A stretch of DNA of 44,510 nucleotides from Chloroflexota bacterium. Its GTDB lineage: Archaea; Iainarchaeota; Iainarchaeia; Iainarchaeales; GCA-2688035. Each line of letters begins with the position of its first letter. The first letter of the stretch is position 1. Positions 1 through 44,510 of this stretch are shown here, piece after piece. A program made the position numbers and the translations under genes. The notes under the pieces were generated by a model. The model saw only the letters and a program-made list of their open reading frames with translations. It did no database searches and had not been told where the DNA came from. Location: assembly GCA_017610335.1 (NCBI GenBank), contig JAFCCG010000017.1, positions 1 through 44,510 of the forward strand, written 5' to 3'.

Positions 1-142
1 CAAGCGAAATGGTGCTCTTGTGGTAGTTGTGGTTTTCGCCAGCCTTTTTTTCTAAAAGGCTGTTCAATTCCCGCAGGGTCCATAGCCGCCACTGCTGGCT
101 GGTCAGAGTACCATCTTCGCACCTTTTAGGCGTTCGATGATA
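1..142. repeat. Hairpin repeat cluster at window edge
   Basis: Non-coding stretch before the first gene. Bases 1-17 are a truncated reverse copy of the hairpin-2 motif (core CAAGCGAAAT). Bases 41-61 form a hairpin (AGCCTTTT / AAAAGGCT). Bases 84-100 form hairpin 1 (AGCCG / TGGCT). Bases 109-142 form hairpin 2 (TACCATC / GATGATA) around a TTCGC-starting loop. The same motifs recur near 13.6, 26.6 and 38.6 kb. No ORF is credible here. Confidence 0.6.
63..82 (+). other. tRNA 3'-end fragment
   Basis: TTCAATTCCCGCAGGGTCCA reads as a T-loop, the 3' strand of a T-stem, a 7-nt acceptor strand and a discriminator A. The matching T-stem 5' strand is absent; a hairpin (41-61) lies there instead. It is therefore a scrap of a tRNA gene rather than a tRNA. 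The same arrangement, hairpin then tRNA 3' end, occurs at 26689-26731. Confidence 0.5.
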
Positions 143-239
143 CATACTCTCGTTAGTTTGTAATATAGTTATTCATGAAAAAACCATGTTTTTAGGCAAT
201 GGAAAACCTTTTTTATTCCCTTAGTGTATTCTATTTGGA

Positions 240-1871
240 ATGACTTCTAAAAAACAACTTCTGTTAAAAAGCATAAGAGAACTTTTTTCATTGGATGTTT
301 CAGCTCAGGAAATTATGTTGAATTTGAAAGAAGTTGGGATTAACGAAGAACAAGCCAAAAAGTTAATTGCAGAAGCAAAACAGCCTGAGCAAACAGAAGC
401 TCCCAAAAAGGCAGTAGCAAAAGAAGTTCCTTTTCTCAGTCGCTTTAAGAAAAAAGCAACTGATACAAAAAAAGAAAAAGAAAAAAAAGCAAAAGAGGTT
501 GAAGAAGAAAGAGAAAAGGCAACAGAAGAACTTGCAGCTGAATCTGTTGAGCCTGAAAAAAAAGAACCAGTAAAAGAAAAAGGAATTTTTGAAGGATTCA
601 GTCTTGAAGAAATTGGAAAAAATGCAGCTGTTAAAGAATCAAATGAAGAGTCTGCTGAAGTGCTTGAAGAAAAAGCGGCTGCAATGACTGGTGAAGAAAT
701 TGAATCAGTTCCTGCAACTGACTTATTTTCTACAACTTCTTTTTTAGAAGAACCTGTTTTAAAGAATAAAGAAAAAGATTTTGTCGGCATAAAAACAGAA
801 TCGCTTAGTCTTGGTAAAGAAAAACAGCCACCTATTGAAGACATTGCGGTAAGCAAGCTTTGGGAAAAAGGAATTATGGCTACGCTGAGTCAAAAGCTTG
901 CCAAAATGGATAAACTTAAAAACGAGCTTGATTCAGTGCTTGATAAAAAGGTTGCCGAGGCAAACAAAAGAGAAATGGCAAAAATAAAGGTTTTGTTTGA
1001 CAGCCAGCGTGTTTTGATGATAAGTAGAATTGATACAGAACTAGAATCTAAGGCAAAAAATTTTGCAGATATGCTTGAATTAAAACTAAGAGAAATGCGT
1101 GATATCAATAAACAAATTTCGGATCAAATTGTTTCATTGGAGGGCGCTAAAGCAAAATCAAAAAAAGAGGCTGAAAGTTTATCTAGGCAACTTAAAGAAA
1201 TTGACAAAGTAAAAGAAAATATTGTCGCCTCTTTGAACACCGAGCTTATAAAAAGCAAAACTGAAAGCAAACAGCTTGTTGAAGAAATGAACAAAAAGCT
1301 TGTTGACATGGATAGCAGAATAAATAAAACCTTACAGCTTGAAAATCAGGTTGTGGAAGGACTTGTTACGCAAGCAAAAGTGGTTGTTGAAAAAATGCTT
1401 GAAGAAAAATCTGTTGAATTTATTGCTGAAAGCAAAAGGCGTGCCAATGAAATGCGTGAAATAAAACAACAGTTTGAAGCTGAACAAAAGGCAAACGTTG
1501 CAAAGGTTGCAGATGAAGTAATGCAAGGAAAGTCTGTTTTGAATAAAAAAATGGAACAAAAACTTGCTGATATGGACAAATTGCACAACCAAATCACAGT
1601 TGACTTTAATCCAAACGAATTCAAAAGACAAATGGATGAATTGAACGCTTTCAAGGTTCAGTTTGTTGAAGCAATTCAGCAAAATGCAGAAAAATTTAAC
1701 AAGGGAATAAAAAATCTGAACCACCAAAGTCAGGTAATTGAAAGACAATTTTCTTTAAGGGCTGAAAAAATTGACAAAAAAATTGCAGAGCTTGATGTCT
1801 TTGAAAAAAACTTTGCAAAAGAAATCGGGCTAAGCCTTGAAAACCTCACCAAAAAAAGGAGAACAAAGTAA
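240..1871 (+). CDS. Coiled-coil protein, unknown function
   Basis: A 543-residue protein I do not recognise as a named family. Residues 1-50 look like a small helical domain (repeated LNLKEVGI/EEQAKKLI-type helices). About 50-190 is low-complexity, rich in Lys and Glu. About 200-540 is an almost uninterrupted heptad-like coiled coil. There is no signal peptide or membrane segment, so it should be cytoplasmic, possibly a structural or scaffold protein (inference). A T-rich TATA-like element lies about 25-30 bases before the ATG with no Shine-Dalgarno, suggesting a leaderless mRNA. Confidence 0.8.
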   Translation: MTSKKQLLLKSIRELFSLDVSAQEIMLNLKEVGINEEQAKKLIAEAKQPEQTEAPKKAVAKEVPFLSRFKKKATDTKKEKEKKAKEVEEEREKATEELAAESVEPEKKEPVKEKGIFEGFSLEEIGKNAAVKESNEESAEVLEEKAAAMTGEEIESVPATDLFSTTSFLEEPVLKNKEKDFVGIKTESLSLGKEKQPPIEDIAVSKLWEKGIMATLSQKLAKMDKLKNELDSVLDKKVAEANKREMAKIKVLFDSQRVLMISRIDTELESKAKNFADMLELKLREMRDINKQISDQIVSLEGAKAKSKKEAESLSRQLKEIDKVKENIVASLNTELIKSKTESKQLVEEMNKKLVDMDSRINKTLQLENQVVEGLVTQAKVVVEKMLEEKSVEFIAESKRRANEMREIKQQFEAEQKANVAKVADEVMQGKSVLNKKMEQKLADMDKLHNQITVDFNPNEFKRQMDELNAFKVQFVEAIQQNAEKFNKGIKNLNHQSQVIERQFSLRAEKIDKKIAELDVFEKNFAKEIGLSLENLTKKRRTK

Positions 1872-1891
1872 ACCTAATTTCGGCATTAATT

Positions 1892-2038
1892 TTACTTTAA
1901 CCCATCGATATAAATTTTCATACCCTCGTTAAAAGAATTTTTAAGTCTAGTAAGAGCCTCACTGAATTCCGATAACTCAATTTCGGCTAGATCAAATTTT
2001 TTCCTAAAAAAAGTTTTAACCGGTCTTTCAAGTATCAC
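1892..2038 (-). CDS. Possible small ORF, 48 aa
   Basis: A short minus-strand frame from a GTG (or a TTG at 2062) to TAA. It encodes an amphipathic, charged peptide containing ERPVKTFFRKKFD and ending IYIDGLK. Amino-acid composition looks protein-like, but no family is recognised. An overlapping ATG frame at the 5' side (starting MALTKK) breaks off after 13 codons, so this may be a frameshifted remnant. It fills most of the gap between the coiled-coil gene and tRNA-Val. Confidence 0.25.
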   Translation of the reverse strand: MILERPVKTFFRKKFDLAEIELSEFSEALTRLKNSFNEGMKIYIDGLK

Positions 2039-2124
2039 GTTATTCGCAAACAAAGGTTTCAACTTTTTTGGTCAAAGCCATTCCTATACTTTAAAAAATA
2101 TGATGGAGTTAAACTTCCTTACAT

Positions 2125-2231
2125 GGGCCCGTGGTCTAGTGGTTAGTTCCTGCTCGTTTCGGCGAAAGGAGCCCATTAATGACGCTACCTTGACATGGTA
2201 GAGATCGGGCGTTCGATTCGCCCCGGGCCCA
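2125..2231 (+). tRNA. tRNA-Val (GAC) with 34-nt D-loop insertion
   Basis: Acceptor strands GGGCCCG (2125-2131) and CGGGCCC (2224-2230) pair perfectly. The anticodon stem CTACC/GGTAG encloses TTGACAT with anticodon GAC at 2192-2194. The T-arm is GGGCG-TTCGATT-CGCCC. The D-arm GTCT...TGAC is interrupted after AGTGGTTA by 34 bases (2146-2179); removing these gives a normal 73-nt tRNA including the discriminator A. The insertion can fold on itself (2142-2151 with 2167-2180). A TATA-like TTTAAAAAATA lies about 25-35 bases upstream. Confidence 0.9.
2146..2179 (+). other. Candidate tRNA intron in the D-loop
   Basis: A 34-nt insertion between D-loop and D-stem 3' strand. The exact boundaries are ambiguous by 1-2 nt because of repeated TTA/TAA. 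Pairing of TTAGT with ATTAA and TCCT with AGGA gives a bulged helix across the junction. I could not draw a textbook bulge-helix-bulge (3-nt bulges around a 4-bp helix), so splicing by the archaeal tRNA endonuclease is inferred. Confidence 0.55.
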
Positions 2232-2252
2232 CTATAAATATTCTACGTAGGT

Positions 2253-2777
2253 ATTACAATTATAGCAGGTACAAAATCTTACAGGTCTCCTAAGACAGAA
2301 GTTAGAGAAAGTAGTAAAATTGAGAGTAAGGGCATATTTGCCCAAGAGCCTATTAAGAAAGGCGAAATAGTTGCCATTAAAGGCGGTCATATTTTTGATT
2401 CAAAAGAATATGGGGGACTAGATGAAACCGCAAGGCACTATTGTTTACAGATAGAAGATAACTTTTTTCTTGGTTCGCAAAGCAAAAAAGAAATAGAGGA
2501 CAACGCGATTTTTATAAATCATTCCTGCGACCCAAACGTTGGCTTTGATGGGCAAATCACTTATGTTGCCTTAAGAGATTTAAAAGCCGGTGAAGAGTTG
2601 TGTCATGACTACACAATGTGTTTTACTGGAAGAAATATTGAGTTCAAATGTAATTGCGGCTCAAAGACTTGTAGGGGCAAAGTTACAGACAATGACTGGA
2701 AGTTAAAAGAATTGCAAGAAAGGTACTGCAAACACTTTGCACTGTTTATTCTGCGGAAAATCAATTCCCAAAAATAA
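2253..2777 (+). CDS. SET-domain protein (lysine methyltransferase-like), start codon unclear
   Basis: About 174 codons with a clear SET fold. The N-terminal strand region contains RSPKTEVRESS and KGIFAQEPIKKGEIV. The SAM/catalytic motif NHSCDPNVGF is followed by GEELCHDYT, and a post-SET cysteine cluster CNCGSKTCRG precedes the C-terminal helix. SET proteins transfer methyl groups from SAM to protein lysines. The frame is open from a stop at 2235 but has no ATG, GTG or TTG before the domain. ATT at 2253 or ATA at 2238 would be needed, or the 5' end is missing. It begins about 20 bases after tRNA-Val. Confidence 0.75.
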   Translation: MTIIAGTKSYRSPKTEVRESSKIESKGIFAQEPIKKGEIVAIKGGHIFDSKEYGGLDETARHYCLQIEDNFFLGSQSKKEIEDNAIFINHSCDPNVGFDGQITYVALRDLKAGEELCHDYTMCFTGRNIEFKCNCGSKTCRGKVTDNDWKLKELQERYCKHFALFILRKINSQK

Positions 2778-2781
2778 GTTT

Positions 2782-3708
2782 TTATTTCTTAAGCCTTTCA
2801 GTCATTTTGCATGCTTTGCAAACTTTTCCGCTGCATGGTTCGCCGCACTTTGAGCAAACCACAATCTTTTTTCTACTAGTCTTTTTTTCCATTCCCTCTT
2901 TTACTTCTTTCAAAAACTTTACTGTACTAAACATCATTCCTGGATATTTTGCTTCAAAGTCTTCAACCATTGCCCTGAAGTCATTTCTCTTGGCCTGCCA
3001 TTTGAAAGGGCAGCATTTTTGCTCAAAATATTTTATTCCGGTAATTTTTGCAAACGCAATTATTTCTTTTTCAGGGCAGTGGTATAATGGTTTTATTCTT
3101 GGAATCATTTCTTTTGCTCCTTCGCTTTTTGGACCGTTTCTTAAAAATCTTTCAAGGTCTGCATCCATTACATTCATCAAAACGCTTTGTGTTTCGTCAT
3201 CCAAATTGTGTCCTGTTGCAAGTTTGCTTGCTTTCATTTCTCTTGCTTGCCTGTTCATAATTTGTCTTCTTAAAACACCACAGTAAGCGCAAGTGCTTCC
3301 AATAATTTTCTTTGCACCGGTTTTTCGCATTACATCGACCATTGTAAAGTCAAATTCGTTTTTGAAATAAAAGCGCTTGAATGGAATGCCCCATTTTTTG
3401 CAGTTCCTTTCCGCAATTGCAAGTGCCTTATTTCTATATTTTGGAATGCCTTCGTCAATTAGCAGTGCTTCAATTGGATTGTTTTTTCCAAAAATCTTAT
3501 TTAAAAGAAAAAGTGTCACTGCACTATCCTTGCCACCAGAATATGCTACGACTATTTTTTCCCTTCCTTCCACAAGCTTGTTTTCCCTAATTGTTTTTCT
3601 TACTCTTTTTTCAAAAAAATGCAGAAAGTGTTCGTTGCAAAATCTGTGCGGGCCATAGGTTAATGAAATTATTGCCTTTTTTCCGCATTCAACGCATTTG
3701 TTTGCCAT
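2782..3708 (-). CDS. tRNA 2-thiolation enzyme, NcsA/TtuA family
   Basis: A PP-loop ATPase that adenylates and thiolates a tRNA uridine. It has an N-terminal zinc finger (CVECGKK...CNEHF), the PP-loop VVAYSGGKDSAV, a mid-protein CAYCG cysteine pair, a later CCPFKW cysteine and a C-terminal zinc ribbon (CSKCGEPC...CKACK). This is the full two-zinc-finger layout of the TtuA/NcsA/Ncs6 group, about 308 aa. I start it at the ATG giving MANKCVEC; a further ATG nine codons upstream (3735) would add MQAFLKGII with no support. It is divergent from L15e across a shared promoter gap. Confidence 0.88.
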   Translation of the reverse strand: MANKCVECGKKAIISLTYGPHRFCNEHFLHFFEKRVRKTIRENKLVEGREKIVVAYSGGKDSAVTLFLLNKIFGKNNPIEALLIDEGIPKYRNKALAIAERNCKKWGIPFKRFYFKNEFDFTMVDVMRKTGAKKIIGSTCAYCGVLRRQIMNRQAREMKASKLATGHNLDDETQSVLMNVMDADLERFLRNGPKSEGAKEMIPRIKPLYHCPEKEIIAFAKITGIKYFEQKCCPFKWQAKRNDFRAMVEDFEAKYPGMMFSTVKFLKEVKEGMEKKTSRKKIVVCSKCGEPCSGKVCKACKMTERLKK

Positions 3709-3802
3709 AATAATTCCCTTTAAAAAAGCTTGCAATTAAGTATTTCTTATTGAAAATCAATCTTTAAATGCTTCTTTTTAGGCGATTTAGAAGTGAGTTT
3801 TT

Positions 3803-4353
3803 ATGGGCGCAGCAAAGCATATTCAGGAAACATTCCAAAAGGAATTCAAGGGCGAAAAGGACGATTTGTTTAATTATAAGGCTTTGCAGAATAGCAGAAT
3901 ATTGCAAGAGCCCGTACTCTTGGTTATAAAGCAAAAAAGGGTTTTGTTGTTGTAAGGGTAAGAATCAGGAAAGGAAGCGGATTGCACAAAAGGCCTACTA
4001 TGGGCAGAAGACCTAAAAGAATGGGAATCAAAAAGCTTACTAGGCGACTTAATATTCAGGCAATAGCAGAACAAAGAGCCAACAGGAAGTTCAAAAATTG
4101 TGAAATTCTTAATTCTTATTATATTGGTGACGATGGAAAAATGCACTATTATGAAGTAATTCTTGTTGACACCAGCGCACCTGAAATAATTTCAGACAAA
4201 GACATTAACTGGATTTGTGATAAGAACCAAAAAGGAAGAGGTTTCAGAGGCTTAACAAGCAGAGGCAAGAAATCAAGGGGACTTCGTAAAAAAGGTGCCG
4301 GTGCCGAAAAGGTAAGACCTTCTCTTAGAGCAAACAAAAGGCAGGCAAAGTAA
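3803..4353 (+). CDS. rpl15e: Ribosomal protein L15e, apparent internal deletion/frameshift
   Basis: The 50S protein L15e. The ATG at 3803 opens MGAAKHIQETFQKEFKG, a typical L15e start. The frame then diverges near 3885, and the L15e body (ARTLGYKAKKGFVVVRVRIR, then LHKRPTMGRRP) continues in another frame to 4353. Compared with the family about 15-20 residues are missing at the junction. A short direct repeat (GCAGAAT...GCAGAAT) lies at the break, suggesting a collapsed repeat or real deletion. This gene is expected to be essential, so assembly error is the simplest explanation. TATA-like CTTTAAATG lies about 35 bases upstream. Confidence 0.85.
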
Positions 4354-4400
4354 ACAATTCCTTCTTTTAATTGTTTTTAGCCTAATTTTTTTGATTTAAT

Positions 4401-4943
4401 ATGCCGTTTCCATCCCGCCAAGAATGTATTGCACTTCTTCACAAATATGAATTGCCTGAACACATTGTCAGGCATTTGAAAGCCGTTGAAAAGCTTGCTG
4501 TTTTTCTTGCAAAAAAATTCAACGAAAAAGGAATTAAAGTTGATACTGAACTTGTAAGCAGGGCTGCTTTGTTGCACGACATTGATAAGCTGCAAACTTT
4601 AAAATCTGGTTTTGAACATTTACATAGTAAACTAAGCAAAGAAATTCTTGAAAAAGAAGGTTTTCCACTGCTTGGCAAAATAGTTTCAAGGCATCTCCTC
4701 GAAAACATTCTTGAAGAAAACGCTTTTGAAAATTGGGAAGAAAAGCTCGTATACTATTCTGACAAAAGGGTTAACCACGACCAAGTTGTTTCCCTGCAAG
4801 CACGTTTTGATTACCTTTTTGAAAGATATGGAAAAGAAAAAAAAGTCTTTGACAAAATTGCAAAATGCCGGCCAAAAGTTGAACAGCTTGAAAAAGAAAT
4901 CTTTTCCAACCTTGACATAACTCCTTCATTGGAGGGATTTTAA
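4401..4943 (+). CDS. HD-domain hydrolase
   Basis: A 180-aa cytoplasmic protein with the HD metal-dependent phosphohydrolase signature: an early His (HIVRHLKAVE), the diagnostic ALLHDIDK, then HLHSKL and SRHLLE histidines, and a C-terminal aspartate region YYSDKRVNHDQ. This resembles small HDIG proteins acting on nucleotides or RNA ends. The substrate cannot be assigned. Its stop overlaps the ATG of the following transporter, so the two are co-transcribed. Confidence 0.8.
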   Translation: MPFPSRQECIALLHKYELPEHIVRHLKAVEKLAVFLAKKFNEKGIKVDTELVSRAALLHDIDKLQTLKSGFEHLHSKLSKEILEKEGFPLLGKIVSRHLLENILEENAFENWEEKLVYYSDKRVNHDQVVSLQARFDYLFERYGKEKKVFDKIAKCRPKVEQLEKEIFSNLDITPSLEGF

Positions 4944-5863
4944 TGCACCAAGTTTTTTTGTTTCCGCTGGCAACAGGATTGCTTTTTGCAATCGGCTCAA
5001 TCTTTGACAAATACATTTTGGAAAACAAGATGCAGGATTCAACCTCGTTCTTTTTCCTGCAGTCATTTCTTGCAATGGCCATTTATCCACTTCTTTCCAT
5101 TCTGATTTTTGGCCTGCAATTTCCAAGCCTTTTCACAATGTTGATTATCTTGTTTACAGCAATTGCGGCAAACATCGGTTTTTTCATTTACTTTTTTCTT
5201 GTAAAAAACTACGACCTTTCAAGCGTTGGACCACTAGCCCAAACAAAGCTTTTATTTGCAATCCCGCTTGCGTTTATTTTTCTAGGGGAATTTTATGACG
5301 TAAAAGAATTTGGTTTAATGGCCTTAATTTTTGTAGGCGCGATTTTGACAACCTATTCAAAACAGCGTTCGCTCAAGGCACTTTTGCTGAATAACAGGCT
5401 TTTGATGCTTGCCCTGCTTATGAGTCTGAGCTGGGCTTTGGCAGATGTTCCGGTAAAAGTAATTGTTGGGGAAATTGGAGCACCGTCCTTTATGGCATGG
5501 CGTTATATTTTTACCATTCCTGTAATTGTAATTTTTGCAATTTTATTGTTCAAAGGAACTGTGAGAAAAGCGTTTGTGCAAAACTTTCGCAGAACAATTC
5601 CTTATGCTTTAATAGCATCGCTTATTGGTTTTGCAGGAATGATGTTTCTTTTTTCAGCATATGAATTTTCTTACACAATTCCAAGCGCCCTTATCTTAAG
5701 CCAGGCTGCCTTTGTTTTCGCGCTTGCCTTCATAATTTCAAGAATCAAAAGCAGTATCATAGCTGAAAAGGAGCCGCTAAAGGTTTATGCCATAAGGTTT
5801 CTCGGTGTTCTTTTAATAATTTCCTCAATATATTTTTTAATAACCGGAAACATGGTGTTCTAA
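4943..5863 (+). CDS. EamA/DMT-type transporter
   Basis: A 306-aa integral membrane protein with about ten hydrophobic segments in two five-helix halves, the layout of the drug/metabolite transporter (EamA) superfamily. The motif GPLAQTKLLFAIPLAFIFLG at the end of the first half is typical of these carriers. Substrate unknown. The ATG overlaps the preceding stop (TAATG), and the next gene starts 1 base after its stop, so it sits in an operon with the HD protein and Pop5. Confidence 0.82.
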   Translation: MHQVFLFPLATGLLFAIGSIFDKYILENKMQDSTSFFFLQSFLAMAIYPLLSILIFGLQFPSLFTMLIILFTAIAANIGFFIYFFLVKNYDLSSVGPLAQTKLLFAIPLAFIFLGEFYDVKEFGLMALIFVGAILTTYSKQRSLKALLLNNRLLMLALLMSLSWALADVPVKVIVGEIGAPSFMAWRYIFTIPVIVIFAILLFKGTVRKAFVQNFRRTIPYALIASLIGFAGMMFLFSAYEFSYTIPSALILSQAAFVFALAFIISRIKSSIIAEKEPLKVYAIRFLGVLLIISSIYFLITGNMVF

Positions 5864-5864
5864 G

Positions 5865-6212
5865 ATGGTACAGGATTATTTAATTGCCCCAATAAAGCAG
5901 AAGAAAAAAAAGGTTCAGGGGCGAAAGCTTGTAAAAAAAACCAAGCGCTCAAAAAGGCGCTATATTTTGTTCAGTCTTTCACCAATTCCAAAAACAGGAA
6001 AACAGGCTTTTGAATTGGTTCTTAGGCAATTTCCACAAGATAAAAGAAAAGAATTGGGAACTTGGTTTATTGAATTCAATCCAAAAACAGGGTTGGGAAT
6101 TATAAGATGCAAGCTTGCATTTCTTGAAAAAGTAAAAAAGGCTTTAAATGGAATTCCTTGTGCGAAAACATTGAAAACAAGTGGTACTTTGAAGGCATTA
6201 AAAGGTAAATAA
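5865..6212 (+). CDS. rnp2: Ribonuclease P protein component 2 (Pop5)
   Basis: A 115-aa basic protein. After a Lys-rich N-terminus comes RYILFSLSPIP, and the family signature GLGIIRCKLAFLEKVKKAL then KTLKTSGTLK, as in archaeal Pop5. Pop5 pairs with Rpp30 in RNase P, which removes 5' leaders from pre-tRNA. It starts directly after the EamA gene and lies just upstream of the proteasome-exosome operon, a common archaeal neighbourhood. Confidence 0.85.
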   Translation: MVQDYLIAPIKQKKKKVQGRKLVKKTKRSKRRYILFSLSPIPKTGKQAFELVLRQFPQDKRKELGTWFIEFNPKTGLGIIRCKLAFLEKVKKALNGIPCAKTLKTSGTLKALKGK

Positions 6213-6238
6213 CTGGTGAATTTTCTCTTTTAACAACC

Positions 6239-6248
6239 TTTTTATAAC
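6239..6248 (+). promoter_or_regulatory. Candidate TATA box for the psmA operon
   Basis: TTTTTATAAC in the 101-bp gap before psmA. This is the only gap of that size upstream of the run of closely packed genes that follows, so a promoter here is expected. The transcription start is not determinable from sequence. Confidence 0.35.
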
Positions 6249-6313
6249 TTCCGTTATTAAAATTATAAAGTGAAGAGAAAGAGAGTAAAAAGGAATTTTT
6301 TGAGTGATTTTTG

Positions 6314-7039
6314 ATGTATCCTGGTTCTAGAAAAAGCAGTGCATATGACCGAGTTAGTACTATGTTCAGCCCTGACGGCAGACTGTATCAGGTTGAATAT
6401 GCAAGTAAGATTGTTGAACAAGGAACTCTTGGATTGGCAATAACTTATAACACAGGTGTGCTTTTTGCAGCCGATAAAAATATCACAAGTAAGCTTTTGA
6501 AGCCAACAAGTATTGAAAAGATTTTCAAAATAGATCATCACATTGGAGCAATTTCAAGCGGTCTTGTTGGAGATGCAAGAAGGCTTGTTCAGCTTGCAAG
6601 AAAAGAAGCGCAGGAAAATCAAATGTATTATGAAGAAGATATTCAGGTTGAAACACTGGTAAAGCAGGTTTCTGGAATAAAACAATTATTTACCCAGTAT
6701 GCCGGAATGAGGCCTTTTGGTGTATCATTCATTATTGGCGGAGTTGACCAGACCGGCCCTAGGCTTTTTGAAACAGAGCCAAGCGGAGCACTGGCAGAAT
6801 ATATCGGGATTACAATCGGAAAGGGAAAAAAGGAAGCAATGAATTTTCTTGAAAAGAATTTTAAAGAAGGTCTTTCTTTTGATTCTGCAATTTCACTTGC
6901 TCTTAAAGCTTTAGAGAAAGGTATTGGAGATAAGGGGAAATTTGATGTTAATAGGTTGGATTTTGCTTTTATTGAAAAAGGAAAACCGTTTGAAAGGATT
7001 TCCAGTCAAAAGCTTAAATCTATTTTAGGGAAAAAATAA
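6314..7039 (+). CDS. psmA: Proteasome subunit alpha
   Basis: A 241-aa 20S proteasome alpha subunit. It has the N-terminal gate and alpha signature (YDRVSTMFSPDGRLYQVEYA), conserved GSGLVGDAR-like ISSGLVGDARRL, and RPFGVSFIIGG. Alpha rings gate access to the beta-subunit chamber. I start at the ATG at 6314 (MYPGSRKS); a TTG one codon earlier is also possible. It is the first gene of the exosome superoperon. Confidence 0.95.
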   Translation: MYPGSRKSSAYDRVSTMFSPDGRLYQVEYASKIVEQGTLGLAITYNTGVLFAADKNITSKLLKPTSIEKIFKIDHHIGAISSGLVGDARRLVQLARKEAQENQMYYEEDIQVETLVKQVSGIKQLFTQYAGMRPFGVSFIIGGVDQTGPRLFETEPSGALAEYIGITIGKGKKEAMNFLEKNFKEGLSFDSAISLALKALEKGIGDKGKFDVNRLDFAFIEKGKPFERISSQKLKSILGKK

Positions 7040-7060
7040 AATGAAAAGGAGTTTTGACCC

Positions 7061-7756
7061 ATGGTCAAGTTAGAAAATGCTGTAACCGCAAGGTTTGACA
7101 GTCACGGTGAAAAATTTGAAATTCTTGTAGATCCTGATCTTGCTTTCGAGTTGAGAAAAGGAAACGATGTAAATCTTTCAGATTTGCTTGCAGTGGAAAC
7201 TGTTTTCAAAGATGCTGCAAAGGGCACTGAGCAAAGTCCTGAAGAAATGAACAAGGTATTTGCAACAATTGATGTTTTTGAAATAGCAAAAAAAATTGTT
7301 AAGCAAGGCGAGGTTCAGCTTACAACAGAACAGCGAAGGCATATAAAAGAAACAAGGATAAAAGAGATTATTGAGTTTATTTCAAGGAATGCAATGAATC
7401 CTCAGACAAATGCTCCTCATCCTCCTAAAAGGATTGAGAATGCTTTGAATGAAGCAAAAATAAAGATTGATGAAATGAAAGGGGTTGAAGAACAGGTTCC
7501 TGCGATTTTGAAGGAACTGAAAAAAATTCTTCCAATTTCATTTGAGCAGATAAAAATTGCAATTAAGATTTCTGCAGTACATGCTGCAAAAACCGAGCAC
7601 ATTCTTCACAAATATAAATTACTAAAAGAAGAATGGCAGGGAAATGGAGATCTTGTTGCAGTTGTTGAAATGCCTGCTGGTTTGAGACAGGATTTTTTAA
7701 ATGATTTAAATGGCACATGTCATGGTGATGTTGAAACAAAAATTTTGGAGAAGTGA
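7061..7756 (+). CDS. sdo1: Ribosome maturation protein SDO1/SBDS
   Basis: A 231-aa three-domain SBDS protein. N-terminal FYSH domain residues 1-90 ([16 protein letters not shown], and [14 protein letters not shown]), central helical domain with [20 protein letters not shown] and [17 protein letters not shown], and a C-terminal ferredoxin-like domain. It helps release anti-association factor aIF6 from the large subunit. An AAAGGAG ribosome site precedes the ATG. Canonical position between psmA and rrp4. Confidence 0.95.
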
Positions 7757-7764
7757 TTTTTTAA

Positions 7765-8493
7765 ATGGAAAATAAAAAAGAAGAAAAGATAATGTCTAAA
7801 GATGCATTGTCTGCGGTCAAAGAAACAAAGACCAAAGCAAAGCCAATGCCTGAAGAAAGTAAGGTAGAACACAAAGAGAAAAAAATAGTTATCCCTGGAG
7901 ATTTAATTGCAGAGGGGAGAAAAAAATTAGGCCAGCATGTTTTTATTGAAAACGGTAAGATTTTTTCCGATGCACTTGGAATAAGTTACCCAAATTCAGA
8001 AACAGCTTATGTTGTACCGCTTTCAGGAATATATTTACCGCAAAGAGATGATCTTATTGTGGGAATTGTTGAAAGGGAAACAATAAAGGGTTATATGGTT
8101 AACATAAACAGTATTTATTCTTGTTATCTTTCTGCAGACAAATGCAGAGATAGGCTTGAAAAGGGAAGCATTGTAAGTGCTAAGATTGACAGCGTAAATG
8201 AAATAAATGAAGCAGACCTTTTTGATGTTCGTGTTTTCTACGGAGGCACAATAATCAGAGTAGTTCCTGCAAAGGTTCCAAGAATGATTGGAAAAAATGG
8301 AAGCATGCTTGCAGTTCTCAAAGAGGGTGCTGGATGCAGCTTGCTTGTTGGAAGAAACGGATGGGTTTGGTCAAAGGGCGGAGACCAAAAAAAGCTCGCT
8401 GAAGCAATTAATTTAATTGAATCAGAGGCTCATTTGGACAACCTTACTGTAAAAGTTGAAGCATTTTTAAAAGGGAAAAAGGTGAATGAATAA
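7765..8493 (+). CDS. rrp4: Exosome RNA-binding subunit Rrp4
   Basis: A 242-aa cap subunit of the archaeal exosome. A charged N-terminal extension (about 40 residues) precedes the N-terminal domain (VIPGDLIAEGRKKLGQHVF). Next come an S1 domain (DDLIVGIVERETIKGYMVNI) and a KH domain (KVPRMIGKNGSMLAVLKEG). It recruits RNA to the Rrp41-Rrp42 ring. The extension is longer than usual; an internal ATG (7792, MSKDAL) is an alternative start. The stop overlaps the Rrp41 ATG by one base (TAATG). Confidence 0.94.
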   Translation: MENKKEEKIMSKDALSAVKETKTKAKPMPEESKVEHKEKKIVIPGDLIAEGRKKLGQHVFIENGKIFSDALGISYPNSETAYVVPLSGIYLPQRDDLIVGIVERETIKGYMVNINSIYSCYLSADKCRDRLEKGSIVSAKIDSVNEINEADLFDVRVFYGGTIIRVVPAKVPRMIGKNGSMLAVLKEGAGCSLLVGRNGWVWSKGGDQKKLAEAINLIESEAHLDNLTVKVEAFLKGKKVNE

Positions 8494-9230
8494 TGACTAA
8501 AAAAGATGAAAAAATTGAATATGTAAAAAACGGAAAAAGACTTGATGGGAGAAAAGTTGATGAAATCAGACCTTTAAAAATGAAGGTTGGTGTTTTACCA
8601 AATGCTGATGGTTCAGCCTACCTTGAATGGGGACAAAACAAGGTGTTGGTTGGAGTGCACGGGCCAAAAGAGGCTTTGCCAAAACACAAACAAAATCCTT
8701 ACAAAGGATTAGTAAGATTTACTTACAGAATGGCGTCATTTAGTGTTCCTGACAGAAAAAATCCAAGACCAGGAAGACGTGAATCTGAAATAAGCAAGGT
8801 TTCAGGAGAAGCTTTGGAAAAGGCAATTTTTCTTGAAAGATTTCCAAACTGCGCAATAGATATCTATGTTGAAATTTTTGACAGCAATGCTGGTTCAAGA
8901 GCAGCAGGTATAACTGCAGCAAGTCTTGCACTTGCAGATGCAGGAATTCCAATGAAAGACCTTGTATGTGCTGTTGGAGTTGGAAAAGCCGGGGGCGAAA
9001 TAATTCTTGACCTAAACAAGGACGAGGAAGATGCGCCTGATGCTGTTGACATTCCAATTGCAATAATGCCTAGAACTGAAGAAATAACACTTTTGCAAAT
9101 GGATGGCCCACTTACAAAACCTGAGTGGAGCAAGGCAGTAAAGCTTGGCATTCAAGGGTGCAAGCAGGTTCATGAAGCACAAAAAGAAGCTTTGAGAAAA
9201 AAATTTGCCGAAGCGGAGAAAGGGAAGTGA
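8493..9230 (+). CDS. rrp41: Exosome catalytic subunit Rrp41
   Basis: A 245-aa RNase PH-fold subunit with phosphorolytic 3'-5' exoribonuclease activity. It has NGKRLDGRKVDEIRPLKM, basic RNA-binding RKNPRPGRRESEISKV, the phosphate-binding NAGSRAAGITAAS, and the catalytic aspartate region ILDLNKDEEDAPDAVDIPIA. It forms the hexameric ring with Rrp42. Translationally coupled to rrp4. Confidence 0.95.
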   Translation: MTKKDEKIEYVKNGKRLDGRKVDEIRPLKMKVGVLPNADGSAYLEWGQNKVLVGVHGPKEALPKHKQNPYKGLVRFTYRMASFSVPDRKNPRPGRRESEISKVSGEALEKAIFLERFPNCAIDIYVEIFDSNAGSRAAGITAASLALADAGIPMKDLVCAVGVGKAGGEIILDLNKDEEDAPDAVDIPIAIMPRTEEITLLQMDGPLTKPEWSKAVKLGIQGCKQVHEAQKEALRKKFAEAEKGK

Positions 9231-9236
9231 TTTTGA

Positions 9237-10016
9237 ATGGAAAAAGTGATATGGGATATTGAAGCCAACAAAGTAACTTCTTTGCTTAAAGAAGGCAAAA
9301 GAGTTGACGGCAGAAAATTTGATGAACGAAGAAAGGTAACCGTTCAAAAAAATATAAGTGACAACGCAGAGGGAAGTGCCAAAGTAAACATGGGCAAAAC
9401 CGAAGTTATAGCCGGTGTAAAGATGATACTTGGAACACCATACCCTGATAATCTTGACAAGGGGACAATCAGTGTTGGCACAGAGCTTTTGCCCCTGGCA
9501 AGTCCACAATTTGAAGTTGGTCCTCCAAGAGAGGCTGCAATAGAAATTGCAAGGGTTGTTGACAGAGGAATAAGAGAAAGTAAGGCAATAGACTTCAAAA
9601 GTCTTTGTATAAGAGAAGGAGAACTTGTATGGATTGCATTCATAGATTTTTATGTAACAAACTATGACGGCAATGCATTTGATGCAGGAAGCATTGCAGC
9701 TCTTGCAGCATTAAATGAAACAAAGATTCCAAAGGTTGAAGACGACAAGATTGTAAAGCACGAGTACAGCGGAAAACTCAAGCTTCTAAAACAGCCTCTT
9801 CTTTCAACAGTTTCAAAGATTGCAGGAGAACTTGTTTTGGACCCTACTCTTATTGAAGAAAAGGCTCAGGAAGCAAGATTCAGCTGTGCTGTTTCAGATG
9901 ATAAGACAATGTGTGCTTTCCAGAAAGGCATCGGAGGCTCTTTCAAGGTAAGCGAAATAGATAAATGTATTGAATTATCATTCAAAAGTGCAAAAGAAAT
10001 AAGGAAATTGGTATAA
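9237..10016 (+). CDS. rrp42: Exosome subunit Rrp42
   Basis: A 259-aa non-catalytic RNase PH-fold partner of Rrp41. Typical features are EGKRVDGRKFDERRKV, TEVIAGVKMILGTPYPD, the VDRGIRESKAIDFKSLCI region and YDGNAFDAGSIAALAAL. It lacks the catalytic aspartate set seen in Rrp41, as expected. It starts 6 bases after Rrp41. Confidence 0.95.
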   Translation: MEKVIWDIEANKVTSLLKEGKRVDGRKFDERRKVTVQKNISDNAEGSAKVNMGKTEVIAGVKMILGTPYPDNLDKGTISVGTELLPLASPQFEVGPPREAAIEIARVVDRGIRESKAIDFKSLCIREGELVWIAFIDFYVTNYDGNAFDAGSIAALAALNETKIPKVEDDKIVKHEYSGKLKLLKQPLLSTVSKIAGELVLDPTLIEEKAQEARFSCAVSDDKTMCAFQKGIGGSFKVSEIDKCIELSFKSAKEIRKLV

Positions 10017-10029
10017 AGGGTTTTTCAAA

Positions 10030-10521
10030 ATGGGAAACACAAAAAAAGTCAGAACAGCAGGAAGGTTTGGAAGCCGTTACGGTGTAGGTGTAAGAAAAAG
10101 ACTGCTTAAAGTAGAAGACAAGCAGGAAAAAAACTATGCTTGCCCGTTCTGTGGCTTTAAAAAAGTGAAAAGAAAAGCGGCAGGTCTTTATGCCTGTGGG
10201 AAATGTCATGCACGTTTTGCAGGTGGAGCCTATTTGCCTATTACCCTATCTGGTTCAATCATAAAGAAAACTGTTGCACAAAAAGCTTTTGTTTCAAAAA
10301 ACAAGGCGCTTGATGAAATAATTAAAACTGCATCTGAAGAAAATAAGCAAGAAATTGAACAAGTAAAAAAGACAGAAAAAATCGATAAAAAGGAAGAAAA
10401 GAAGAAAACAGAAGATAGGAAAAATAAAAAGGAAGAAAAGAAGAAAACAGAAGATAGGAAAAATAAAAAGGAAGAAAAAAAGAAAAAAGAAGTCCGGAAA
10501 AATAAAAAGGAAGAAAAATAG
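10030..10521 (+). CDS. rpl37ae: Ribosomal protein L37Ae with repetitive Lys/Glu tail
   Basis: Residues 1-90 are a standard L37Ae: a basic N-terminus (GRFGSRYGVGVRKRLLKVE) and a zinc ribbon CPFCGF...YACGKCHARFAGGAY. Family members are usually about 70-95 aa; this one is 163. The extra C-terminus is almost entirely Lys, Glu, Thr, Arg and Asn, built from a 13-residue repeat (KKEEKKKTEDRKN) encoded by a 39-bp tandem DNA repeat. The tail is probably disordered and surface-exposed on the ribosome. Followed closely by rpoP. Confidence 0.92.
   Translation: MGNTKKVRTAGRFGSRYGVGVRKRLLKVEDKQEKNYACPFCGFKKVKRKAAGLYACGKCHARFAGGAYLPITLSGSIIKKTVAQKAFVSKNKALDEIIKTASEENKQEIEQVKKTEKIDKKEEKKKTEDRKNKKEEKKKTEDRKNKKEEKKKKEVRKNKKEEK
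10386..10521 (+). repeat. 39-bp in-frame tandem repeat
   Basis: Units start at 10386, 10425, 10464 and 10503 (partial). The first two are identical; the third has several substitutions (AAGAAAACAGAAGATAGG becomes AAAAAAAAGAAGTCCGG-like). The period is a multiple of three, so copy-number change would lengthen or shorten the L37Ae tail without breaking the frame. Confidence 0.9.
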
Positions 10522-10541
10522 TTTTTGAAAAAGGTGAGCAA

Positions 10542-10679
10542 ATGGTAAATTATAGATGTGCAAAATGCGGAGAAATTGTTTCCGAATTACAGCCTGGTCA
10601 AATAAGATGTCCTAGCTGTGCAAGCAAAATCCTTCACAAGCTGAGAGACGATGTTGCAAAGGATATCAAAGCAAGATAA
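10542..10679 (+). CDS. rpoP: RNA polymerase subunit P (Rpc10)
   Basis: A 45-aa zinc protein, MVNYRCAKCGE...RCPSCASKILHK, with two CxxC pairs, the signature of archaeal Rpo12/RpoP. It is a small structural subunit of archaeal RNA polymerase. It follows L37Ae, as in most archaeal exosome operons, and its last 29 bases overlap the pcc1 start. Confidence 0.93.
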   Translation: MVNYRCAKCGEIVSELQPGQIRCPSCASKILHKLRDDVAKDIKAR

Positions 10680-10914
10680 ATTTGAACTGTGCCTAAATCT
10701 TCATTTTTTAAGTGAAAAAGATGCAGGTATTATTTGTAAAGCAGTTTTGCCCGATATCAGTGCAAGGCATTTGAAAAGAAGCAGCATTTCCCTTAGTATT
10801 AAAAATAGAATCATTTCCATTAATATTAAAGCGCAGGATGCAGTTGCAATGAGAGCTTCTCTTAACGGTTGTTTGAATTCAATCATTCTTGCAAAAAATG
10901 TCATGGAGGTTTGA
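10651..10914 (+). CDS. pcc1: KEOPS complex subunit Pcc1
   Basis: An 87-aa Pcc1-family protein. It begins with a beta strand (KFELCLNLHF), then EKDAGIICKAVLPD, RSSISLSIKNRIISINIKA and the conserved helix DAVAMRASLNGCLNSI. Pcc1 dimerises within KEOPS, which makes t6A37 on tRNAs. The ATG at 10651 lies inside rpoP in another frame; a TTG at 10654 is an alternative. Confidence 0.85.
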   Translation: MLQRISKQDKFELCLNLHFLSEKDAGIICKAVLPDISARHLKRSSISLSIKNRIISINIKAQDAVAMRASLNGCLNSIILAKNVMEV

Positions 10915-10916
10915 AA

Positions 10917-11267
10917 ATGGCTGAAATAGATCAATCAAAAATCGAAGAATTTGAAAGAAGCAGAGCACAACTGTACGGCATTTCGCAGCAAAAACAGCAG
11001 ATGCAGGTTCAAAGTATGACCCTAAAGCAGGCTTTGGAAGAGCTTGAAAAAACAAAGGAAAAAAGGGTTTACAAAGCGGTTGGTAATATACTGATTCAGG
11101 AAGATACTGTCAAAGTTAAAAAGGATTTAGAGGAAAAAAAGACCTCTCTTGACTTAAGACTTAAAACAGTACAAAAGCAGGAAGAAAGTCTGATAAACAA
11201 GCTAAACAAGATTAAATCGGATTTGGAATCAGTAAGTAAATCTGTAGCAAAAGAAACCAAAAAGTGA
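10917..11267 (+). CDS. pfdB: Prefoldin subunit beta
   Basis: A 116-aa beta-prefoldin. An N-terminal coiled coil with QLYGISQQKQQMQVQ leads to the hairpin region (LEELEKTKEKRVYKAVGNIL), then IQEDTVKVKKDLEEKK and a C-terminal coil. It forms a hexameric jellyfish-shaped chaperone with prefoldin alpha, delivering unfolded chains to the thermosome. GGAGG precedes the ATG. Its stop overlaps the next GTG (GTGA). Confidence 0.92.
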   Translation: MAEIDQSKIEEFERSRAQLYGISQQKQQMQVQSMTLKQALEELEKTKEKRVYKAVGNILIQEDTVKVKKDLEEKKTSLDLRLKTVQKQEESLINKLNKIKSDLESVSKSVAKETKK

Positions 11268-12280
11268 TAATATTGGTCAAACCCCTTTCTTCATTCAAGG
11301 GAGATAGAATTGCACTAATAACACATTCAGGCTGTGATGTCGACGCAATATGCGCGGCAGCAGCACTGTTTTTTTCTTTACAGAAAAAAAACAAGGCAAA
11401 AATTCTAATTCCAAACCACATTTCTTTACCTGCCAAAGCACTTGCAAAAAAACTAAACATACCTTATACTGTTTCAAAATCAAATTCCTTAAATGAATTC
11501 AACTGTCTTTTTTTGGTTGATTTTAATGATTTGAAAATGGCCGATTCACTTGCAGATAAAATTTCTGCATTCAAGGGAGAAATTTTTCTCATAGACCATC
11601 ACAGGTTTGCTGAGAAAAAAATCGCAGGTAAGAAAAACAGTCTTGTAGACCAAAATGCTGTTGCAAGCTGTGAAATTGTTTTTGACTGGCTTAAAAAAAG
11701 TCACTATGAAATTAATGAAACAGCTTCAACATGCATTGCAGCTGGTTTGATAACCGATTCGGCATTTTTTGTCACTGCAAACAGCAAGACCTTTGCAATT
11801 TTATCAGCGGTTTTAAAAAAAAGCAACAGAACCTTTTCAGAAATTACTTCTCTTTTTAGTATAAAGCAGACTTTTGATGAAAAGATTGCAAAATTAAAAG
11901 CTGCAAAAAGGGCAAGGATTTTTTTAATTTCGGATTATATTGTTGTAATTTCCGATGTTGGTGCATTTGAATCAGATGCAGCTTCTGCTCTTGTAAGAAT
12001 CGGGGCTGACATTGCATTTGTTGGGGATACAGAGGATGGACTGATTAGAATAAGCGGAAGAGCCTCTCAAAATGTTGTAAAAAAAGCAGGTTTTGATTTG
12101 GCAAAGCATGTTTTTCAAAAGCTTCCTTCAGATTTTTCAGGAAGCGGAGGAGGGCATGCAGGTGCAGCCGGTTTTACCGGAAAAGGAAAAGATATAAATG
12201 CAGTTTTAATGAAATGCATCTCTCTTTCAAGAAAATTTTTTAAGAAAAAGAAAGGCTGCCAATTTAAGGAATATACCTAA
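11264..12280 (+). CDS. DHH-family phosphoesterase
   Basis: A 338-aa DHH/DHHA1 protein: THSGCDVDAICAAAAL (motif I), LFLVDFND (II), FLIDHHR (III), then VASCEIVFDWL and AGLITDSAFF, ending with the DHHA1 substrate motif GSGGGHAGAAGF. Family members hydrolyse short oligonucleotides, pAp or cyclic dinucleotides (RecJ/NrnA-like). In motif I the usual HxNPDGD is HSGCDVD, retaining the aspartates. Starts at GTG overlapping prefoldin's stop; likely last gene of the superoperon. Confidence 0.88.
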   Translation: MIILVKPLSSFKGDRIALITHSGCDVDAICAAAALFFSLQKKNKAKILIPNHISLPAKALAKKLNIPYTVSKSNSLNEFNCLFLVDFNDLKMADSLADKISAFKGEIFLIDHHRFAEKKIAGKKNSLVDQNAVASCEIVFDWLKKSHYEINETASTCIAAGLITDSAFFVTANSKTFAILSAVLKKSNRTFSEITSLFSIKQTFDEKIAKLKAAKRARIFLISDYIVVISDVGAFESDAASALVRIGADIAFVGDTEDGLIRISGRASQNVVKKAGFDLAKHVFQKLPSDFSGSGGGHAGAAGFTGKGKDINAVLMKCISLSRKFFKKKKGCQFKEYT

Positions 12281-12298
12281 TCTAAACCTGTTTTTGCA

Positions 12299-12976
12299 TT
12301 AATTGCATTTTTCAACAACTTTCTGCAAGTCAATTGGTTTTTTGAGAATAAAATCAGGTTTGCTTTTTCCTTTAATAAGCTGACCGTATTCTGCAAGAGC
12401 TGTTTTCATTCCAACTCTTTTTGCTCCTTTTATATCTCTTTCAGGATTGTCTCCAACGAAAAGAATTTCTTCAGGCTTGAAGCCAAGTTTTTTTATTGCC
12501 TGTTTGAATGGCATCCTGCTTGGCTTCAGTCTTCCTGTATCTTCTAATGCAACAACAACGTCAAAAAATTCTGAAATATTTGTTTCAGCTAGTCTTAACC
12601 ATGCCTGCATTTTTGGGGCATCGCTTACAATTCCAAGAATAAGTCCTTTTGATTTAAGCTTAATCAGAGTTTCCATTATTCGCGGATAGGGTGTCAAATG
12701 TCCTGTCTTTACCCGCCTGTAAGCTGCAATTCCGTTTGCAAGAATTCTATAATCAACCTTTCTTGAAACTTTTTTCAAAAATCTTTCAAAAATTCGCTGG
12801 TCTTCCCATCCAAAATCATCATACATTTTGAAAAGTAATGCAGAAGCTTTTTCTTCTTCCATTCCAAGTCCTGCTTCAATCATTGCTCTTATTGCAGCCT
12901 TGCTGCACTGTTTTTTAAATAGCACAAAGTCAATAAGGGTATTATCCAAATCAAACAAAACTGCTTTCAAAGTCAT
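12299..12976 (-). CDS. HAD-superfamily hydrolase
   Basis: A 225-aa HAD phosphatase. Motif I is VLFDLDNTLIDF; the cap region is helical; motif II is LGIVSDA; a conserved lysine lies in GRLKPSRMPF; motif IV is ILFVGDNPERDIKGAKRVGM. It resembles the phosphoglycolate-phosphatase-like/TIGR02253 group. Substrate unknown. Convergent with the DHH gene, with only 18 bases between stops. Confidence 0.87.
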   Translation of the reverse strand: MTLKAVLFDLDNTLIDFVLFKKQCSKAAIRAMIEAGLGMEEEKASALLFKMYDDFGWEDQRIFERFLKKVSRKVDYRILANGIAAYRRVKTGHLTPYPRIMETLIKLKSKGLILGIVSDAPKMQAWLRLAETNISEFFDVVVALEDTGRLKPSRMPFKQAIKKLGFKPEEILFVGDNPERDIKGAKRVGMKTALAEYGQLIKGKSKPDFILKKPIDLQKVVEKCN

Positions 12977-13036
12977 GCATAAATCCCGTTAAATTATTCT
13001 TTTAAACAGTTCTTTTTCTTAATTAATTGATTAAAT

Positions 13037-13165
13037 ATGAAGTGCCAAAAATGTGGAATTGAAATGCAAAGAGTTGGTCTTGAGCATGTTGAAAGCGGCA
13101 AAATCATTTCAGAAGTTGAATGTCCTGTCTGTCATTGTAGGATTCAACAGCCTGTAAAACACTAG
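13037..13165 (+). CDS. Small zinc-ribbon protein, 42 aa
   Basis: MKCQKCGIEMQRVGLEHV followed by VECPVCHCRIQQPVKH: two CxxC knuckles about 28 residues apart, a minimal zinc ribbon. A TATA-like TTAATTGATTAAATA lies upstream. Function unknown; such miniproteins are common in archaea and often bind nucleic acid or partner proteins. It ends 4 bases from the convergent gene's stop. Confidence 0.65.
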   Translation: MKCQKCGIEMQRVGLEHVESGKIISEVECPVCHCRIQQPVKH

Positions 13166-13169
13166 TCTT

Positions 13170-13496
13170 TTACTCCAATTGCTTCAGTCTTACAAAACAG
13201 GCTTCGCAGATAAACCTTTCATTAAAGTCAATGCCGTTTTCTTTTTTTTCATCGCATAAAATACATTGCTTTCCTTTTCCTATTGGCTTTACATTGTCTG
13301 CCCATGCTCTTAAAAGTTCCCAGGAAACCCATTTTGGCATAAACATTTCCTTCAGTACGCTTTTGTCATTTTTTTGAATCCTTTCAAGTTGGCTTGGTAA
13401 AATCTTTTTGTGCAGATTTTTCAGCAAGCGGACTTTGTCCTCTGCACCTTTTCTTGTAAGGTTAGTTAATATTTGTTCAAAAAATTCATTGCTCAT
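13170..13496 (-). CDS. Hypothetical zinc-binding protein
   Basis: A 108-aa soluble protein: a helical N-terminal half and a C-terminal zinc motif CILCDEKKENG...FICEACF (two CxxC pairs). A conserved-looking KWVSWELLRAWADNV helix lies between. Not recognised. Its upstream region is the hairpin element and duplicated gene end at 13529-13750. Confidence 0.7.
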   Translation of the reverse strand: MSNEFFEQILTNLTRKGAEDKVRLLKNLHKKILPSQLERIQKNDKSVLKEMFMPKWVSWELLRAWADNVKPIGKGKQCILCDEKKENGIDFNERFICEACFVRLKQLE

Positions 13497-13528
13497 AAAA
13501 TCACTTTGTTATAATTTAATTACTTCAA

Positions 13529-13564
13529 ATAAATTACTCTTTTCCCATTTTTAATCTTTGTCCT
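13529..13564 (-). repeat. Duplicated gene 3' end (outer copy)
   Basis: 36 bp matching 13715-13750 at 34 positions. Read on the minus strand it still encodes RTKIKNGKRVIYLK and, just past the matched block, a stop. The true gene end encodes RTKIKNGKKVIYLK. Differences are conservative or synonymous (AGA/AAG, TTG/CTA, AAG/AAA). Confidence 0.85.
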
Positions 13565-13714
13565 TAGCCGCCACAGCCGGCTGATCTGAGTGCCATCTTC
13601 GCTTGGGCTCGATGACACATTTCGTCTGGGCTTGCAAAAAAGCCGCCACAGCCGGCTGATTTGGGCAAGGAGCCTATTGCTTTTTAGCAATAGGCTGGCT
13701 TTGCATTATTTTAG
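13565..13714. repeat. Hairpin element between the two gene-end copies
   Basis: Contains hairpin 1 twice (13566-13582 and 13641-13657; AGCCG / CGGCT, 7-nt loops), hairpin 2 (13591-13617; TGCCATC / GATGACA around TTCGCTTGGGCTC) and a strong hairpin 3 (13671-13696; AGCCTATTGC / GCAATAGGCT). Related hairpins occur at 1-142, 26635-26708 and 38576-38632. It carries no ORF. Confidence 0.8.
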
Positions 13715-14116
13715 ATAAATTACCTTTTTCCCATTTTTAATCTTTGTCCTCTTTGCATATTTTTCCAAATAATGCACTGTGCTTTTTGAAATTCCTGTAA
13801 CATTTTCAACTTCTCTAAGGCTTTGATAATCTTTTCTCATCTCCAAAGCCTGTTGCATTTTTTCTAAAGGAACCGAAATTGGACGACCTGCTCTTGTTTC
13901 TGTTCCGATTGCAATGCCTTTTTTTCTAATCAAAGCAATGTTTTTTTTTGGCATTCTTGCAAGACAGCTTTTGCTCAAGGTCATTTGTCTTAACCCGTTG
14001 CATTTTTTCAGAATTTTTTCAAGCAATTCTTTTTTTACCGGTCTTACAAAATGAAGCTGTGTTGCCTCTTTTGGAATATCCTTCAATGACATTCCTGGAA
14101 AAACGGACGAAATCAT
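13706..14116 (-). CDS. HTH protein with DUF1699-like N-terminus
   Basis: A 136-aa protein. The N-terminal part (ATQLHFVRPVKKELLEKIL, and CNGLRQMTLSKSCLARM) resembles archaeal DUF1699 proteins. The C-terminal part has GRPISVPLEKMQQALEM and a resolvase/ISxO-type helix-turn-helix (EVENVTGISKSTVHYLEKYA). Probably a DNA-binding regulator. I start at the ATG giving MISSVFPGM; a TTG two codons upstream is possible. Its last 36 coding bases are the inner copy of a duplication. Confidence 0.75.
   Translation of the reverse strand: MISSVFPGMSLKDIPKEATQLHFVRPVKKELLEKILKKCNGLRQMTLSKSCLARMPKKNIALIRKKGIAIGTETRAGRPISVPLEKMQQALEMRKDYQSLREVENVTGISKSTVHYLEKYAKRTKIKNGKKVIYLK
13715..13750 (-). repeat. Duplicated gene 3' end (inner copy)
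   Basis: The genuine C-terminal coding end of the HTH gene (RTKIKNGKKVIYLK). It matches 13529-13564 in the same orientation, 186 bp apart, and brackets the hairpin element. Confidence 0.85.
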
Positions 14117-14387
14117 GCACAAATATCAGGACAAAGAATTATTTAAATTTAGCGTATTTGCCTTCTTATAGGTGCAAATCCGCTTGCCCTTGCAGAACCT
14201 GCTTCCTTGTTATTGAGGCTTGTTGCCCGCTGCGTTTTTTTCTTGCAGCCATTTAAGTAATACTTAGCTTTTTTGCTTTTTATTTCTATGCAAATTTTTG
14301 TTTTTTTTAATAATTAGCTTTTTTTTGCGGTGAGGTTTTTGTTGGTGTTTTTGAGGCAGATAATTTTAAACTGGTAATTTCCGGTTT
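14117..14387. other. Intergenic region, 271 bp
   Basis: T-rich on the plus strand, between two minus-strand genes. It holds the upstream region of the HTH gene (TATA-like AATTATTTAAATTT near 14138-14151) and a broken minus-strand frame at 14149-14252, which would encode a 33-residue basic peptide only if one base were inserted in an A7 run. No convincing gene. Confidence 0.4.
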
Positions 14388-15347
14388 TTACTGTTTTTCA
14401 TTCTGCTTTTTTTTTCCTTTTTTTAGAATTTGGTTTTTTTCTTTTTTTATTTTTTTCACAATTTTGCTTGTTGTTGCATATTTTAGTCCGCTTAGTATTT
14501 CTTTTTTTTGAACAGATGCTTTTTCAATAGTATATCCATTGTTTGTTTTTTTTACATATGGCCCGATCCATTTCACGTTCTTTTTGTCCTGTATTGCTTT
14601 TAGAATACTTTCAATGTCTTTTCTTTTTGCTTCAAGTTTTATGATTCCTGTTCCGATTCTTTTTGGGCTGTGTGCATCGCTTCCTGCTGTAACAAATGCT
14701 GCGTTTTCACTTAGTTCGAATGGCTTTGCGCATCTTTCAAGAATTTCTTTTCCTTTTTTGTCAAGTTTTTCTTTTCCTTTTTTACCAAGCGTGCTTAATC
14801 TTGTTTTTTTTCCAATTCGGCTTTTTTCCAAAAAGTCAAAAAAGTTCATTGGTTTTTTAATCCAATTGGTTGCATAAAATGCTGAGCTGACGTTTCCAAA
14901 CATTCCGTTGAATACTTCTATTCCTATTTTTTCTTTTTTAACAAGTGCTTTGAGTTTTTTTTCGCCTAAAAGATATGCCGCACTGTCGTTTGAAAATCCC
15001 CAGGGGTGGGCAATGATTAATAGTAGTCCATTGGCTTTTGCTATTGCAATTGCTTCTTTTATTGGAATTCCTTTTTTGAAAAGGGTTTCAATATTGTAAA
15101 TGTTTTTGTTTTTTCCTAAAACTATTAAATGTCCAATTTCGCTTGAAATTTCAAGTCCGGGAATTAATATTATTCCTTTTGGTTTTTTTTCTAAAAGCAT
15201 TTCGTATGCTTTTTCAGGTTTTTCAAACGAATGTTCGGTTATGGCTACTGCGTCAAGCTTTTTTGTCTTTACTGCCTTCCAGTAGTCTTTTGGTTTAACG
15301 CCTTTTTCAAGAAGGTGGGTGTGGAAGTCAATTGTAAATTCTGCCAT
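14388..15347 (-). CDS. PHP-domain phosphoesterase
   Basis: A 319-aa PHP protein: FTIDFHTHLLEKG (motif I), AVAITEHSFEKP (II), IPGLEISSEIGHLIVLG (III), LLIIAHPWGF, and TAGSDAHSPKRIGTG (IV), all with metal-binding His/Asp/Glu. PHP enzymes are metal-dependent phosphoesterases; the substrate is open. A Lys-rich C-terminal tail of about 45 residues (KIKKEKNQILKKGKKK) is unusual. TATA-like sequence lies upstream near 15360-15375. Confidence 0.87.
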   Translation of the reverse strand: MAEFTIDFHTHLLEKGVKPKDYWKAVKTKKLDAVAITEHSFEKPEKAYEMLLEKKPKGIILIPGLEISSEIGHLIVLGKNKNIYNIETLFKKGIPIKEAIAIAKANGLLLIIAHPWGFSNDSAAYLLGEKKLKALVKKEKIGIEVFNGMFGNVSSAFYATNWIKKPMNFFDFLEKSRIGKKTRLSTLGKKGKEKLDKKGKEILERCAKPFELSENAAFVTAGSDAHSPKRIGTGIIKLEAKRKDIESILKAIQDKKNVKWIGPYVKKTNNGYTIEKASVQKKEILSGLKYATTSKIVKKIKKEKNQILKKGKKKQNEKQ

Positions 15348-15402
15348 AAAATAAATTAGTTCAGAAAACTATTTAAATGAAAAACCCCTATTTCTTCAAG
15401 TT

Positions 15403-16116
15403 ATGGTTGTATCACTTTACGCAGTAATTCCGGCATTATCACTTGCCTTAATTCTTGCGTCTGTTCATTTCTTTTCGGAAAAATATGCCGAGCATGTTAA
15501 AAAGTTTCACCTGCAGACAATTTCTTTTTCTGCAGGGCTTTTTCTTGGGCTTATTTTTCTTTACCTTCTTCCGGAATTTTTTAAGGGATTATATCATGTT
15601 GGTGAAAGTATTTTTTTGCTGATGCTTGCCGGTTTTGTTTCAATGCATCTTGGCGAAAAATATATTTATCAGCATATAAGTAACAAGAAAGAAAGGATAC
15701 ATGATCTTGCTTCAATTCACGCACTTGGTTTTTTTATAAACCATTTTATTGTTGGAATAACTCTTTTGCTTGCTTTTAGTATTGAGGGAATTTTTTCAGG
15801 ATTTCTTATTTTTATTCCGCTGCTTTTACACACTTTTTCAAGTAGTCTTTCTTTGAATGACATTGATGAAAAGCTTAACAAAAAATTTCTTTCAGGTTTT
15901 ATTCTTCCGCTTTCTCCTGTTTTTGGAGTGCTTGTTGCCTATGGTTTGAACCTGACACCTTACCTTTATCATTTACTTTTTTCATTTGTTTTGGGTGCAA
16001 TACTTTACATTGTTGTAAGGGACACTTTGCCAAGAGATGACGCAGGAAAACCGTTTTTGTTCCTTATTGGTGTTCTTGTAAGCGTTTTAATTCTTACCAT
16101 TGTTTTAATTTTCTAA
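15403..16116 (+). CDS. ZIP-like metal transporter
   Basis: A 237-aa membrane protein with about eight hydrophobic helices. The pattern FSAGLFLGLIFLYLLPEFF, then HALGFFINHFIVGITL and LGAILYIVVRDTLPRDDAGK follows ZIP (zinc/iron permease) topology with a metal-binding helix 4/5. Some typical second-site residues (HExxHE) are not obvious, so metal specificity is unsure. Divergent from the PHP gene. Confidence 0.72.
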   Translation: MVVSLYAVIPALSLALILASVHFFSEKYAEHVKKFHLQTISFSAGLFLGLIFLYLLPEFFKGLYHVGESIFLLMLAGFVSMHLGEKYIYQHISNKKERIHDLASIHALGFFINHFIVGITLLLAFSIEGIFSGFLIFIPLLLHTFSSSLSLNDIDEKLNKKFLSGFILPLSPVFGVLVAYGLNLTPYLYHLLFSFVLGAILYIVVRDTLPRDDAGKPFLFLIGVLVSVLILTIVLIF

Positions 16117-16200
16117 AATTTTTCTTATCTTGGTTAAAATGGAAGTCAATTAGATTTAAATTAAAAGAACATCTTACTTTTCTAATGTCAAAAGACGTTT

Positions 16201-16788
16201 GTGTTTCAAAAGGTGATTGCATTGCTTAACAGATTTTATGACAAGTTTATTTATGCAAATTCGTTGAAATATACAAACAACAACTTTTTTCTCGTTGATT
16301 TGCCCTTTCTTATATGCCCTGTTCATCTTCTTTCGGGTTTGCTTGCAACAACTGATCCAGAGTTTGAAAAAAAATTGTATATTGCAATAAGGGAAAGTGT
16401 TGCAAAACAGCTTATTCCTGCTTTTGGAACAGATTTTGGTTTTAGGGGAAAGAAAATGGTTGCTTTCTTAGAACAGTATTTTACAGCATCCGGCTGGGGT
16501 ACTATAAAGAATATTGATCTTGATTTTGCTGCAAAAAAGGCAATTATTAAAATTTCAAACAATCCTGTTACAAGCTGTCTTCATTCAAAAGCTAAAGCTC
16601 CTGCTGACCATATTTTGAGAGGAATTTTTGCAGGTCTTTTTTCAAGAGTTTTTGAAGAACCTGTTGACTGTGTTGAAACACATTGCTGTGCTTTGGGTGA
16701 GTGTGATTGTGAATTTATAATAAAAAAACAGCTCTTGTTTGATTTTTCTGATGAAAGGGTGAGGCGACAGCTTGAGGCTGAAGTTTGA
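16201..16788 (+). CDS. V4R-domain protein
   Basis: A 195-aa protein with a V4R (vinyl-4-reductase) small-molecule-binding domain. The C-terminal half shows HILRGIFAGLFSRVF and the Cys-rich end ETHCCALGECDCEFIIKK typical of V4R. Such domains sense hydrophobic ligands or metals and often pair with regulators. The GTG at 16201 gives FQKVIALLNRFYDKF; a GTG four codons later is also possible. It lies 107 bp upstream of the KaiC-like gene, a frequent pairing in archaea. Confidence 0.8.
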   Translation: MFQKVIALLNRFYDKFIYANSLKYTNNNFFLVDLPFLICPVHLLSGLLATTDPEFEKKLYIAIRESVAKQLIPAFGTDFGFRGKKMVAFLEQYFTASGWGTIKNIDLDFAAKKAIIKISNNPVTSCLHSKAKAPADHILRGIFAGLFSRVFEEPVDCVETHCCALGECDCEFIIKKQLLFDFSDERVRRQLEAEV

Positions 16789-16895
16789 TTTTTTTTTGGG
16801 CTGTTTTTGTCAAAATGGTAAGGCAGCCGCTTGAATTGGAGCTATAAGAAAAATTTATATAGGGTGAAGGCTTATTAGTATTTGAAGGTTTTTTT

Positions 16896-17378
16896 ATGGA
16901 AAAAACAAAATTTGGAATTCAGGGTTTGGACAAGGCATTTGAAGGCGGAATTCCTACCGGAAATCTTGTGCTTATTTCAGGTGGTGCTGGAACAGGAAAA
17001 AGTACGCTTTGTTTGCAATTTCTTTTAAACGGTGCAACCCTTTTTGGAGAAAAAGCTCTTTATATCAGTACAGAACAAAGTTCTGAAGAACTTTACAAGC
17101 AGGCTTCTTCTTTTGGATGGGATCTTGTAAAGCTTGAGGAAAAAAATCTTTTAAAAATTCTTTTCTTTGACATTACTCGTGGTGCAAATTTTTTGGCAGA
17201 AGTTGATGTAGTAATAAAGGAATTTCAGCCAAAAAGAGTTATAATTGACAGCATGACAACTTTAACTGATGCGCTTATAATTGGCGGAATGGGAAATCAA
17301 AGCGATTTTTCGCTTGTACAGGTTATTGAAAAAGTTTCTCCAATTCCAAGAACTGAACAAATTATCTTTACAAATTGA
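16896..17378 (+). CDS. KaiC-like RecA ATPase, N-terminal part
   Basis: Residues 1-155 are the start of a KaiC/RadA-like ATPase: FGIQGLDKAFEGGIPTGNLV, Walker A SGGAGTGKSTLCLQF, STEQSSEELYKQA, and Walker B KRVIIDSMTTL. It stops with TGA at 17376 just before the final strands. The rest of the domain continues at once in a different frame (17375-17632), so this is one gene split by a frameshift or by coupled reinitiation. TATA-like AAATTTATATAG lies about 40 bases before the ATG. Confidence 0.85.
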   Translation: MEKTKFGIQGLDKAFEGGIPTGNLVLISGGAGTGKSTLCLQFLLNGATLFGEKALYISTEQSSEELYKQASSFGWDLVKLEEKNLLKILFFDITRGANFLAEVDVVIKEFQPKRVIIDSMTTLTDALIIGGMGNQSDFSLVQVIEKVSPIPRTEQIIFTN

Positions 17379-17632
17379 TTGGGGAATTGAAAAAATATAA
17401 ACTTACTACTCTTCTCACTTCTGAACTTTATGAGGAATCTAAAAGGCTTAGTGCTGATGGAATCTCTGAATTTATTACAGATGGAGTAATAGTAATGCAT
17501 TACATTGAAATCGGGGTAGGTGATTATAGAAGCCTTGAAATAAGAAAAATGCGCTATTCAAACTACAATAAAGACATAATTCCTTACACTATTACAAACA
17601 AGGGAATTGAAATAATGGAAGAGCTGAAATAA
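17375..17632 (+). CDS. KaiC-like ATPase, C-terminal part (other frame)
   Basis: 85 codons opening with a TTG that overlaps the previous TGA. Content matches the C-terminal third of KaiC-like proteins: ELKKYKLTTLLTSEL, ISEFITDGVIVMHYIEIG, SLEIRKMRYSNYNKD, and the terminal TITNKGIEIMEEL. It would not fold alone. One extra T in the AAATT run before the stop would join both parts into about 245 aa, the normal family length. Confidence 0.8.
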   Translation: MIGELKKYKLTTLLTSELYEESKRLSADGISEFITDGVIVMHYIEIGVGDYRSLEIRKMRYSNYNKDIIPYTITNKGIEIMEELK

Positions 17633-17694
17633 GCTTGGGAAGCCTTTTTTTTGGCAATAACCAAGAAATAAATACAGGGCTGCTTTTACTATTA

Positions 17695-18498
17695 ATGATG
17701 GAAAAAAAATTTTTGCTAGTTTTTGCATGTGTTGTGCTAGTGGCTTCAATGGCGTGGGCTGTGCCTAATCCTGTTACAAATATGAACAGCGAGTCTTTTG
17801 GCTTTAATTCTATTAAAATAACCTGGGATCACGAAGGCGGGGCAACCTCTTTCAAGACTTATAGGGGCGCAAGCATTAACAATATGCAAAATATCGGTTC
17901 TTCAACAGAGCGTTTTTATATTGATCAAGGCATTGACCTTGACAAGGAATACCTTTACTTTGTTACGGCAATTGATTCAAGTGGGGAAAGCAGTTTTCCC
18001 TTGTATGCTCTTTCGATTACCCAAACTGCAAGTTCTGCCAAGCCCTTTACAATAAGCCTTGTTTCACCCATTAAAAAGGTTTTTTCTTTTGGCGAAAAAG
18101 TTTATTTTGTTGTAAATATTTCGAGCTATTTTTTTGGAGAGCTTGAAGGGCTTGAAGCAGTTCTTATAAACAAGGATTATGGGCTTGAAAAGCCAATGGC
18201 CTTTGATGCAGGCAAAAACACTTTTAGCCTTTCTGAAACAATGCCTTCTTCAGAAAGCAAGGAAGAATTTTCAACAACTTATTTAGTAAGGGTTTCCGGA
18301 ACTATTGACGGCAACCCATTTTCAGAATCAGAATCCCACCTGTTTACACTTGTCCCTAAACCAGTTTACTTTCCTGAAATGTTTGTCGCGTTTGTTGCCG
18401 AAGCACTGCTTTTGTTTAGCCCGGTTTTTGTATTGCTTGCATTGGCTATTATAATTGCTTTTAGCTGGCGAAAATACCATCTAAAGAAAATAGCCTAA
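17695..18498 (+). CDS. Membrane-anchored FnIII-like surface protein
   Basis: A 267-aa exported protein. The start at ATGATGG gives a signal peptide (KKFLLVFACVVLVASMAWA). Residues 25-110 resemble a fibronectin type III domain (NPVTNMNSESFGFNSIKITW...YLYFVTAIDSSGESSF), followed by a beta-rich region. A C-terminal transmembrane helix (LLFSPVFVLLALAIIIAFSW) ends in a basic cytoplasmic tail. Likely a cell-surface adhesion or S-layer-associated protein (inference). Confidence 0.75.
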   Translation: MMEKKFLLVFACVVLVASMAWAVPNPVTNMNSESFGFNSIKITWDHEGGATSFKTYRGASINNMQNIGSSTERFYIDQGIDLDKEYLYFVTAIDSSGESSFPLYALSITQTASSAKPFTISLVSPIKKVFSFGEKVYFVVNISSYFFGELEGLEAVLINKDYGLEKPMAFDAGKNTFSLSETMPSSESKEEFSTTYLVRVSGTIDGNPFSESESHLFTLVPKPVYFPEMFVAFVAEALLLFSPVFVLLALAIIIAFSWRKYHLKKIA

Positions 18499-18499
18499 A

Positions 18500-18780
18500 G
18501 GGGGGGTGCTCTTAACCTTGAACTTGTTGAGGTTTTGAAAGAGCGTTCGGTTTGAAAATATGACATGCTTAAGAGGCGAATTACGTAACAGCTGTATGTT
18601 GAAAAGGAAAGGGGCTTGCAGGGCAAGCAGAATGCATTCAAGGCAAAGCTTGGGCATATAAAGAACGGAATTCAAATCAGTAAAAATCCTTTTGCCGGAT
18701 ATGCAAGGCTTGAAATTGAGGGAAGTAACAGGCTTGTCAAGACAAGGGGGTGCGCAAAGAAGGCAGCTGACAAAGGGTAA
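18500..18780 (+). pseudogene. Degenerate coding remnant
   Basis: A single frame gives protein-like sequence broken by TGA and TAA: ALNLELVEVLKERSV, stop, YDMLKRRIT, stop, then about 60 codons including AFKAKLGHIKNGIQISKNPF and GYARLEIEGSNRLVK. A shifted frame continues with MQAWLVGRGEKEKIAKKVVE to about 18859. Base composition is less AT-rich than its neighbours. I read it as a decayed gene of unknown family; a structured RNA is a weaker alternative. Confidence 0.4.
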
Positions 18781-18915
18781 GATGCAAGCCTGGCTTGTTG
18801 GAAGGGGTGAGAAAGAAAAGATTGCAAAAAAGGTGGTCGAACTGCTTTACTCGGAATAATTTTTACAATTCGGGAAATTTTTTTTACCACCAATGTTTTT
18901 TTTGTTGCCGTATTC

Positions 18916-19147
18916 TCAAATCATTTCGGCAATTTTTTCTCCGCTGTTTTTTTTGTAAAGGCAGCCTTCTTTTTCTACAAGTCTGTTTTTTGAAAAAGAC
19001 TGCTTTTTCAATGTCTTCAATTGAAAGATATGTGTTTTTGTGGCGAAGTATGCAAAGCAATGTCCTTATATGTTTTGGAGTTGCATTGGGTTTTTTTTGT
19101 AAAAGCATTCTAAGCAATGCAATTTCTTTCAAAGTTGTTCCCTCCAT
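18916..19147 (-). pseudogene. Winged-helix-type regulator, frameshifted
   Basis: The ATG at 19147 opens MEGTTLKEIALLRMLLQKKP, then ATPKHIRTLLCILRHK and LSIEDIEK. From about 19000 the sensible reading (SFSKNRLVEKEGCLYKKNSG, EKIAEMI, stop) is in the next frame. Joined, they would form a winged helix of about 75 residues. The break lies among A/T runs (GAAAAAG, TTTTTCAAAAAA), so it may be a sequencing error. It sits downstream of and on the same strand as the ABC cluster. Confidence 0.5.
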
Positions 19148-19351
19148 TTTCTTCAAAACCCCTTTTTTTTAAGGCAATGGTGCCCGAGTCCTAAAACCAT
19201 ACAGACACCTTTGCCTTTTGAGCAGGCTCATCAAGAGATACATTTGCTCTCTTGTTGCCCGTAAAATACTTCTGTTCTGCGGCTTAATATAATCAGGGTT
19301 GAAAAAAATTCAACCAAATGGTTGATAAGCTATTGTTAAACAAGCAGGTTT
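19148..19351. other. Intergenic region with a hairpin
   Basis: About 200 bp downstream of the ABC operon. It contains an inverted repeat GGTTGAA / TTCAACC at 19297-19315 with an A5 loop, which may mark the operon's 3' end. No ORF or RNA gene is recognised. Confidence 0.35.
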
Positions 19352-20551
19352 TTACTCGTATCTTAGGGCTTCAACAGGTTCAACACTTGCGGCTCTTATT
19401 GCAGGGTAAACTCCTGCAATCATTCCAACACCCATACTGAATGCAAGTGCCCCTATTATCAATGTTGGTGTTACAACTGCAGTTAATGGCAATCCTGTCA
19501 GTTCAGCAACCAATGAAACAATGCCTGCTGCTCCAATTCCTAAAAGTAAGCCAATTGCTCCTCCAACAAGTCCAATCATTCCTGCTTCTACTACAAAAAT
19601 GCTTATTATGCGCGGAGTTGTTGCTCCAATTGCTTTCATTACTCCTACTTCTTTTGTTCTTTCAAGAACTGACATTAGCATTGTATTCATTATGCCAATG
19701 CCTCCGACCAAAAGTGAAATTCCTGCAATTCCTATTAGTACAAGACTTATCATTCCTACTATTGACCCTGCCATTTCTGATATCTGTTGCAAATCCATTA
19801 CTTGGAAATCTTTTTTGTCGTGATCTCTTTCAAGTTGGTTGCTTATTCTTTCTTTTAATTCGTCAATGTCTTCTCCTGGCAGTGCTTTTACAATTATTCT
19901 GAATGGAGTAATTTTGGTATCACTAAAATCTTTGAGTGTATCACTGTTCATAGTAATTGCTGTATTAAACATTCCTGCAAAATTGTTTTGAGCTTCTTCC
20001 AATATTCCGACAATTCTAAGTTTGTTGCCATTAACATTAAGACTTTGCTTTAGGCCAATGTCATCTTTTATTATTCTGTCCCCGAACTTACTTCCGATTA
20101 CAACTGCGGTTGTATCATGCGGTGTAAGATTTCTTCCTTCTTCAAGGTTTGCTATTCCAATAAAACCAAGTTGTTCAATTTTTTCAGGGTCAATTCCTAT
20201 TGCAATAACTGTTTTCATTTCTCCCTTGTACTCTACCTGAAGACCTGTAATATAAAGCGCTGCAGCAAAATCAACGCCTTTAACGTTTTCAATTAAATCA
20301 ACATCGTCGTCATCAAGTTTTGCAAATACGCTTTCTACAAAGCCTCCGCCTGGTAAAATCATTATTGTATTTGTGCCAAGCTGATCAAATTGGTCTGTTA
20401 CAGATTGGTTTAATCCCTCTCCTATTGAAATAAGTGCAACAATTGCGGCAATGCCTACTACTATTCCAAAAATTGTGAGAAATGACCTAAGTCTTCTGCC
20501 TTTAAGATTTTTGAATGCAATGCTAAACAATTCTCTGTCAATTAAACTCAT
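19352..20551 (-). CDS. ABC transporter permease, MacB/FtsX type
   Basis: About 399 aa. An N-terminal helix follows a basic segment (FSIAFKNLKGRRLRSFLTIF). Next is a large extracytoplasmic MacB_PCD domain, residues about 45-270. The C-terminal three-helix FtsX region contains GGIGIMNTMLMSVLERTKEVGVMKAIGAT and ends AASVEPVEALRYE. It lacks its own ATPase domain. I chose the ATG giving MSLIDREL rather than the upstream TTG (20566). It is paired with the paralogous gene upstream. Confidence 0.9.
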   Translation of the reverse strand: MSLIDRELFSIAFKNLKGRRLRSFLTIFGIVVGIAAIVALISIGEGLNQSVTDQFDQLGTNTIMILPGGGFVESVFAKLDDDDVDLIENVKGVDFAAALYITGLQVEYKGEMKTVIAIGIDPEKIEQLGFIGIANLEEGRNLTPHDTTAVVIGSKFGDRIIKDDIGLKQSLNVNGNKLRIVGILEEAQNNFAGMFNTAITMNSDTLKDFSDTKITPFRIIVKALPGEDIDELKERISNQLERDHDKKDFQVMDLQQISEMAGSIVGMISLVLIGIAGISLLVGGIGIMNTMLMSVLERTKEVGVMKAIGATTPRIISIFVVEAGMIGLVGGAIGLLLGIGAAGIVSLVAELTGLPLTAVVTPTLIIGALAFSMGVGMIAGVYPAIRAASVEPVEALRYE

Positions 20552-20600
20552 TTTTTTCACGTCCAATTTCTCAATGTTTCAATAATCGATGCCATTTTTT

Positions 20601-21803
20601 TTACTTTCCATACCTCAATGCTTCAACAGGCTCAAGCAAGGCTGCTCTTCTTGCAGGCAAATATCCTGAAGCCATTCCGACTCCAATTGCTACTGCAACT
20701 GCGATAATTATTGCAACAATATTTATTCCAACAGGTAATGCAAATCCAGAAATTGTTGCCACAACTGATACAATGGCTGCGAGAATAAATCCAAATATAA
20801 TTCCGATAATTCCTCCAATTGCGCCTATCATAGCTGATTCGGCCAAAAAGATTGATAAAACTTTTTCATTCGTTGCTCCAACAGCTTTCATTACTCCAAT
20901 TTCTTTTGTTCTTTCCATTACTGCCATCAGCATTGTGTTCATTATACCAATGGCTCCGACAATGAGGCTGATGGCTGCAAGGGCAATTAAGACTGTTTGA
21001 ATTAAGCCAAGAACAACTCCTGCGCTTTCCATAATATTTTCGGTTGTCATTACTGTAAAATCTTCTTCTCCATGTGCTCTCTTAAGTCTTTCAGTTATTT
21101 TGTCAGCCACTTCATTAACAAGCTCTCGGTCTGTTGCCTGAACCATTATTTCTGTTGGATTTTCTTCTCCAAAAAAATCCTGTACTGTTTCTTTTGGAAA
21201 AAAAACCATGTTTGATACAAGTCCTCCGAATGCTCCGCTCATGTCTTTTGAAATTCCGACAATTTTGAATTTTTGCCCGTCTATTTCAAGCTGGTCTTTA
21301 ACTCTTAATGTTTCTCCTTCAAATGCTTCTGCAAAGCTTTCGGGAATTATTACTGCATATCTATCATTTGATTCAAGATGCCTGCCTTTTATTATATCAA
21401 TATATCCTGCTTTTTCTAGGAAATTCCTTGCATCAGGTGCTATTCCAATTATAAAAATGGATGCTTGCTGACCACGAAATTCTACAATTTCTGCTGTTTC
21501 ATAAAATCCTGCCACGCTTTCAACGCCTGGAATTCCTTCTATTAATCCAATATCGTCTTCTTTAAGTGAATCAGTAGCCATTGTTGTCATGCCCATGCTT
21601 GATCCTGATTGCACTGTAAGAGTGTCAAGTCCCATTCTTTCAAATTCTGCTGTTACTGACTGGTTCAATCCTTCTCCTATTGAGGCAAGTCCGACTATTG
21701 CTGCAATTCCTATAATTATTCCAAGTAGTGTTAACAAGGAGCGCAGTTTGTGCATTTTTAGGTTGCGTAAAGCAATTGAATAAAGTTCTGTGTCAATTTC
21801 CAT
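20601..21803 (-). CDS. ABC transporter permease, MacB/FtsX type
   Basis: 400 aa, a paralogue of the following permease with the same architecture: first helix LRSLLTLLGIIIGIAAIVGL, a MacB_PCD ectodomain, then GAIGIMNTMLMAVMERTKEI and GVMKAVGAT, and the C-terminus RRAALLEPVEALRYGK. The two probably form a heterodimeric channel with the LolD-like ATPase. It is 34-49 bp from the next gene and 52 bp from the COG1361-type gene. Confidence 0.9.
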   Translation of the reverse strand: MEIDTELYSIALRNLKMHKLRSLLTLLGIIIGIAAIVGLASIGEGLNQSVTAEFERMGLDTLTVQSGSSMGMTTMATDSLKEDDIGLIEGIPGVESVAGFYETAEIVEFRGQQASIFIIGIAPDARNFLEKAGYIDIIKGRHLESNDRYAVIIPESFAEAFEGETLRVKDQLEIDGQKFKIVGISKDMSGAFGGLVSNMVFFPKETVQDFFGEENPTEIMVQATDRELVNEVADKITERLKRAHGEEDFTVMTTENIMESAGVVLGLIQTVLIALAAISLIVGAIGIMNTMLMAVMERTKEIGVMKAVGATNEKVLSIFLAESAMIGAIGGIIGIIFGFILAAIVSVVATISGFALPVGINIVAIIIAVAVAIGVGMASGYLPARRAALLEPVEALRYGK

Positions 21804-21855
21804 TCAAGCGCCTCATTTTGAAAGGAAAAAAAGGGAAAGAGGAGGCTTTCCCTAT

Positions 21856-23088
21856 TTATTTCTTTTTCCTCATATTTTCAACAAAGACTTTTGCCCTTGG
21901 ATATACCCATTTGAGTACAACATACAGTCCTATTAGCTGTAAGGCGAGTGAAATTAGGCCAATTAAAATAAGGCCTATTCCTCCGTCGCCTCCTGCTGTA
22001 GGGCTTGCAACCTTGACCATGAGTTGTTTTGTTTCAACTCTTTCCACAAGTGCATCGTCCTTATAGTATATACTGAGGGTTAAAGGTATTTCCTGCATTG
22101 GAGTTGTTACCTCAAAGGAAACATTTGTTTTGAATGAATCAAAATCATCAGCTTCCAATGTTCCAATAAACTGCTTTGGCTCTTCAATATTCATATATTG
22201 CCCTGAAAGTTCAATAACAACATATTTTGCATCAGCTAATCCTATATTGAACAGGTCAACAACCACTTCGCTTGTTCCTCCTGGAAACGCATTTGGTGTT
22301 ATGCTGTTTATTACTGCATCAACATCGGCTTCTGCAGTTACTTTTATTCCAAGGTATGAGATTTCAGTTTTTGATGATCCATTTTGGTCAAAGTATTCCA
22401 AAGTGATTGGAACTGAATAGTTTTTGAGTTCTGCGTTTTGATTTACTGATAGTCCAATTTCAACATTTGCACTTTCGCCCATATCAAGCTTGTTTATATA
22501 TTTTGCAGATGCTCCAAGTGAAACTATTTCCCTTTCAACTACAACACCTGCTGCAGTTACTGTCCTTTCAGGGTTTACTTTGAGTACAATGTTTTTTGCA
22601 ACACTTCCTCCAATATTTTTTATTGTGAGTATTATTGGTGTTACTTCTCCTGGTGAAAGCTCATTTACGCTGCTTCCAACAATTTCAAGTTTTGGTGTTC
22701 TACTGAGAATACTTACAGAAAAGCTTGATTCTTTTGTTGTAACTTCTTCGCCTACAAAAATTTTGATTGAATGCACTCCATCAACTGCTTTGTCATTAAC
22801 CAATAACTTGTATTCAACTGTTGCTTTTTCAAATGGTTTTATTGAACCAAGATTTTTTTCTGCTATTTCTCCTGGCTGTAGTGCAAATGGAAATTCTAGT
22901 TCCAGCTGAATAAGAGCATTTTCCGCTTCATGTATTGAATCATTTTTTATTTGTACCCAAACTGTTAATGCGCTGCCTGGTGCAACAGGTGCTGGCTCAT
23001 AACTTAAGCTGTTTGCTTCAAGATCGCCTGCAATTGTATAGCCTGCGAACAAGAGAACAAACAACAATGGCAATATTATTTTCTTCAT
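21856..23088 (-). CDS. COG1361-type exported protein (CARDB-like repeats)
   Basis: 410 aa. Signal peptide KKIILPLLFVLLFAGYTIAG, then three or four beta-sandwich repeats of the CARDB/NEW3 kind (PGSALTVWVQIKNDSIHEAE; LSPGEVTPIILTIKNIGG; FPGGTSEVVVDLFNIGLADA), and a C-terminal transmembrane helix (IGLILIGLISLALQLIGLYV) with a basic tail. In archaea such proteins accompany MacB-like ABC systems and plausibly act as the extracytoplasmic adaptor. Its ATG overlaps the ATPase stop (ATGA). Confidence 0.85.
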   Translation of the reverse strand: MKKIILPLLFVLLFAGYTIAGDLEANSLSYEPAPVAPGSALTVWVQIKNDSIHEAENALIQLELEFPFALQPGEIAEKNLGSIKPFEKATVEYKLLVNDKAVDGVHSIKIFVGEEVTTKESSFSVSILSRTPKLEIVGSSVNELSPGEVTPIILTIKNIGGSVAKNIVLKVNPERTVTAAGVVVEREIVSLGASAKYINKLDMGESANVEIGLSVNQNAELKNYSVPITLEYFDQNGSSKTEISYLGIKVTAEADVDAVINSITPNAFPGGTSEVVVDLFNIGLADAKYVVIELSGQYMNIEEPKQFIGTLEADDFDSFKTNVSFEVTTPMQEIPLTLSIYYKDDALVERVETKQLMVKVASPTAGGDGGIGLILIGLISLALQLIGLYVVLKWVYPRAKVFVENMRKKK

Positions 23089-23795
23089 TTTTTAGTCCTC
23101 CTCGTTTCATTTTTTTTATTTTTTACGATTTTTCCGTCTCTTAAAAATATTGTTTCATGTGCCCGTTCGGCAATTTCGCTTTCATGTGTTACCATCAGAA
23201 CTGTTTTTCCCTGTTTTTTATTTAATTGACTTATAAGTTCAAGAATTTGTTCACCTGAAGCTGTGTCAAGGTTTCCTGTTGGTTCATCGGCAACAATTAC
23301 ATCCGGATTTGTTGCAAGCGCTCTTGCAATCGCAACTCTTTGTCTTTGACCTCCGCTTAATTCATTTGGCTTGTGGTTCATTCTCTGTCCAAGCCCTACT
23401 TCTCCAAGAATTTTTTCTGCAATTTCTTTTCTTTCATTAATAGGTTTTCCTGCAAACCACAATGGGAGCATAACATTTTCCAATGCGCTCATTCTTGGAA
23501 TAAGATTAAATGTCTGAAAGATGAATCCTATTGTTTTTCCCCTAACTTGTGCAAGCTGATTGTCATCCATTTTACTAATTGGTTTTTCGTTTACAAAAAC
23601 TTCTCCCTTTGTTGGTCTCAAAAGCGCACTAAGCACATCCAAAAGAGTGGTTTTTCCAGAACCGCTTGGGCCCATGATTGAAAGAAACTGGCCTTTGTAG
23701 ACTGAAAGACTTACACCATCCAATGCTTTTACTTGAACCTTTCCCATGTCATAAATCTTTGAAACATTTTCAACTCTTATAACCGGTTTTTCCAT
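23085..23795 (-). CDS. ABC transporter ATPase, LolD/MacB type
   Basis: 236 aa with a complete ATPase: Walker A MGPSGSGKTTLLDVL, Q-loop FIFQTFNLIPRMSALENVML, signature LSGGQRQRVAIARALA, Walker B DVIVADEPTGNLDTASG, and switch His VTHESEIA. It energises the two MacB-like permeases encoded downstream. Same operon as the AbrB-type regulator, 13 bp away. Confidence 0.94.
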   Translation of the reverse strand: MEKPVIRVENVSKIYDMGKVQVKALDGVSLSVYKGQFLSIMGPSGSGKTTLLDVLSALLRPTKGEVFVNEKPISKMDDNQLAQVRGKTIGFIFQTFNLIPRMSALENVMLPLWFAGKPINERKEIAEKILGEVGLGQRMNHKPNELSGGQRQRVAIARALATNPDVIVADEPTGNLDTASGEQILELISQLNKKQGKTVLMVTHESEIAERAHETIFLRDGKIVKNKKNETRRTKK

Positions 23796-23807
23796 TTAAC
23801 TCACCAA

Positions 23808-24197
23808 CTATTTTTTTCTAATAGCCTTTTTACCTTTTGCTTTTTCAGCTTTCTTTTTGCGTCCTATAAATCCTCTTTCTTTCAAAACATTATCTATTCC
23901 TTTTAAGCTTTCTTTTTGCATTTTTTCAAGACTTTTTCCACCTTCTTTTATTGTCTTTTCAACATCAAGCATATGCTCAAACATTTTTGTAACAGCTTCT
24001 GACTTCATTAAAACAACGCTTTGAAATCCCTTGTTTACGCCCATGACAATAAGTTTGTCCCCTGGCTCTATTTCAAAAAGTTTTCTTGCTTCAACAGGAA
24101 GCACAATCTGACCTCTTTCTCCGACCGTTGTACTGCCATAACATTTCATTTTGCATTTGGCGTCCACAAAATCACATCTTACTGCATAATCATACAT
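23808..24197 (-). CDS. AbrB/SpoVT-type transcriptional regulator
   Basis: 129 aa. A swapped-hairpin AbrB domain at about residues 20-65 (STTVGERGQIVLPVEARKLF, EIEPGDKLIVMGV), followed by a helical, Lys-rich C-terminus. Cysteines near the N-terminus (CDFVDAKCKMKC) are unusual and might bind metal. As the first gene of the operon it likely controls the ABC cluster itself. TATA-like TATTAAATATATG lies just upstream. Confidence 0.85.
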   Translation of the reverse strand: MYDYAVRCDFVDAKCKMKCYGSTTVGERGQIVLPVEARKLFEIEPGDKLIVMGVNKGFQSVVLMKSEAVTKMFEHMLDVEKTIKEGGKSLEKMQKESLKGIDNVLKERGFIGRKKKAEKAKGKKAIRKK

Positions 24198-24267
24198 TTC
24201 ATACTTATTAAATATATGTTTTTTCTTAGGTTTTCTTCTTTTAATGCTTTTTGAGAGTTATTTTTGT

Positions 24268-24732
24268 ATGGATTATTATAATTCAATAAGCAAAGGATAT
24301 AATAATTTACATGGGAAAGAGCAGGAGGAAAAGGCGTTGCTTGTAAAGGCAAATTGCTCTCTTAGCGGACTTTTGCTTGACATTGGCGCAGGTACTGGTG
24401 CAACAACATCTTTGTTTGAAGGGCGGTCAAAGTGTATTGCTTTGGATCCTTCAAAGGAAATGGTTTCACAATTTACTGGTTTAAAGGTTGTGGCAAAAGC
24501 TGAACAGCTTCCTTTCAGGGATTCCTGTTTTGATTCTGTAATAAGTCTTACTGCATTGCATCATGCTAATTTGGAAAAGGCAATGGTAGAAATTGAACGG
24601 ATTTCAAAGCCAAATTCCTGCATTGCAATTTCTTTTTTTAAAAGGGCAAAAAATTTCAATATTGCCAAAAAACTTTTTGCAGGCTTTCGAAAATTTGACT
24701 CAGAAAAAGACCTTGTTTTTATCAGGCCCTAA
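24268..24732 (+). CDS. SAM-dependent methyltransferase
   Basis: About 154 aa, class I Rossmann fold. Motif I is LLLDIGAGTGATTSLF; then CIALDPSKEMV, AEQLPFRDSCFDSVISLTALHH, and an ISKPNSCIAISFF strand. It is shorter than average, ending after strand 6. Substrate unknown. I chose the ATG giving MDYYNSIS rather than 24244. It is divergent from the AbrB gene. Confidence 0.83.
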   Translation: MDYYNSISKGYNNLHGKEQEEKALLVKANCSLSGLLLDIGAGTGATTSLFEGRSKCIALDPSKEMVSQFTGLKVVAKAEQLPFRDSCFDSVISLTALHHANLEKAMVEIERISKPNSCIAISFFKRAKNFNIAKKLFAGFRKFDSEKDLVFIRP

Positions 24733-24799
24733 ATTTTATTTACCCTGCCTACTTATCATAAAAGAAGCTTTTTAAGCGTTTTGTAATTAATTTTATTAT

Positions 24800-25954
24800 A
24801 TGACTGCTGAAAAAGATGCCGAAAGGCAGGAAAATGAAGAAGAAAATAAAGAGGAAGAAGATTCTTCTGAAGAAACTCCTAAAGGGGAAGTTGATGAAAA
24901 AAATTCAAATTCTCTTACAGGGGTCTTAAACGCAAAAATTGCCGCATTGGCAATTGTTGGGGTTGTTGTTGGAATTCTTATCGGGCAGGTTGCCTTGCCA
25001 GGAATTGGAATTGGCTTGGTTGCATTGGAAGCTGAAGGAAACATAGGCCTTGGCGATGAAGCAACTCTTGATAAGACAGAGCTTGAAGCAAAAGTGCAGG
25101 ATTACATACAAGAAATAGTTGGACCGCAAGGGCTTAATATTGAAGTTGTTTCAATAGAGTCTTTCAACGAGAGTTTTTATACAGTAAATTTTACCCTTTT
25201 AAAGGACGGCATATCACAAGGTGATAATGCAATTTTCCTTACAAAAGACGGTCTTGCTCTTGTGGGGAATCCTCCAATGATGCTTGACGAGCCTGTTCCA
25301 CAGGTTCAGCAACCACAACAGGAGCCGCAGGCCGTTGAGGTTCAAAAAAGCGACAAGCCAGAGGTTGAAGTATTTGTAATGAGCTATTGCCCTTACGGCT
25401 TGCAGATGCAAAAAGCAGTTCTTCCAGTAATGAAACTTCTTGGCAGCAGGGCTGATATTGAAACAAAATTTGTTTCATATATAATGCACGACTGGCAAGA
25501 AATCGAAGAAAACACCTTGCAATACTGCATTCAAAAAGAACAAAATGAAAAGTATTTTGATTACCTAAACTGCTTTGTTATAGAAGGCAATTCACAAGCC
25601 TGCCTTGTAAGCGCTGGTGTTAATCTAGAATCACTTAACAATTGTGCTGCAGCAGCTGATGCAGAGTTTGGCATTACTGCAGCATATGATGACAAAGCAA
25701 GCTGGTTAAACGGAGTTTATCCTATATACAATGTGCATAAAGAACTTAATGAACTGTATGGTGTTCAGGGTTCACCTGCCTTTGTAATAAATGGTACAGT
25801 AGTTTCTGCAGGGCGATCTCCTGAGGCTGTAAAGCAGGCAATTTGCAATGCTTTTAATGAGGCACCTGCTGAATGCAGTGAAGTTCTTTCAAGCACCCAA
25901 GCTGCTCCAAGCTTTGGAACCGGAGCAGGCGACGGCAGCGAAGGCTATTGTTAA
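24800..25954 (+). CDS. Membrane-anchored DsbA-like thioredoxin-fold protein
   Basis: 384 aa. An acidic N-terminus, then a transmembrane anchor (AALAIVGVVVGILIGQVAL), a helix-rich domain with QEIVGPQGLNIEVVSIESF, a Gln/Pro linker, and a thioredoxin-fold domain from about 190. It starts VEVFVMSYCPYGLQMQKAVL with a single active-site Cys (CPYG), and a cis-Pro loop GSPAFVING follows. Several extra Cys suggest structural disulfides. Likely an extracytoplasmic thiol oxidoreductase. Confidence 0.82.
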   Translation: MTAEKDAERQENEEENKEEEDSSEETPKGEVDEKNSNSLTGVLNAKIAALAIVGVVVGILIGQVALPGIGIGLVALEAEGNIGLGDEATLDKTELEAKVQDYIQEIVGPQGLNIEVVSIESFNESFYTVNFTLLKDGISQGDNAIFLTKDGLALVGNPPMMLDEPVPQVQQPQQEPQAVEVQKSDKPEVEVFVMSYCPYGLQMQKAVLPVMKLLGSRADIETKFVSYIMHDWQEIEENTLQYCIQKEQNEKYFDYLNCFVIEGNSQACLVSAGVNLESLNNCAAAADAEFGITAAYDDKASWLNGVYPIYNVHKELNELYGVQGSPAFVINGTVVSAGRSPEAVKQAICNAFNEAPAECSEVLSSTQAAPSFGTGAGDGSEGYC

Positions 25955-26074
25955 TTTCAGGTTTTTTTTTCTTTAAGCCTGTTTTTCTCTTTTTATTTTT
26001 TTCTAACTTTTATTAATTGCAATTATTGCAAGTTTTAAGGATTTTTTTTTTGCAAAATTTTTTTAGGAAATGGT

Positions 26075-26311
26075 ATGATGGCAAAAGTAATTGTTTATTC
26101 AACGCAAACCTGCCCTTACTGCACAATGGCAGAGGACTTTTTGAAAGAACACAAAATAGAGTTCAGGCACGTTGACGTAGGCGCAGACAAGGAAGGGCTT
26201 AAGGAAATGATGGAAAAAAGCGGTCAGACAGGCGTGCCGGTAATAGATATTGACGGCAAGATTATCGTCGGCTTTAATGAGGCCGGCATAAGGGAAGCCT
26301 TAAAGCTCTGA
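26075..26311 (+). CDS. Glutaredoxin/NrdH-like protein
   Basis: 78 aa with VYSTQTCPYCTMAEDFL (CPYC active site), GQTGVPVIDIDGKIIVGF (TVP-like cis-Pro) and NEAGIREAL at the end. NrdH-type proteins reduce ribonucleotide reductase or other targets. It sits 15 bases upstream of the ferredoxin-thioredoxin reductase gene, and the anaerobic ribonucleotide reductase lies 3.5 kb downstream, suggesting a shared reducing pathway (inference). Confidence 0.88.
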   Translation: MMAKVIVYSTQTCPYCTMAEDFLKEHKIEFRHVDVGADKEGLKEMMEKSGQTGVPVIDIDGKIIVGFNEAGIREALKL

Positions 26312-26326
26312 CAAGGGGGGTTCTTT

Positions 26327-26596
26327 TTGGACGATGTTGAGGAAAAAATTCTGGAAAGCAGCCTTGCTTATGCAAAATCCAGGGGATTTTCACTTAATCC
26401 TGACAAAAGAATGTTGGGGTTGGTTATTTCAGGGCTTGCAAGGAATGAAAAGGAAAAAGGAAAGCCATACTGCCCATGCAGAGCTTTGACAGGAAACAAA
26501 GAAGAAGACGACAAAAATGTCTGCCCCTGTGCATACCATCTTGATGAGATTGAAAAAGACGGGCACTGCAAATGCAGGCTATTCTTCAAAAAATAA
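26327..26596 (+). CDS. ftrB: Ferredoxin-thioredoxin reductase catalytic subunit
   Basis: 89 aa. Cysteine motifs YCPCRALTG, VCPCAYH and HCKCRLFF match the FTR catalytic chain (CPCR...CPC...CHC), with the final CHC as CKC. These ligate a 4Fe-4S cluster and form the active disulfide that passes ferredoxin electrons to thioredoxin or NrdH. The start is TTG preceded by a strong AAGGGGGG ribosome site. Paired with the glutaredoxin gene. Confidence 0.88.
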   Translation: MDDVEEKILESSLAYAKSRGFSLNPDKRMLGLVISGLARNEKEKGKPYCPCRALTGNKEEDDKNVCPCAYHLDEIEKDGHCKCRLFFKK

Positions 26597-26607
26597 GGCA
26601 ATAAAAA

Positions 26608-26632
26608 CCTGGGTTCAAATCCCAGTCGGGGC
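26608..26632 (+). other. tRNA 3'-end copy 1 (T-arm and acceptor)
   Basis: Contains a perfect T-arm CTGGG-TTCAAAT-CCCAG followed by TCGGGGC and A. No acceptor 5' strand (GCCCCGA) or anticodon arm exists upstream, where the FTR gene ends at 26596. It is the longest of five related copies bounding accessory genes up to 29485. Confidence 0.8.
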
Positions 26633-26634
26633 AT

Positions 26635-26708
26635 GGCATATTGAGCCCAAGCGAAATATGCCCGATTATATTTGTAATTTTAGTAAAGCTTTTGCCAACA
26701 GGCAAAAG
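26635..26708. repeat. Hairpin unit of array 1
   Basis: Hairpin 2 in reverse orientation (GGCATATT / AATATGCC, 26635-26642 with 26655-26662, loop GAGCCCAAGCGA), then hairpin 3 (CTTTTGCC / GGCAAAAG, 26689-26708, followed by T5). It sits between tRNA-end copies 1 and 2. Confidence 0.75.
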
Positions 26709-26712
26709 GTTT

Positions 26713-26731
26713 TTCAATCCCAGTCGGGGCA
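26713..26731 (+). other. tRNA 3'-end copy 2
   Basis: TTCAATCCCAGTCGGGGCA, matching copy 1 from the T-loop onward with one base missing in the loop. It directly follows hairpin 3, as at 41-82. Confidence 0.75.
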
Positions 26732-26734
26732 AAC

Positions 26735-26751
26735 CCAACCTATTTCGGATA
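26735..26751. repeat. Inverted repeat, left arm
   Basis: CCAACCTATTTCGGATA, perfectly complementary to 27368-27384. The pair brackets the PH-like gene just inside tRNA-end copies 2 and 3. Confidence 0.85.
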
Positions 26752-26801
26752 ACCGCTAATGTCTTCTCTTGAGCGTTATAAATAAGTTTTAAATAAGGAG
26801 T

Positions 26802-27314
26802 ATATTTAAAATAAATTGTATAAAAGGCTTAACTGATGAAGTTTGTATTGAATATCTTAAAAAATTCAAAAAAGATGGCGAAGCTATAGAAAATTATGCG
26901 TTTGCATTATGTGAACCCAGTTGGAAAGATCTAACCAAGAAAACTCTTATACCAAATATAGTAGCAAGCACAGCCGCAGGTCCTGTTGCTGGAGGCGCTA
27001 CAACAGTAACGCTTCTTTATCAAAATATGATAAACTCAATGTATATTGTTTCTGCAACAAAAAAAGGCCTCCTTATGGTAAGAACCAATGCACTCAATGA
27101 GCCCATTGAGTCTGTTTTTATTCCCTTTAAAGAAATAAAATCTTTTAAAGTAAAAAAAGGATTTTTGAGAATAGTAATAGATATATTTACTAAAAAAAGT
27201 GAAAAGCCATTAACAATGAGGTTTAATACTTTTATCCTGCCAATAAAAAAACAAAAACAAAATACTGAACAAATAATAAAGCTACTTGAATCTAATGCTC
27301 TAAAAAGAGATTAA
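26802..27314 (+). CDS. Orphan membrane-associated PH-like protein, start unclear
   Basis: A frame of 171 codons without ATG, GTG or TTG in its first 75 codons; the first ATG is at 27027. The upstream part is clearly protein-like (TDEVCIEYLKKFKKDGEAIE, then a Gly/Ala-rich hydrophobic stretch ASTAAGPVAGGATTVTLLYQ). The C-terminal 90 residues look like a bacterial PH-like beta domain (YIVSATKKGLLMVRTNAL...ESVFIPFKEIKSFKVKKGFL). AAGGAG at 26796-26801 precedes ATA/ATT codons. Either a rare start codon is used or the 5' end was lost. Function unknown. Confidence 0.6.
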   Translation: MFKINCIKGLTDEVCIEYLKKFKKDGEAIENYAFALCEPSWKDLTKKTLIPNIVASTAAGPVAGGATTVTLLYQNMINSMYIVSATKKGLLMVRTNALNEPIESVFIPFKEIKSFKVKKGFLRIVIDIFTKKSEKPLTMRFNTFILPIKKQKQNTEQIIKLLESNALKRD

Positions 27315-27367
27315 ATTGGTTTTAGTTAAGAGTGTATGATTAACAGCAGAGCTTAAAAAGATAGGTA

Positions 27368-27384
27368 TATCCGAAATAGGTTGG
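27368..27384. repeat. Inverted repeat, right arm
   Basis: TATCCGAAATAGGTTGG, the exact reverse complement of 26735-26751, 617 bp away. Confidence 0.85.
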
Positions 27385-27391
27385 CAGCGCT

Positions 27392-27408
27392 CAGTCAGGG
27401 CAATCCCA
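27392..27408 (+). other. tRNA 3'-end copy 3 (degenerate)
   Basis: CAGTCAGGGCAATCCCA matches 26721-26737 (CAGTCGGGGCAAACCCA) at 15 of 17 positions. It is the most diverged of the five copies and separates the PH-like gene from the HTH/toxin pair. Confidence 0.5.
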
Positions 27409-27457
27409 CGTTTGGTTTAATTGAAAGACTCCTTTCAGACAATATATTTAAAAACGT

Positions 27458-27477
27458 TATATATCATTTGATATATA
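27458..27477. promoter_or_regulatory. Palindromic operator at the HTH/toxin promoter
   Basis: TATATATCATTTGATATATA is a perfect 20-bp palindrome ending one base before the GTG start. A TATA-like AATATATTTA lies at 27441-27450, so the palindrome covers the expected transcription start. A typical place for autorepression by the encoded HTH protein (inference). Confidence 0.65.
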
Positions 27478-27771
27478 GTGGTTTTTGTGCAAGCTGAAAT
27501 ACAAATCTTCAAAAAAGACGTGCTGCGCTTTCCAAGGCTAGACACAGTCTTAATGATTGAGAACGCAATAAGGAAAGCCAAATCAGATCTTACAGCAAGG
27601 CAAATTTGGATAAAACTGCCAAAAAAGGTAATGTGGCAAACCTTCATTACTACCCTGGAGTACCTAGAATACTCCGGAAAAATCCTGGTGGACAAGGACA
27701 AAACAGTTGTCTGGATTTGGAATCCGGAAGCAATAGAGGAAATCAAAAGAAAAGGGCTGATTGCAAAATGA
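27478..27771 (+). CDS. Winged-helix DNA-binding protein, likely antitoxin/regulator
   Basis: 97 aa. It contains RFPRLDTVLMIENAIRKAK, LTARQIWIKLPKKVMWQTF and TTLEYLEYSGKILVDKDKTV: a winged-helix fold with a beta wing and a C-terminal WNPEAIEEI helix. The GTG start lies immediately after the palindrome (leaderless). Its stop overlaps the ATG of the RelE-like gene (ATGA), the layout of toxin-antitoxin operons. Confidence 0.72.
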   Translation: MVFVQAEIQIFKKDVLRFPRLDTVLMIENAIRKAKSDLTARQIWIKLPKKVMWQTFITTLEYLEYSGKILVDKDKTVVWIWNPEAIEEIKRKGLIAK

Positions 27772-28124
27772 AGAAAACTGTTGAAAGAATCAAATACGTT
27801 GTCTTTGCCGAACCCACACTCAAAAAAGCCTTTGAAGAACTTGAAAAAGGAAAACACGAAGAAAAGCAATTGGCGGAATTCATTGAAAGGGCAATTGATG
27901 ACCTGAAGAAAAACCCCTTATGCGGAATTAAGGTTCCTTCAAAGCAATGACCAAAAGAATACATCAAAAAATACAAAATAGACAACCTAAGAAAATACGA
28001 CCTGCCAAACGGATGGCGGCTAATCTACACATTGAGGGGAAACCAGCTTGAAATAATCTCAATTATAATAGAATGGGTAACACACAAAGACTATGAAAGA
28101 AAATTCAAATACAAAAGAAGCTGA
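27768..28124 (+). pseudogene. RelE/ParE-like toxin with in-frame TGA
   Basis: Frame open across 119 codons except for TGA at 27948. The first 60 residues (MKKTVERIKYVVFAEPTLKK...KNPLCGIKVPSKQ) and the rest (PKEYIKKYKIDNLRKYDLPN, GWRLIYTLRGNQLEIISIII, EWVTHKDYERKFKYKRS) join as one RelE-fold mRNA-interferase-like protein. The TGA is where homologues plausibly have Trp (TGG), a one-base change. TGA is used as a normal stop elsewhere in the window, so recoding is unlikely and the toxin is probably inactive. Confidence 0.75.
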
Positions 28125-28143
28125 ACAAAACGCACACTGCAGA

Positions 28144-28189
28144 AAAACAAGCAAAGTGAACAAAACCGTTCAAATCCCAGTCGGGACAA
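28144..28189 (+). other. tRNA 3'-end copy 4 with 5' extension
   Basis: Ends TTCAAATCCCAGTCGGGACAA. It shares a 46-bp block with 29440-29485, extending upstream through an A-rich AACAAAACC segment. It marks the junction between the toxin module and the Fic module. Confidence 0.75.
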
Positions 28190-28223
28190 TCTCTGTTTTG
28201 ACACCGCCTGTTGCCAATAGTTA

Positions 28224-28271
28224 GTGGTGTTAATTTAACACCACCTTTTTTAAATTGTTTGGTGGTGTTAA
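28224..28271. promoter_or_regulatory. Triple GTGGTGTTAA operator upstream of fic
   Basis: GTGGTGTTAA at 28224-28233 and its inverse TTAACACCAC at 28235-28244 form a 21-bp palindrome. A third half-site GTGGTGTTAA lies at 28262-28271, between the TATA-like TTTTTTTAAATT and the ATG at 28277. This suggests cooperative autoregulation. Confidence 0.65.
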
Positions 28272-28276
28272 TTGTT

Positions 28277-29257
28277 ATGGCAAGCGTTATTGAGAGAAAA
28301 ATCTCTGGAAAAGCCTACTTTTACTTCGAGGAAAACGTAAAAATTGGAAAGAAACGCTGGAAGAAAGTTTCAATCTATTTGGGCAAAAGCAAGCCATCCA
28401 AAGAAAAGCTACGTTCAAAAACGAAGGAACTTGAAGAACGCTCTGAAAACGCAGTAGCTGATTATTACAAGAAAAGGCTAAACAAATTTAGGTATTCCCT
28501 GCTTTCAAGAAAAGAGTTAGCTGAAGTCGAGAGAGTTAAAGACAATTTCTTGGAACGCTTCCAAAAGCTGAGCAAAAACAAGAGAAAGGAATTTGAAAAA
28601 AGGCAGATTATTGACTTTGTTTACACCACGCTTAGGACAGAGGGCGTTGACGTCAACTTTTCTGATGTGGAAACTGCCTTCACCATCATTAGGAATAAAC
28701 GAAAAGAGTATACCTTTGATTCAAAGGTCATGGTTTCAAGCAGCATGATTACAGGATTTGATTATCTTCCAAAAATTGAAGTGAACCAAAAGGATATCCT
28801 ACGCCTGCACGGCATAGTGATGTCGTTCTTTGAGGAAAAAAGTCCGGGCCAATTAAGGGGCGACCAAAGAATAATAGCAAGATTCAACCCAAAAACGCTG
28901 AGAAGCGAGGAAATTAAATACAGGCCTCCAAGCCCAAAAAAAGTCAGAGAAGAATTTGAGAAATTTTTTAACTGGTTTGAGAAAAACCGGTTTCTTCACC
29001 CGCTTGAACTTGCAGCACTTACACACCTCAAAATATACTTAATCCACCCCTTCAAAGATGGAAACAAAAGAATGTGCAGACTGCTGTTCAACAAGATTTT
29101 GATAGATGCAGGTTATCCTGCCATCAACCCATCCAAAGACACCAAAGAATACTTTCAAGCCCTGATAAAATCAGTTGAAACAGGAAAGGAAAAGCCATTT
29201 GTAAAATTTTGCGGCCAAGCATTTGTCAGACAACTAAAGCATAGGAGATTTAAATGA
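28277..29257 (+). CDS. Fic-family protein (AMPylase-like)
   Basis: 326 aa. N-terminal half: a beta segment (GKAYFYFEENVKIGKKRWKK) and coiled helices. The Fic domain contains KDILRLHGIVMSFF, PGQLRGDQRIIARF and the catalytic motif HPFKDGNKRMCRLLF (HPFxDGNxR with K in the variable position). Fic enzymes usually transfer AMP to hydroxyls on target proteins. The ATG at 28277 follows the triple operator; upstream in-frame codons lie in the operator and are unlikely to be coding. Its stop overlaps the next ATG. Confidence 0.88.
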   Translation: MASVIERKISGKAYFYFEENVKIGKKRWKKVSIYLGKSKPSKEKLRSKTKELEERSENAVADYYKKRLNKFRYSLLSRKELAEVERVKDNFLERFQKLSKNKRKEFEKRQIIDFVYTTLRTEGVDVNFSDVETAFTIIRNKRKEYTFDSKVMVSSSMITGFDYLPKIEVNQKDILRLHGIVMSFFEEKSPGQLRGDQRIIARFNPKTLRSEEIKYRPPSPKKVREEFEKFFNWFEKNRFLHPLELAALTHLKIYLIHPFKDGNKRMCRLLFNKILIDAGYPAINPSKDTKEYFQALIKSVETGKEKPFVKFCGQAFVRQLKHRRFK

Positions 29258-29421
29258 AGGAAGAAGAAGTTAAAGAGAAAATTGGCAAAGACAAATGGAA
29301 AGAATTCATAGAATTCATAAAAGGCCAAACCGTTGGAATAAACAAGAATGGAAGCACCGACTATTACAAACAGGATGTGGAAAATTTTCTAAGGCCAAAA
29401 AGAAAAAGGTTCTTCGACTAG
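29254..29421 (+). CDS. Small acidic-N-terminal partner of Fic, 55 aa
   Basis: MKEEEVKEKIGKDKWKEFI, then GQTVGINKNGSTDYYKQDVE and NFLRPKRKRFFD. It starts by overlapping the Fic stop (ATGA), so the two are translationally coupled. Its size and position fit a Fic antitoxin, but it shows no clear inhibitory (S/T)xxxE(G/N) helix, so the role is inferred. Confidence 0.7.
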   Translation: MKEEEVKEKIGKDKWKEFIEFIKGQTVGINKNGSTDYYKQDVENFLRPKRKRFFD

Positions 29422-29439
29422 TAAGCTCAAAAAATACCA

Positions 29440-29485
29440 AAAACAAACAAATTAAACAAAACCGTTTATAGCCCAGTCGGGGCAA
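29440..29485 (+). other. tRNA 3'-end copy 5 with 5' extension
   Basis: Ends TTTATAGCCCAGTCGGGGCAA and matches 28144-28189 over 46 bp with few differences, 1,296 bp away. It closes the Fic module and is the last copy of the array. Confidence 0.75.
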
Positions 29486-29748
29486 CAGCTCCCAAAAATT
29501 GCTTTAACTCAAACCTGTATTCTCCTGTTTATAAAAGGAATCTGAATAGGCAAAGTTTTGCAGAATTAAAAAACCAAACTTTGCTTTGAAAAATTCATGC
29601 TTCTGGTTTGGAAAGCGAATTTTTTAATATTTTAAAATTCGTTTAGTTAATGTAAACTTAACTATAATCATTCTTTATATAGGCTTGGGCTCTTTATTTA
29701 TTTCTAGGGTTTGCATTCCTAAAAATTTGGCAAAAGCAATTTTAGAAT
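29486..29748. other. nrdD upstream region
   Basis: Non-coding and very AT-rich. It holds inverted repeats: GCAAAGTTT / AAACTTTGC around 29550-29590, CGAATTTT / AAAATTCG around 29618-29642, and a tight TAGTTAA / TTAACTA at 29644-29664. A TATA-like TTTATATAGG lies near 29674. Confidence 0.45.
29644..29664. promoter_or_regulatory. Palindrome upstream of nrdD
   Basis: TAGTTAA-TGTAAAC-TTAACTA, a 7+7 inverted repeat immediately upstream of the TATA-like TTTATATAGG. The position fits an activator site or a repressor blocking TBP/TFB. The cognate factor is unknown. Confidence 0.5.
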
Positions 29749-31776
29749 TTGGTGTTGATACAATTGGTAAAGAAATTTCTGGAAAATGTGAAAAAAAGGG
29801 ACGGAACCCTTGTTCCATTCAGTAAACAAAGAATAGAAGCTGCAATTTTTGCAGCAGCAAAGGCTGTTGGGGGCCAGGACAAGAAGGTAGCACAAGAACT
29901 TACTGAAAAAGTGTCTCATAGGCTTAAAATGCAGTTTGGAACAGAACCAGTTGACGTTGAAGCTGTTTCAGATGCTGTTGAAAAAGAACTAATTGAATCA
30001 GGACATGCAAAAACAGCAAAGGCGTACATACTTTACAGGCAGAATAGAAGCAATTTAAGGGACAGCAAGGCTTTTTTGAGCAAAATAAACAAGATTATTG
30101 ACGATTATGTGCAGATAAACGACTGGAGAGTTTCCGAAAACAGCAATGCATCTTATTCCCTGTCAGGATTGCAGGCTCATGTAAGCGGGGCAGTAATTGC
30201 CGAGTATGCATTGAGAAACATTTACCCGACGGAAATCTCAAGCGCTCACAGGAATTCCGATTTCCACATTCACGATTTGGGAAACGGAGTCTTTAGTGGT
30301 TATTGCGCCGGTTGGTCGTTAAGGCAGTTGCTTGAATTAGGTTTTGGAGGAGTTCCTGGCAGAATTAGTGCAAAGCCTGCAAAGCATTTCAATGCTGCTT
30401 TGGGCCAGATAGTAAATTTTATGGGGACCCTGCAGAATGAGTGGGCTGGTGCGCAGGCCTTTTCTTCTTTTGATACCTACCTTGCTCCTCTTGTAAGAAA
30501 TGACAATCTTGATTATGCAAAGGTAAAGCAAAGCATGCAGGAATTTATTTTTGCAATCAATGCAACAAGCAGGTGGGGCAACCAAGTTCCTTTTACCAAT
30601 CTTACAATGGACTGGACTATTCCGGACGATATGCAAGATGTTCCAATTATGCTTGGCGGCAAGGAATCCGATAGTGCGGTTTACACAGATTTCCAGGATG
30701 AAATGGACCTTATTAACAAGGCGTTTATTGAAGTAATGCTTGAAGGGGATTCAAGCAACAGGGTTTTTACTTTTCCAATTCCAACCTATAATATTACAAG
30801 GGAATTTGACTGGGATTCTGAAAATGCGCAATTGCTTTTTGAAATGACTGCCAAATATGGCATTCCCTACTTTCAAAATTTTGTAAACAGTAGCCTTAAG
30901 CCAAGCGATGTCAGGTCAATGTGTTGCAGGCTTCAGCTTAATTTAAAGGAGCTTAAGTTAAAAACTGGCGGCTTGTTTGGTTCAGGTGAAAAAACCGGAA
31001 GCATTGGTGTTGTTACAATGAATATGCCAAAGCTTGGTTTTTTGAGCAGGGACGAATCTGATTTGTTTGAAAGGCTTGACAATTTGCTTTACCTTGCAAA
31101 GGAAAGCCTTGAGATAAAAAGAAAAGAGGTCAACAGGAACATGAAAAACGGCCTTTTGCCTTGGAGCAAGCGCTACCTTGGAGAGTTAAACCACCATTTT
31201 TCTACAATAGGCCTTATTGGAATGAATGAATTTCTTTTGAATTTTATGGAAACAGGAATTGCAAGCAATGAGGGAAAGAAGTTTGCCTTAAAAACACTTG
31301 ATTTTTTTCGGGATAGGTTAATAGGATTTCAGGATGAAACAGGCCATATCTTTAACCTTGAGGCAACTCCTGCAGAGGGTGCAAGCTATCGGCTTGCAAA
31401 GATTGACAGGAAAAATTATCCCGGCATTAAGACTGCAGGAAACAAAGTTCCTTATTACACAAATTCAACACAGTTGCCTGTTGACTACAGTGATGACATC
31501 TTTGACGTGTTAAAGCACCAGGATGAATTGCAATGCAAGTATACAGGCGGAACGGTATTGCATGGCTTTTTGGGAGAAGCAATGGAGTCAGGGGAAGCAT
31601 GTGCAAGACTTGTGAAAAAGATTGCCATAGGATTTAAGCTGCCTTATTATACAATCAGCCCTACTTTCAGCATCTGCCCAGTGCATGGCTATATCAAGGG
31701 AAAGCATGAAAAATGCCCTGTTGAAATAAAAGAAAAGGAGGTTGAAAAAAATGCCAAAATGCAATGCACAGTGTGA
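29749..31776 (+). CDS. nrdD: Anaerobic ribonucleoside-triphosphate reductase, large part
   Basis: 675 aa. An N-terminal ATP-cone (VKKRDGTLVPFSKQRIEAAI), then the ten-stranded barrel with HIHDLGNGVFSGYCAGWSLR, SSFDTYLAP, WGNQVPFTNLTMDW, and MCCRLQLN with candidate active-site Cys. Near the end are YTNSTQLPV and a Cys cluster (FSICPVHGY...HEKCPVEIK). Class III RNR makes dNTPs without oxygen using a glycyl radical. That radical domain is missing here: the frame stops at 31776 and the domain continues in another frame. The start (TTG 29749 or GTG 29752) is uncertain. Confidence 0.93.
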   Translation: MVLIQLVKKFLENVKKRDGTLVPFSKQRIEAAIFAAAKAVGGQDKKVAQELTEKVSHRLKMQFGTEPVDVEAVSDAVEKELIESGHAKTAKAYILYRQNRSNLRDSKAFLSKINKIIDDYVQINDWRVSENSNASYSLSGLQAHVSGAVIAEYALRNIYPTEISSAHRNSDFHIHDLGNGVFSGYCAGWSLRQLLELGFGGVPGRISAKPAKHFNAALGQIVNFMGTLQNEWAGAQAFSSFDTYLAPLVRNDNLDYAKVKQSMQEFIFAINATSRWGNQVPFTNLTMDWTIPDDMQDVPIMLGGKESDSAVYTDFQDEMDLINKAFIEVMLEGDSSNRVFTFPIPTYNITREFDWDSENAQLLFEMTAKYGIPYFQNFVNSSLKPSDVRSMCCRLQLNLKELKLKTGGLFGSGEKTGSIGVVTMNMPKLGFLSRDESDLFERLDNLLYLAKESLEIKRKEVNRNMKNGLLPWSKRYLGELNHHFSTIGLIGMNEFLLNFMETGIASNEGKKFALKTLDFFRDRLIGFQDETGHIFNLEATPAEGASYRLAKIDRKNYPGIKTAGNKVPYYTNSTQLPVDYSDDIFDVLKHQDELQCKYTGGTVLHGFLGEAMESGEACARLVKKIAIGFKLPYYTISPTFSICPVHGYIKGKHEKCPVEIKEKEVEKNAKMQCTV

Positions 31777-31897
31777 AGTTTACAGTAGAATTGTCGGTTA
31801 CCTTAGGCCAGTTCAAAACTGGAATGCGGGAAAGAAAGAAGAATTTGGTGAAAGAAAAACTTATAATACAAAAAAAGCCCTGGAAAAATGCGATTAA
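31751..31897 (+). CDS. NrdD glycyl-radical domain in a separate frame
   Basis: 48 codons from an ATG inside the 3' end of nrdD: MPKCNAQCEVYSRIVGYLRP, then VQNWNAGKKEEFGERKTYN. This is the C-terminal glycyl-radical segment, with the radical Gly in RIVGY. A run of seven A (31745-31751) marks the change of frame; six A would fuse it to NrdD. Options are a sequencing error, slippage on the A-run, or a genuinely separate small subunit comparable to the YfiD spare-part protein of pyruvate formate-lyase. Confidence 0.88.
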   Translation: MPKCNAQCEVYSRIVGYLRPVQNWNAGKKEEFGERKTYNTKKALEKCD

Positions 31898-31918
31898 TTA
31901 AATTACGGAGGCTTTAGT

Positions 31919-32620
31919 TTGATTATTTTTAAAGGAATTCAAAAAACAACCTTGATAGATTTTCCAGGCAAGGTTGCCTGTACTCTTTTCATGTCAGGGT
32001 GCAATTTCAGATGTCCTTTTTGTTACAATAAGCATCTTGTTTTTGACGAGGACACCGGGGTTAAAATAACCGAAGCAGAAGTTTTTGATTTTTTAAAAGA
32101 ACGCAATGGTTTTTTGGATGGAGTATGCATTACTGGTGGAGAGCCAACATTAAATAAAGATCTTCCGGCATTTCTTGAAAAAATAAAAGCCGCCGGGCTT
32201 TTAATAGAACTTGATACAAACGGTTCGGTTCCTAAAATGTTAAAAATTCTTTTGGAAAAAAATCTTTTGGATTTTATTTCAATGGATATAAAGTCTTCAA
32301 AAAAAGGATATAAAAAAGCATCCGGTGTAAAAGTTGATTTGAAAAAAATTGAGGAAAGCATTGTTCTGATAAGAAATTCAGGGGTTGATTATGAATTCAG
32401 AACCACTCTTGTTCCTGCTTTGCATTCAAAACAGGATATCTTGGAAATTGGGCAATGGCTTAAGGGGAGCAAGAGTTTTTTCTTACAGCAATTTAATTCA
32501 GATATTGATTTGCTTGATTCTAAATTGCAGGGAACTAGTCCTTTTTCTGCTGAAAAAATGCGGGATTTTGCAAAAACCCTCAAGCCTTTTTTTGACAAAG
32601 TAGGCGTAAGGAGCATTTAA
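31919..32620 (+). CDS. nrdG: Anaerobic RNR-activating radical SAM protein
   Basis: 233 aa. KTTLIDFPGKVACTLFMSGC precedes the radical-SAM cluster motif CNFRCPFCYN (CxxxCxxC), with the SAM-binding ITGGEPTL and DTNGSVPKML following. It installs the glycyl radical on NrdD. TTG start preceded by GGAGG. Lies 21 bases after the glycyl-domain frame, so it is the same operon. Confidence 0.92.
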   Translation: MIIFKGIQKTTLIDFPGKVACTLFMSGCNFRCPFCYNKHLVFDEDTGVKITEAEVFDFLKERNGFLDGVCITGGEPTLNKDLPAFLEKIKAAGLLIELDTNGSVPKMLKILLEKNLLDFISMDIKSSKKGYKKASGVKVDLKKIEESIVLIRNSGVDYEFRTTLVPALHSKQDILEIGQWLKGSKSFFLQQFNSDIDLLDSKLQGTSPFSAEKMRDFAKTLKPFFDKVGVRSI

Positions 32621-32646
32621 AAGGTTTTTTGCTTTCTTTTCATAAT

Positions 32647-32865
32647 ATGGTTGCAAAGATTTCAAAAGACATGACATTAGGCGATATAGTAGCAAAATAC
32701 CCTGAAACAGTTCCGATAATGCTAAAATTTGGTTTGCATTGTGTTGGTTGCCATGTTGCTGCATATGAAACTCTTGAACAGGGTGCTAAAGGTCATGAGA
32801 TGAATAAAGAAACCTTTGAAAAAATGCTGGCTGAAATGAATAAAGCAATTGAAAAAAAGGATTAA
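32647..32865 (+). CDS. DUF1858 redox-disulfide protein
   Basis: 72 aa: DMTLGDIVAKYPETVPIMLK, then FGLHCVGCHVAAYETLEQGA with the CxxC characteristic of DUF1858 (hybrid-cluster-associated disulfide) proteins. Probably a small electron- or thiol-transfer partner. Follows nrdG and precedes a ferredoxin. Confidence 0.85.
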   Translation: MVAKISKDMTLGDIVAKYPETVPIMLKFGLHCVGCHVAAYETLEQGAKGHEMNKETFEKMLAEMNKAIEKKD

Positions 32866-32871
32866 AACGAG

Positions 32872-33066
32872 GTGATTAATTTGACTGAAAAACCTTATGT
32901 CAATAAAGCAAAGTGTACAGGATGCGGAACATGCAAGGATGTTTGCCCCGTGGATGTTTTTGAAATAAAGGACGGAAAATCTGTTGTAAAAAATCCAGAT
33001 GCATGCATTCAGTGCAGAGCCTGTGAGGCAAGTTGCCCTGAAAAAGCAATTGTTGTAAAAGAGTAA
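32872..33066 (+). CDS. 2[4Fe-4S] ferredoxin
   Basis: 64 aa with two cluster motifs, CTGCGTCKDVCPVDVF and CIQCRACEASCPEKAI (CxxCxxCxxxCP). A low-potential electron carrier. GTG start at 32872 preceded by GAGG; TTG at 32881 is an alternative. It could supply electrons to NrdG or to the FTR upstream (inference). Confidence 0.92.
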   Translation: MINLTEKPYVNKAKCTGCGTCKDVCPVDVFEIKDGKSVVKNPDACIQCRACEASCPEKAIVVKE

Positions 33067-33090
33067 TATCTCTTTTTTGAATGATTTAGG

Positions 33091-34365
33091 ATGGCAAATA
33101 TATCTTTTACCGGTTTAGGCGGTTGTAATGAAGTAGGGCGAAGTAGTTTCCTACTTGATTTTGGTGAAAAAATTCTCCTTGACAGGGGAATAAAGCTTGA
33201 TGCCAAAGGTTCAGAATTTCCTTTACCTGTAGAAACAAACCTTGATGCTGTTGTAATAAGTCATGCACATCTTGATCATAGCGGTGCATTACCAGACCTT
33301 TTTGTCAATTCAAGCATTCTTTCATATATGTCTGCACCAACCTTTGAATTAAGTAAAATATTATGGTTTGATACTATTAAAATTGCCGGACTTGAAGGGG
33401 AAAATATTTCTTTTTCAAAAAATGAAATAGAGGAAGCTGCAAAATATACTTTTCCGGTTGATTACAAAAGAATTTTGCACATTACTAAAAATTGTTCAAT
33501 GCAATTTTTTGATGCAGGTCATATTTTGGGTTCTGCAATGCCAAAGCTTTTAATTGGAGAAAAAAATTTTCTTTACACTGGTGATTTCAAAGTTGAAGAA
33601 ACAAGGCTTTTCAAAGGAGCAGATCTTGATGTTGGTCCTGTTGATTATCTTGCAATTGAATCAACCTATGGTGACCGAAATCATCCCCCAAGAAAAGAAT
33701 GTGAAAAAATTTTTATTGAAGAAGTTCAGGACACGCTTGACAACGGAGGAACGGCACTTGTTCCTGCTTTTGCTGTTGGACGAAGTCAGGAATTAATTGA
33801 TATACTACACGGATACAAAATAGATGCTCCGATTTATCTTGACGGAATGGGCCAAAAGGTTGCAAGGGTAACAACAATGTTCCCTAAATTTCTTAAAAAT
33901 CCAAGATTTTTAAGCAAGGCTTTGGAAAAAACCAATTGGATAAGGAACAATGGTGACAGGAAAAAGGCTTTAAAGCAGCCAAGTGTTATTGTTACAACTG
34001 CAGGAATGCTTCAGGGTGGACCTGCATTGAATTATTTGAAAACCATTTACAAGGATGAAAGAAGCAATGTTTTTCTTACAGGGTATCAGGTTGAGGGAAC
34101 TGCTGGAAGAACTCTTATGGAAACAGGAAAGATTAATATAGATAGAAAGAATTATGAAATTAAAGGAAAAGTGGAAAAGTTTGATTTTTCAGCTCATGCT
34201 TCACAGCAGGAAATGATGAAAGCAATTTCCCGATGGGGGCCTGAAAAAGTCCTTTTGGTTCATGGAGATCCTGAAGTAATACAGATATTTAAGAAAAAGA
34301 TTGAAGAAGATACTGGTATTGAAACATTGGTGCCAGAACTTGGAAAAAAACTTGTCTTGGAATGA
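33091..34365 (+). CDS. Beta-CASP metallo-beta-lactamase RNase (aCPSF2/aRNase J-like)
   Basis: 424 aa. MBL motifs VVISHAHLDHSGALPDLF, DAGHILGSAM and YTGDFKVEETR; beta-CASP motifs AIESTYGDRNHPP, ALVPAFAVGRSQELIDIL and VEGTAGRTLMETG; and a late SAHASQQEMMKAI with VHGDPEV. It lacks N-terminal KH domains, excluding aCPSF1, and fits aCPSF2 or archaeal RNase J, enzymes of RNA 3'-end cutting or 5'-3' decay. Confidence 0.88.
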   Translation: MANISFTGLGGCNEVGRSSFLLDFGEKILLDRGIKLDAKGSEFPLPVETNLDAVVISHAHLDHSGALPDLFVNSSILSYMSAPTFELSKILWFDTIKIAGLEGENISFSKNEIEEAAKYTFPVDYKRILHITKNCSMQFFDAGHILGSAMPKLLIGEKNFLYTGDFKVEETRLFKGADLDVGPVDYLAIESTYGDRNHPPRKECEKIFIEEVQDTLDNGGTALVPAFAVGRSQELIDILHGYKIDAPIYLDGMGQKVARVTTMFPKFLKNPRFLSKALEKTNWIRNNGDRKKALKQPSVIVTTAGMLQGGPALNYLKTIYKDERSNVFLTGYQVEGTAGRTLMETGKINIDRKNYEIKGKVEKFDFSAHASQQEMMKAISRWGPEKVLLVHGDPEVIQIFKKKIEEDTGIETLVPELGKKLVLE

Positions 34366-34371
34366 TAAAAA

Positions 34372-35196
34372 ATGGGATTTGCAAATGTATTGGTTGAAAG
34401 TTTTGTTCTCTTAAAAAAATGTCCAAAGCTATTTATTCCAAAAATATTAATTTCATTCCTTATGCTGCCAATAATTGTTCTTACAACAATGTTTCTAATT
34501 GATCTTAATTTACTCTCGCCTGATGCAATTTTAAGCAAAACTCCTGTGGAATTAAACTTGCTTATACTGCAATTACTTTTTCTTCTAATTTACACTCCAC
34601 TAGTTTACTTTACTGACTATGTTCTGGTAAATCCAATGTATCCAGTAATGGTTGAGCAATTTTATAATAAGAAAAAAGTTAATTTCAGACAATCATTTCA
34701 AATAGTGTTAAAGCATTTTGGAACAATTTTTTCTTCAGTAATAATTTTTTCCATCCTCTTTTTTGGCTCAACTGTTCCACTTGGTTTTCTTACATTAACT
34801 TTCTTACAGGATGGAAATGATTTAATGTTTTATATTTCAGCCTTTATGATGTTTATAGCATTTTTTGTAATACTCCTTTTGTTCTATCTTCTCTATCCTG
34901 TAAGTAGTATTGAAAAGCTAAATATTTCAGGAACACTAAAAAAAATGGTTAAAAGTTCTCTAAAACACAAAAGCGACGTCTTAAAGGCCGTTATAATATC
35001 TCTTCTAGTATCAGGTCTAAGTTTTGTTTTTTCAAGCCAAGTACTGCTTTCAGATCCTGTTTCCAATTTAGGATTAACTCTTATATTTTTCTCATTGCTT
35101 ATTATTACAAGGTTCCTTATAGCAATTTTTATCACATACCAGTATGTTTTGAATGCAGTTTTTTACCTTCATTTTCAAAAAAGAGTTTTTTTTTAA
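34372..35196 (+). CDS. Hypothetical membrane protein
   Basis: 274 aa with six or so transmembrane helices, short loops, and an amphipathic N-terminus (GFANVLVESFVLLKKCPKLF) common to DUF4013-type proteins. It follows the beta-CASP gene by 6 bases and precedes Nmd3 by 11, so it is probably co-transcribed. No catalytic motif seen. Confidence 0.72.
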   Translation: MGFANVLVESFVLLKKCPKLFIPKILISFLMLPIIVLTTMFLIDLNLLSPDAILSKTPVELNLLILQLLFLLIYTPLVYFTDYVLVNPMYPVMVEQFYNKKKVNFRQSFQIVLKHFGTIFSSVIIFSILFFGSTVPLGFLTLTFLQDGNDLMFYISAFMMFIAFFVILLLFYLLYPVSSIEKLNISGTLKKMVKSSLKHKSDVLKAVIISLLVSGLSFVFSSQVLLSDPVSNLGLTLIFFSLLIITRFLIAIFITYQYVLNAVFYLHFQKRVFF

Positions 35197-35207
35197 GAGG
35201 TAATTGG

Positions 35208-35912
35208 ATGAAAGGCGAGAATTTTTGTCCTTTGTGCGGAAATAAAAAAGGTCATTTTATCAAAGGACTGTGCAAAGAATGCTTTTTAAAAAAGCACAAT
35301 ATTGTTGAAATTCCTGAAACAATTTTCTTTGAACAATGCAGAACGTGCGGAAAAACCAAACTGTTTGGAAAAATGGTTGTTTCAGATTCTAAAAACCTTG
35401 CATCGTTTGTTGAAAAAAAAGTTAAGATTAAGAATTTGAATAATAGTGAAGTGCATGCGGCCGTTTCAACAGGTGAAGATGGTGAATTTTCAGCAAAGGT
35501 GCTTGCAAAAGGAACAATTGACAATGTTCCGCTTTTTTTTGAAAAAGAGGTTTTGCTTGAACCAAGACCTGTTCAATGTGATGCCTGCATGCGTTTGTCA
35601 AGCCAGTATCATGAAGCAATAATTCAATTAAGGGCAAAAGAAGGTGGTCAAAAAGAGCTTAAGAAAATGCTTCCAATTCTTGTTGGATTTGTTGAAGCCA
35701 TGCATTCAAAAAACAGTCTTTCTGCAGTAACCGAGGTTTCTGAAAAAAAAGAGGGTTTTGATTTAAAGGTTGGGAGCAAAAAGGCAGCGCAAATTGCAGT
35801 AAGACAAATGAAAAACAAGTTCAATGCCGAAACAAAGAGCTCAAGTGTTCTAAACGGTGTTGACAAATCAGGCAATGAAAAATACAGATTTACTTTTTTG
35901 GTAAGAGTATAA
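35208..35912 (+). CDS. Nmd3-like ribosome protein
   Basis: 234 aa. N-terminal zinc fingers ENFCPLCGNKKGHF, LCKECFLKKH and QCRTCGKTKLFGKM, then a later CDACMRLSSQYHEAIIQLR as in Nmd3. In eukaryotes Nmd3 is the 60S export adaptor; the archaeal form presumably acts in late large-subunit maturation. It ends just before the 22-bp minisatellite. Confidence 0.85.
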   Translation: MKGENFCPLCGNKKGHFIKGLCKECFLKKHNIVEIPETIFFEQCRTCGKTKLFGKMVVSDSKNLASFVEKKVKIKNLNNSEVHAAVSTGEDGEFSAKVLAKGTIDNVPLFFEKEVLLEPRPVQCDACMRLSSQYHEAIIQLRAKEGGQKELKKMLPILVGFVEAMHSKNSLSAVTEVSEKKEGFDLKVGSKKAAQIAVRQMKNKFNAETKSSSVLNGVDKSGNEKYRFTFLVRV

Positions 35913-35913
35913 A

Positions 35914-35987
35914 ATTTTCAGTTAAGGCTGTTGAAATTTTCAGTTAAGGCCGTTGAAATTTTCAGTTAAGGCTGTTGAAATTTTCAG
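35914..35987. repeat. 22-bp tandem repeat between convergent genes
   Basis: ATTTTCAGTTAAGGCTGTTGAA repeated three times (35914, 35936, 35958; one C/T difference in the second) plus an 8-bp partial unit that overlaps the stop of the regulator on the other strand. It sits exactly between the Nmd3 stop and the XRE regulator stop. Confidence 0.92.
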
Positions 35988-36697
35988 CTCTCAAATTTTT
36001 TTAGTTCTGTTTTAATTTCTTCCACACTTTTTTGTGTTACAATTAGTGGAATCTTTTCTGATTCAGCAATTTTTTTTGCAATTGGGTCAACATTCTTTGC
36101 ATCCATTTTGCCATGCAATACAACAATTGACGGTTTCATATCTGTGCTAAACCTTCCGATTTTAACGGCAATCATCGGACTTCTTCCATTTCCAACAAAT
36201 CTAAAAATCAATGCCCTTTCAGGAGTCTTTCCATAAATTCGCATATATTCATGCACTGGCACATCCAAAATTACTTTCATGCTGTCAATAAGGCTGTAAC
36301 CATAAATTTGGGTTTCTTTTAGCCTTGAAGGGTTTGCAACACAGGTTCCGTTTATTTTTTTCATAAACTCGGTTCCCTTCATTGCTGAAAAGAATTCATG
36401 CGCTTCAAAAGCCTCGGTTTCCGGCTTAAAATCTTTTTCAAGCTGTTTGACAACCTTGCCTCCTCTTCCTGAATCAATTTCAATAAGGGTTTCAACAAAC
36501 CTTGCAACAACCCCAATTCCAGGGCTTTTTCTCCTTCCGCCCTCGTAATCTGAAATAGTGCTGCTTGTAATATGAAGCGTGTCGGCAAGCTCTGTTTGTG
36601 AAATTCCAAAAATTTCACGCCATTTTTTCATGCTTCCGCCAGGGTCTTTGCTCAGACAAATTTCTCCGGCAATAGTATTGCTAAGTTTTTCAACCAT
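35984..36697 (-). CDS. Archaeal HTH (XRE-type) transcriptional regulator
   Basis: 237 aa. An N-terminal XRE helix-turn-helix at about residues 22-60 (WREIFGISQTELADTLHITS, SSTISDYEGGRRKSPGIGVV) is followed by a conserved archaeal C-terminal domain (FMKKINGTCVANPSRLKETQ, YGYSLIDSMKVILDV, ERALIFRFVGNGRSPMIAVK). Similar to COG1395-type archaeal regulators. Target unknown. Its last bases overlap the minisatellite. Confidence 0.82.
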   Translation of the reverse strand: MVEKLSNTIAGEICLSKDPGGSMKKWREIFGISQTELADTLHITSSTISDYEGGRRKSPGIGVVARFVETLIEIDSGRGGKVVKQLEKDFKPETEAFEAHEFFSAMKGTEFMKKINGTCVANPSRLKETQIYGYSLIDSMKVILDVPVHEYMRIYGKTPERALIFRFVGNGRSPMIAVKIGRFSTDMKPSIVVLHGKMDAKNVDPIAKKIAESEKIPLIVTQKSVEEIKTELKKFES

Positions 36698-36792
36698 GAG
36701 ACTTCAATAAAATTAGGCAAAACAGCCTTAAAAGGCTTTCGTCAATTGCCAAAGAAATTGGTTCTTTTTATGTTCTTTGTCGAAAATTGCTT

Positions 36793-37332
36793 TTATATGT
36801 CTATCAAAATAAGCTTTACCTTTCCGTTTTTCATGTCTACCATAAGTTGATCTGGTGCAAGGTCAAGTTCTAACTGGTTTCTGTATTTTTCGAGAATTTG
36901 GTTAAGCTCTTCATAGGCTTTGCTGCATTTCTCTATAAGTTCTTCCAAAGAAATTTTTTTTCCTGCCATCAGCTTTTTCATTCGTCTATTCATTTTTCCA
37001 TGAAAAACATCTTCCATTGAGGGCAGATCATAGTACTTTTCCCATCGTTTCTTTCCTTTAATATAGGGATATCTTTTTGACAAAGCGAAATAGAAATGCT
37101 TGTTTTCCTTCGGAATCATTTCCGGCAAGTATTTTCTTGCAGTAATTTCCCTTTGTTCTGCAGAGCTTTTCCAGATAATTCTTCGACCATGCGATTTTGT
37201 TCTAAAAATAAACCTTGGAATACCAAATGCTGCTGAGTCTCTGAGTAACCTTATAGACCCCGCCATAATTAGCGCTTTCTTAAGTTTCTTCTTCAAAGGC
37301 TGTTTTTTCTTCAAAGATTTTGATTGAATCAT
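36793..37332 (-). CDS. Hypothetical protein with kinase-like C-terminus
   Basis: 179 aa, strongly basic N-terminus (KSLKKKQPLKKKLKKAL), then FRTKSHGRRIIWKSSAEQRE and a C-terminal ELDLAPDQLMVDMKNGKVKL ending ILIDI. The latter resembles the catalytic-loop/metal strand of aminoglycoside-type small-molecule kinases (HxDxxxxN...IDF), but the Asn is absent and the protein stops right after it. Possibly a pseudokinase or a novel small protein. It ends seven bases from tRNA-Arg. Confidence 0.6.
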   Translation of the reverse strand: MIQSKSLKKKQPLKKKLKKALIMAGSIRLLRDSAAFGIPRFIFRTKSHGRRIIWKSSAEQREITARKYLPEMIPKENKHFYFALSKRYPYIKGKKRWEKYYDLPSMEDVFHGKMNRRMKKLMAGKKISLEELIEKCSKAYEELNQILEKYRNQLELDLAPDQLMVDMKNGKVKLILIDI

Positions 37333-37338
37333 TTTAAG

Positions 37339-37413
37339 CGGACCGGGTGAGATTTGAACTCACGATCACTTCCTTAGGAGGGAAGTGCCTTATCCAGACT
37401 AGGCTACCGGTCC
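37339..37413 (-). tRNA. tRNA-Arg (CCT)
   Basis: Reading the minus strand: acceptor GGACCGG / CCGGTCC, D-arm GCCT...AGGC, anticodon stem CTTCC / GGAAG with loop CTCCTAA (anticodon CCT), T-arm GTGAG-TTCAAAT-CTCAC, discriminator G. Decodes AGG. All stems pair; no intron. Confidence 0.93.
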
Positions 37414-37527
37414 AGTGAAAAAATTAGTTACAAGTCATATTTTAAACATTATTAAAGCAAAAAATACCTCTCCAAATCAATTAAATTAATGATTTTTAAC
37501 TTTATTAACATCCTGAGTTTAAATAGG

Positions 37528-37543
37528 CCTCAGTCCGCCCATC
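37528..37543. repeat. Array 2 direct repeat, copy C
   Basis: CCTCAGTCCGCCCATC, identical to 38560-38575 and 14/16 to 38661-38676. It lies between tRNA-Arg and hicA and closes the HicBA-GNAT module. Confidence 0.85.
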
Positions 37544-37589
37544 CTACTCTAAAGACCAAGGTTTAATTACATAAATTAATAGCCACCAG

Positions 37590-37820
37590 TTACTTCAGGA
37601 ACTTTAAAACTTCTTCACTTTTCAGATTAGATTGCCTTAGAATTGACTTCATTGTACCGGTTCTAATCACCGGCTTTAGTGGAACAATTACCGTTAACTT
37701 TCTTCCGCTTGCAAATTTCCTCAGCTTTACATGGCTTCCTCTTTGCTTGACAAACTTGAAGCCAGCTTTTTCTAATGCTTTGACTACTTCTTTTCCTGAG
37801 AGAACTGGAAACTTAGGCAC
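37590..37820 (-). CDS. hicA: HicA-type mRNA interferase toxin
   Basis: 76 aa: SGKEVVKALEKAGFKFVKQR, then GSHVKLRK with the catalytic histidine, VIVPLKPVIRTGTMKSILRQ and a final EVLKFLK. Full-length HicA with a double-stranded-RNA-binding-like fold that cleaves mRNA. GTG start overlaps the end of hicB by 8 bases, the usual coupling. Confidence 0.88.
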   Translation of the reverse strand: MPKFPVLSGKEVVKALEKAGFKFVKQRGSHVKLRKFASGRKLTVIVPLKPVIRTGTMKSILRQSNLKSEEVLKFLK

Positions 37821-37968
37821 ATGCTTTCACTTCAAAAGTAGTGACAAAAGGAGCAATATCTGAAAGCTTTATGTCCTTCTCATCTTCCAAATAAAGCTCA
37901 ACTGCTTCCTTCAAATTGGCCAAAACATATTCTCCTTCTTCCTTACTAATTACAGCAGATAATCTCAA
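37813..37968 (-). CDS. hicB: HicB-like antitoxin, internally shortened
   Basis: About 51 aa from a TTG preceded by GGTGATA. LRLSAVISKEEGEYV matches the first HicB strands and LANLKEAVELYLEDE the conserved helix. The roughly 20-residue segment normally between them (containing the CPELPGC-like turn) is missing without a frameshift. It ends with IAPFVTTFEVKACA. The toxin gene is intact, so this short antitoxin must still work or the toxin is neutralised otherwise. A longer start (38022) is less likely. Confidence 0.72.
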   Translation of the reverse strand: MRLSAVISKEEGEYVLANLKEAVELYLEDEKDIKLSDIAPFVTTFEVKACA

Positions 37969-38046
37969 AATATCACCTACTATAAATGATAAATAAAGAG
38001 TATAAAAAAAGATTTGTTTCACCTAACTTTTACAAAAGAGGAGGGT

Positions 38047-38517
38047 TTAATCTTGGATTGTTTCCCTATTAGGATAGGCTACTTTTTTGAACGGCCATTC
38101 TGCTTTAACCCATTCTTTTACCGCTTTGAATAAAACCGGGTCAAGACCTTTTTCATATTCAGTTTTTCTGACCCACAAAAAAACAACCGCGTCAAAGCCC
38201 GGTGTTTGAGAAGGGTAGATGTAAACGCAGCCCAGGCACCTACGTTCACTAAGATTTACTACAGTATATGTGAATGCTGTTCGTTCTTCAAATTCTTTCT
38301 GGTGATGAAGCAAATCAGCTTGATTTTGTTCCATTGTTAAATTTTTGGACGGCCACTCAGAATCAGGACCAAAAATGCCTTTCAGGAGGTCAACACTTGA
38401 AATTACCGCATCAAAGTCTTTTTCAACATCGTCTACAGTAAGTTTTCGCAATTTGAATCTCTTTGTTTCAAGCTTTTCCGGAATCTTAAAATCTGTTGGA
38501 ACAAAAGATTTGCCCAT
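38047..38517 (-). CDS. GNAT-like acetyltransferase
   Basis: 156 aa. KLETKRFKLRKLTVDDVEKD is the usual N-terminal strand/helix of RimJ-like GNATs. Later come FTYTVVNLSERRCLGCVYIY (strands 2-4) and EKGLDPVLFKAVKEWVKAEW (acetyl-CoA-binding helix region). Substrate unknown. It lies inside the interval bounded by array 2 repeats, together with HicBA. Confidence 0.68.
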   Translation of the reverse strand: MGKSFVPTDFKIPEKLETKRFKLRKLTVDDVEKDFDAVISSVDLLKGIFGPDSEWPSKNLTMEQNQADLLHHQKEFEERTAFTYTVVNLSERRCLGCVYIYPSQTPGFDAVVFLWVRKTEYEKGLDPVLFKAVKEWVKAEWPFKKVAYPNRETIQD

Positions 38518-38559
38518 AAATCTATTTGGAAGTAATAAAGATTAAAAAGTAAATTACCG

Positions 38560-38575
38560 CCTCAGTCCGCCCATC
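38560..38575. repeat. Array 2 direct repeat, copy B
   Basis: CCTCAGTCCGCCCATC, identical to copy C at 37528. It separates the GNAT-HicBA module from the hairpin unit. Confidence 0.88.
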
Positions 38576-38632
38576 AGCCGTCACGCCCGGCTGGTGCGAG
38601 CAAGAATGCCATTTCGCTTGGGCTCAATGGCA
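38576..38632. repeat. Hairpin unit of array 2
   Basis: Hairpin 1 (AGCCG 38576-38580 / CGGCT 38588-38592) and hairpin 2 (TGCCATT 38607-38613 / AATGGCA 38626-38632, loop TCGCTTGGGCTC). The loop is nearly identical to the one at 13598-13610, while the stem bases differ in a compensating way. Confidence 0.8.
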
Positions 38633-38654
38633 TGGCTTCGCATAAATTAAAAAT

Positions 38655-39191
38655 TCAACACCTCAGTCCGCCGATGGTAAAATTGTCGTCAAATGGCAGT
38701 AATTCTGCAATCATTCCAATAAATGCTGCTGCAATCGCAACAGGCCATTGGAACAGGAATGAGAGGAAAAAAAGGCTTGCTGCAATTCCTCCAAAGGTTC
38801 CTTCCAGTGTTTTTTTTCCTGCAATTTTGTGTTTTCCAAACCTTAATCCAAAAACGGTGCTTGCGGCGTCACCGTAAACAGCAACACACAATGCACCCAA
38901 AACAATTGCCTTTTCCTGAAACAAAACAATGGTGATTATTGCTGCGAGAAAAAAAAGCAAAGCGCCTTTGCCAGGCAAATGTTTTTCGTAATCACGTTCA
39001 ACCCTTTGCACAATATGCAAAAGCAAAGGAATCTTTACTCCTTTCTTTAAGAGAAATGAAACCAAAATGCCTGTTCCAAAACATGCTGCGAGAACAAAAA
39101 AGCTTTGCTCAACGCCAAGCAATGCGATCAATGAGATAAAGAAAGAGCCGAACAAAAAGTGAATAAATTGCCTTCTTGCCTCTGTTTTCAT
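38655..39191 (-). CDS. SEC59/VTE5-type CTP-dependent lipid kinase
   Basis: 178 aa, about six transmembrane helices. EARRQFIHFLFGSFFISLIA, ERDYEKHLPGKGALLFFLAA, GDAASTVFGLRFGKHKIAGK (CTP/cytidylyl motif), KKTLEGTFGG and the terminal ELLPFDDNFTI are typical of dolichol/phytol kinase-like proteins. It would phosphorylate an isoprenoid or lipid alcohol in the membrane. The family's last hydrophobic residues are replaced by GGLRC encoded by array 2 repeat copy A, so the 3' end has been rewritten. Confidence 0.85.
   Translation of the reverse strand: MKTEARRQFIHFLFGSFFISLIALLGVEQSFFVLAACFGTGILVSFLLKKGVKIPLLLHIVQRVERDYEKHLPGKGALLFFLAAIITIVLFQEKAIVLGALCVAVYGDAASTVFGLRFGKHKIAGKKTLEGTFGGIAASLFFLSFLFQWPVAIAAAFIGMIAELLPFDDNFTIGGLRC
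38661..38676. repeat. Array 2 direct repeat, copy A (inside gene 3' end)
   Basis: CCTCAGTCCGCCGATG, 14/16 to copies B and C. On the minus strand GGCGGACTGAGG codes for the last residues GGLR of the SEC59-like protein. Confidence 0.85.
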
Positions 39192-39253
39192 TTCAAATCA
39201 CTGTTTTTGAACAAAATTCTTTTTTTTGCACACTTTGCTGTTTTAGTGCCAAA

Positions 39254-39925
39254 TCATAGCTTTTCACACAATGCAAGCACGTGGTCTTTTTCAAACGGCT
39301 TTAGGTTTACAACCTGCTTTATTTTGAACTGGTCTGTTAATGCCCCCAGTTCTTTTCCAAAAACGCTTCCTACATCGCTTTGCTGTGAAATGCTTTTTGC
39401 CTTTACTACCAGCATTCCTGCACTGCCTTTTTTAAGAAAGTATTCTGTATTTTTCAAGAAAATTCTTGCCTGGTCAGGTTGTGACACATCCTGAAATAAG
39501 AGGTCTACTTTTCTTCCTTCAAGAAATGACTTGTAGGCCCAGGGCTTTTTTGCATCTTCTATTATGGGCATCACATTTTTTCTCTGCTCGCACATTCCAA
39601 TAAATTTTCGCATTACCCTTTCGCTTACGTCTACGCCAAATGCAATTCCTGTTTTGCCAATGATGTCGCTTACATGGCTTAAGGTTGTTCCCTCTGCGGC
39701 TCCAAGGTATAATACCGTTGATCCTTTTGTGATTGGCATTTCGCTCAAGCCATTTTTTATTGCCGCCGCAAGCTTGCTTCTGAAAAAATCCCACTGCCTG
39801 TATTCAACTTTGTCAATCTTCAAAAGTCTTTCACCGTAGACCTTTATGCCGGGCACAAGATTTTTTGTGAATATTTTGCCCTCGTGTTCAAAAATTCCCG
39901 GAAAAACCTCTTCCAAAACAAACAC
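39254..39925 (-). CDS. flpA: Fibrillarin-like rRNA/tRNA 2'-O-methyltransferase
   Basis: 223 aa. An N-terminal beta domain (FPGIFEHEGKIFTKNLVPGI, YGERLLKIDKVEYRQWDFFR), then the SAM domain TVLYLGAAEGTTLSHVSDII, AFGVDVSERVMRKFI, VDLLFQDVSQPDQARIFL and LVVKAKSI with catalytic Lys. It is the methylating subunit of C/D box sRNPs. It is 28 bases from and co-oriented with nop5. Confidence 0.95.
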   Translation of the reverse strand: MFVLEEVFPGIFEHEGKIFTKNLVPGIKVYGERLLKIDKVEYRQWDFFRSKLAAAIKNGLSEMPITKGSTVLYLGAAEGTTLSHVSDIIGKTGIAFGVDVSERVMRKFIGMCEQRKNVMPIIEDAKKPWAYKSFLEGRKVDLLFQDVSQPDQARIFLKNTEYFLKKGSAGMLVVKAKSISQQSDVGSVFGKELGALTDQFKIKQVVNLKPFEKDHVLALCEKL

Positions 39926-39953
39926 CTGCTTTAATTCCTCTTTTCCTGCACGC

Positions 39954-40760
39954 CTACTTTAATTCGGTCGCCCTTTTTTCAAGGCTTGCAAGAATTTCTT
40001 TTGACACGTCTTTTTTGCTTCCAAAATAATCTGCTCTTGCGGCAAGCACAAGTTTTGATGCAAGGCTTCTTGCGGCCTTTCCCTTGTTTTTGCCTGGAAC
40101 CTGCTTTACAATGGGGTGCCCGTAAATAAAACCATATTTTGGTCCATTGATTTTTTTGTTCTTTAAATGTCTAAATAATGCCTTTTCTGCTCCGAGTAAT
40201 TGCATTGTTGATGCAGGCATCATTGCAAGTTGTTTTAGGCCTCCTGCGTTTGCCATAAGTCTTGCGCCAAGAACGCCGCCTGCAACTTTTGAAAAGTTTG
40301 GAGTAAGTTTTTCCATTTCTTTTTCAATAAATTCCTGCAATTTTTTCCTTTCGCTTTTTAATTCAAGTGTGTTTGAGGCAAGTAATTGTAATTCTTCCAA
40401 TGCATTTTTTTTAACAGGGCTTCCCATTGAACTTTTTGATATTTCTTCAATCTTTTTTTCTTTGCCTGTTTCGCCCAATAATTTTGAAAGCTTTTTTTCA
40501 GAAATGTTTTCTTTTTCGCCAAATTCTTTTATAATTTTTAAATATGCTTCGTTGTCTCTTACAATTGACTGCAATTCAGGAAAATGTCCTCCATACCATT
40601 CAATGGCATTTTCTGCTAAAAGGTTGAATGTATTGTCAAGGTCTCCTAAAACTGAAATTGCTCTTATTATGTCCACATCTGTTTCAGAATACCTTTCCTG
40701 AACCTGCTTTTTTGCCCGTTTAATAAGGCTTTTTCTCAATTGGTCAATATCACGCGCCAT
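39954..40760 (-). CDS. nop5: C/D sRNP scaffold protein Nop5
   Basis: 268 aa. An N-terminal helical region (RDIDQLRKSLIKRAKKQVQE), a coiled coil (about 100-155), and the Nop domain NFSKVAGGVLGARLMANAGG, MPASTMQLLGAEKALFRHLK, PKYGFIYGHPIVKQVPGKNK, GKAARSLASKLVLAARADYF. It bridges L7Ae-bound C/D RNA and fibrillarin. It lacks the N-terminal fibrillarin-binding block of longer homologues, giving a compact form. Confidence 0.94.
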   Translation of the reverse strand: MARDIDQLRKSLIKRAKKQVQERYSETDVDIIRAISVLGDLDNTFNLLAENAIEWYGGHFPELQSIVRDNEAYLKIIKEFGEKENISEKKLSKLLGETGKEKKIEEISKSSMGSPVKKNALEELQLLASNTLELKSERKKLQEFIEKEMEKLTPNFSKVAGGVLGARLMANAGGLKQLAMMPASTMQLLGAEKALFRHLKNKKINGPKYGFIYGHPIVKQVPGKNKGKAARSLASKLVLAARADYFGSKKDVSKEILASLEKRATELK

Positions 40761-40846
40761 AACAAAGATTAGTCATTTATGTTTTTAAAGCTGCTTTCAG
40801 GGCAAAAAAGCAAATTTATTAAAACTGCTTGCCATTCTATTGATAC

Positions 40847-42331
40847 ATGCCAAAAGAGGAAATTGCAAATCTTGCATTACGCAGAAGCCTTTTTTACCCA
40901 AGTGCTGATATTTATCCAAAAAGTCCTTCTGGCTTTTTTGACTTTGGACCTGATGGGGAAACAATCAGGCGCAAAATTATCAATCTTTGGAGAAAGCAGT
41001 TGGTTGAAAAAGAAGAAATGGTTGAAATTTTCGGTTCACAAATTTTACCTGAAGCGGTTTTCAAAGCAAGCGGGCATTTGCAGAATTTTAATGACCCAAT
41101 AGTGCAATGCAGTAAATGCAACAGTTTGCACAGGGCAGACAAGCTTATTGAAATGCATTCAAAGGGCATTGTTCCTGAAAGCTTGAGCACGGCAGAATTG
41201 GACAAGCTGATAAAAAAGCACTCGGTAAAGTGCCCGAAATGCAGAGGGAGCGATTTTGCAACAGTAAAAAAGTTTAACATGATGATGAAGGTTGACATTG
41301 GCGCAACAGGTGATGTTCCATGCTATTTGAGACCTGAAACATGTCAGACAATTTTCCTTGACTTTTCAAGGCTTTACAAGACAATGAGACAAAACCTTCC
41401 TTTGGGAATTGCTCAGGCTGGAAAAAGTTTTAGGAATGAAATTTCTCCTCGTAACAGTCTCATAAGAGAAAGGGAAATTGGGCAAATAGAGGTTGAAGTC
41501 TTTTTTAATCCTTCAAAAATTGATGAGGTGCCAAATTTTGCTGCTGTTGAAAATTACAATCTTAATTTGATGCTTTTGGGAAAAAAAACAAGTGCAATTT
41601 CCTGCAAGGATGCTGTAAAGAAAAAACTTTTTTCAGGAAAGCTTGTTGCTTATTATATTGCAAGATTGCAACAGCTTTACGAGGCTTTTGGAATTCCTGT
41701 TTCCAAAATGCGTTTTAGGGAACTTGACAAGGACGAAAAGGCTTTTTATGCAAAAGAAACCTGGGACTTTGAAGTTGAAACCGATTTGGGTTGGATTGAG
41801 CTTGTTGCCTGCAATTACAGAACAGATTATGACCTTAAATCTCATCAGAAGGAAAGCCAACAAAAGCTTGCGGTTAAAGAGGATGGTGAAGAATTTATTC
41901 CTCATGTGTTTGAGCTTTCTGCAGGAATTGACAGAACATTTTATGTTGCATTGGATCTTGCTTTTAGAAAAGAAAAAAGGGGTGCGGAGGAAAGGATTTA
42001 CCTAAAGCTTCCTGCAAAGATTGCCCCCTACCTTGTAGCAGTATTTCCTTTGGTAAAAAAAGACGGATTGTTTGAGAAAGCGAAAGAAATATTTAATGAG
42101 TTGAATTCTTTTGGAATTGACGTTTTCTTTGACGAAAAGGGAAGCATTGGAAAAAGATATGCAAGAGTTGATGAAATTGGAGTGCCTTTTGCAATAACTG
42201 TTGACTATGATTCCTTGAAAGACAAAACTGTTACATTAAGGGAACGTGATTCAATGAAACAAAAGCGTGTCAAGATTGAAGAATTGCCTGTTTTGCTTTG
42301 GAAGCTGCAGGCAGATAAAGAAAGGTTTTAG
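40847..42331 (+). CDS. glyS: Glycyl-tRNA synthetase
   Basis: 494 aa class II synthetase, archaeal/eukaryotic alpha-2 type. N-terminal FYPSADIYPKSPSGFFDFGP, an insertion with zinc knuckles (VQCSKCNSLHRA; VKCPKCRGSDF), motif 2 (GIAQAGKSFRNEISPRNSL, REREIGQIEVEVFF), motif 3 around ELSAGIDRTFYVALDL, and a C-terminal anticodon-binding domain (APYLVAVFPLVKKDGLFEKA; KGSIGKRYARVDEIGVPFAI). The ATG lies 30 bases after a TATA-like AAATTTATTAAA. Confidence 0.95.
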   Translation: MPKEEIANLALRRSLFYPSADIYPKSPSGFFDFGPDGETIRRKIINLWRKQLVEKEEMVEIFGSQILPEAVFKASGHLQNFNDPIVQCSKCNSLHRADKLIEMHSKGIVPESLSTAELDKLIKKHSVKCPKCRGSDFATVKKFNMMMKVDIGATGDVPCYLRPETCQTIFLDFSRLYKTMRQNLPLGIAQAGKSFRNEISPRNSLIREREIGQIEVEVFFNPSKIDEVPNFAAVENYNLNLMLLGKKTSAISCKDAVKKKLFSGKLVAYYIARLQQLYEAFGIPVSKMRFRELDKDEKAFYAKETWDFEVETDLGWIELVACNYRTDYDLKSHQKESQQKLAVKEDGEEFIPHVFELSAGIDRTFYVALDLAFRKEKRGAEERIYLKLPAKIAPYLVAVFPLVKKDGLFEKAKEIFNELNSFGIDVFFDEKGSIGKRYARVDEIGVPFAITVDYDSLKDKTVTLRERDSMKQKRVKIEELPVLLWKLQADKERF

Positions 42332-42824
42332 CATAGCAAAAAAACCAGCCCCTGTAAAGGTTTCATATAAGCTTCCTTCTCTTTCAAGGCCTTTAAATGC
42401 AAAGGCACCAGGCGAATTAAAGAAAGGCCAGCATCTTTTCAAATTTGATGGCAAAAATTTTGTTGTTGAAAAATGGGGCATTAATAACAAGAAAACCAGT
42501 TTTATTGGAATCCAAAAGCTTTTAGACATGGAGCCGGTTGGAGGCTTTCTTGCAATAGCCAGTTATTCGCCTTTTGAAAAAAAGGTTACTGGCCTTAACT
42601 TAAAAGCCTGGTCAATTAAAGCATGGCTGCAAGAGAAAACCCTCCAAGATTCAGGCAACAGTGTGATAAAAAGGCTTGTGGAGATGATTCAGCTCAAGGC
42701 AGGCGATGCAGAGGTAAAGGCTCTTGTTGCAAACCCATCTGATCCAAAAACAAACGGAAAATTGTGGGAATCAATGGGTTTCAAAAGTGTTAACGGAACA
42801 GGTTTTTTTGTTAAACAACTGTAA
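42267..42824 (+). CDS. Hypothetical protein after GlyRS, start uncertain
   Basis: The frame runs from a GTG inside glyS to 42824. The credible coding part starts near 42336, just after the glyS stop, where only ATA is available (KKPAPVKVSYKLPSLSRPLN follows). The protein contains GQHLFKFDGKNFVVEKWGIN, GGFLAIASYSPFEKKVTGLN and a C-terminal NGKLWESMGFKSVNGTGFFV that resembles the last part of GNAT acetyltransferases. Function not assigned. It is convergent with the next gene, stops adjacent. Confidence 0.6.
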   Translation: MSRLKNCLFCFGSCRQIKKGFSIAKKPAPVKVSYKLPSLSRPLNAKAPGELKKGQHLFKFDGKNFVVEKWGINNKKTSFIGIQKLLDMEPVGGFLAIASYSPFEKKVTGLNLKAWSIKAWLQEKTLQDSGNSVIKRLVEMIQLKAGDAEVKALVANPSDPKTNGKLWESMGFKSVNGTGFFVKQL

Positions 42825-43340
42825 TTAAACAGTTTTTGCAATAGTTTTTGGAAGCCTTTTTTTCAGTTTTTCCACCTGCTTTTTGGCCTGTTCTTTTCTG
42901 TTAAATTGATTTGTTTCCATCCCGTTCAATTTTTCTAAAATGTCTCTTTTTTGTGCTTTGCTTAAGGTGCCTTTTTTTGGCGGCCTAAAAGTTACGCTTT
43001 TATTAATCTTTATCGCCCTTTTTGGCATGTGTTTTAAGTAAAGGGCGTCAATTGCCAACAGCCTGCAGTAAAAGGTAAACTGCCTTATTTTTCGTTCCTT
43101 TACTTCTTTTCTCGCAGTAAGCTGTTCTTTTCTTGCCCATTCTCTGAGAATCTCAGGCGTTGCAATGCTCTTTATCACATTCACAAGTTTTCTATTCTGT
43201 TTCCTTTTCCTTCCCTGAGACTTTCTCAAGAGCTGTTTATTTTTATTTTCAGAGTGTTCAAACCGTTTATTACCCTCTAGTGCCTGATGTCCTTTTGCCC
43301 CACCACTCCCATGAATCTTTCTTGCCAAAAAAATCACCAA
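42825..43340 (-). CDS. Hypothetical very basic protein
   Basis: 171 aa, about a quarter Lys+Arg, no membrane segment. GSGGAKGHQALEGNKRFEHS, LLRKSQGRKRKQNRKLVNVI, ATPEILREWARKEQLTARKE and RPPKKGTLSKAQKRDILEKL are salient. Composition suggests RNA or ribosome binding; I do not recognise the family. The N-terminal MVIFLAR may be extended: an internal start is possible. Confidence 0.62.
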   Translation of the reverse strand: MVIFLARKIHGSGGAKGHQALEGNKRFEHSENKNKQLLRKSQGRKRKQNRKLVNVIKSIATPEILREWARKEQLTARKEVKERKIRQFTFYCRLLAIDALYLKHMPKRAIKINKSVTFRPPKKGTLSKAQKRDILEKLNGMETNQFNRKEQAKKQVEKLKKRLPKTIAKTV

Positions 43341-43381
43341 AACCTATTATTAATATTATGAATTCACTAATATTAAGATAT

Positions 43382-44041
43382 CTACTGCCCCGGTAGCTCA
43401 GTGGTAGAGCACGAGTTTCGTAAACTCGGGGTCGAGAGTTCAAATCTCTCCCGGGGCTTAAAACAGAAAGTACAAATCCAATAACACAAAAGCGAGAAGA
43501 GCTTATAAAAGCTGCTATCAGAAGTCCATCTTTGCAAATAGCCTATATTAATTACAGGGTAAAGTTTCTTTCCGTATTTTTTTACTGTTTCATCTATCTC
43601 TTGTTTGAAATCATATCCTGAATTTATCTTGTCTACTTCTTCTTTCCTTTTTGTAGCAAAATGCAATAATCGTTTATGTCTATCATCTAAGTCTCTCGGA
43701 TTGCAGTAACTACAGTCACATTTCAACAATTCAGGCGCTTTTATTTTAAGTACATCTATCGCGGCCATTGGAAGTTTTCTTTTAAGTTTACCGACATAAT
43801 ACCTTGCAGGCGGTTGGCCTCCCTTGGTCTGATTCTGAATAAGTGGCATATCCTGTTTTTCTCCACCAGTTAAAGTATGGGATACGGCAGTAAGGCCAAA
43901 TTCTGAAAGGAGCATGCTGTAAAAACCACCATACAGATTTACTATTGGTTTTTTGCTTTCTGCTAATTTTTGGGTAAAGAATAAAATGCTTACTTATGCT
44001 TGCCTTACCAGCTTCCTTAGCAGTAAATCAAACTTGGGCAT
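43382..44041 (-). pseudogene. Truncated TGT-like (tRNA-guanine transglycosylase family) gene
   Basis: The frame starts MPKFDLLLRKLVRQA, meets TAA at 43994, then continues SILFFTQKLAESKKPIVNLY, GGFYSMLLSEFGL, TGGEKQDMPLIQNQTKGGQP and PELLKCDCSYCNPRDLDDRH. The CxCxxC with a His about 20 residues on resembles the TGT zinc site, and the context resembles the C-terminal half of TGT-like proteins. The catalytic barrel is missing. The 3' end reads through tRNA-Thr on the opposite strand (last 25 residues), showing the natural end is lost too. Confidence 0.6.
43387..43458 (+). tRNA. tRNA-Thr (CGT)
   Basis: Acceptor GCCCCGG / CCGGGGC, D-arm GCTC...GAGC, anticodon stem CGAGT / ACTCG with loop TTCGTAA (anticodon CGT), T-arm GAGAG-TTCAAAT-CTCTC, discriminator T. 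Decodes ACG. No intron. Confidence 0.93.
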
Positions 44042-44060
44042 TTTATCACGATTAATTTTG

Positions 44061-44510
44061 TTACGCTTTTCTTGGAAAGAGATTGTGTTTCAGCTCTTTA
44101 AAGTAGTGCAGTGATTCAAAGTCTTTAATTATGTCAGAAAACTTGTACCTTATTTCATTTAAGAGTTTGTGGTACGCGTCCTCGTTTTCAATGTTTATGT
44201 CAAGCTCCAAGTCAGTTACTCCAATCAATTCGTTTGTATAGATTATGTAAGGATTGTGGCGGCAGAAGGCAAGCAGGTCTTCAAACCTTTCCCTGTCAAA
44301 TCTCTTAAAGTAAAGATGAAGCTTAAAATAAGTGAATCCAATCTTTCTGAGATTCAGGCTGATTCCAAAGCCCTGGATTATTCCGGCCTCTTTCAGCTTT
44401 TTTATTTTGTGTGAAACTGATTTGGCGGAAACGCCAACCTTTTTTGCAATATCAATGCTCTGTGCCCTTGAATTCGAAGCAAGAATGGAAAGTATTTTGA
44501 CATCTTTTTT
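44061..44510 (-). CDS. Lrp/AsnC-family regulator (partial)
   Basis: At least 149 residues; the 5' end is outside the window. N-terminal HTH: KKDVKILSILASNSRAQSID, IAKKVGVSAKSVSHKIKKLK, EAGIIQGFGISLNLRKIGF. The C-terminal RAM-like domain includes YFKLHLYFKRFDRERFEDLL, ELIGVTDLELDINIENED and DFESLHYFKELKHNLFPRKA. A transcription regulator responding to amino acids or similar ligands. It ends 20 bases before the decayed TGT-like gene on the same strand. Confidence 0.85.
   Translation of the reverse strand, partial: KKDVKILSILASNSRAQSIDIAKKVGVSAKSVSHKIKKLKEAGIIQGFGISLNLRKIGFTYFKLHLYFKRFDRERFEDLLAFCRHNPYIIYTNELIGVTDLELDINIENEDAYHKLLNEIRYKFSDIIKDFESLHYFKELKHNLFPRKA

Follow-up and report, generated by a model that had tools for sequence, protein, structure and literature searches.

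Hairpin-forming units at gene boundaries and duplicated gene ends in Diapherotrites genomes

RESULTS

The end of an HTH-type gene is duplicated around a hairpin-rich insert

The DNA analysed here (the window) is the whole 44,510-nucleotide contig JAFCCG010000017.1 (C55; 36% GC over the window) of a 1.29 Mb draft genome, G000, from a very small archaeon of the symbiont type, whose named near relatives are Ca. Diapherotrites (Iainarchaeota, DPANN). Every genome compared with it is likewise a draft. An open reading frame for an HTH-type protein of 138 aa (13706..14122, minus strand) has orthologues in 50 of 54 relatives and matched no Pfam family. It is followed on the same strand by a 108-aa gene with a weak Pfam Gin match (13170..13496), which served as a positional anchor. 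Between the two, the end of the HTH gene is present twice, as a direct repeat of 46 bp (13519–13564 versus 13705–13750) with 41 of 46 positions identical, a spacing of 186 and 140 bp separating the copies. The repeat covers the last 14 codons and the stop of the gene; the first-pass annotation had described it, correctly, as a duplicated 3′ end, at the slightly shorter length of 36 bp. Agreement at 41 of 46 positions at a given offset has a chance probability of ∼2e-17, and the site reaches a duplication score of 63, where at most one of 791 scrambled pairings within the same genome reached 34.

The inner copy (13705..13750, minus strand) forms the present 3′ end of the HTH gene and encodes RTKIKNGKKVIYLK followed by a stop, while the outer copy (13519..13564, minus strand) encodes RTKIKNGKRVIYLK, has a reading frame as intact as that of the inner copy and also ends in a stop. 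The two differ by five nucleotides in three codons, two of the codon changes being synonymous and one Lys/Arg, in accordance with the earlier description. G002, a genome assembled independently, repeats this layout around a shorter insert, with both ends (RTKIKNEKRVIYLK and RAKIKNRKRVIYLK) open, and this recurrence argues strongly against an assembly error.

The insert between the copies (13565–13704) is 140 bp long, visibly higher in G+C than its surroundings and full of hairpins. Its outer part is a complete two-hairpin unit (HP1 + HP2; 13566..13619, minus strand) of the dispersed family described below, matched by the family's covariance model R1 at 79.8 bits (E 8e-19), with its CGGCT end abutting the outer copy. 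The gene-side part (13641..13704, minus strand) is a hairpin set composed of GCAAAGCC, then AGCCTATTGC...GCAATAGGCT, and HP2 (13641–13667, matched as a truncated unit); a set of this type is the only one at the HTH site in G002. The insert holds no coding gene, its sole listed open reading frame being a 56-aa frame that runs through the hairpins into the outer copy, and no homing endonuclease gene, for which 140 bp is too short. A known structured RNA was also considered and dropped: tRNAs alone scored above the Rfam gathering threshold in the window, and the best weak match at the HTH locus had E=0.32.

Orthologues separate a native end from a replacement end

To see which copy matches the ancestral 3′ end, as the first-pass annotation had proposed, the HTH gene was compared with its orthologues. 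A single gene end is present in the congeners G004 and G005 and in more distant relatives, and the same downstream gene lies within a few tens of bases of that end in G004, G006, G013, G014, G008 and others. The outer copy of G000 sits exactly where this single end sits. Relative to the intact end in G003, the outer copy differs at 2 of 45 bases and the inner copy at 7; in the rest of the gene, fourfold sites differ between G000 and G003 at 10 of 35 positions, and the outer copy is therefore more conserved than neutral sequence (p=5e-5, binomial; 0.004, Fisher). Since orthologues free of the element have one end beside the same downstream gene, these alignments identify the outer copy as the native, now stranded, C-terminus and the inner copy, which the gene uses now, as the replacement, and this part of the earlier interpretation stands. 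In G003 itself the HTH gene has two tandem ends without hairpins, the second being AGATTAAAAATATGAAAAGAACAATTTATTTGTAA (L033 1915–1950, G003:C16), which may perhaps be an excision footprint.

The codon differences between inner and outer ends are mostly synonymous, with 6 synonymous and 0 other in G005, 7 and 2 in G002, and 2 and 1 in G000, and an equal number of random changes seldom does as well (P=2.5e-4, <5e-5 and 0.025, respectively). This could mean either that the inner end came with the element from a diverged relative or that gene conversion refreshes the copies. In G000 the two copies do not differ over their first 25 bp, and one change in the outer copy is otherwise found in inner copies only, an indication of conversion or exchange. 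Decay of the outer coding copies is slower than expected under neutral drift, a slowness that we can only infer to result from the allele-exchange step proposed below.

The insert belongs to a dispersed family of two-hairpin units

The segment at 13562–13617 recurs in the source genome and its congeners, and an alignment of 16 copies defined the unit: HP1 has a variable stem with the apex GA-GC-CCAA-GC-GAA, and HP2 has the form CNN-CC-AGCC-GG-NNG and is followed by CGGCT. At E<=1, the covariance model built from it finds 13–33 candidate copies in each of the six congeneric genomes; other families of the order (Ca. Diapherotrites) have smaller numbers. Units of the family are usually ∼55–60 nt long; the insert is therefore no worn-down relic, contrary to the earlier suggestion that its 150 bp of hairpins are all that is left of something larger, and a search for a larger element between the copies found none at the HTH site.

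Across 86 copies, both-sided changes occur in 14 of 15 pairs (167 cells), none of 500 shuffles reaches the observed covariation score, and structures slid along the alignment lose score. These counts are biased towards the model, to which the alignment was fitted, but that bias should also raise the number of G-U pairs. With one mismatch-tolerant pair set aside, G-U (G·T) mismatches number 46 and A-C (A·C) mismatches 38 (p=0.45). Because the two are equally common, where G-U would be expected to prevail in RNA, we infer that the conserved fold is one of DNA rather than RNA.

One end of the unit is fixed and commonly faces a tRNA gene

At the HP2 end the junction is fixed, with CGGCT usually followed by A and, three bases on, by G (CGGCT, then ANNG); G occupies that +3 position at 37 of 61 non-tRNA sites (p=5e-12). 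The opposite, left end is ragged. For 23 of 107 units, no more than 4 nt separate the fixed end from a tRNA edge, against 0.18 expected; the 23 are not a count of independent events, given that several of the sites are orthologous between species. The ragged end is this close to a tRNA edge in one case. Of the 23 units, 13 lie at a tRNA 5′ end and share the strand of the tRNA, and 10 lie at a 3′ end with the opposite orientation, and HP2 therefore always faces the tRNA. Some units occupy tRNA introns (ARAGORN calls) as far as the 3′ exon (L129, L174), and the tRNA-edge pattern extends to other families (G028, G052, G038). Empty sites were found in congeners for L153, L152, L158, L159, L172 and the rpl24e-like site described below.

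Two further placements concern protein genes. A unit conserved in two species (L176 5500–5560, G003; L007 2347–2407, G000) lies directly upstream of the Shine-Dalgarno sequence of a ribosomal-protein-like gene, which we take to be S19e, and has perhaps been co-opted there. At L119 19565–19700 (G003:C19), the open reading frame of a gene with a membrane-like segment runs through a unit, which is placed in frame in the N-terminal part of the coding sequence.

A subset of units is flanked by duplicated target sequence

Strong direct repeats flank 12 of 105 units, compared with 1 of 791 scrambled pairings from the same genomes, and the repeat usually begins at the fixed end. The duplications span 11 to 47 bp, and several are perfect: 19 bp at L153 and L157, 21 bp at L119 and 29 bp at L082. 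L153, L157 and L119 are protein-gene cases: the L153 repeat (G002) lies over overlapping stop and start codons, and that of L119 (G003) surrounds an array of three units. An rpl24e-like gene, the identity we assume for it, is duplicated at its end in G001 (29 bp, perfect) and G005, with an empty site in G000, G002 and G003. In G001 the repeat stops short of the native stop and the new stop comes from the element, which fits target duplication rather than a carried end.

At tRNA genes, the duplicated sequence is the T-loop-to-acceptor segment or part of it, in tRNA-Ser (L085), tRNA-Leu (L003) and tRNA-Ala (L112, L007), with weaker cases in tRNA-Leu (L105) and tRNA-Gln (L171). The likeness to tRNA-targeting elements that the first-pass annotation had drawn is thus borne out within the family itself. 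One such case lies at the contig edge of the window, where a third family unit (84..144, minus strand; R1 match 55.6 bits) abuts a copy of the tRNA-Ala T-loop-to-acceptor segment, GTTCAATTCCCGCAGGGTCCA (62..82, plus strand). The full array is present at the same locus in G003, where it reads END-spacer-END-spacer-END-unit with two identical 95-bp repeats, and in G014, of another genus, in the same layout with fewer repeats. A second shared module, ∼GGAnYGnAACCGTGnAAAGTGCAnGC...CCGC, was also observed between tRNA-end copies in two genera (L232 600–680, G000:C90; L227 820–890, G006).

A second unit of the window (38576..38634, minus strand) lies at the end of a CTP_transf_1-like gene (38655..39191, minus strand) and has imperfect GATGGGCGGACTGAGG repeat flanks. 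In relatives the gene is free of an insert and its C-terminus is longer; in the window, GGLRC beside the unit takes the place of the last ∼17 residues (IPIAAGFILSILVALL in G003). The insertion at 38576–39191 thus cost the gene its native C-terminus and did not keep it intact. We considered whether the GATGGGCGGACTGAGG flank, which recurs at C32, C55 and, less closely, C20, is a carried gene end. At the C32 locus, G003 lacks a unit and has GATGGGTGGACTGAGG, and the C20 copy follows the stop of a different gene; the flank may belong to a longer repeat or to the native locus, and it is not counted as evidence here. In relatives, a tRNA-Arg(CCU) directly follows the CTP_transf_1-like gene, and in the window ∼1.2 kb lies between them (37414–38655), with a 156-aa open reading frame that matched no Pfam family.

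The earlier proposal that the element brings a replacement end and thereby keeps its target gene intact therefore holds in part. The HTH gene was kept and the CTP_transf_1-like gene was not. As to the origin of the extra end, the evidence points both ways. At L093, a decayed tRNA-Ser end and linker, 30 bp in all, lie between two units at a site that is not a tRNA gene (21 of 30 matches, p=2e-5), and this resemblance suggests a carried end; the perfect 19–29-bp duplications at unrelated targets look, from their sequence, like target-site duplication.

DISCUSSION

A probable mechanism and its alternatives

We consider it probable that the units are non-autonomous hairpin-forming DNA elements that insert at gene boundaries and duplicate their target, with later exchange of alleles. 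At the HTH gene, the element would have inserted at the 3′ end and duplicated the segment from AGGACAAAG to just beyond the stop; one copy of the end would have stayed joined to the gene, keeping it intact, and the native end would have been displaced to the far side. The element would move as folded single-stranded or cruciform DNA, and a recombinase or nuclease acting in trans would introduce staggered cuts where the DNA is structured or at boundaries such as the edges of tRNA genes. Element and neighboring gene end may later pass between lineages by ordinary homologous exchange, so that an inner end can look diverged and yet be functional. Weighing against this account, duplications of 11–47 bp are unlike those of most transposases and most units have no recognisable duplication. 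Neither an enzyme nor an excised form of the element was identified. A Y1 transposase was found in the drafts of G000, G003 and G005 and not in those of G001, G002 and G004.

Site-specific integration by a tyrosine recombinase, in which the repeated end is a carried attachment core, the hairpins are its arms and the small units are deletion leftovers or satellites moved in trans, is in our view unlikely. The tRNA duplications run from T-loop to acceptor end as with class II integrases such as that of phage Ms6 (PMC1762012), and the tRNA-Ser end with its linker between two units at the unrelated site L093 also fits a carried core. Against this, the duplicated segments are unrelated between targets while the unit is constant, and several are perfect at unique targets. 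All six congeners have tyrosine recombinase genes (PF00589), and some of these genes neighbor units and tRNA genes, but no unit contains one and every control genome has them too, so their presence says little. That nothing moved at all is rather improbable: tandem duplication of a gene end and its flanking hairpins, with gene conversion keeping the copies alike, would suit the identical first 25 bp of the G000 copies, the change that its outer copy shares with inner ones, and the two identical 95-bp repeats at the G003 tRNA-Ala, but members of the family are found, precisely bounded, at many sites that are unrelated to one another, and filled and empty alleles of the same site occur across species.

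Two of the remaining alternatives turn on RNA. Selection of the units beside genes as signals for tRNA or mRNA processing or termination could explain their placement at exact tRNA edges and the unit that G000 and G003 share upstream of a ribosomal-protein-like gene; we regard it as very improbable given that units lie on the tRNA strand at 5′ ends and on the opposite strand at 3′ ends, always HP2-first, that G-U is not in excess over A-C, and that the duplicated ends are left unexplained. Copying by reverse transcription, as in a SINE-like retroelement, would account for the fixed right (3′) end, the ragged left (5′) end and the variable length of the target duplications, but it is extremely doubtful: a search of nine genomes, including one that is 97% complete, found no RVT_1 reverse transcriptase, so the enzyme would have to be supplied by a host, and the base pairs have no RNA-like preference. 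The same lack of RVT_1 in the nine genomes led us to reject a diversity-generating retroelement. The idea that the outer copy derives from the end of a paralogue since deleted, with no relation to the hairpins, which the first-pass annotation had named as its alternative, found no supporting evidence and is refuted by the orthologues to the point of being virtually impossible, as the relatives' single end matches the outer copy in position and the arrangement recurs at the rpl24e-like gene and at tRNAs.

Known classes of element were compared with the units as well. Casposon or Cas1-type integration was rejected with Cas1 found in none of the six congeners (all drafts), and an integron gene cassette was rejected with the fixed end being CGGCT before ANNG and not the attC core, where crossover falls between G and TTRRRY. 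IS200/IS605 or REP/RAYT elements insert without target duplication, and a subset of the units has clear duplications.

Some arrangements involve tyrosine recombinase genes. L155 2001–3579 (G003:C24) and L178 610–2221 (G005:C152) hold the same tRNA gene, called Tyr in L155 and Asp in L178. In both species a unit lies at the 5′ end of this gene, its intron is rich in hairpins, and a tyrosine recombinase is encoded directly downstream; the integrase of G005 is frame-shifted. At L002 888–1909 (G000:C61), a unit is followed by a reversed tRNA 3′ half and then a partial tyrosine recombinase, an order that looks like one end of an integrated element.

Going beyond the mechanism that we consider probable, we tentatively suggest that gene-free elements of this kind could recognise folded DNA itself: the two-hairpin unit would join, always by the same end, the base of another fold, chiefly the tRNA cloverleaf, and a staggered cut would give the target a spare 3′ end. 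If true, a short parasite could live harmlessly inside the gene ends of compact genomes.

Relation to known systems and significance

Short, dispersed, hairpin-forming and gene-free elements are familiar in bacteria as palindromic elements of the REP/PATE and RPE types. The archaeal units differ from these in their conserved tRNA-edge placement and gene-end duplications, with a Y1 transposase in three of the six congeners. Integration into the 3′ end of a protein gene, with the gene end duplicated and restored, is known from phage 21 and e14 in icd. The tRNA-targeting tyrosine-recombinase elements share features with the units, and class II T-loop elements such as Ms6 likewise duplicate the gene end, restore the gene and involve the segment from T-loop to 3′ end (PMC1762012). 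In contrast to such elements, the archaeal unit has no integrase, has many unrelated cores, is shorter than 200 bp and also abuts tRNA edges without duplication.

In fungal mitochondria, mobile open reading frames replace the C-terminus of genes (atp6 in Allomyces; atp6, atp9, cox2 and nad3 in Glomus), and horizontal transfer was the explanation given there for an inserted C-terminus that had diverged while the native one next to it matched relatives (PMC3630166). As in the archaeal case, the insert at the 3′ end carries a working C-terminus and the downstream native end matches relatives better (here, 2 differences from G003 in the G000 outer copy versus 7 in the inner), and in atp6 the differences of the native end from the relative are synonymous (PMC3630166). 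The fungal inserts encode a homing endonuclease and are on the 1 kb scale, whereas the archaeal insert is made of gene-free hairpins and its family hits tRNA edges too. The double-hairpin and repetitive hairpin-forming elements of mitochondria in Allomyces and sponges are similarly very short, gene-free, dispersed and scattered in their presence between close relatives; in the portion of that account drawn on here, no precise tRNA-edge boundary, fixed orientation or gene-end duplication appears, and cell and genome are of another kind (PMC2800124). Our literature search on DPANN, Diapherotrites and archaeal hairpin or MITE elements returned no description of this unit family. Short hairpin elements, inserts that replace a C-terminus and integration at the T-loop are thus each known separately, and their archaeal combination with a fixed tRNA-edge boundary was not found in the literature searched.

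The family offers an archaeal, gene-free counterpart of the C-terminus-replacing mobile elements of fungal mitochondria, and its clear set of filled and empty sites makes it possible to study the movement of very short hairpin repeats. A source for the tRNA-flanking hairpins and hairpin-rich tRNA introns of these reduced DPANN genomes is suggested as well, as is a route by which gene ends may be swapped between lineages with function kept.

What the first reader, a model, noticed from the sequence alone, without database searches (positions are those of the whole stretch)
26608..29485. Cassette-like array bounded by five copies of a tRNA 3' end
Seen: tRNA T-arm/acceptor sequences at 26608, 26713, 27392 (degenerate), 28144 and 29440 separate four intervals: a hairpin unit, a PH-like orphan gene, an HTH/RelE-like pair, and Fic plus a small partner. 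The last two copies share 46 bp, including an A-rich upstream extension, so each cassette may carry its own end sequence. Known: many archaeal and bacterial integrases target tRNA 3' ends and leave such duplications. Inferred: repeated insertion or exchange of toxin-antitoxin-like cassettes at one site, formally like an integron but with tRNA-derived sites and no integrase in the window.
Basis: partly seen in the sequence, partly recalled or inferred. Interest (0 to 1): 0.82.

Follow-up and report, generated by a model that had tools for sequence, protein, structure and literature searches.

The report
Gene cassettes bounded by tRNA ends
In a little-known family of small archaea, short toxin-antitoxin and Fic gene cassettes are lined up in arrays that use copies of the end of a tRNA gene as joining sites, and they differ in place, order and presence between related species, much like bacterial integrons but built on a different kind of site.

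Summary
Five copies of the tRNA-Glu(CTC) 3' end (core CCCAGTCGGGGCA) bound four units at window 26605-29484; none is expected by chance. The pattern recurs in a second array of the same genome and in several relatives. The same cassettes sit at different loci in different order. One site (PolD DP2-Cdc6 spacer) is empty in the window's genome, holds different cassettes in two sister species and is absent in a fourth. Right-end sites of about 45-75 bp are shared by cassettes with different cargo, as integron attC sites are. Parallel arrays use the tRNA-Arg(GCG) 3' end (nine cassettes in 6.5 kb in one relative); in the window's own genome one has a tyrosine integrase at its head. In one relative tRNA-Glu(CTC) is followed directly by a tyrosine integrase whose left-end motif resembles the 17-bp terminal inverted repeats of the window's PH-like cassette. 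Best reading: integrase-less mini-elements, mostly toxin-antitoxin cargo, moved in trans by tRNA-targeting tyrosine integrases. They are not integrons (no IntI, no attC) and not casposons (no Cas1). Integrase action is inferred, not shown; the window's array may be partly decayed.

The parts
26605..26633 (+). Left border: 29-nt 3' fragment (variable loop, T-arm, 3' acceptor strand) of tRNA-Glu(CTC) with core 26621-26633; attI-like first site
   Evidence: 100% identical to intact tRNA-Glu(CTC) 3' ends in G002-G005
26634..26731 (+). Unit C, a 98-bp structured unit ending in core 26719-26731: hairpin with loop GAGCCCAAGCG, then CTTTTGCC-AACA-GGCAAAAG hairpin
   Evidence: Nine aligned copies from six genomes; stems covary (19 cells with double change, 0/500 shuffles reach it); core swapped for tRNA-Arg ends in G012, G017, G002, G003
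26732..27402 (+). Cassette with PH-like orphan gene, ending in degenerate core CTCAGTCAGGGCA 27390-27402 (type B right end)
26735..26751 (+). Left terminal inverted repeat CCAACCTATTTCGGATA
   Evidence: Perfect 17-bp inverted repeat with 27368-27384; longest of 20,000 random pairs is 13; resembles integrase-element end CCTTCTATTTCGGTTAACC
27027..27314 (+). PH-like orphan ORF, 95 aa
   Evidence: Weak PF14470
27368..27384 (-). Right terminal inverted repeat of the same cassette
27403..28188 (+). Cassette with HTH-like + RelE-like pair, type A right end 28132-28175 and core 28176-28188
   Evidence: 87% identical to a cassette in the DP2-Cdc6 spacer of G003 (L084 2557-3210); alignment A1
27478..27771 (+). 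Winged-helix-like ORF, 97 aa (putative antitoxin)
   Evidence: no Pfam match
27768..28124 (+). RelE-like toxin gene with in-frame TGA at 27948-27950, probably inactive; the same TGA is in G003
28189..29484 (+). Cassette with Fic + small partner, type A right end 29428-29471 and core 29472-29484
28277..29257 (+). Fic-domain protein, 326 aa; best defence-library match SoFic
   Evidence: PF02661 66.9 bits; PADLOC SoFic E 1.6e-23
29254..29421 (+). 55-aa ORF overlapping the Fic stop, putative partner
   Evidence: no family

Best explanation
The segment is an array of integrase-less mini mobile elements (cassettes of about 0.1-1.3 kb here), each ending in a copy of the tRNA-Glu(CTC) 3' end that serves as recombination site. 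Shown: cores repeat at each boundary; right-end sites are shared by cassettes with different cargo; the same cassettes occupy different loci and orders in related species; an insertion locus is found empty, filled in two ways, and absent; a parallel system uses tRNA-Arg(GCG). Inferred: a tyrosine integrase that targets the tRNA 3' end, brought by visiting integrative elements, excises cassettes as circles and reinserts them in trans at any tRNA end, tRNA-end fragment or existing cassette boundary, with crossover at or just before the core, so the incoming cassette puts its own core at its left and takes the target's core at its right. Selection for toxin-antitoxin, Fic and other cargo keeps the arrays.
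For: Cores confirmed, not chance. Arrays: G000 C71, G005 C31 and C106, G006 C28, G003 C19. Shared cassettes at different loci: HTH/RelE window vs G003 87%; RelE2 in G003, G005, G006 85-87%; ParDE in G000 C71 vs G005 C106 82%, in another order. DP2-Cdc6 spacer: solo site in G000, different cassettes in G003 and G002, no site in G004. FTR-NrdD: window filled, G001 solo site, G003 no site; RNP4-S19e: G000 filled, G003 no site. Right end A shared by Fic, ParDE, RelE2 and HTH/RelE cassettes, 90% mean column identity. Right core of the G003 insertion keeps the G000 empty-site variant CCCAATCGGGGCATAGC. G012 tRNA-Glu(CTC) followed at once by a tyrosine integrase; G003 has a 54-aa remnant of it in the same place; its relatives stand after other tRNA ends; its end motif is found at <=3 mismatches only beside cores or integrases. 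tRNA-Arg(GCG) arrays with 9 cassettes and one shared right end; 11 of 12 motif hits followed directly by the Arg core, the twelfth by a Glu-like core.
Against: No intact orthologue of the tRNA-Glu integrase was found in the window's genome (87% complete assembly; nearest 35% identity). No excised circle or moving cassette has been seen. Type A left ends do not carry the integrase motif, so one enzyme for all cassettes is unproven. Why T-arm fragments lie at loci without a tRNA gene is unexplained. The RelE-like toxin and one core of the window array are degenerate, so this copy may be a partly fixed relic. XerA, present in most genomes, cannot be excluded.
Confidence: 0.75

Rival explanations
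1. A graveyard: ordinary integrative elements (proviruses, integrative plasmids) inserted one after another at the same tRNA end and then lost all but their ends and a selfish gene pair.
For: tRNA-Arg(GCG) in G000 carries an integrase plus a terminase-bearing element of 7.7 kb; G003 keeps a truncated integrase after tRNA-Glu(CTC); some units are degenerate.
Against: Nine successive 0.5-1.1 kb units, most with one gene or pair, and one shared right-end site over different cargo are not expected from independent decay; the same cassettes recur at other loci.
Confidence: 0.15
2. Homologous recombination and gene conversion between dispersed short repeats move the genes; the tRNA ends are only landing homology.
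For: Right ends and cores give 45-75 bp of shared sequence between arrays.
Against: The solo site shares only the T-arm/core stretch with the cassettes; cores fit the tRNA of the array (Glu, Arg), which recombination of flanking homology would not enforce.
Confidence: 0.06
3. Casposon-like or other transposition with terminal inverted repeats and target duplication at tRNA 3' ends.
For: The PH-like cassette has 17-bp terminal inverted repeats and flanking direct repeats; casposons can target tRNA 3' ends (own knowledge; family surveyed in PMC6563490).
Against: No Cas1 in any of the 13 searched genomes of this family; direct repeats are not adjacent to the inverted repeats (3 and 5 nt between); other cassette types lack inverted repeats; the inverted-repeat motif belongs to tyrosine-integrase elements.
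Confidence: 0.03

Closest known systems
Integrons and CALINs, including archaeal integrons (PMC9668308)
   Same: Tandem arrays of small, mostly single-gene cassettes, each ending in a recombination site shared by different cargo; toxin-antitoxin cargo (for integrons from own knowledge); arrays without a linked integrase
   Different: Sites are copies of a tRNA 3' end, not attC; integrases tested here are not IntI (31.7-54.5 bits vs cut-off 265); several cassettes have TATA-like A+T stretches just after the core; some gene pairs are tail to tail
Tandem ssrA genomic islands of Dehalococcoides and cis-mobilizable elements (PMC3146451)
   Same: Tandem units downstream of a tRNA-like gene bounded by ~20-bp copies of its 3' end, insertion in the T-loop region, many units without integrase thought to move in trans
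   Different: There serine recombinase and multi-gene islands; here tyrosine integrases, units mostly 0.1-1.7 kb, several chromosomal loci, two tRNA genes, conserved end-site families
Integrated mobile elements of Thaumarchaeota (PMC6563490)
   Same: Archaeal integrative elements at tRNA genes, short att sites (median 17 bp), some tandem insertions
   Different: Those are multi-gene elements, not arrays of single-gene cassettes
pdif modules of Acinetobacter plasmids (e.g. PMC13141974)
   Same: Small modules with toxin-antitoxin or resistance genes between recombination sites, shuffled by a host recombinase
   Different: pdif sites are Xer sites in alternating orientation; here all cores are in direct orientation and match tRNA ends

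Membership tests
Integron | Integron integrase IntI (with its extra domain) | tested here: not met
   Four tRNA-linked or candidate integrases score 31.7-54.5 bits on TIGR02249, cut-off 265
Integron | attC sites (GTTRRRY at the junction with RYYYAAC partner) | tested here: not met
   0 of 47 boundaries have both boxes; simple box scan, not a full attC model
Integron | Cluster of at least two cassettes with like sites less than 4 kb apart | tested here: met
   Window 4 units; G005 C51 9 cassettes of 504-1057 bp
Integron | Integrase excises and inserts single cassettes | not testable with these tools
   Needs experiment or population reads
Cis-mobilizable element / tandem accretion at a tRNA gene | Units bounded by direct repeats of the tRNA 3' end, without own integrase | tested here: met
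Cis-mobilizable element / tandem accretion at a tRNA gene | Integrase-bearing relatives use the same site | tested here: met
   G012 tRNA-Glu(CTC), G000 and G003 tRNA-Arg(GCG)
Cis-mobilizable element / tandem accretion at a tRNA gene | Mobilised in trans | not testable with these tools
   Inferred from cassette displacement only
Casposon | Cas1 family integrase | tested here: not met
   None in 13 family members searched
Casposon | Target duplication directly beside terminal inverted repeats | tested here: not met
   Cores lie 3 and 5 nt from the repeats and the flanks differ
pdif module | Xer dif sites in alternating orientation | tested here: inconclusive
   All cores direct, tRNA-matched; the host dif site was not identified

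The most novel reading that the evidence does not exclude
A distinct gene-capture system, working like an integron but evolved independently in archaea: any tRNA 3' end can found an array, cassettes take over the core of the site they enter and so pass between tRNA-Glu and tRNA-Arg arrays, and no dedicated integrase is kept because visiting tRNA-targeting integrases do the work.
Probability: 0.35. Interest if true: 0.88.

Novelty: new variant of a known kind. Interest (0 to 1): 0.76.

Why it matters
It would mean that integron-like cassette capture has arisen on a second kind of site, the tRNA 3' end, in reduced-genome archaea, and that toxin-antitoxin and Fic genes travel there as sub-kilobase units without carrying any mobility gene. 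It gives a testable account of how such genes without obvious vehicles spread, and why tRNA ends and intergenic spacers in these genomes are so variable.

Tried and rejected
Casposons (no Cas1 in the family; no target duplication). Serine recombinases (none in 21 genomes). Integron membership. Viral origin: no exact match of right end A plus core, of TTCAAATCCCAGTCGGGGCA, or of the motif CTTCTATTTCGGTTAACC in IMG/VR, and no relative of the G012 integrase there. A scan of 84,980 named genomes for right end A plus core found only G005, JAFCBY010000016.1, titled 'Candidatus Falkowbacteria', although its genes are archaeal; records near the window may be left out of that scan. I first took some partial Glu sequences for fragments; in G006 it is an intact tRNA-Glu(CTC) with an intron, and in G010 probably so. 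In one search the DP2 query contained residues not copied from the window's genome; it served only to locate the locus. Chimeric assembly is unlikely: like arrays occur in independent genomes, though contigs do end at tRNA ends (G000 C66, G012 C67/C76).
Full report
Setting. The window is contig C55 of a 1.29-Mb, 95-contig genome, 87% complete. Its genes (archaeal PolD, Cdc6, S19e and others on related contigs) mark it as archaeal; no name was given. Searches of whole genomes used same-genus relatives G001-G005, other family members G006-G017 and others of the order.

Observation. The core CCCAGTCGGGGCA stands at 26621, 26719, 27390 (two changes), 28176 (one change) and 29472, always on the + strand. 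None is expected by chance. The source is tRNA-Glu(CTC): in G002, G003, G004 and G005 an intact tRNA-Glu(CTC) ends with the same 29 nt as window 26605-26633. The window genome's own tRNA-Glu(CTC) now ends CCCGGTTGGGGCA and resembles its tRNA-Glu(TTC), so the array keeps the core of a form of the gene that this assembly lacks.

More arrays with the same core. Own genome: contig C71 between an RNase P subunit and S19e (unit C, then a ParDE pair). G005: C31 with eight cores and C106, where an intact tRNA-Glu(CTC) is followed by a Fic cassette. G006: C28, where an intron-containing tRNA-Glu(CTC) is followed by unit C and other units. G002: tRNA-Glu(CTC) followed by one 729-bp cassette. G003: PolD DP2-Cdc6 spacer.

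Movement. The HTH/RelE cassette of the window is 87% identical to one in the G003 DP2-Cdc6 spacer; a second RelE-type cassette is shared by G003, G005 and G006 at three unrelated loci (85-87%); the ParDE cassette is shared by G000 C71 and G005 C106 (82%) but its order relative to unit C is reversed. The DP2-Cdc6 spacer is a solo site in G000 (AAACCTGGATTCGAACCCCCACCCAATCGGGGCATAGC), holds HTH/RelE and RelE-type cassettes in G003, a different ParDE-like pair beside a degenerate site in G002, and no site in G004. The window's own locus between the FTR-like gene and NrdD is a solo site in G001 and without a site in G003; the S19e locus is without a site in G003. In G003 the last core keeps the variant seen in the G000 solo site, so the crossover lies at or before the first bases of the core.

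Ends. Right end A (about 45-57 bp before the core) is shared by Fic, ParDE, HTH/RelE and RelE2 cassettes. Right end B carries an inverted copy of the motif AACCTTCTATTTCGGTTAACC, and the window's PH-like cassette has a variant of it as a perfect 17-bp inverted repeat at both ends, CCAACCTATTTCGGATA (the longest in 20,000 random pairs was 13). Unit C is a 98-bp unit with two hairpins whose stems covary across nine copies (19 cells with change on both sides, 0 of 500 shuffles). Unit C occurs with other cores after tRNA-Arg genes in G012, G017, G002 and G003.

Integrases. In G012 the contigs C67 and C76 overlap in tRNA-Glu(CTC), which is followed at once by a tyrosine integrase of about 415 aa; the bases after the tRNA are CTTAACCTTCCACTTCGGTTAACC, the type B motif. 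G003 keeps a short remnant of the same integrase after its tRNA-Glu(CTC). Orthologues at 64-80% identity lie after tRNA-Arg in G074 and tRNA-Glu(TTC) in G067 and, as a pseudogene, in G058, with like motifs. More distant relatives stand directly after many different tRNA genes. The motif was found at three or fewer mismatches only beside cores or integrases in the loci held. None of the tested integrases is IntI.

A parallel system. The tRNA-Arg(GCG) 3' end CCCGGCGGGGGCA founds arrays as well. G005 C51 has ten cores and nine cassettes of 504-1057 bp with ParE-type pairs, a HicB-like gene, a methyltransferase-like protein and orphans; G000 C88, the window's own genome, has tRNA-Arg, an extra core, a tyrosine integrase, a 7.7-kb element with a terminase-like gene, then HicAB and further cassettes; G001 and G003 have similar arrays. 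The names HicB-like in G005 and terminase-like in G000 are my reading of the translations, not a family search. A right end R1 of at least 50 bp is shared by nine boundaries with different cargo in three species; 11 of 12 hits of its inner motif run directly into the Arg core, and the twelfth, in the G003 DP2-Cdc6 array, runs into a Glu-like core. Thus end family and core are separable, as expected if an incoming cassette takes the core of its target.

Other families of the order. G038 has tRNA-Glu(CTC), then a 496-bp unit with two small genes, then an exact copy of about 30 bp of the tRNA end; G045 has a Fic-like gene between two like tRNA-end copies 1140 bp apart. These are single units, read from sequence only.

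What is shown and what is inferred. Shown: modular units with shared end sites, tRNA-derived cores fitting the array, displacement and presence/absence between species, integrases at the same tRNA ends. Inferred: that these integrases move the units in trans, that circles are intermediates, and that cargo selection maintains the arrays. The window's array is probably partly decayed: one core is degenerate and the RelE-like gene has an in-frame TGA, which G003 shares.

Comparison. It works like an integron but lacks both defining parts. In mechanism it is closest to tandem, integrase-less units at tRNA or ssrA genes (PMC3146451), but with far smaller units, several loci and conserved end-site families. 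Archaeal integrons are known (PMC9668308) but rest on attC and IntI. I found no description of such arrays in the papers searched, which is not proof of absence.

Noticed in passing
G000:C11 (L166 862-3003, - strand): The XerA recombinase of the window's genome is interrupted by a LAGLIDADG intein at the catalytic LRH|S motif.
   Followed up: partly
NrdD of G003, G005, G009 (L132, L133, L135): Anaerobic ribonucleotide reductase has intein-like interruptions in relatives (G003 and G005 in one long frame; in G009 the gene is split over contigs), at a matching position, but not in the window's gene.
   Followed up: no
L286, L287, L290 right ends R1: The R1 end site often reads as a short ORF (QTNQTTSNHAT.NLQPGEIPGGG) running through the core into the next cassette, though one copy is frameshifted.
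   Followed up: no
L287 1105, 1757, 2697, 6240; L286 8505, 9286: Several tRNA-Arg cassettes begin with a near-inverted copy of the core (12 of 14), which folds with it into a hairpin.
   Followed up: partly
L080 2600-2900, L075 2527-2593: Hairpins like the second one of unit C also occur, reverse-complemented, inside introns of tRNA genes in this family.
   Followed up: no
JAFCBY010000016.1 (L161, = G005): A public genome titled Candidatus Falkowbacteria (a bacterium) carries archaeal genes and shares a genus with the window's archaeon; the title looks wrong.
   Followed up: no
window 37590-38022, - strand: A HicA-like gene with a HicB-like gene beside the tRNA-Arg(CCT) gene at 37338-37413, another possible toxin-antitoxin insertion near a tRNA gene (read from the translations only).
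   Followed up: no
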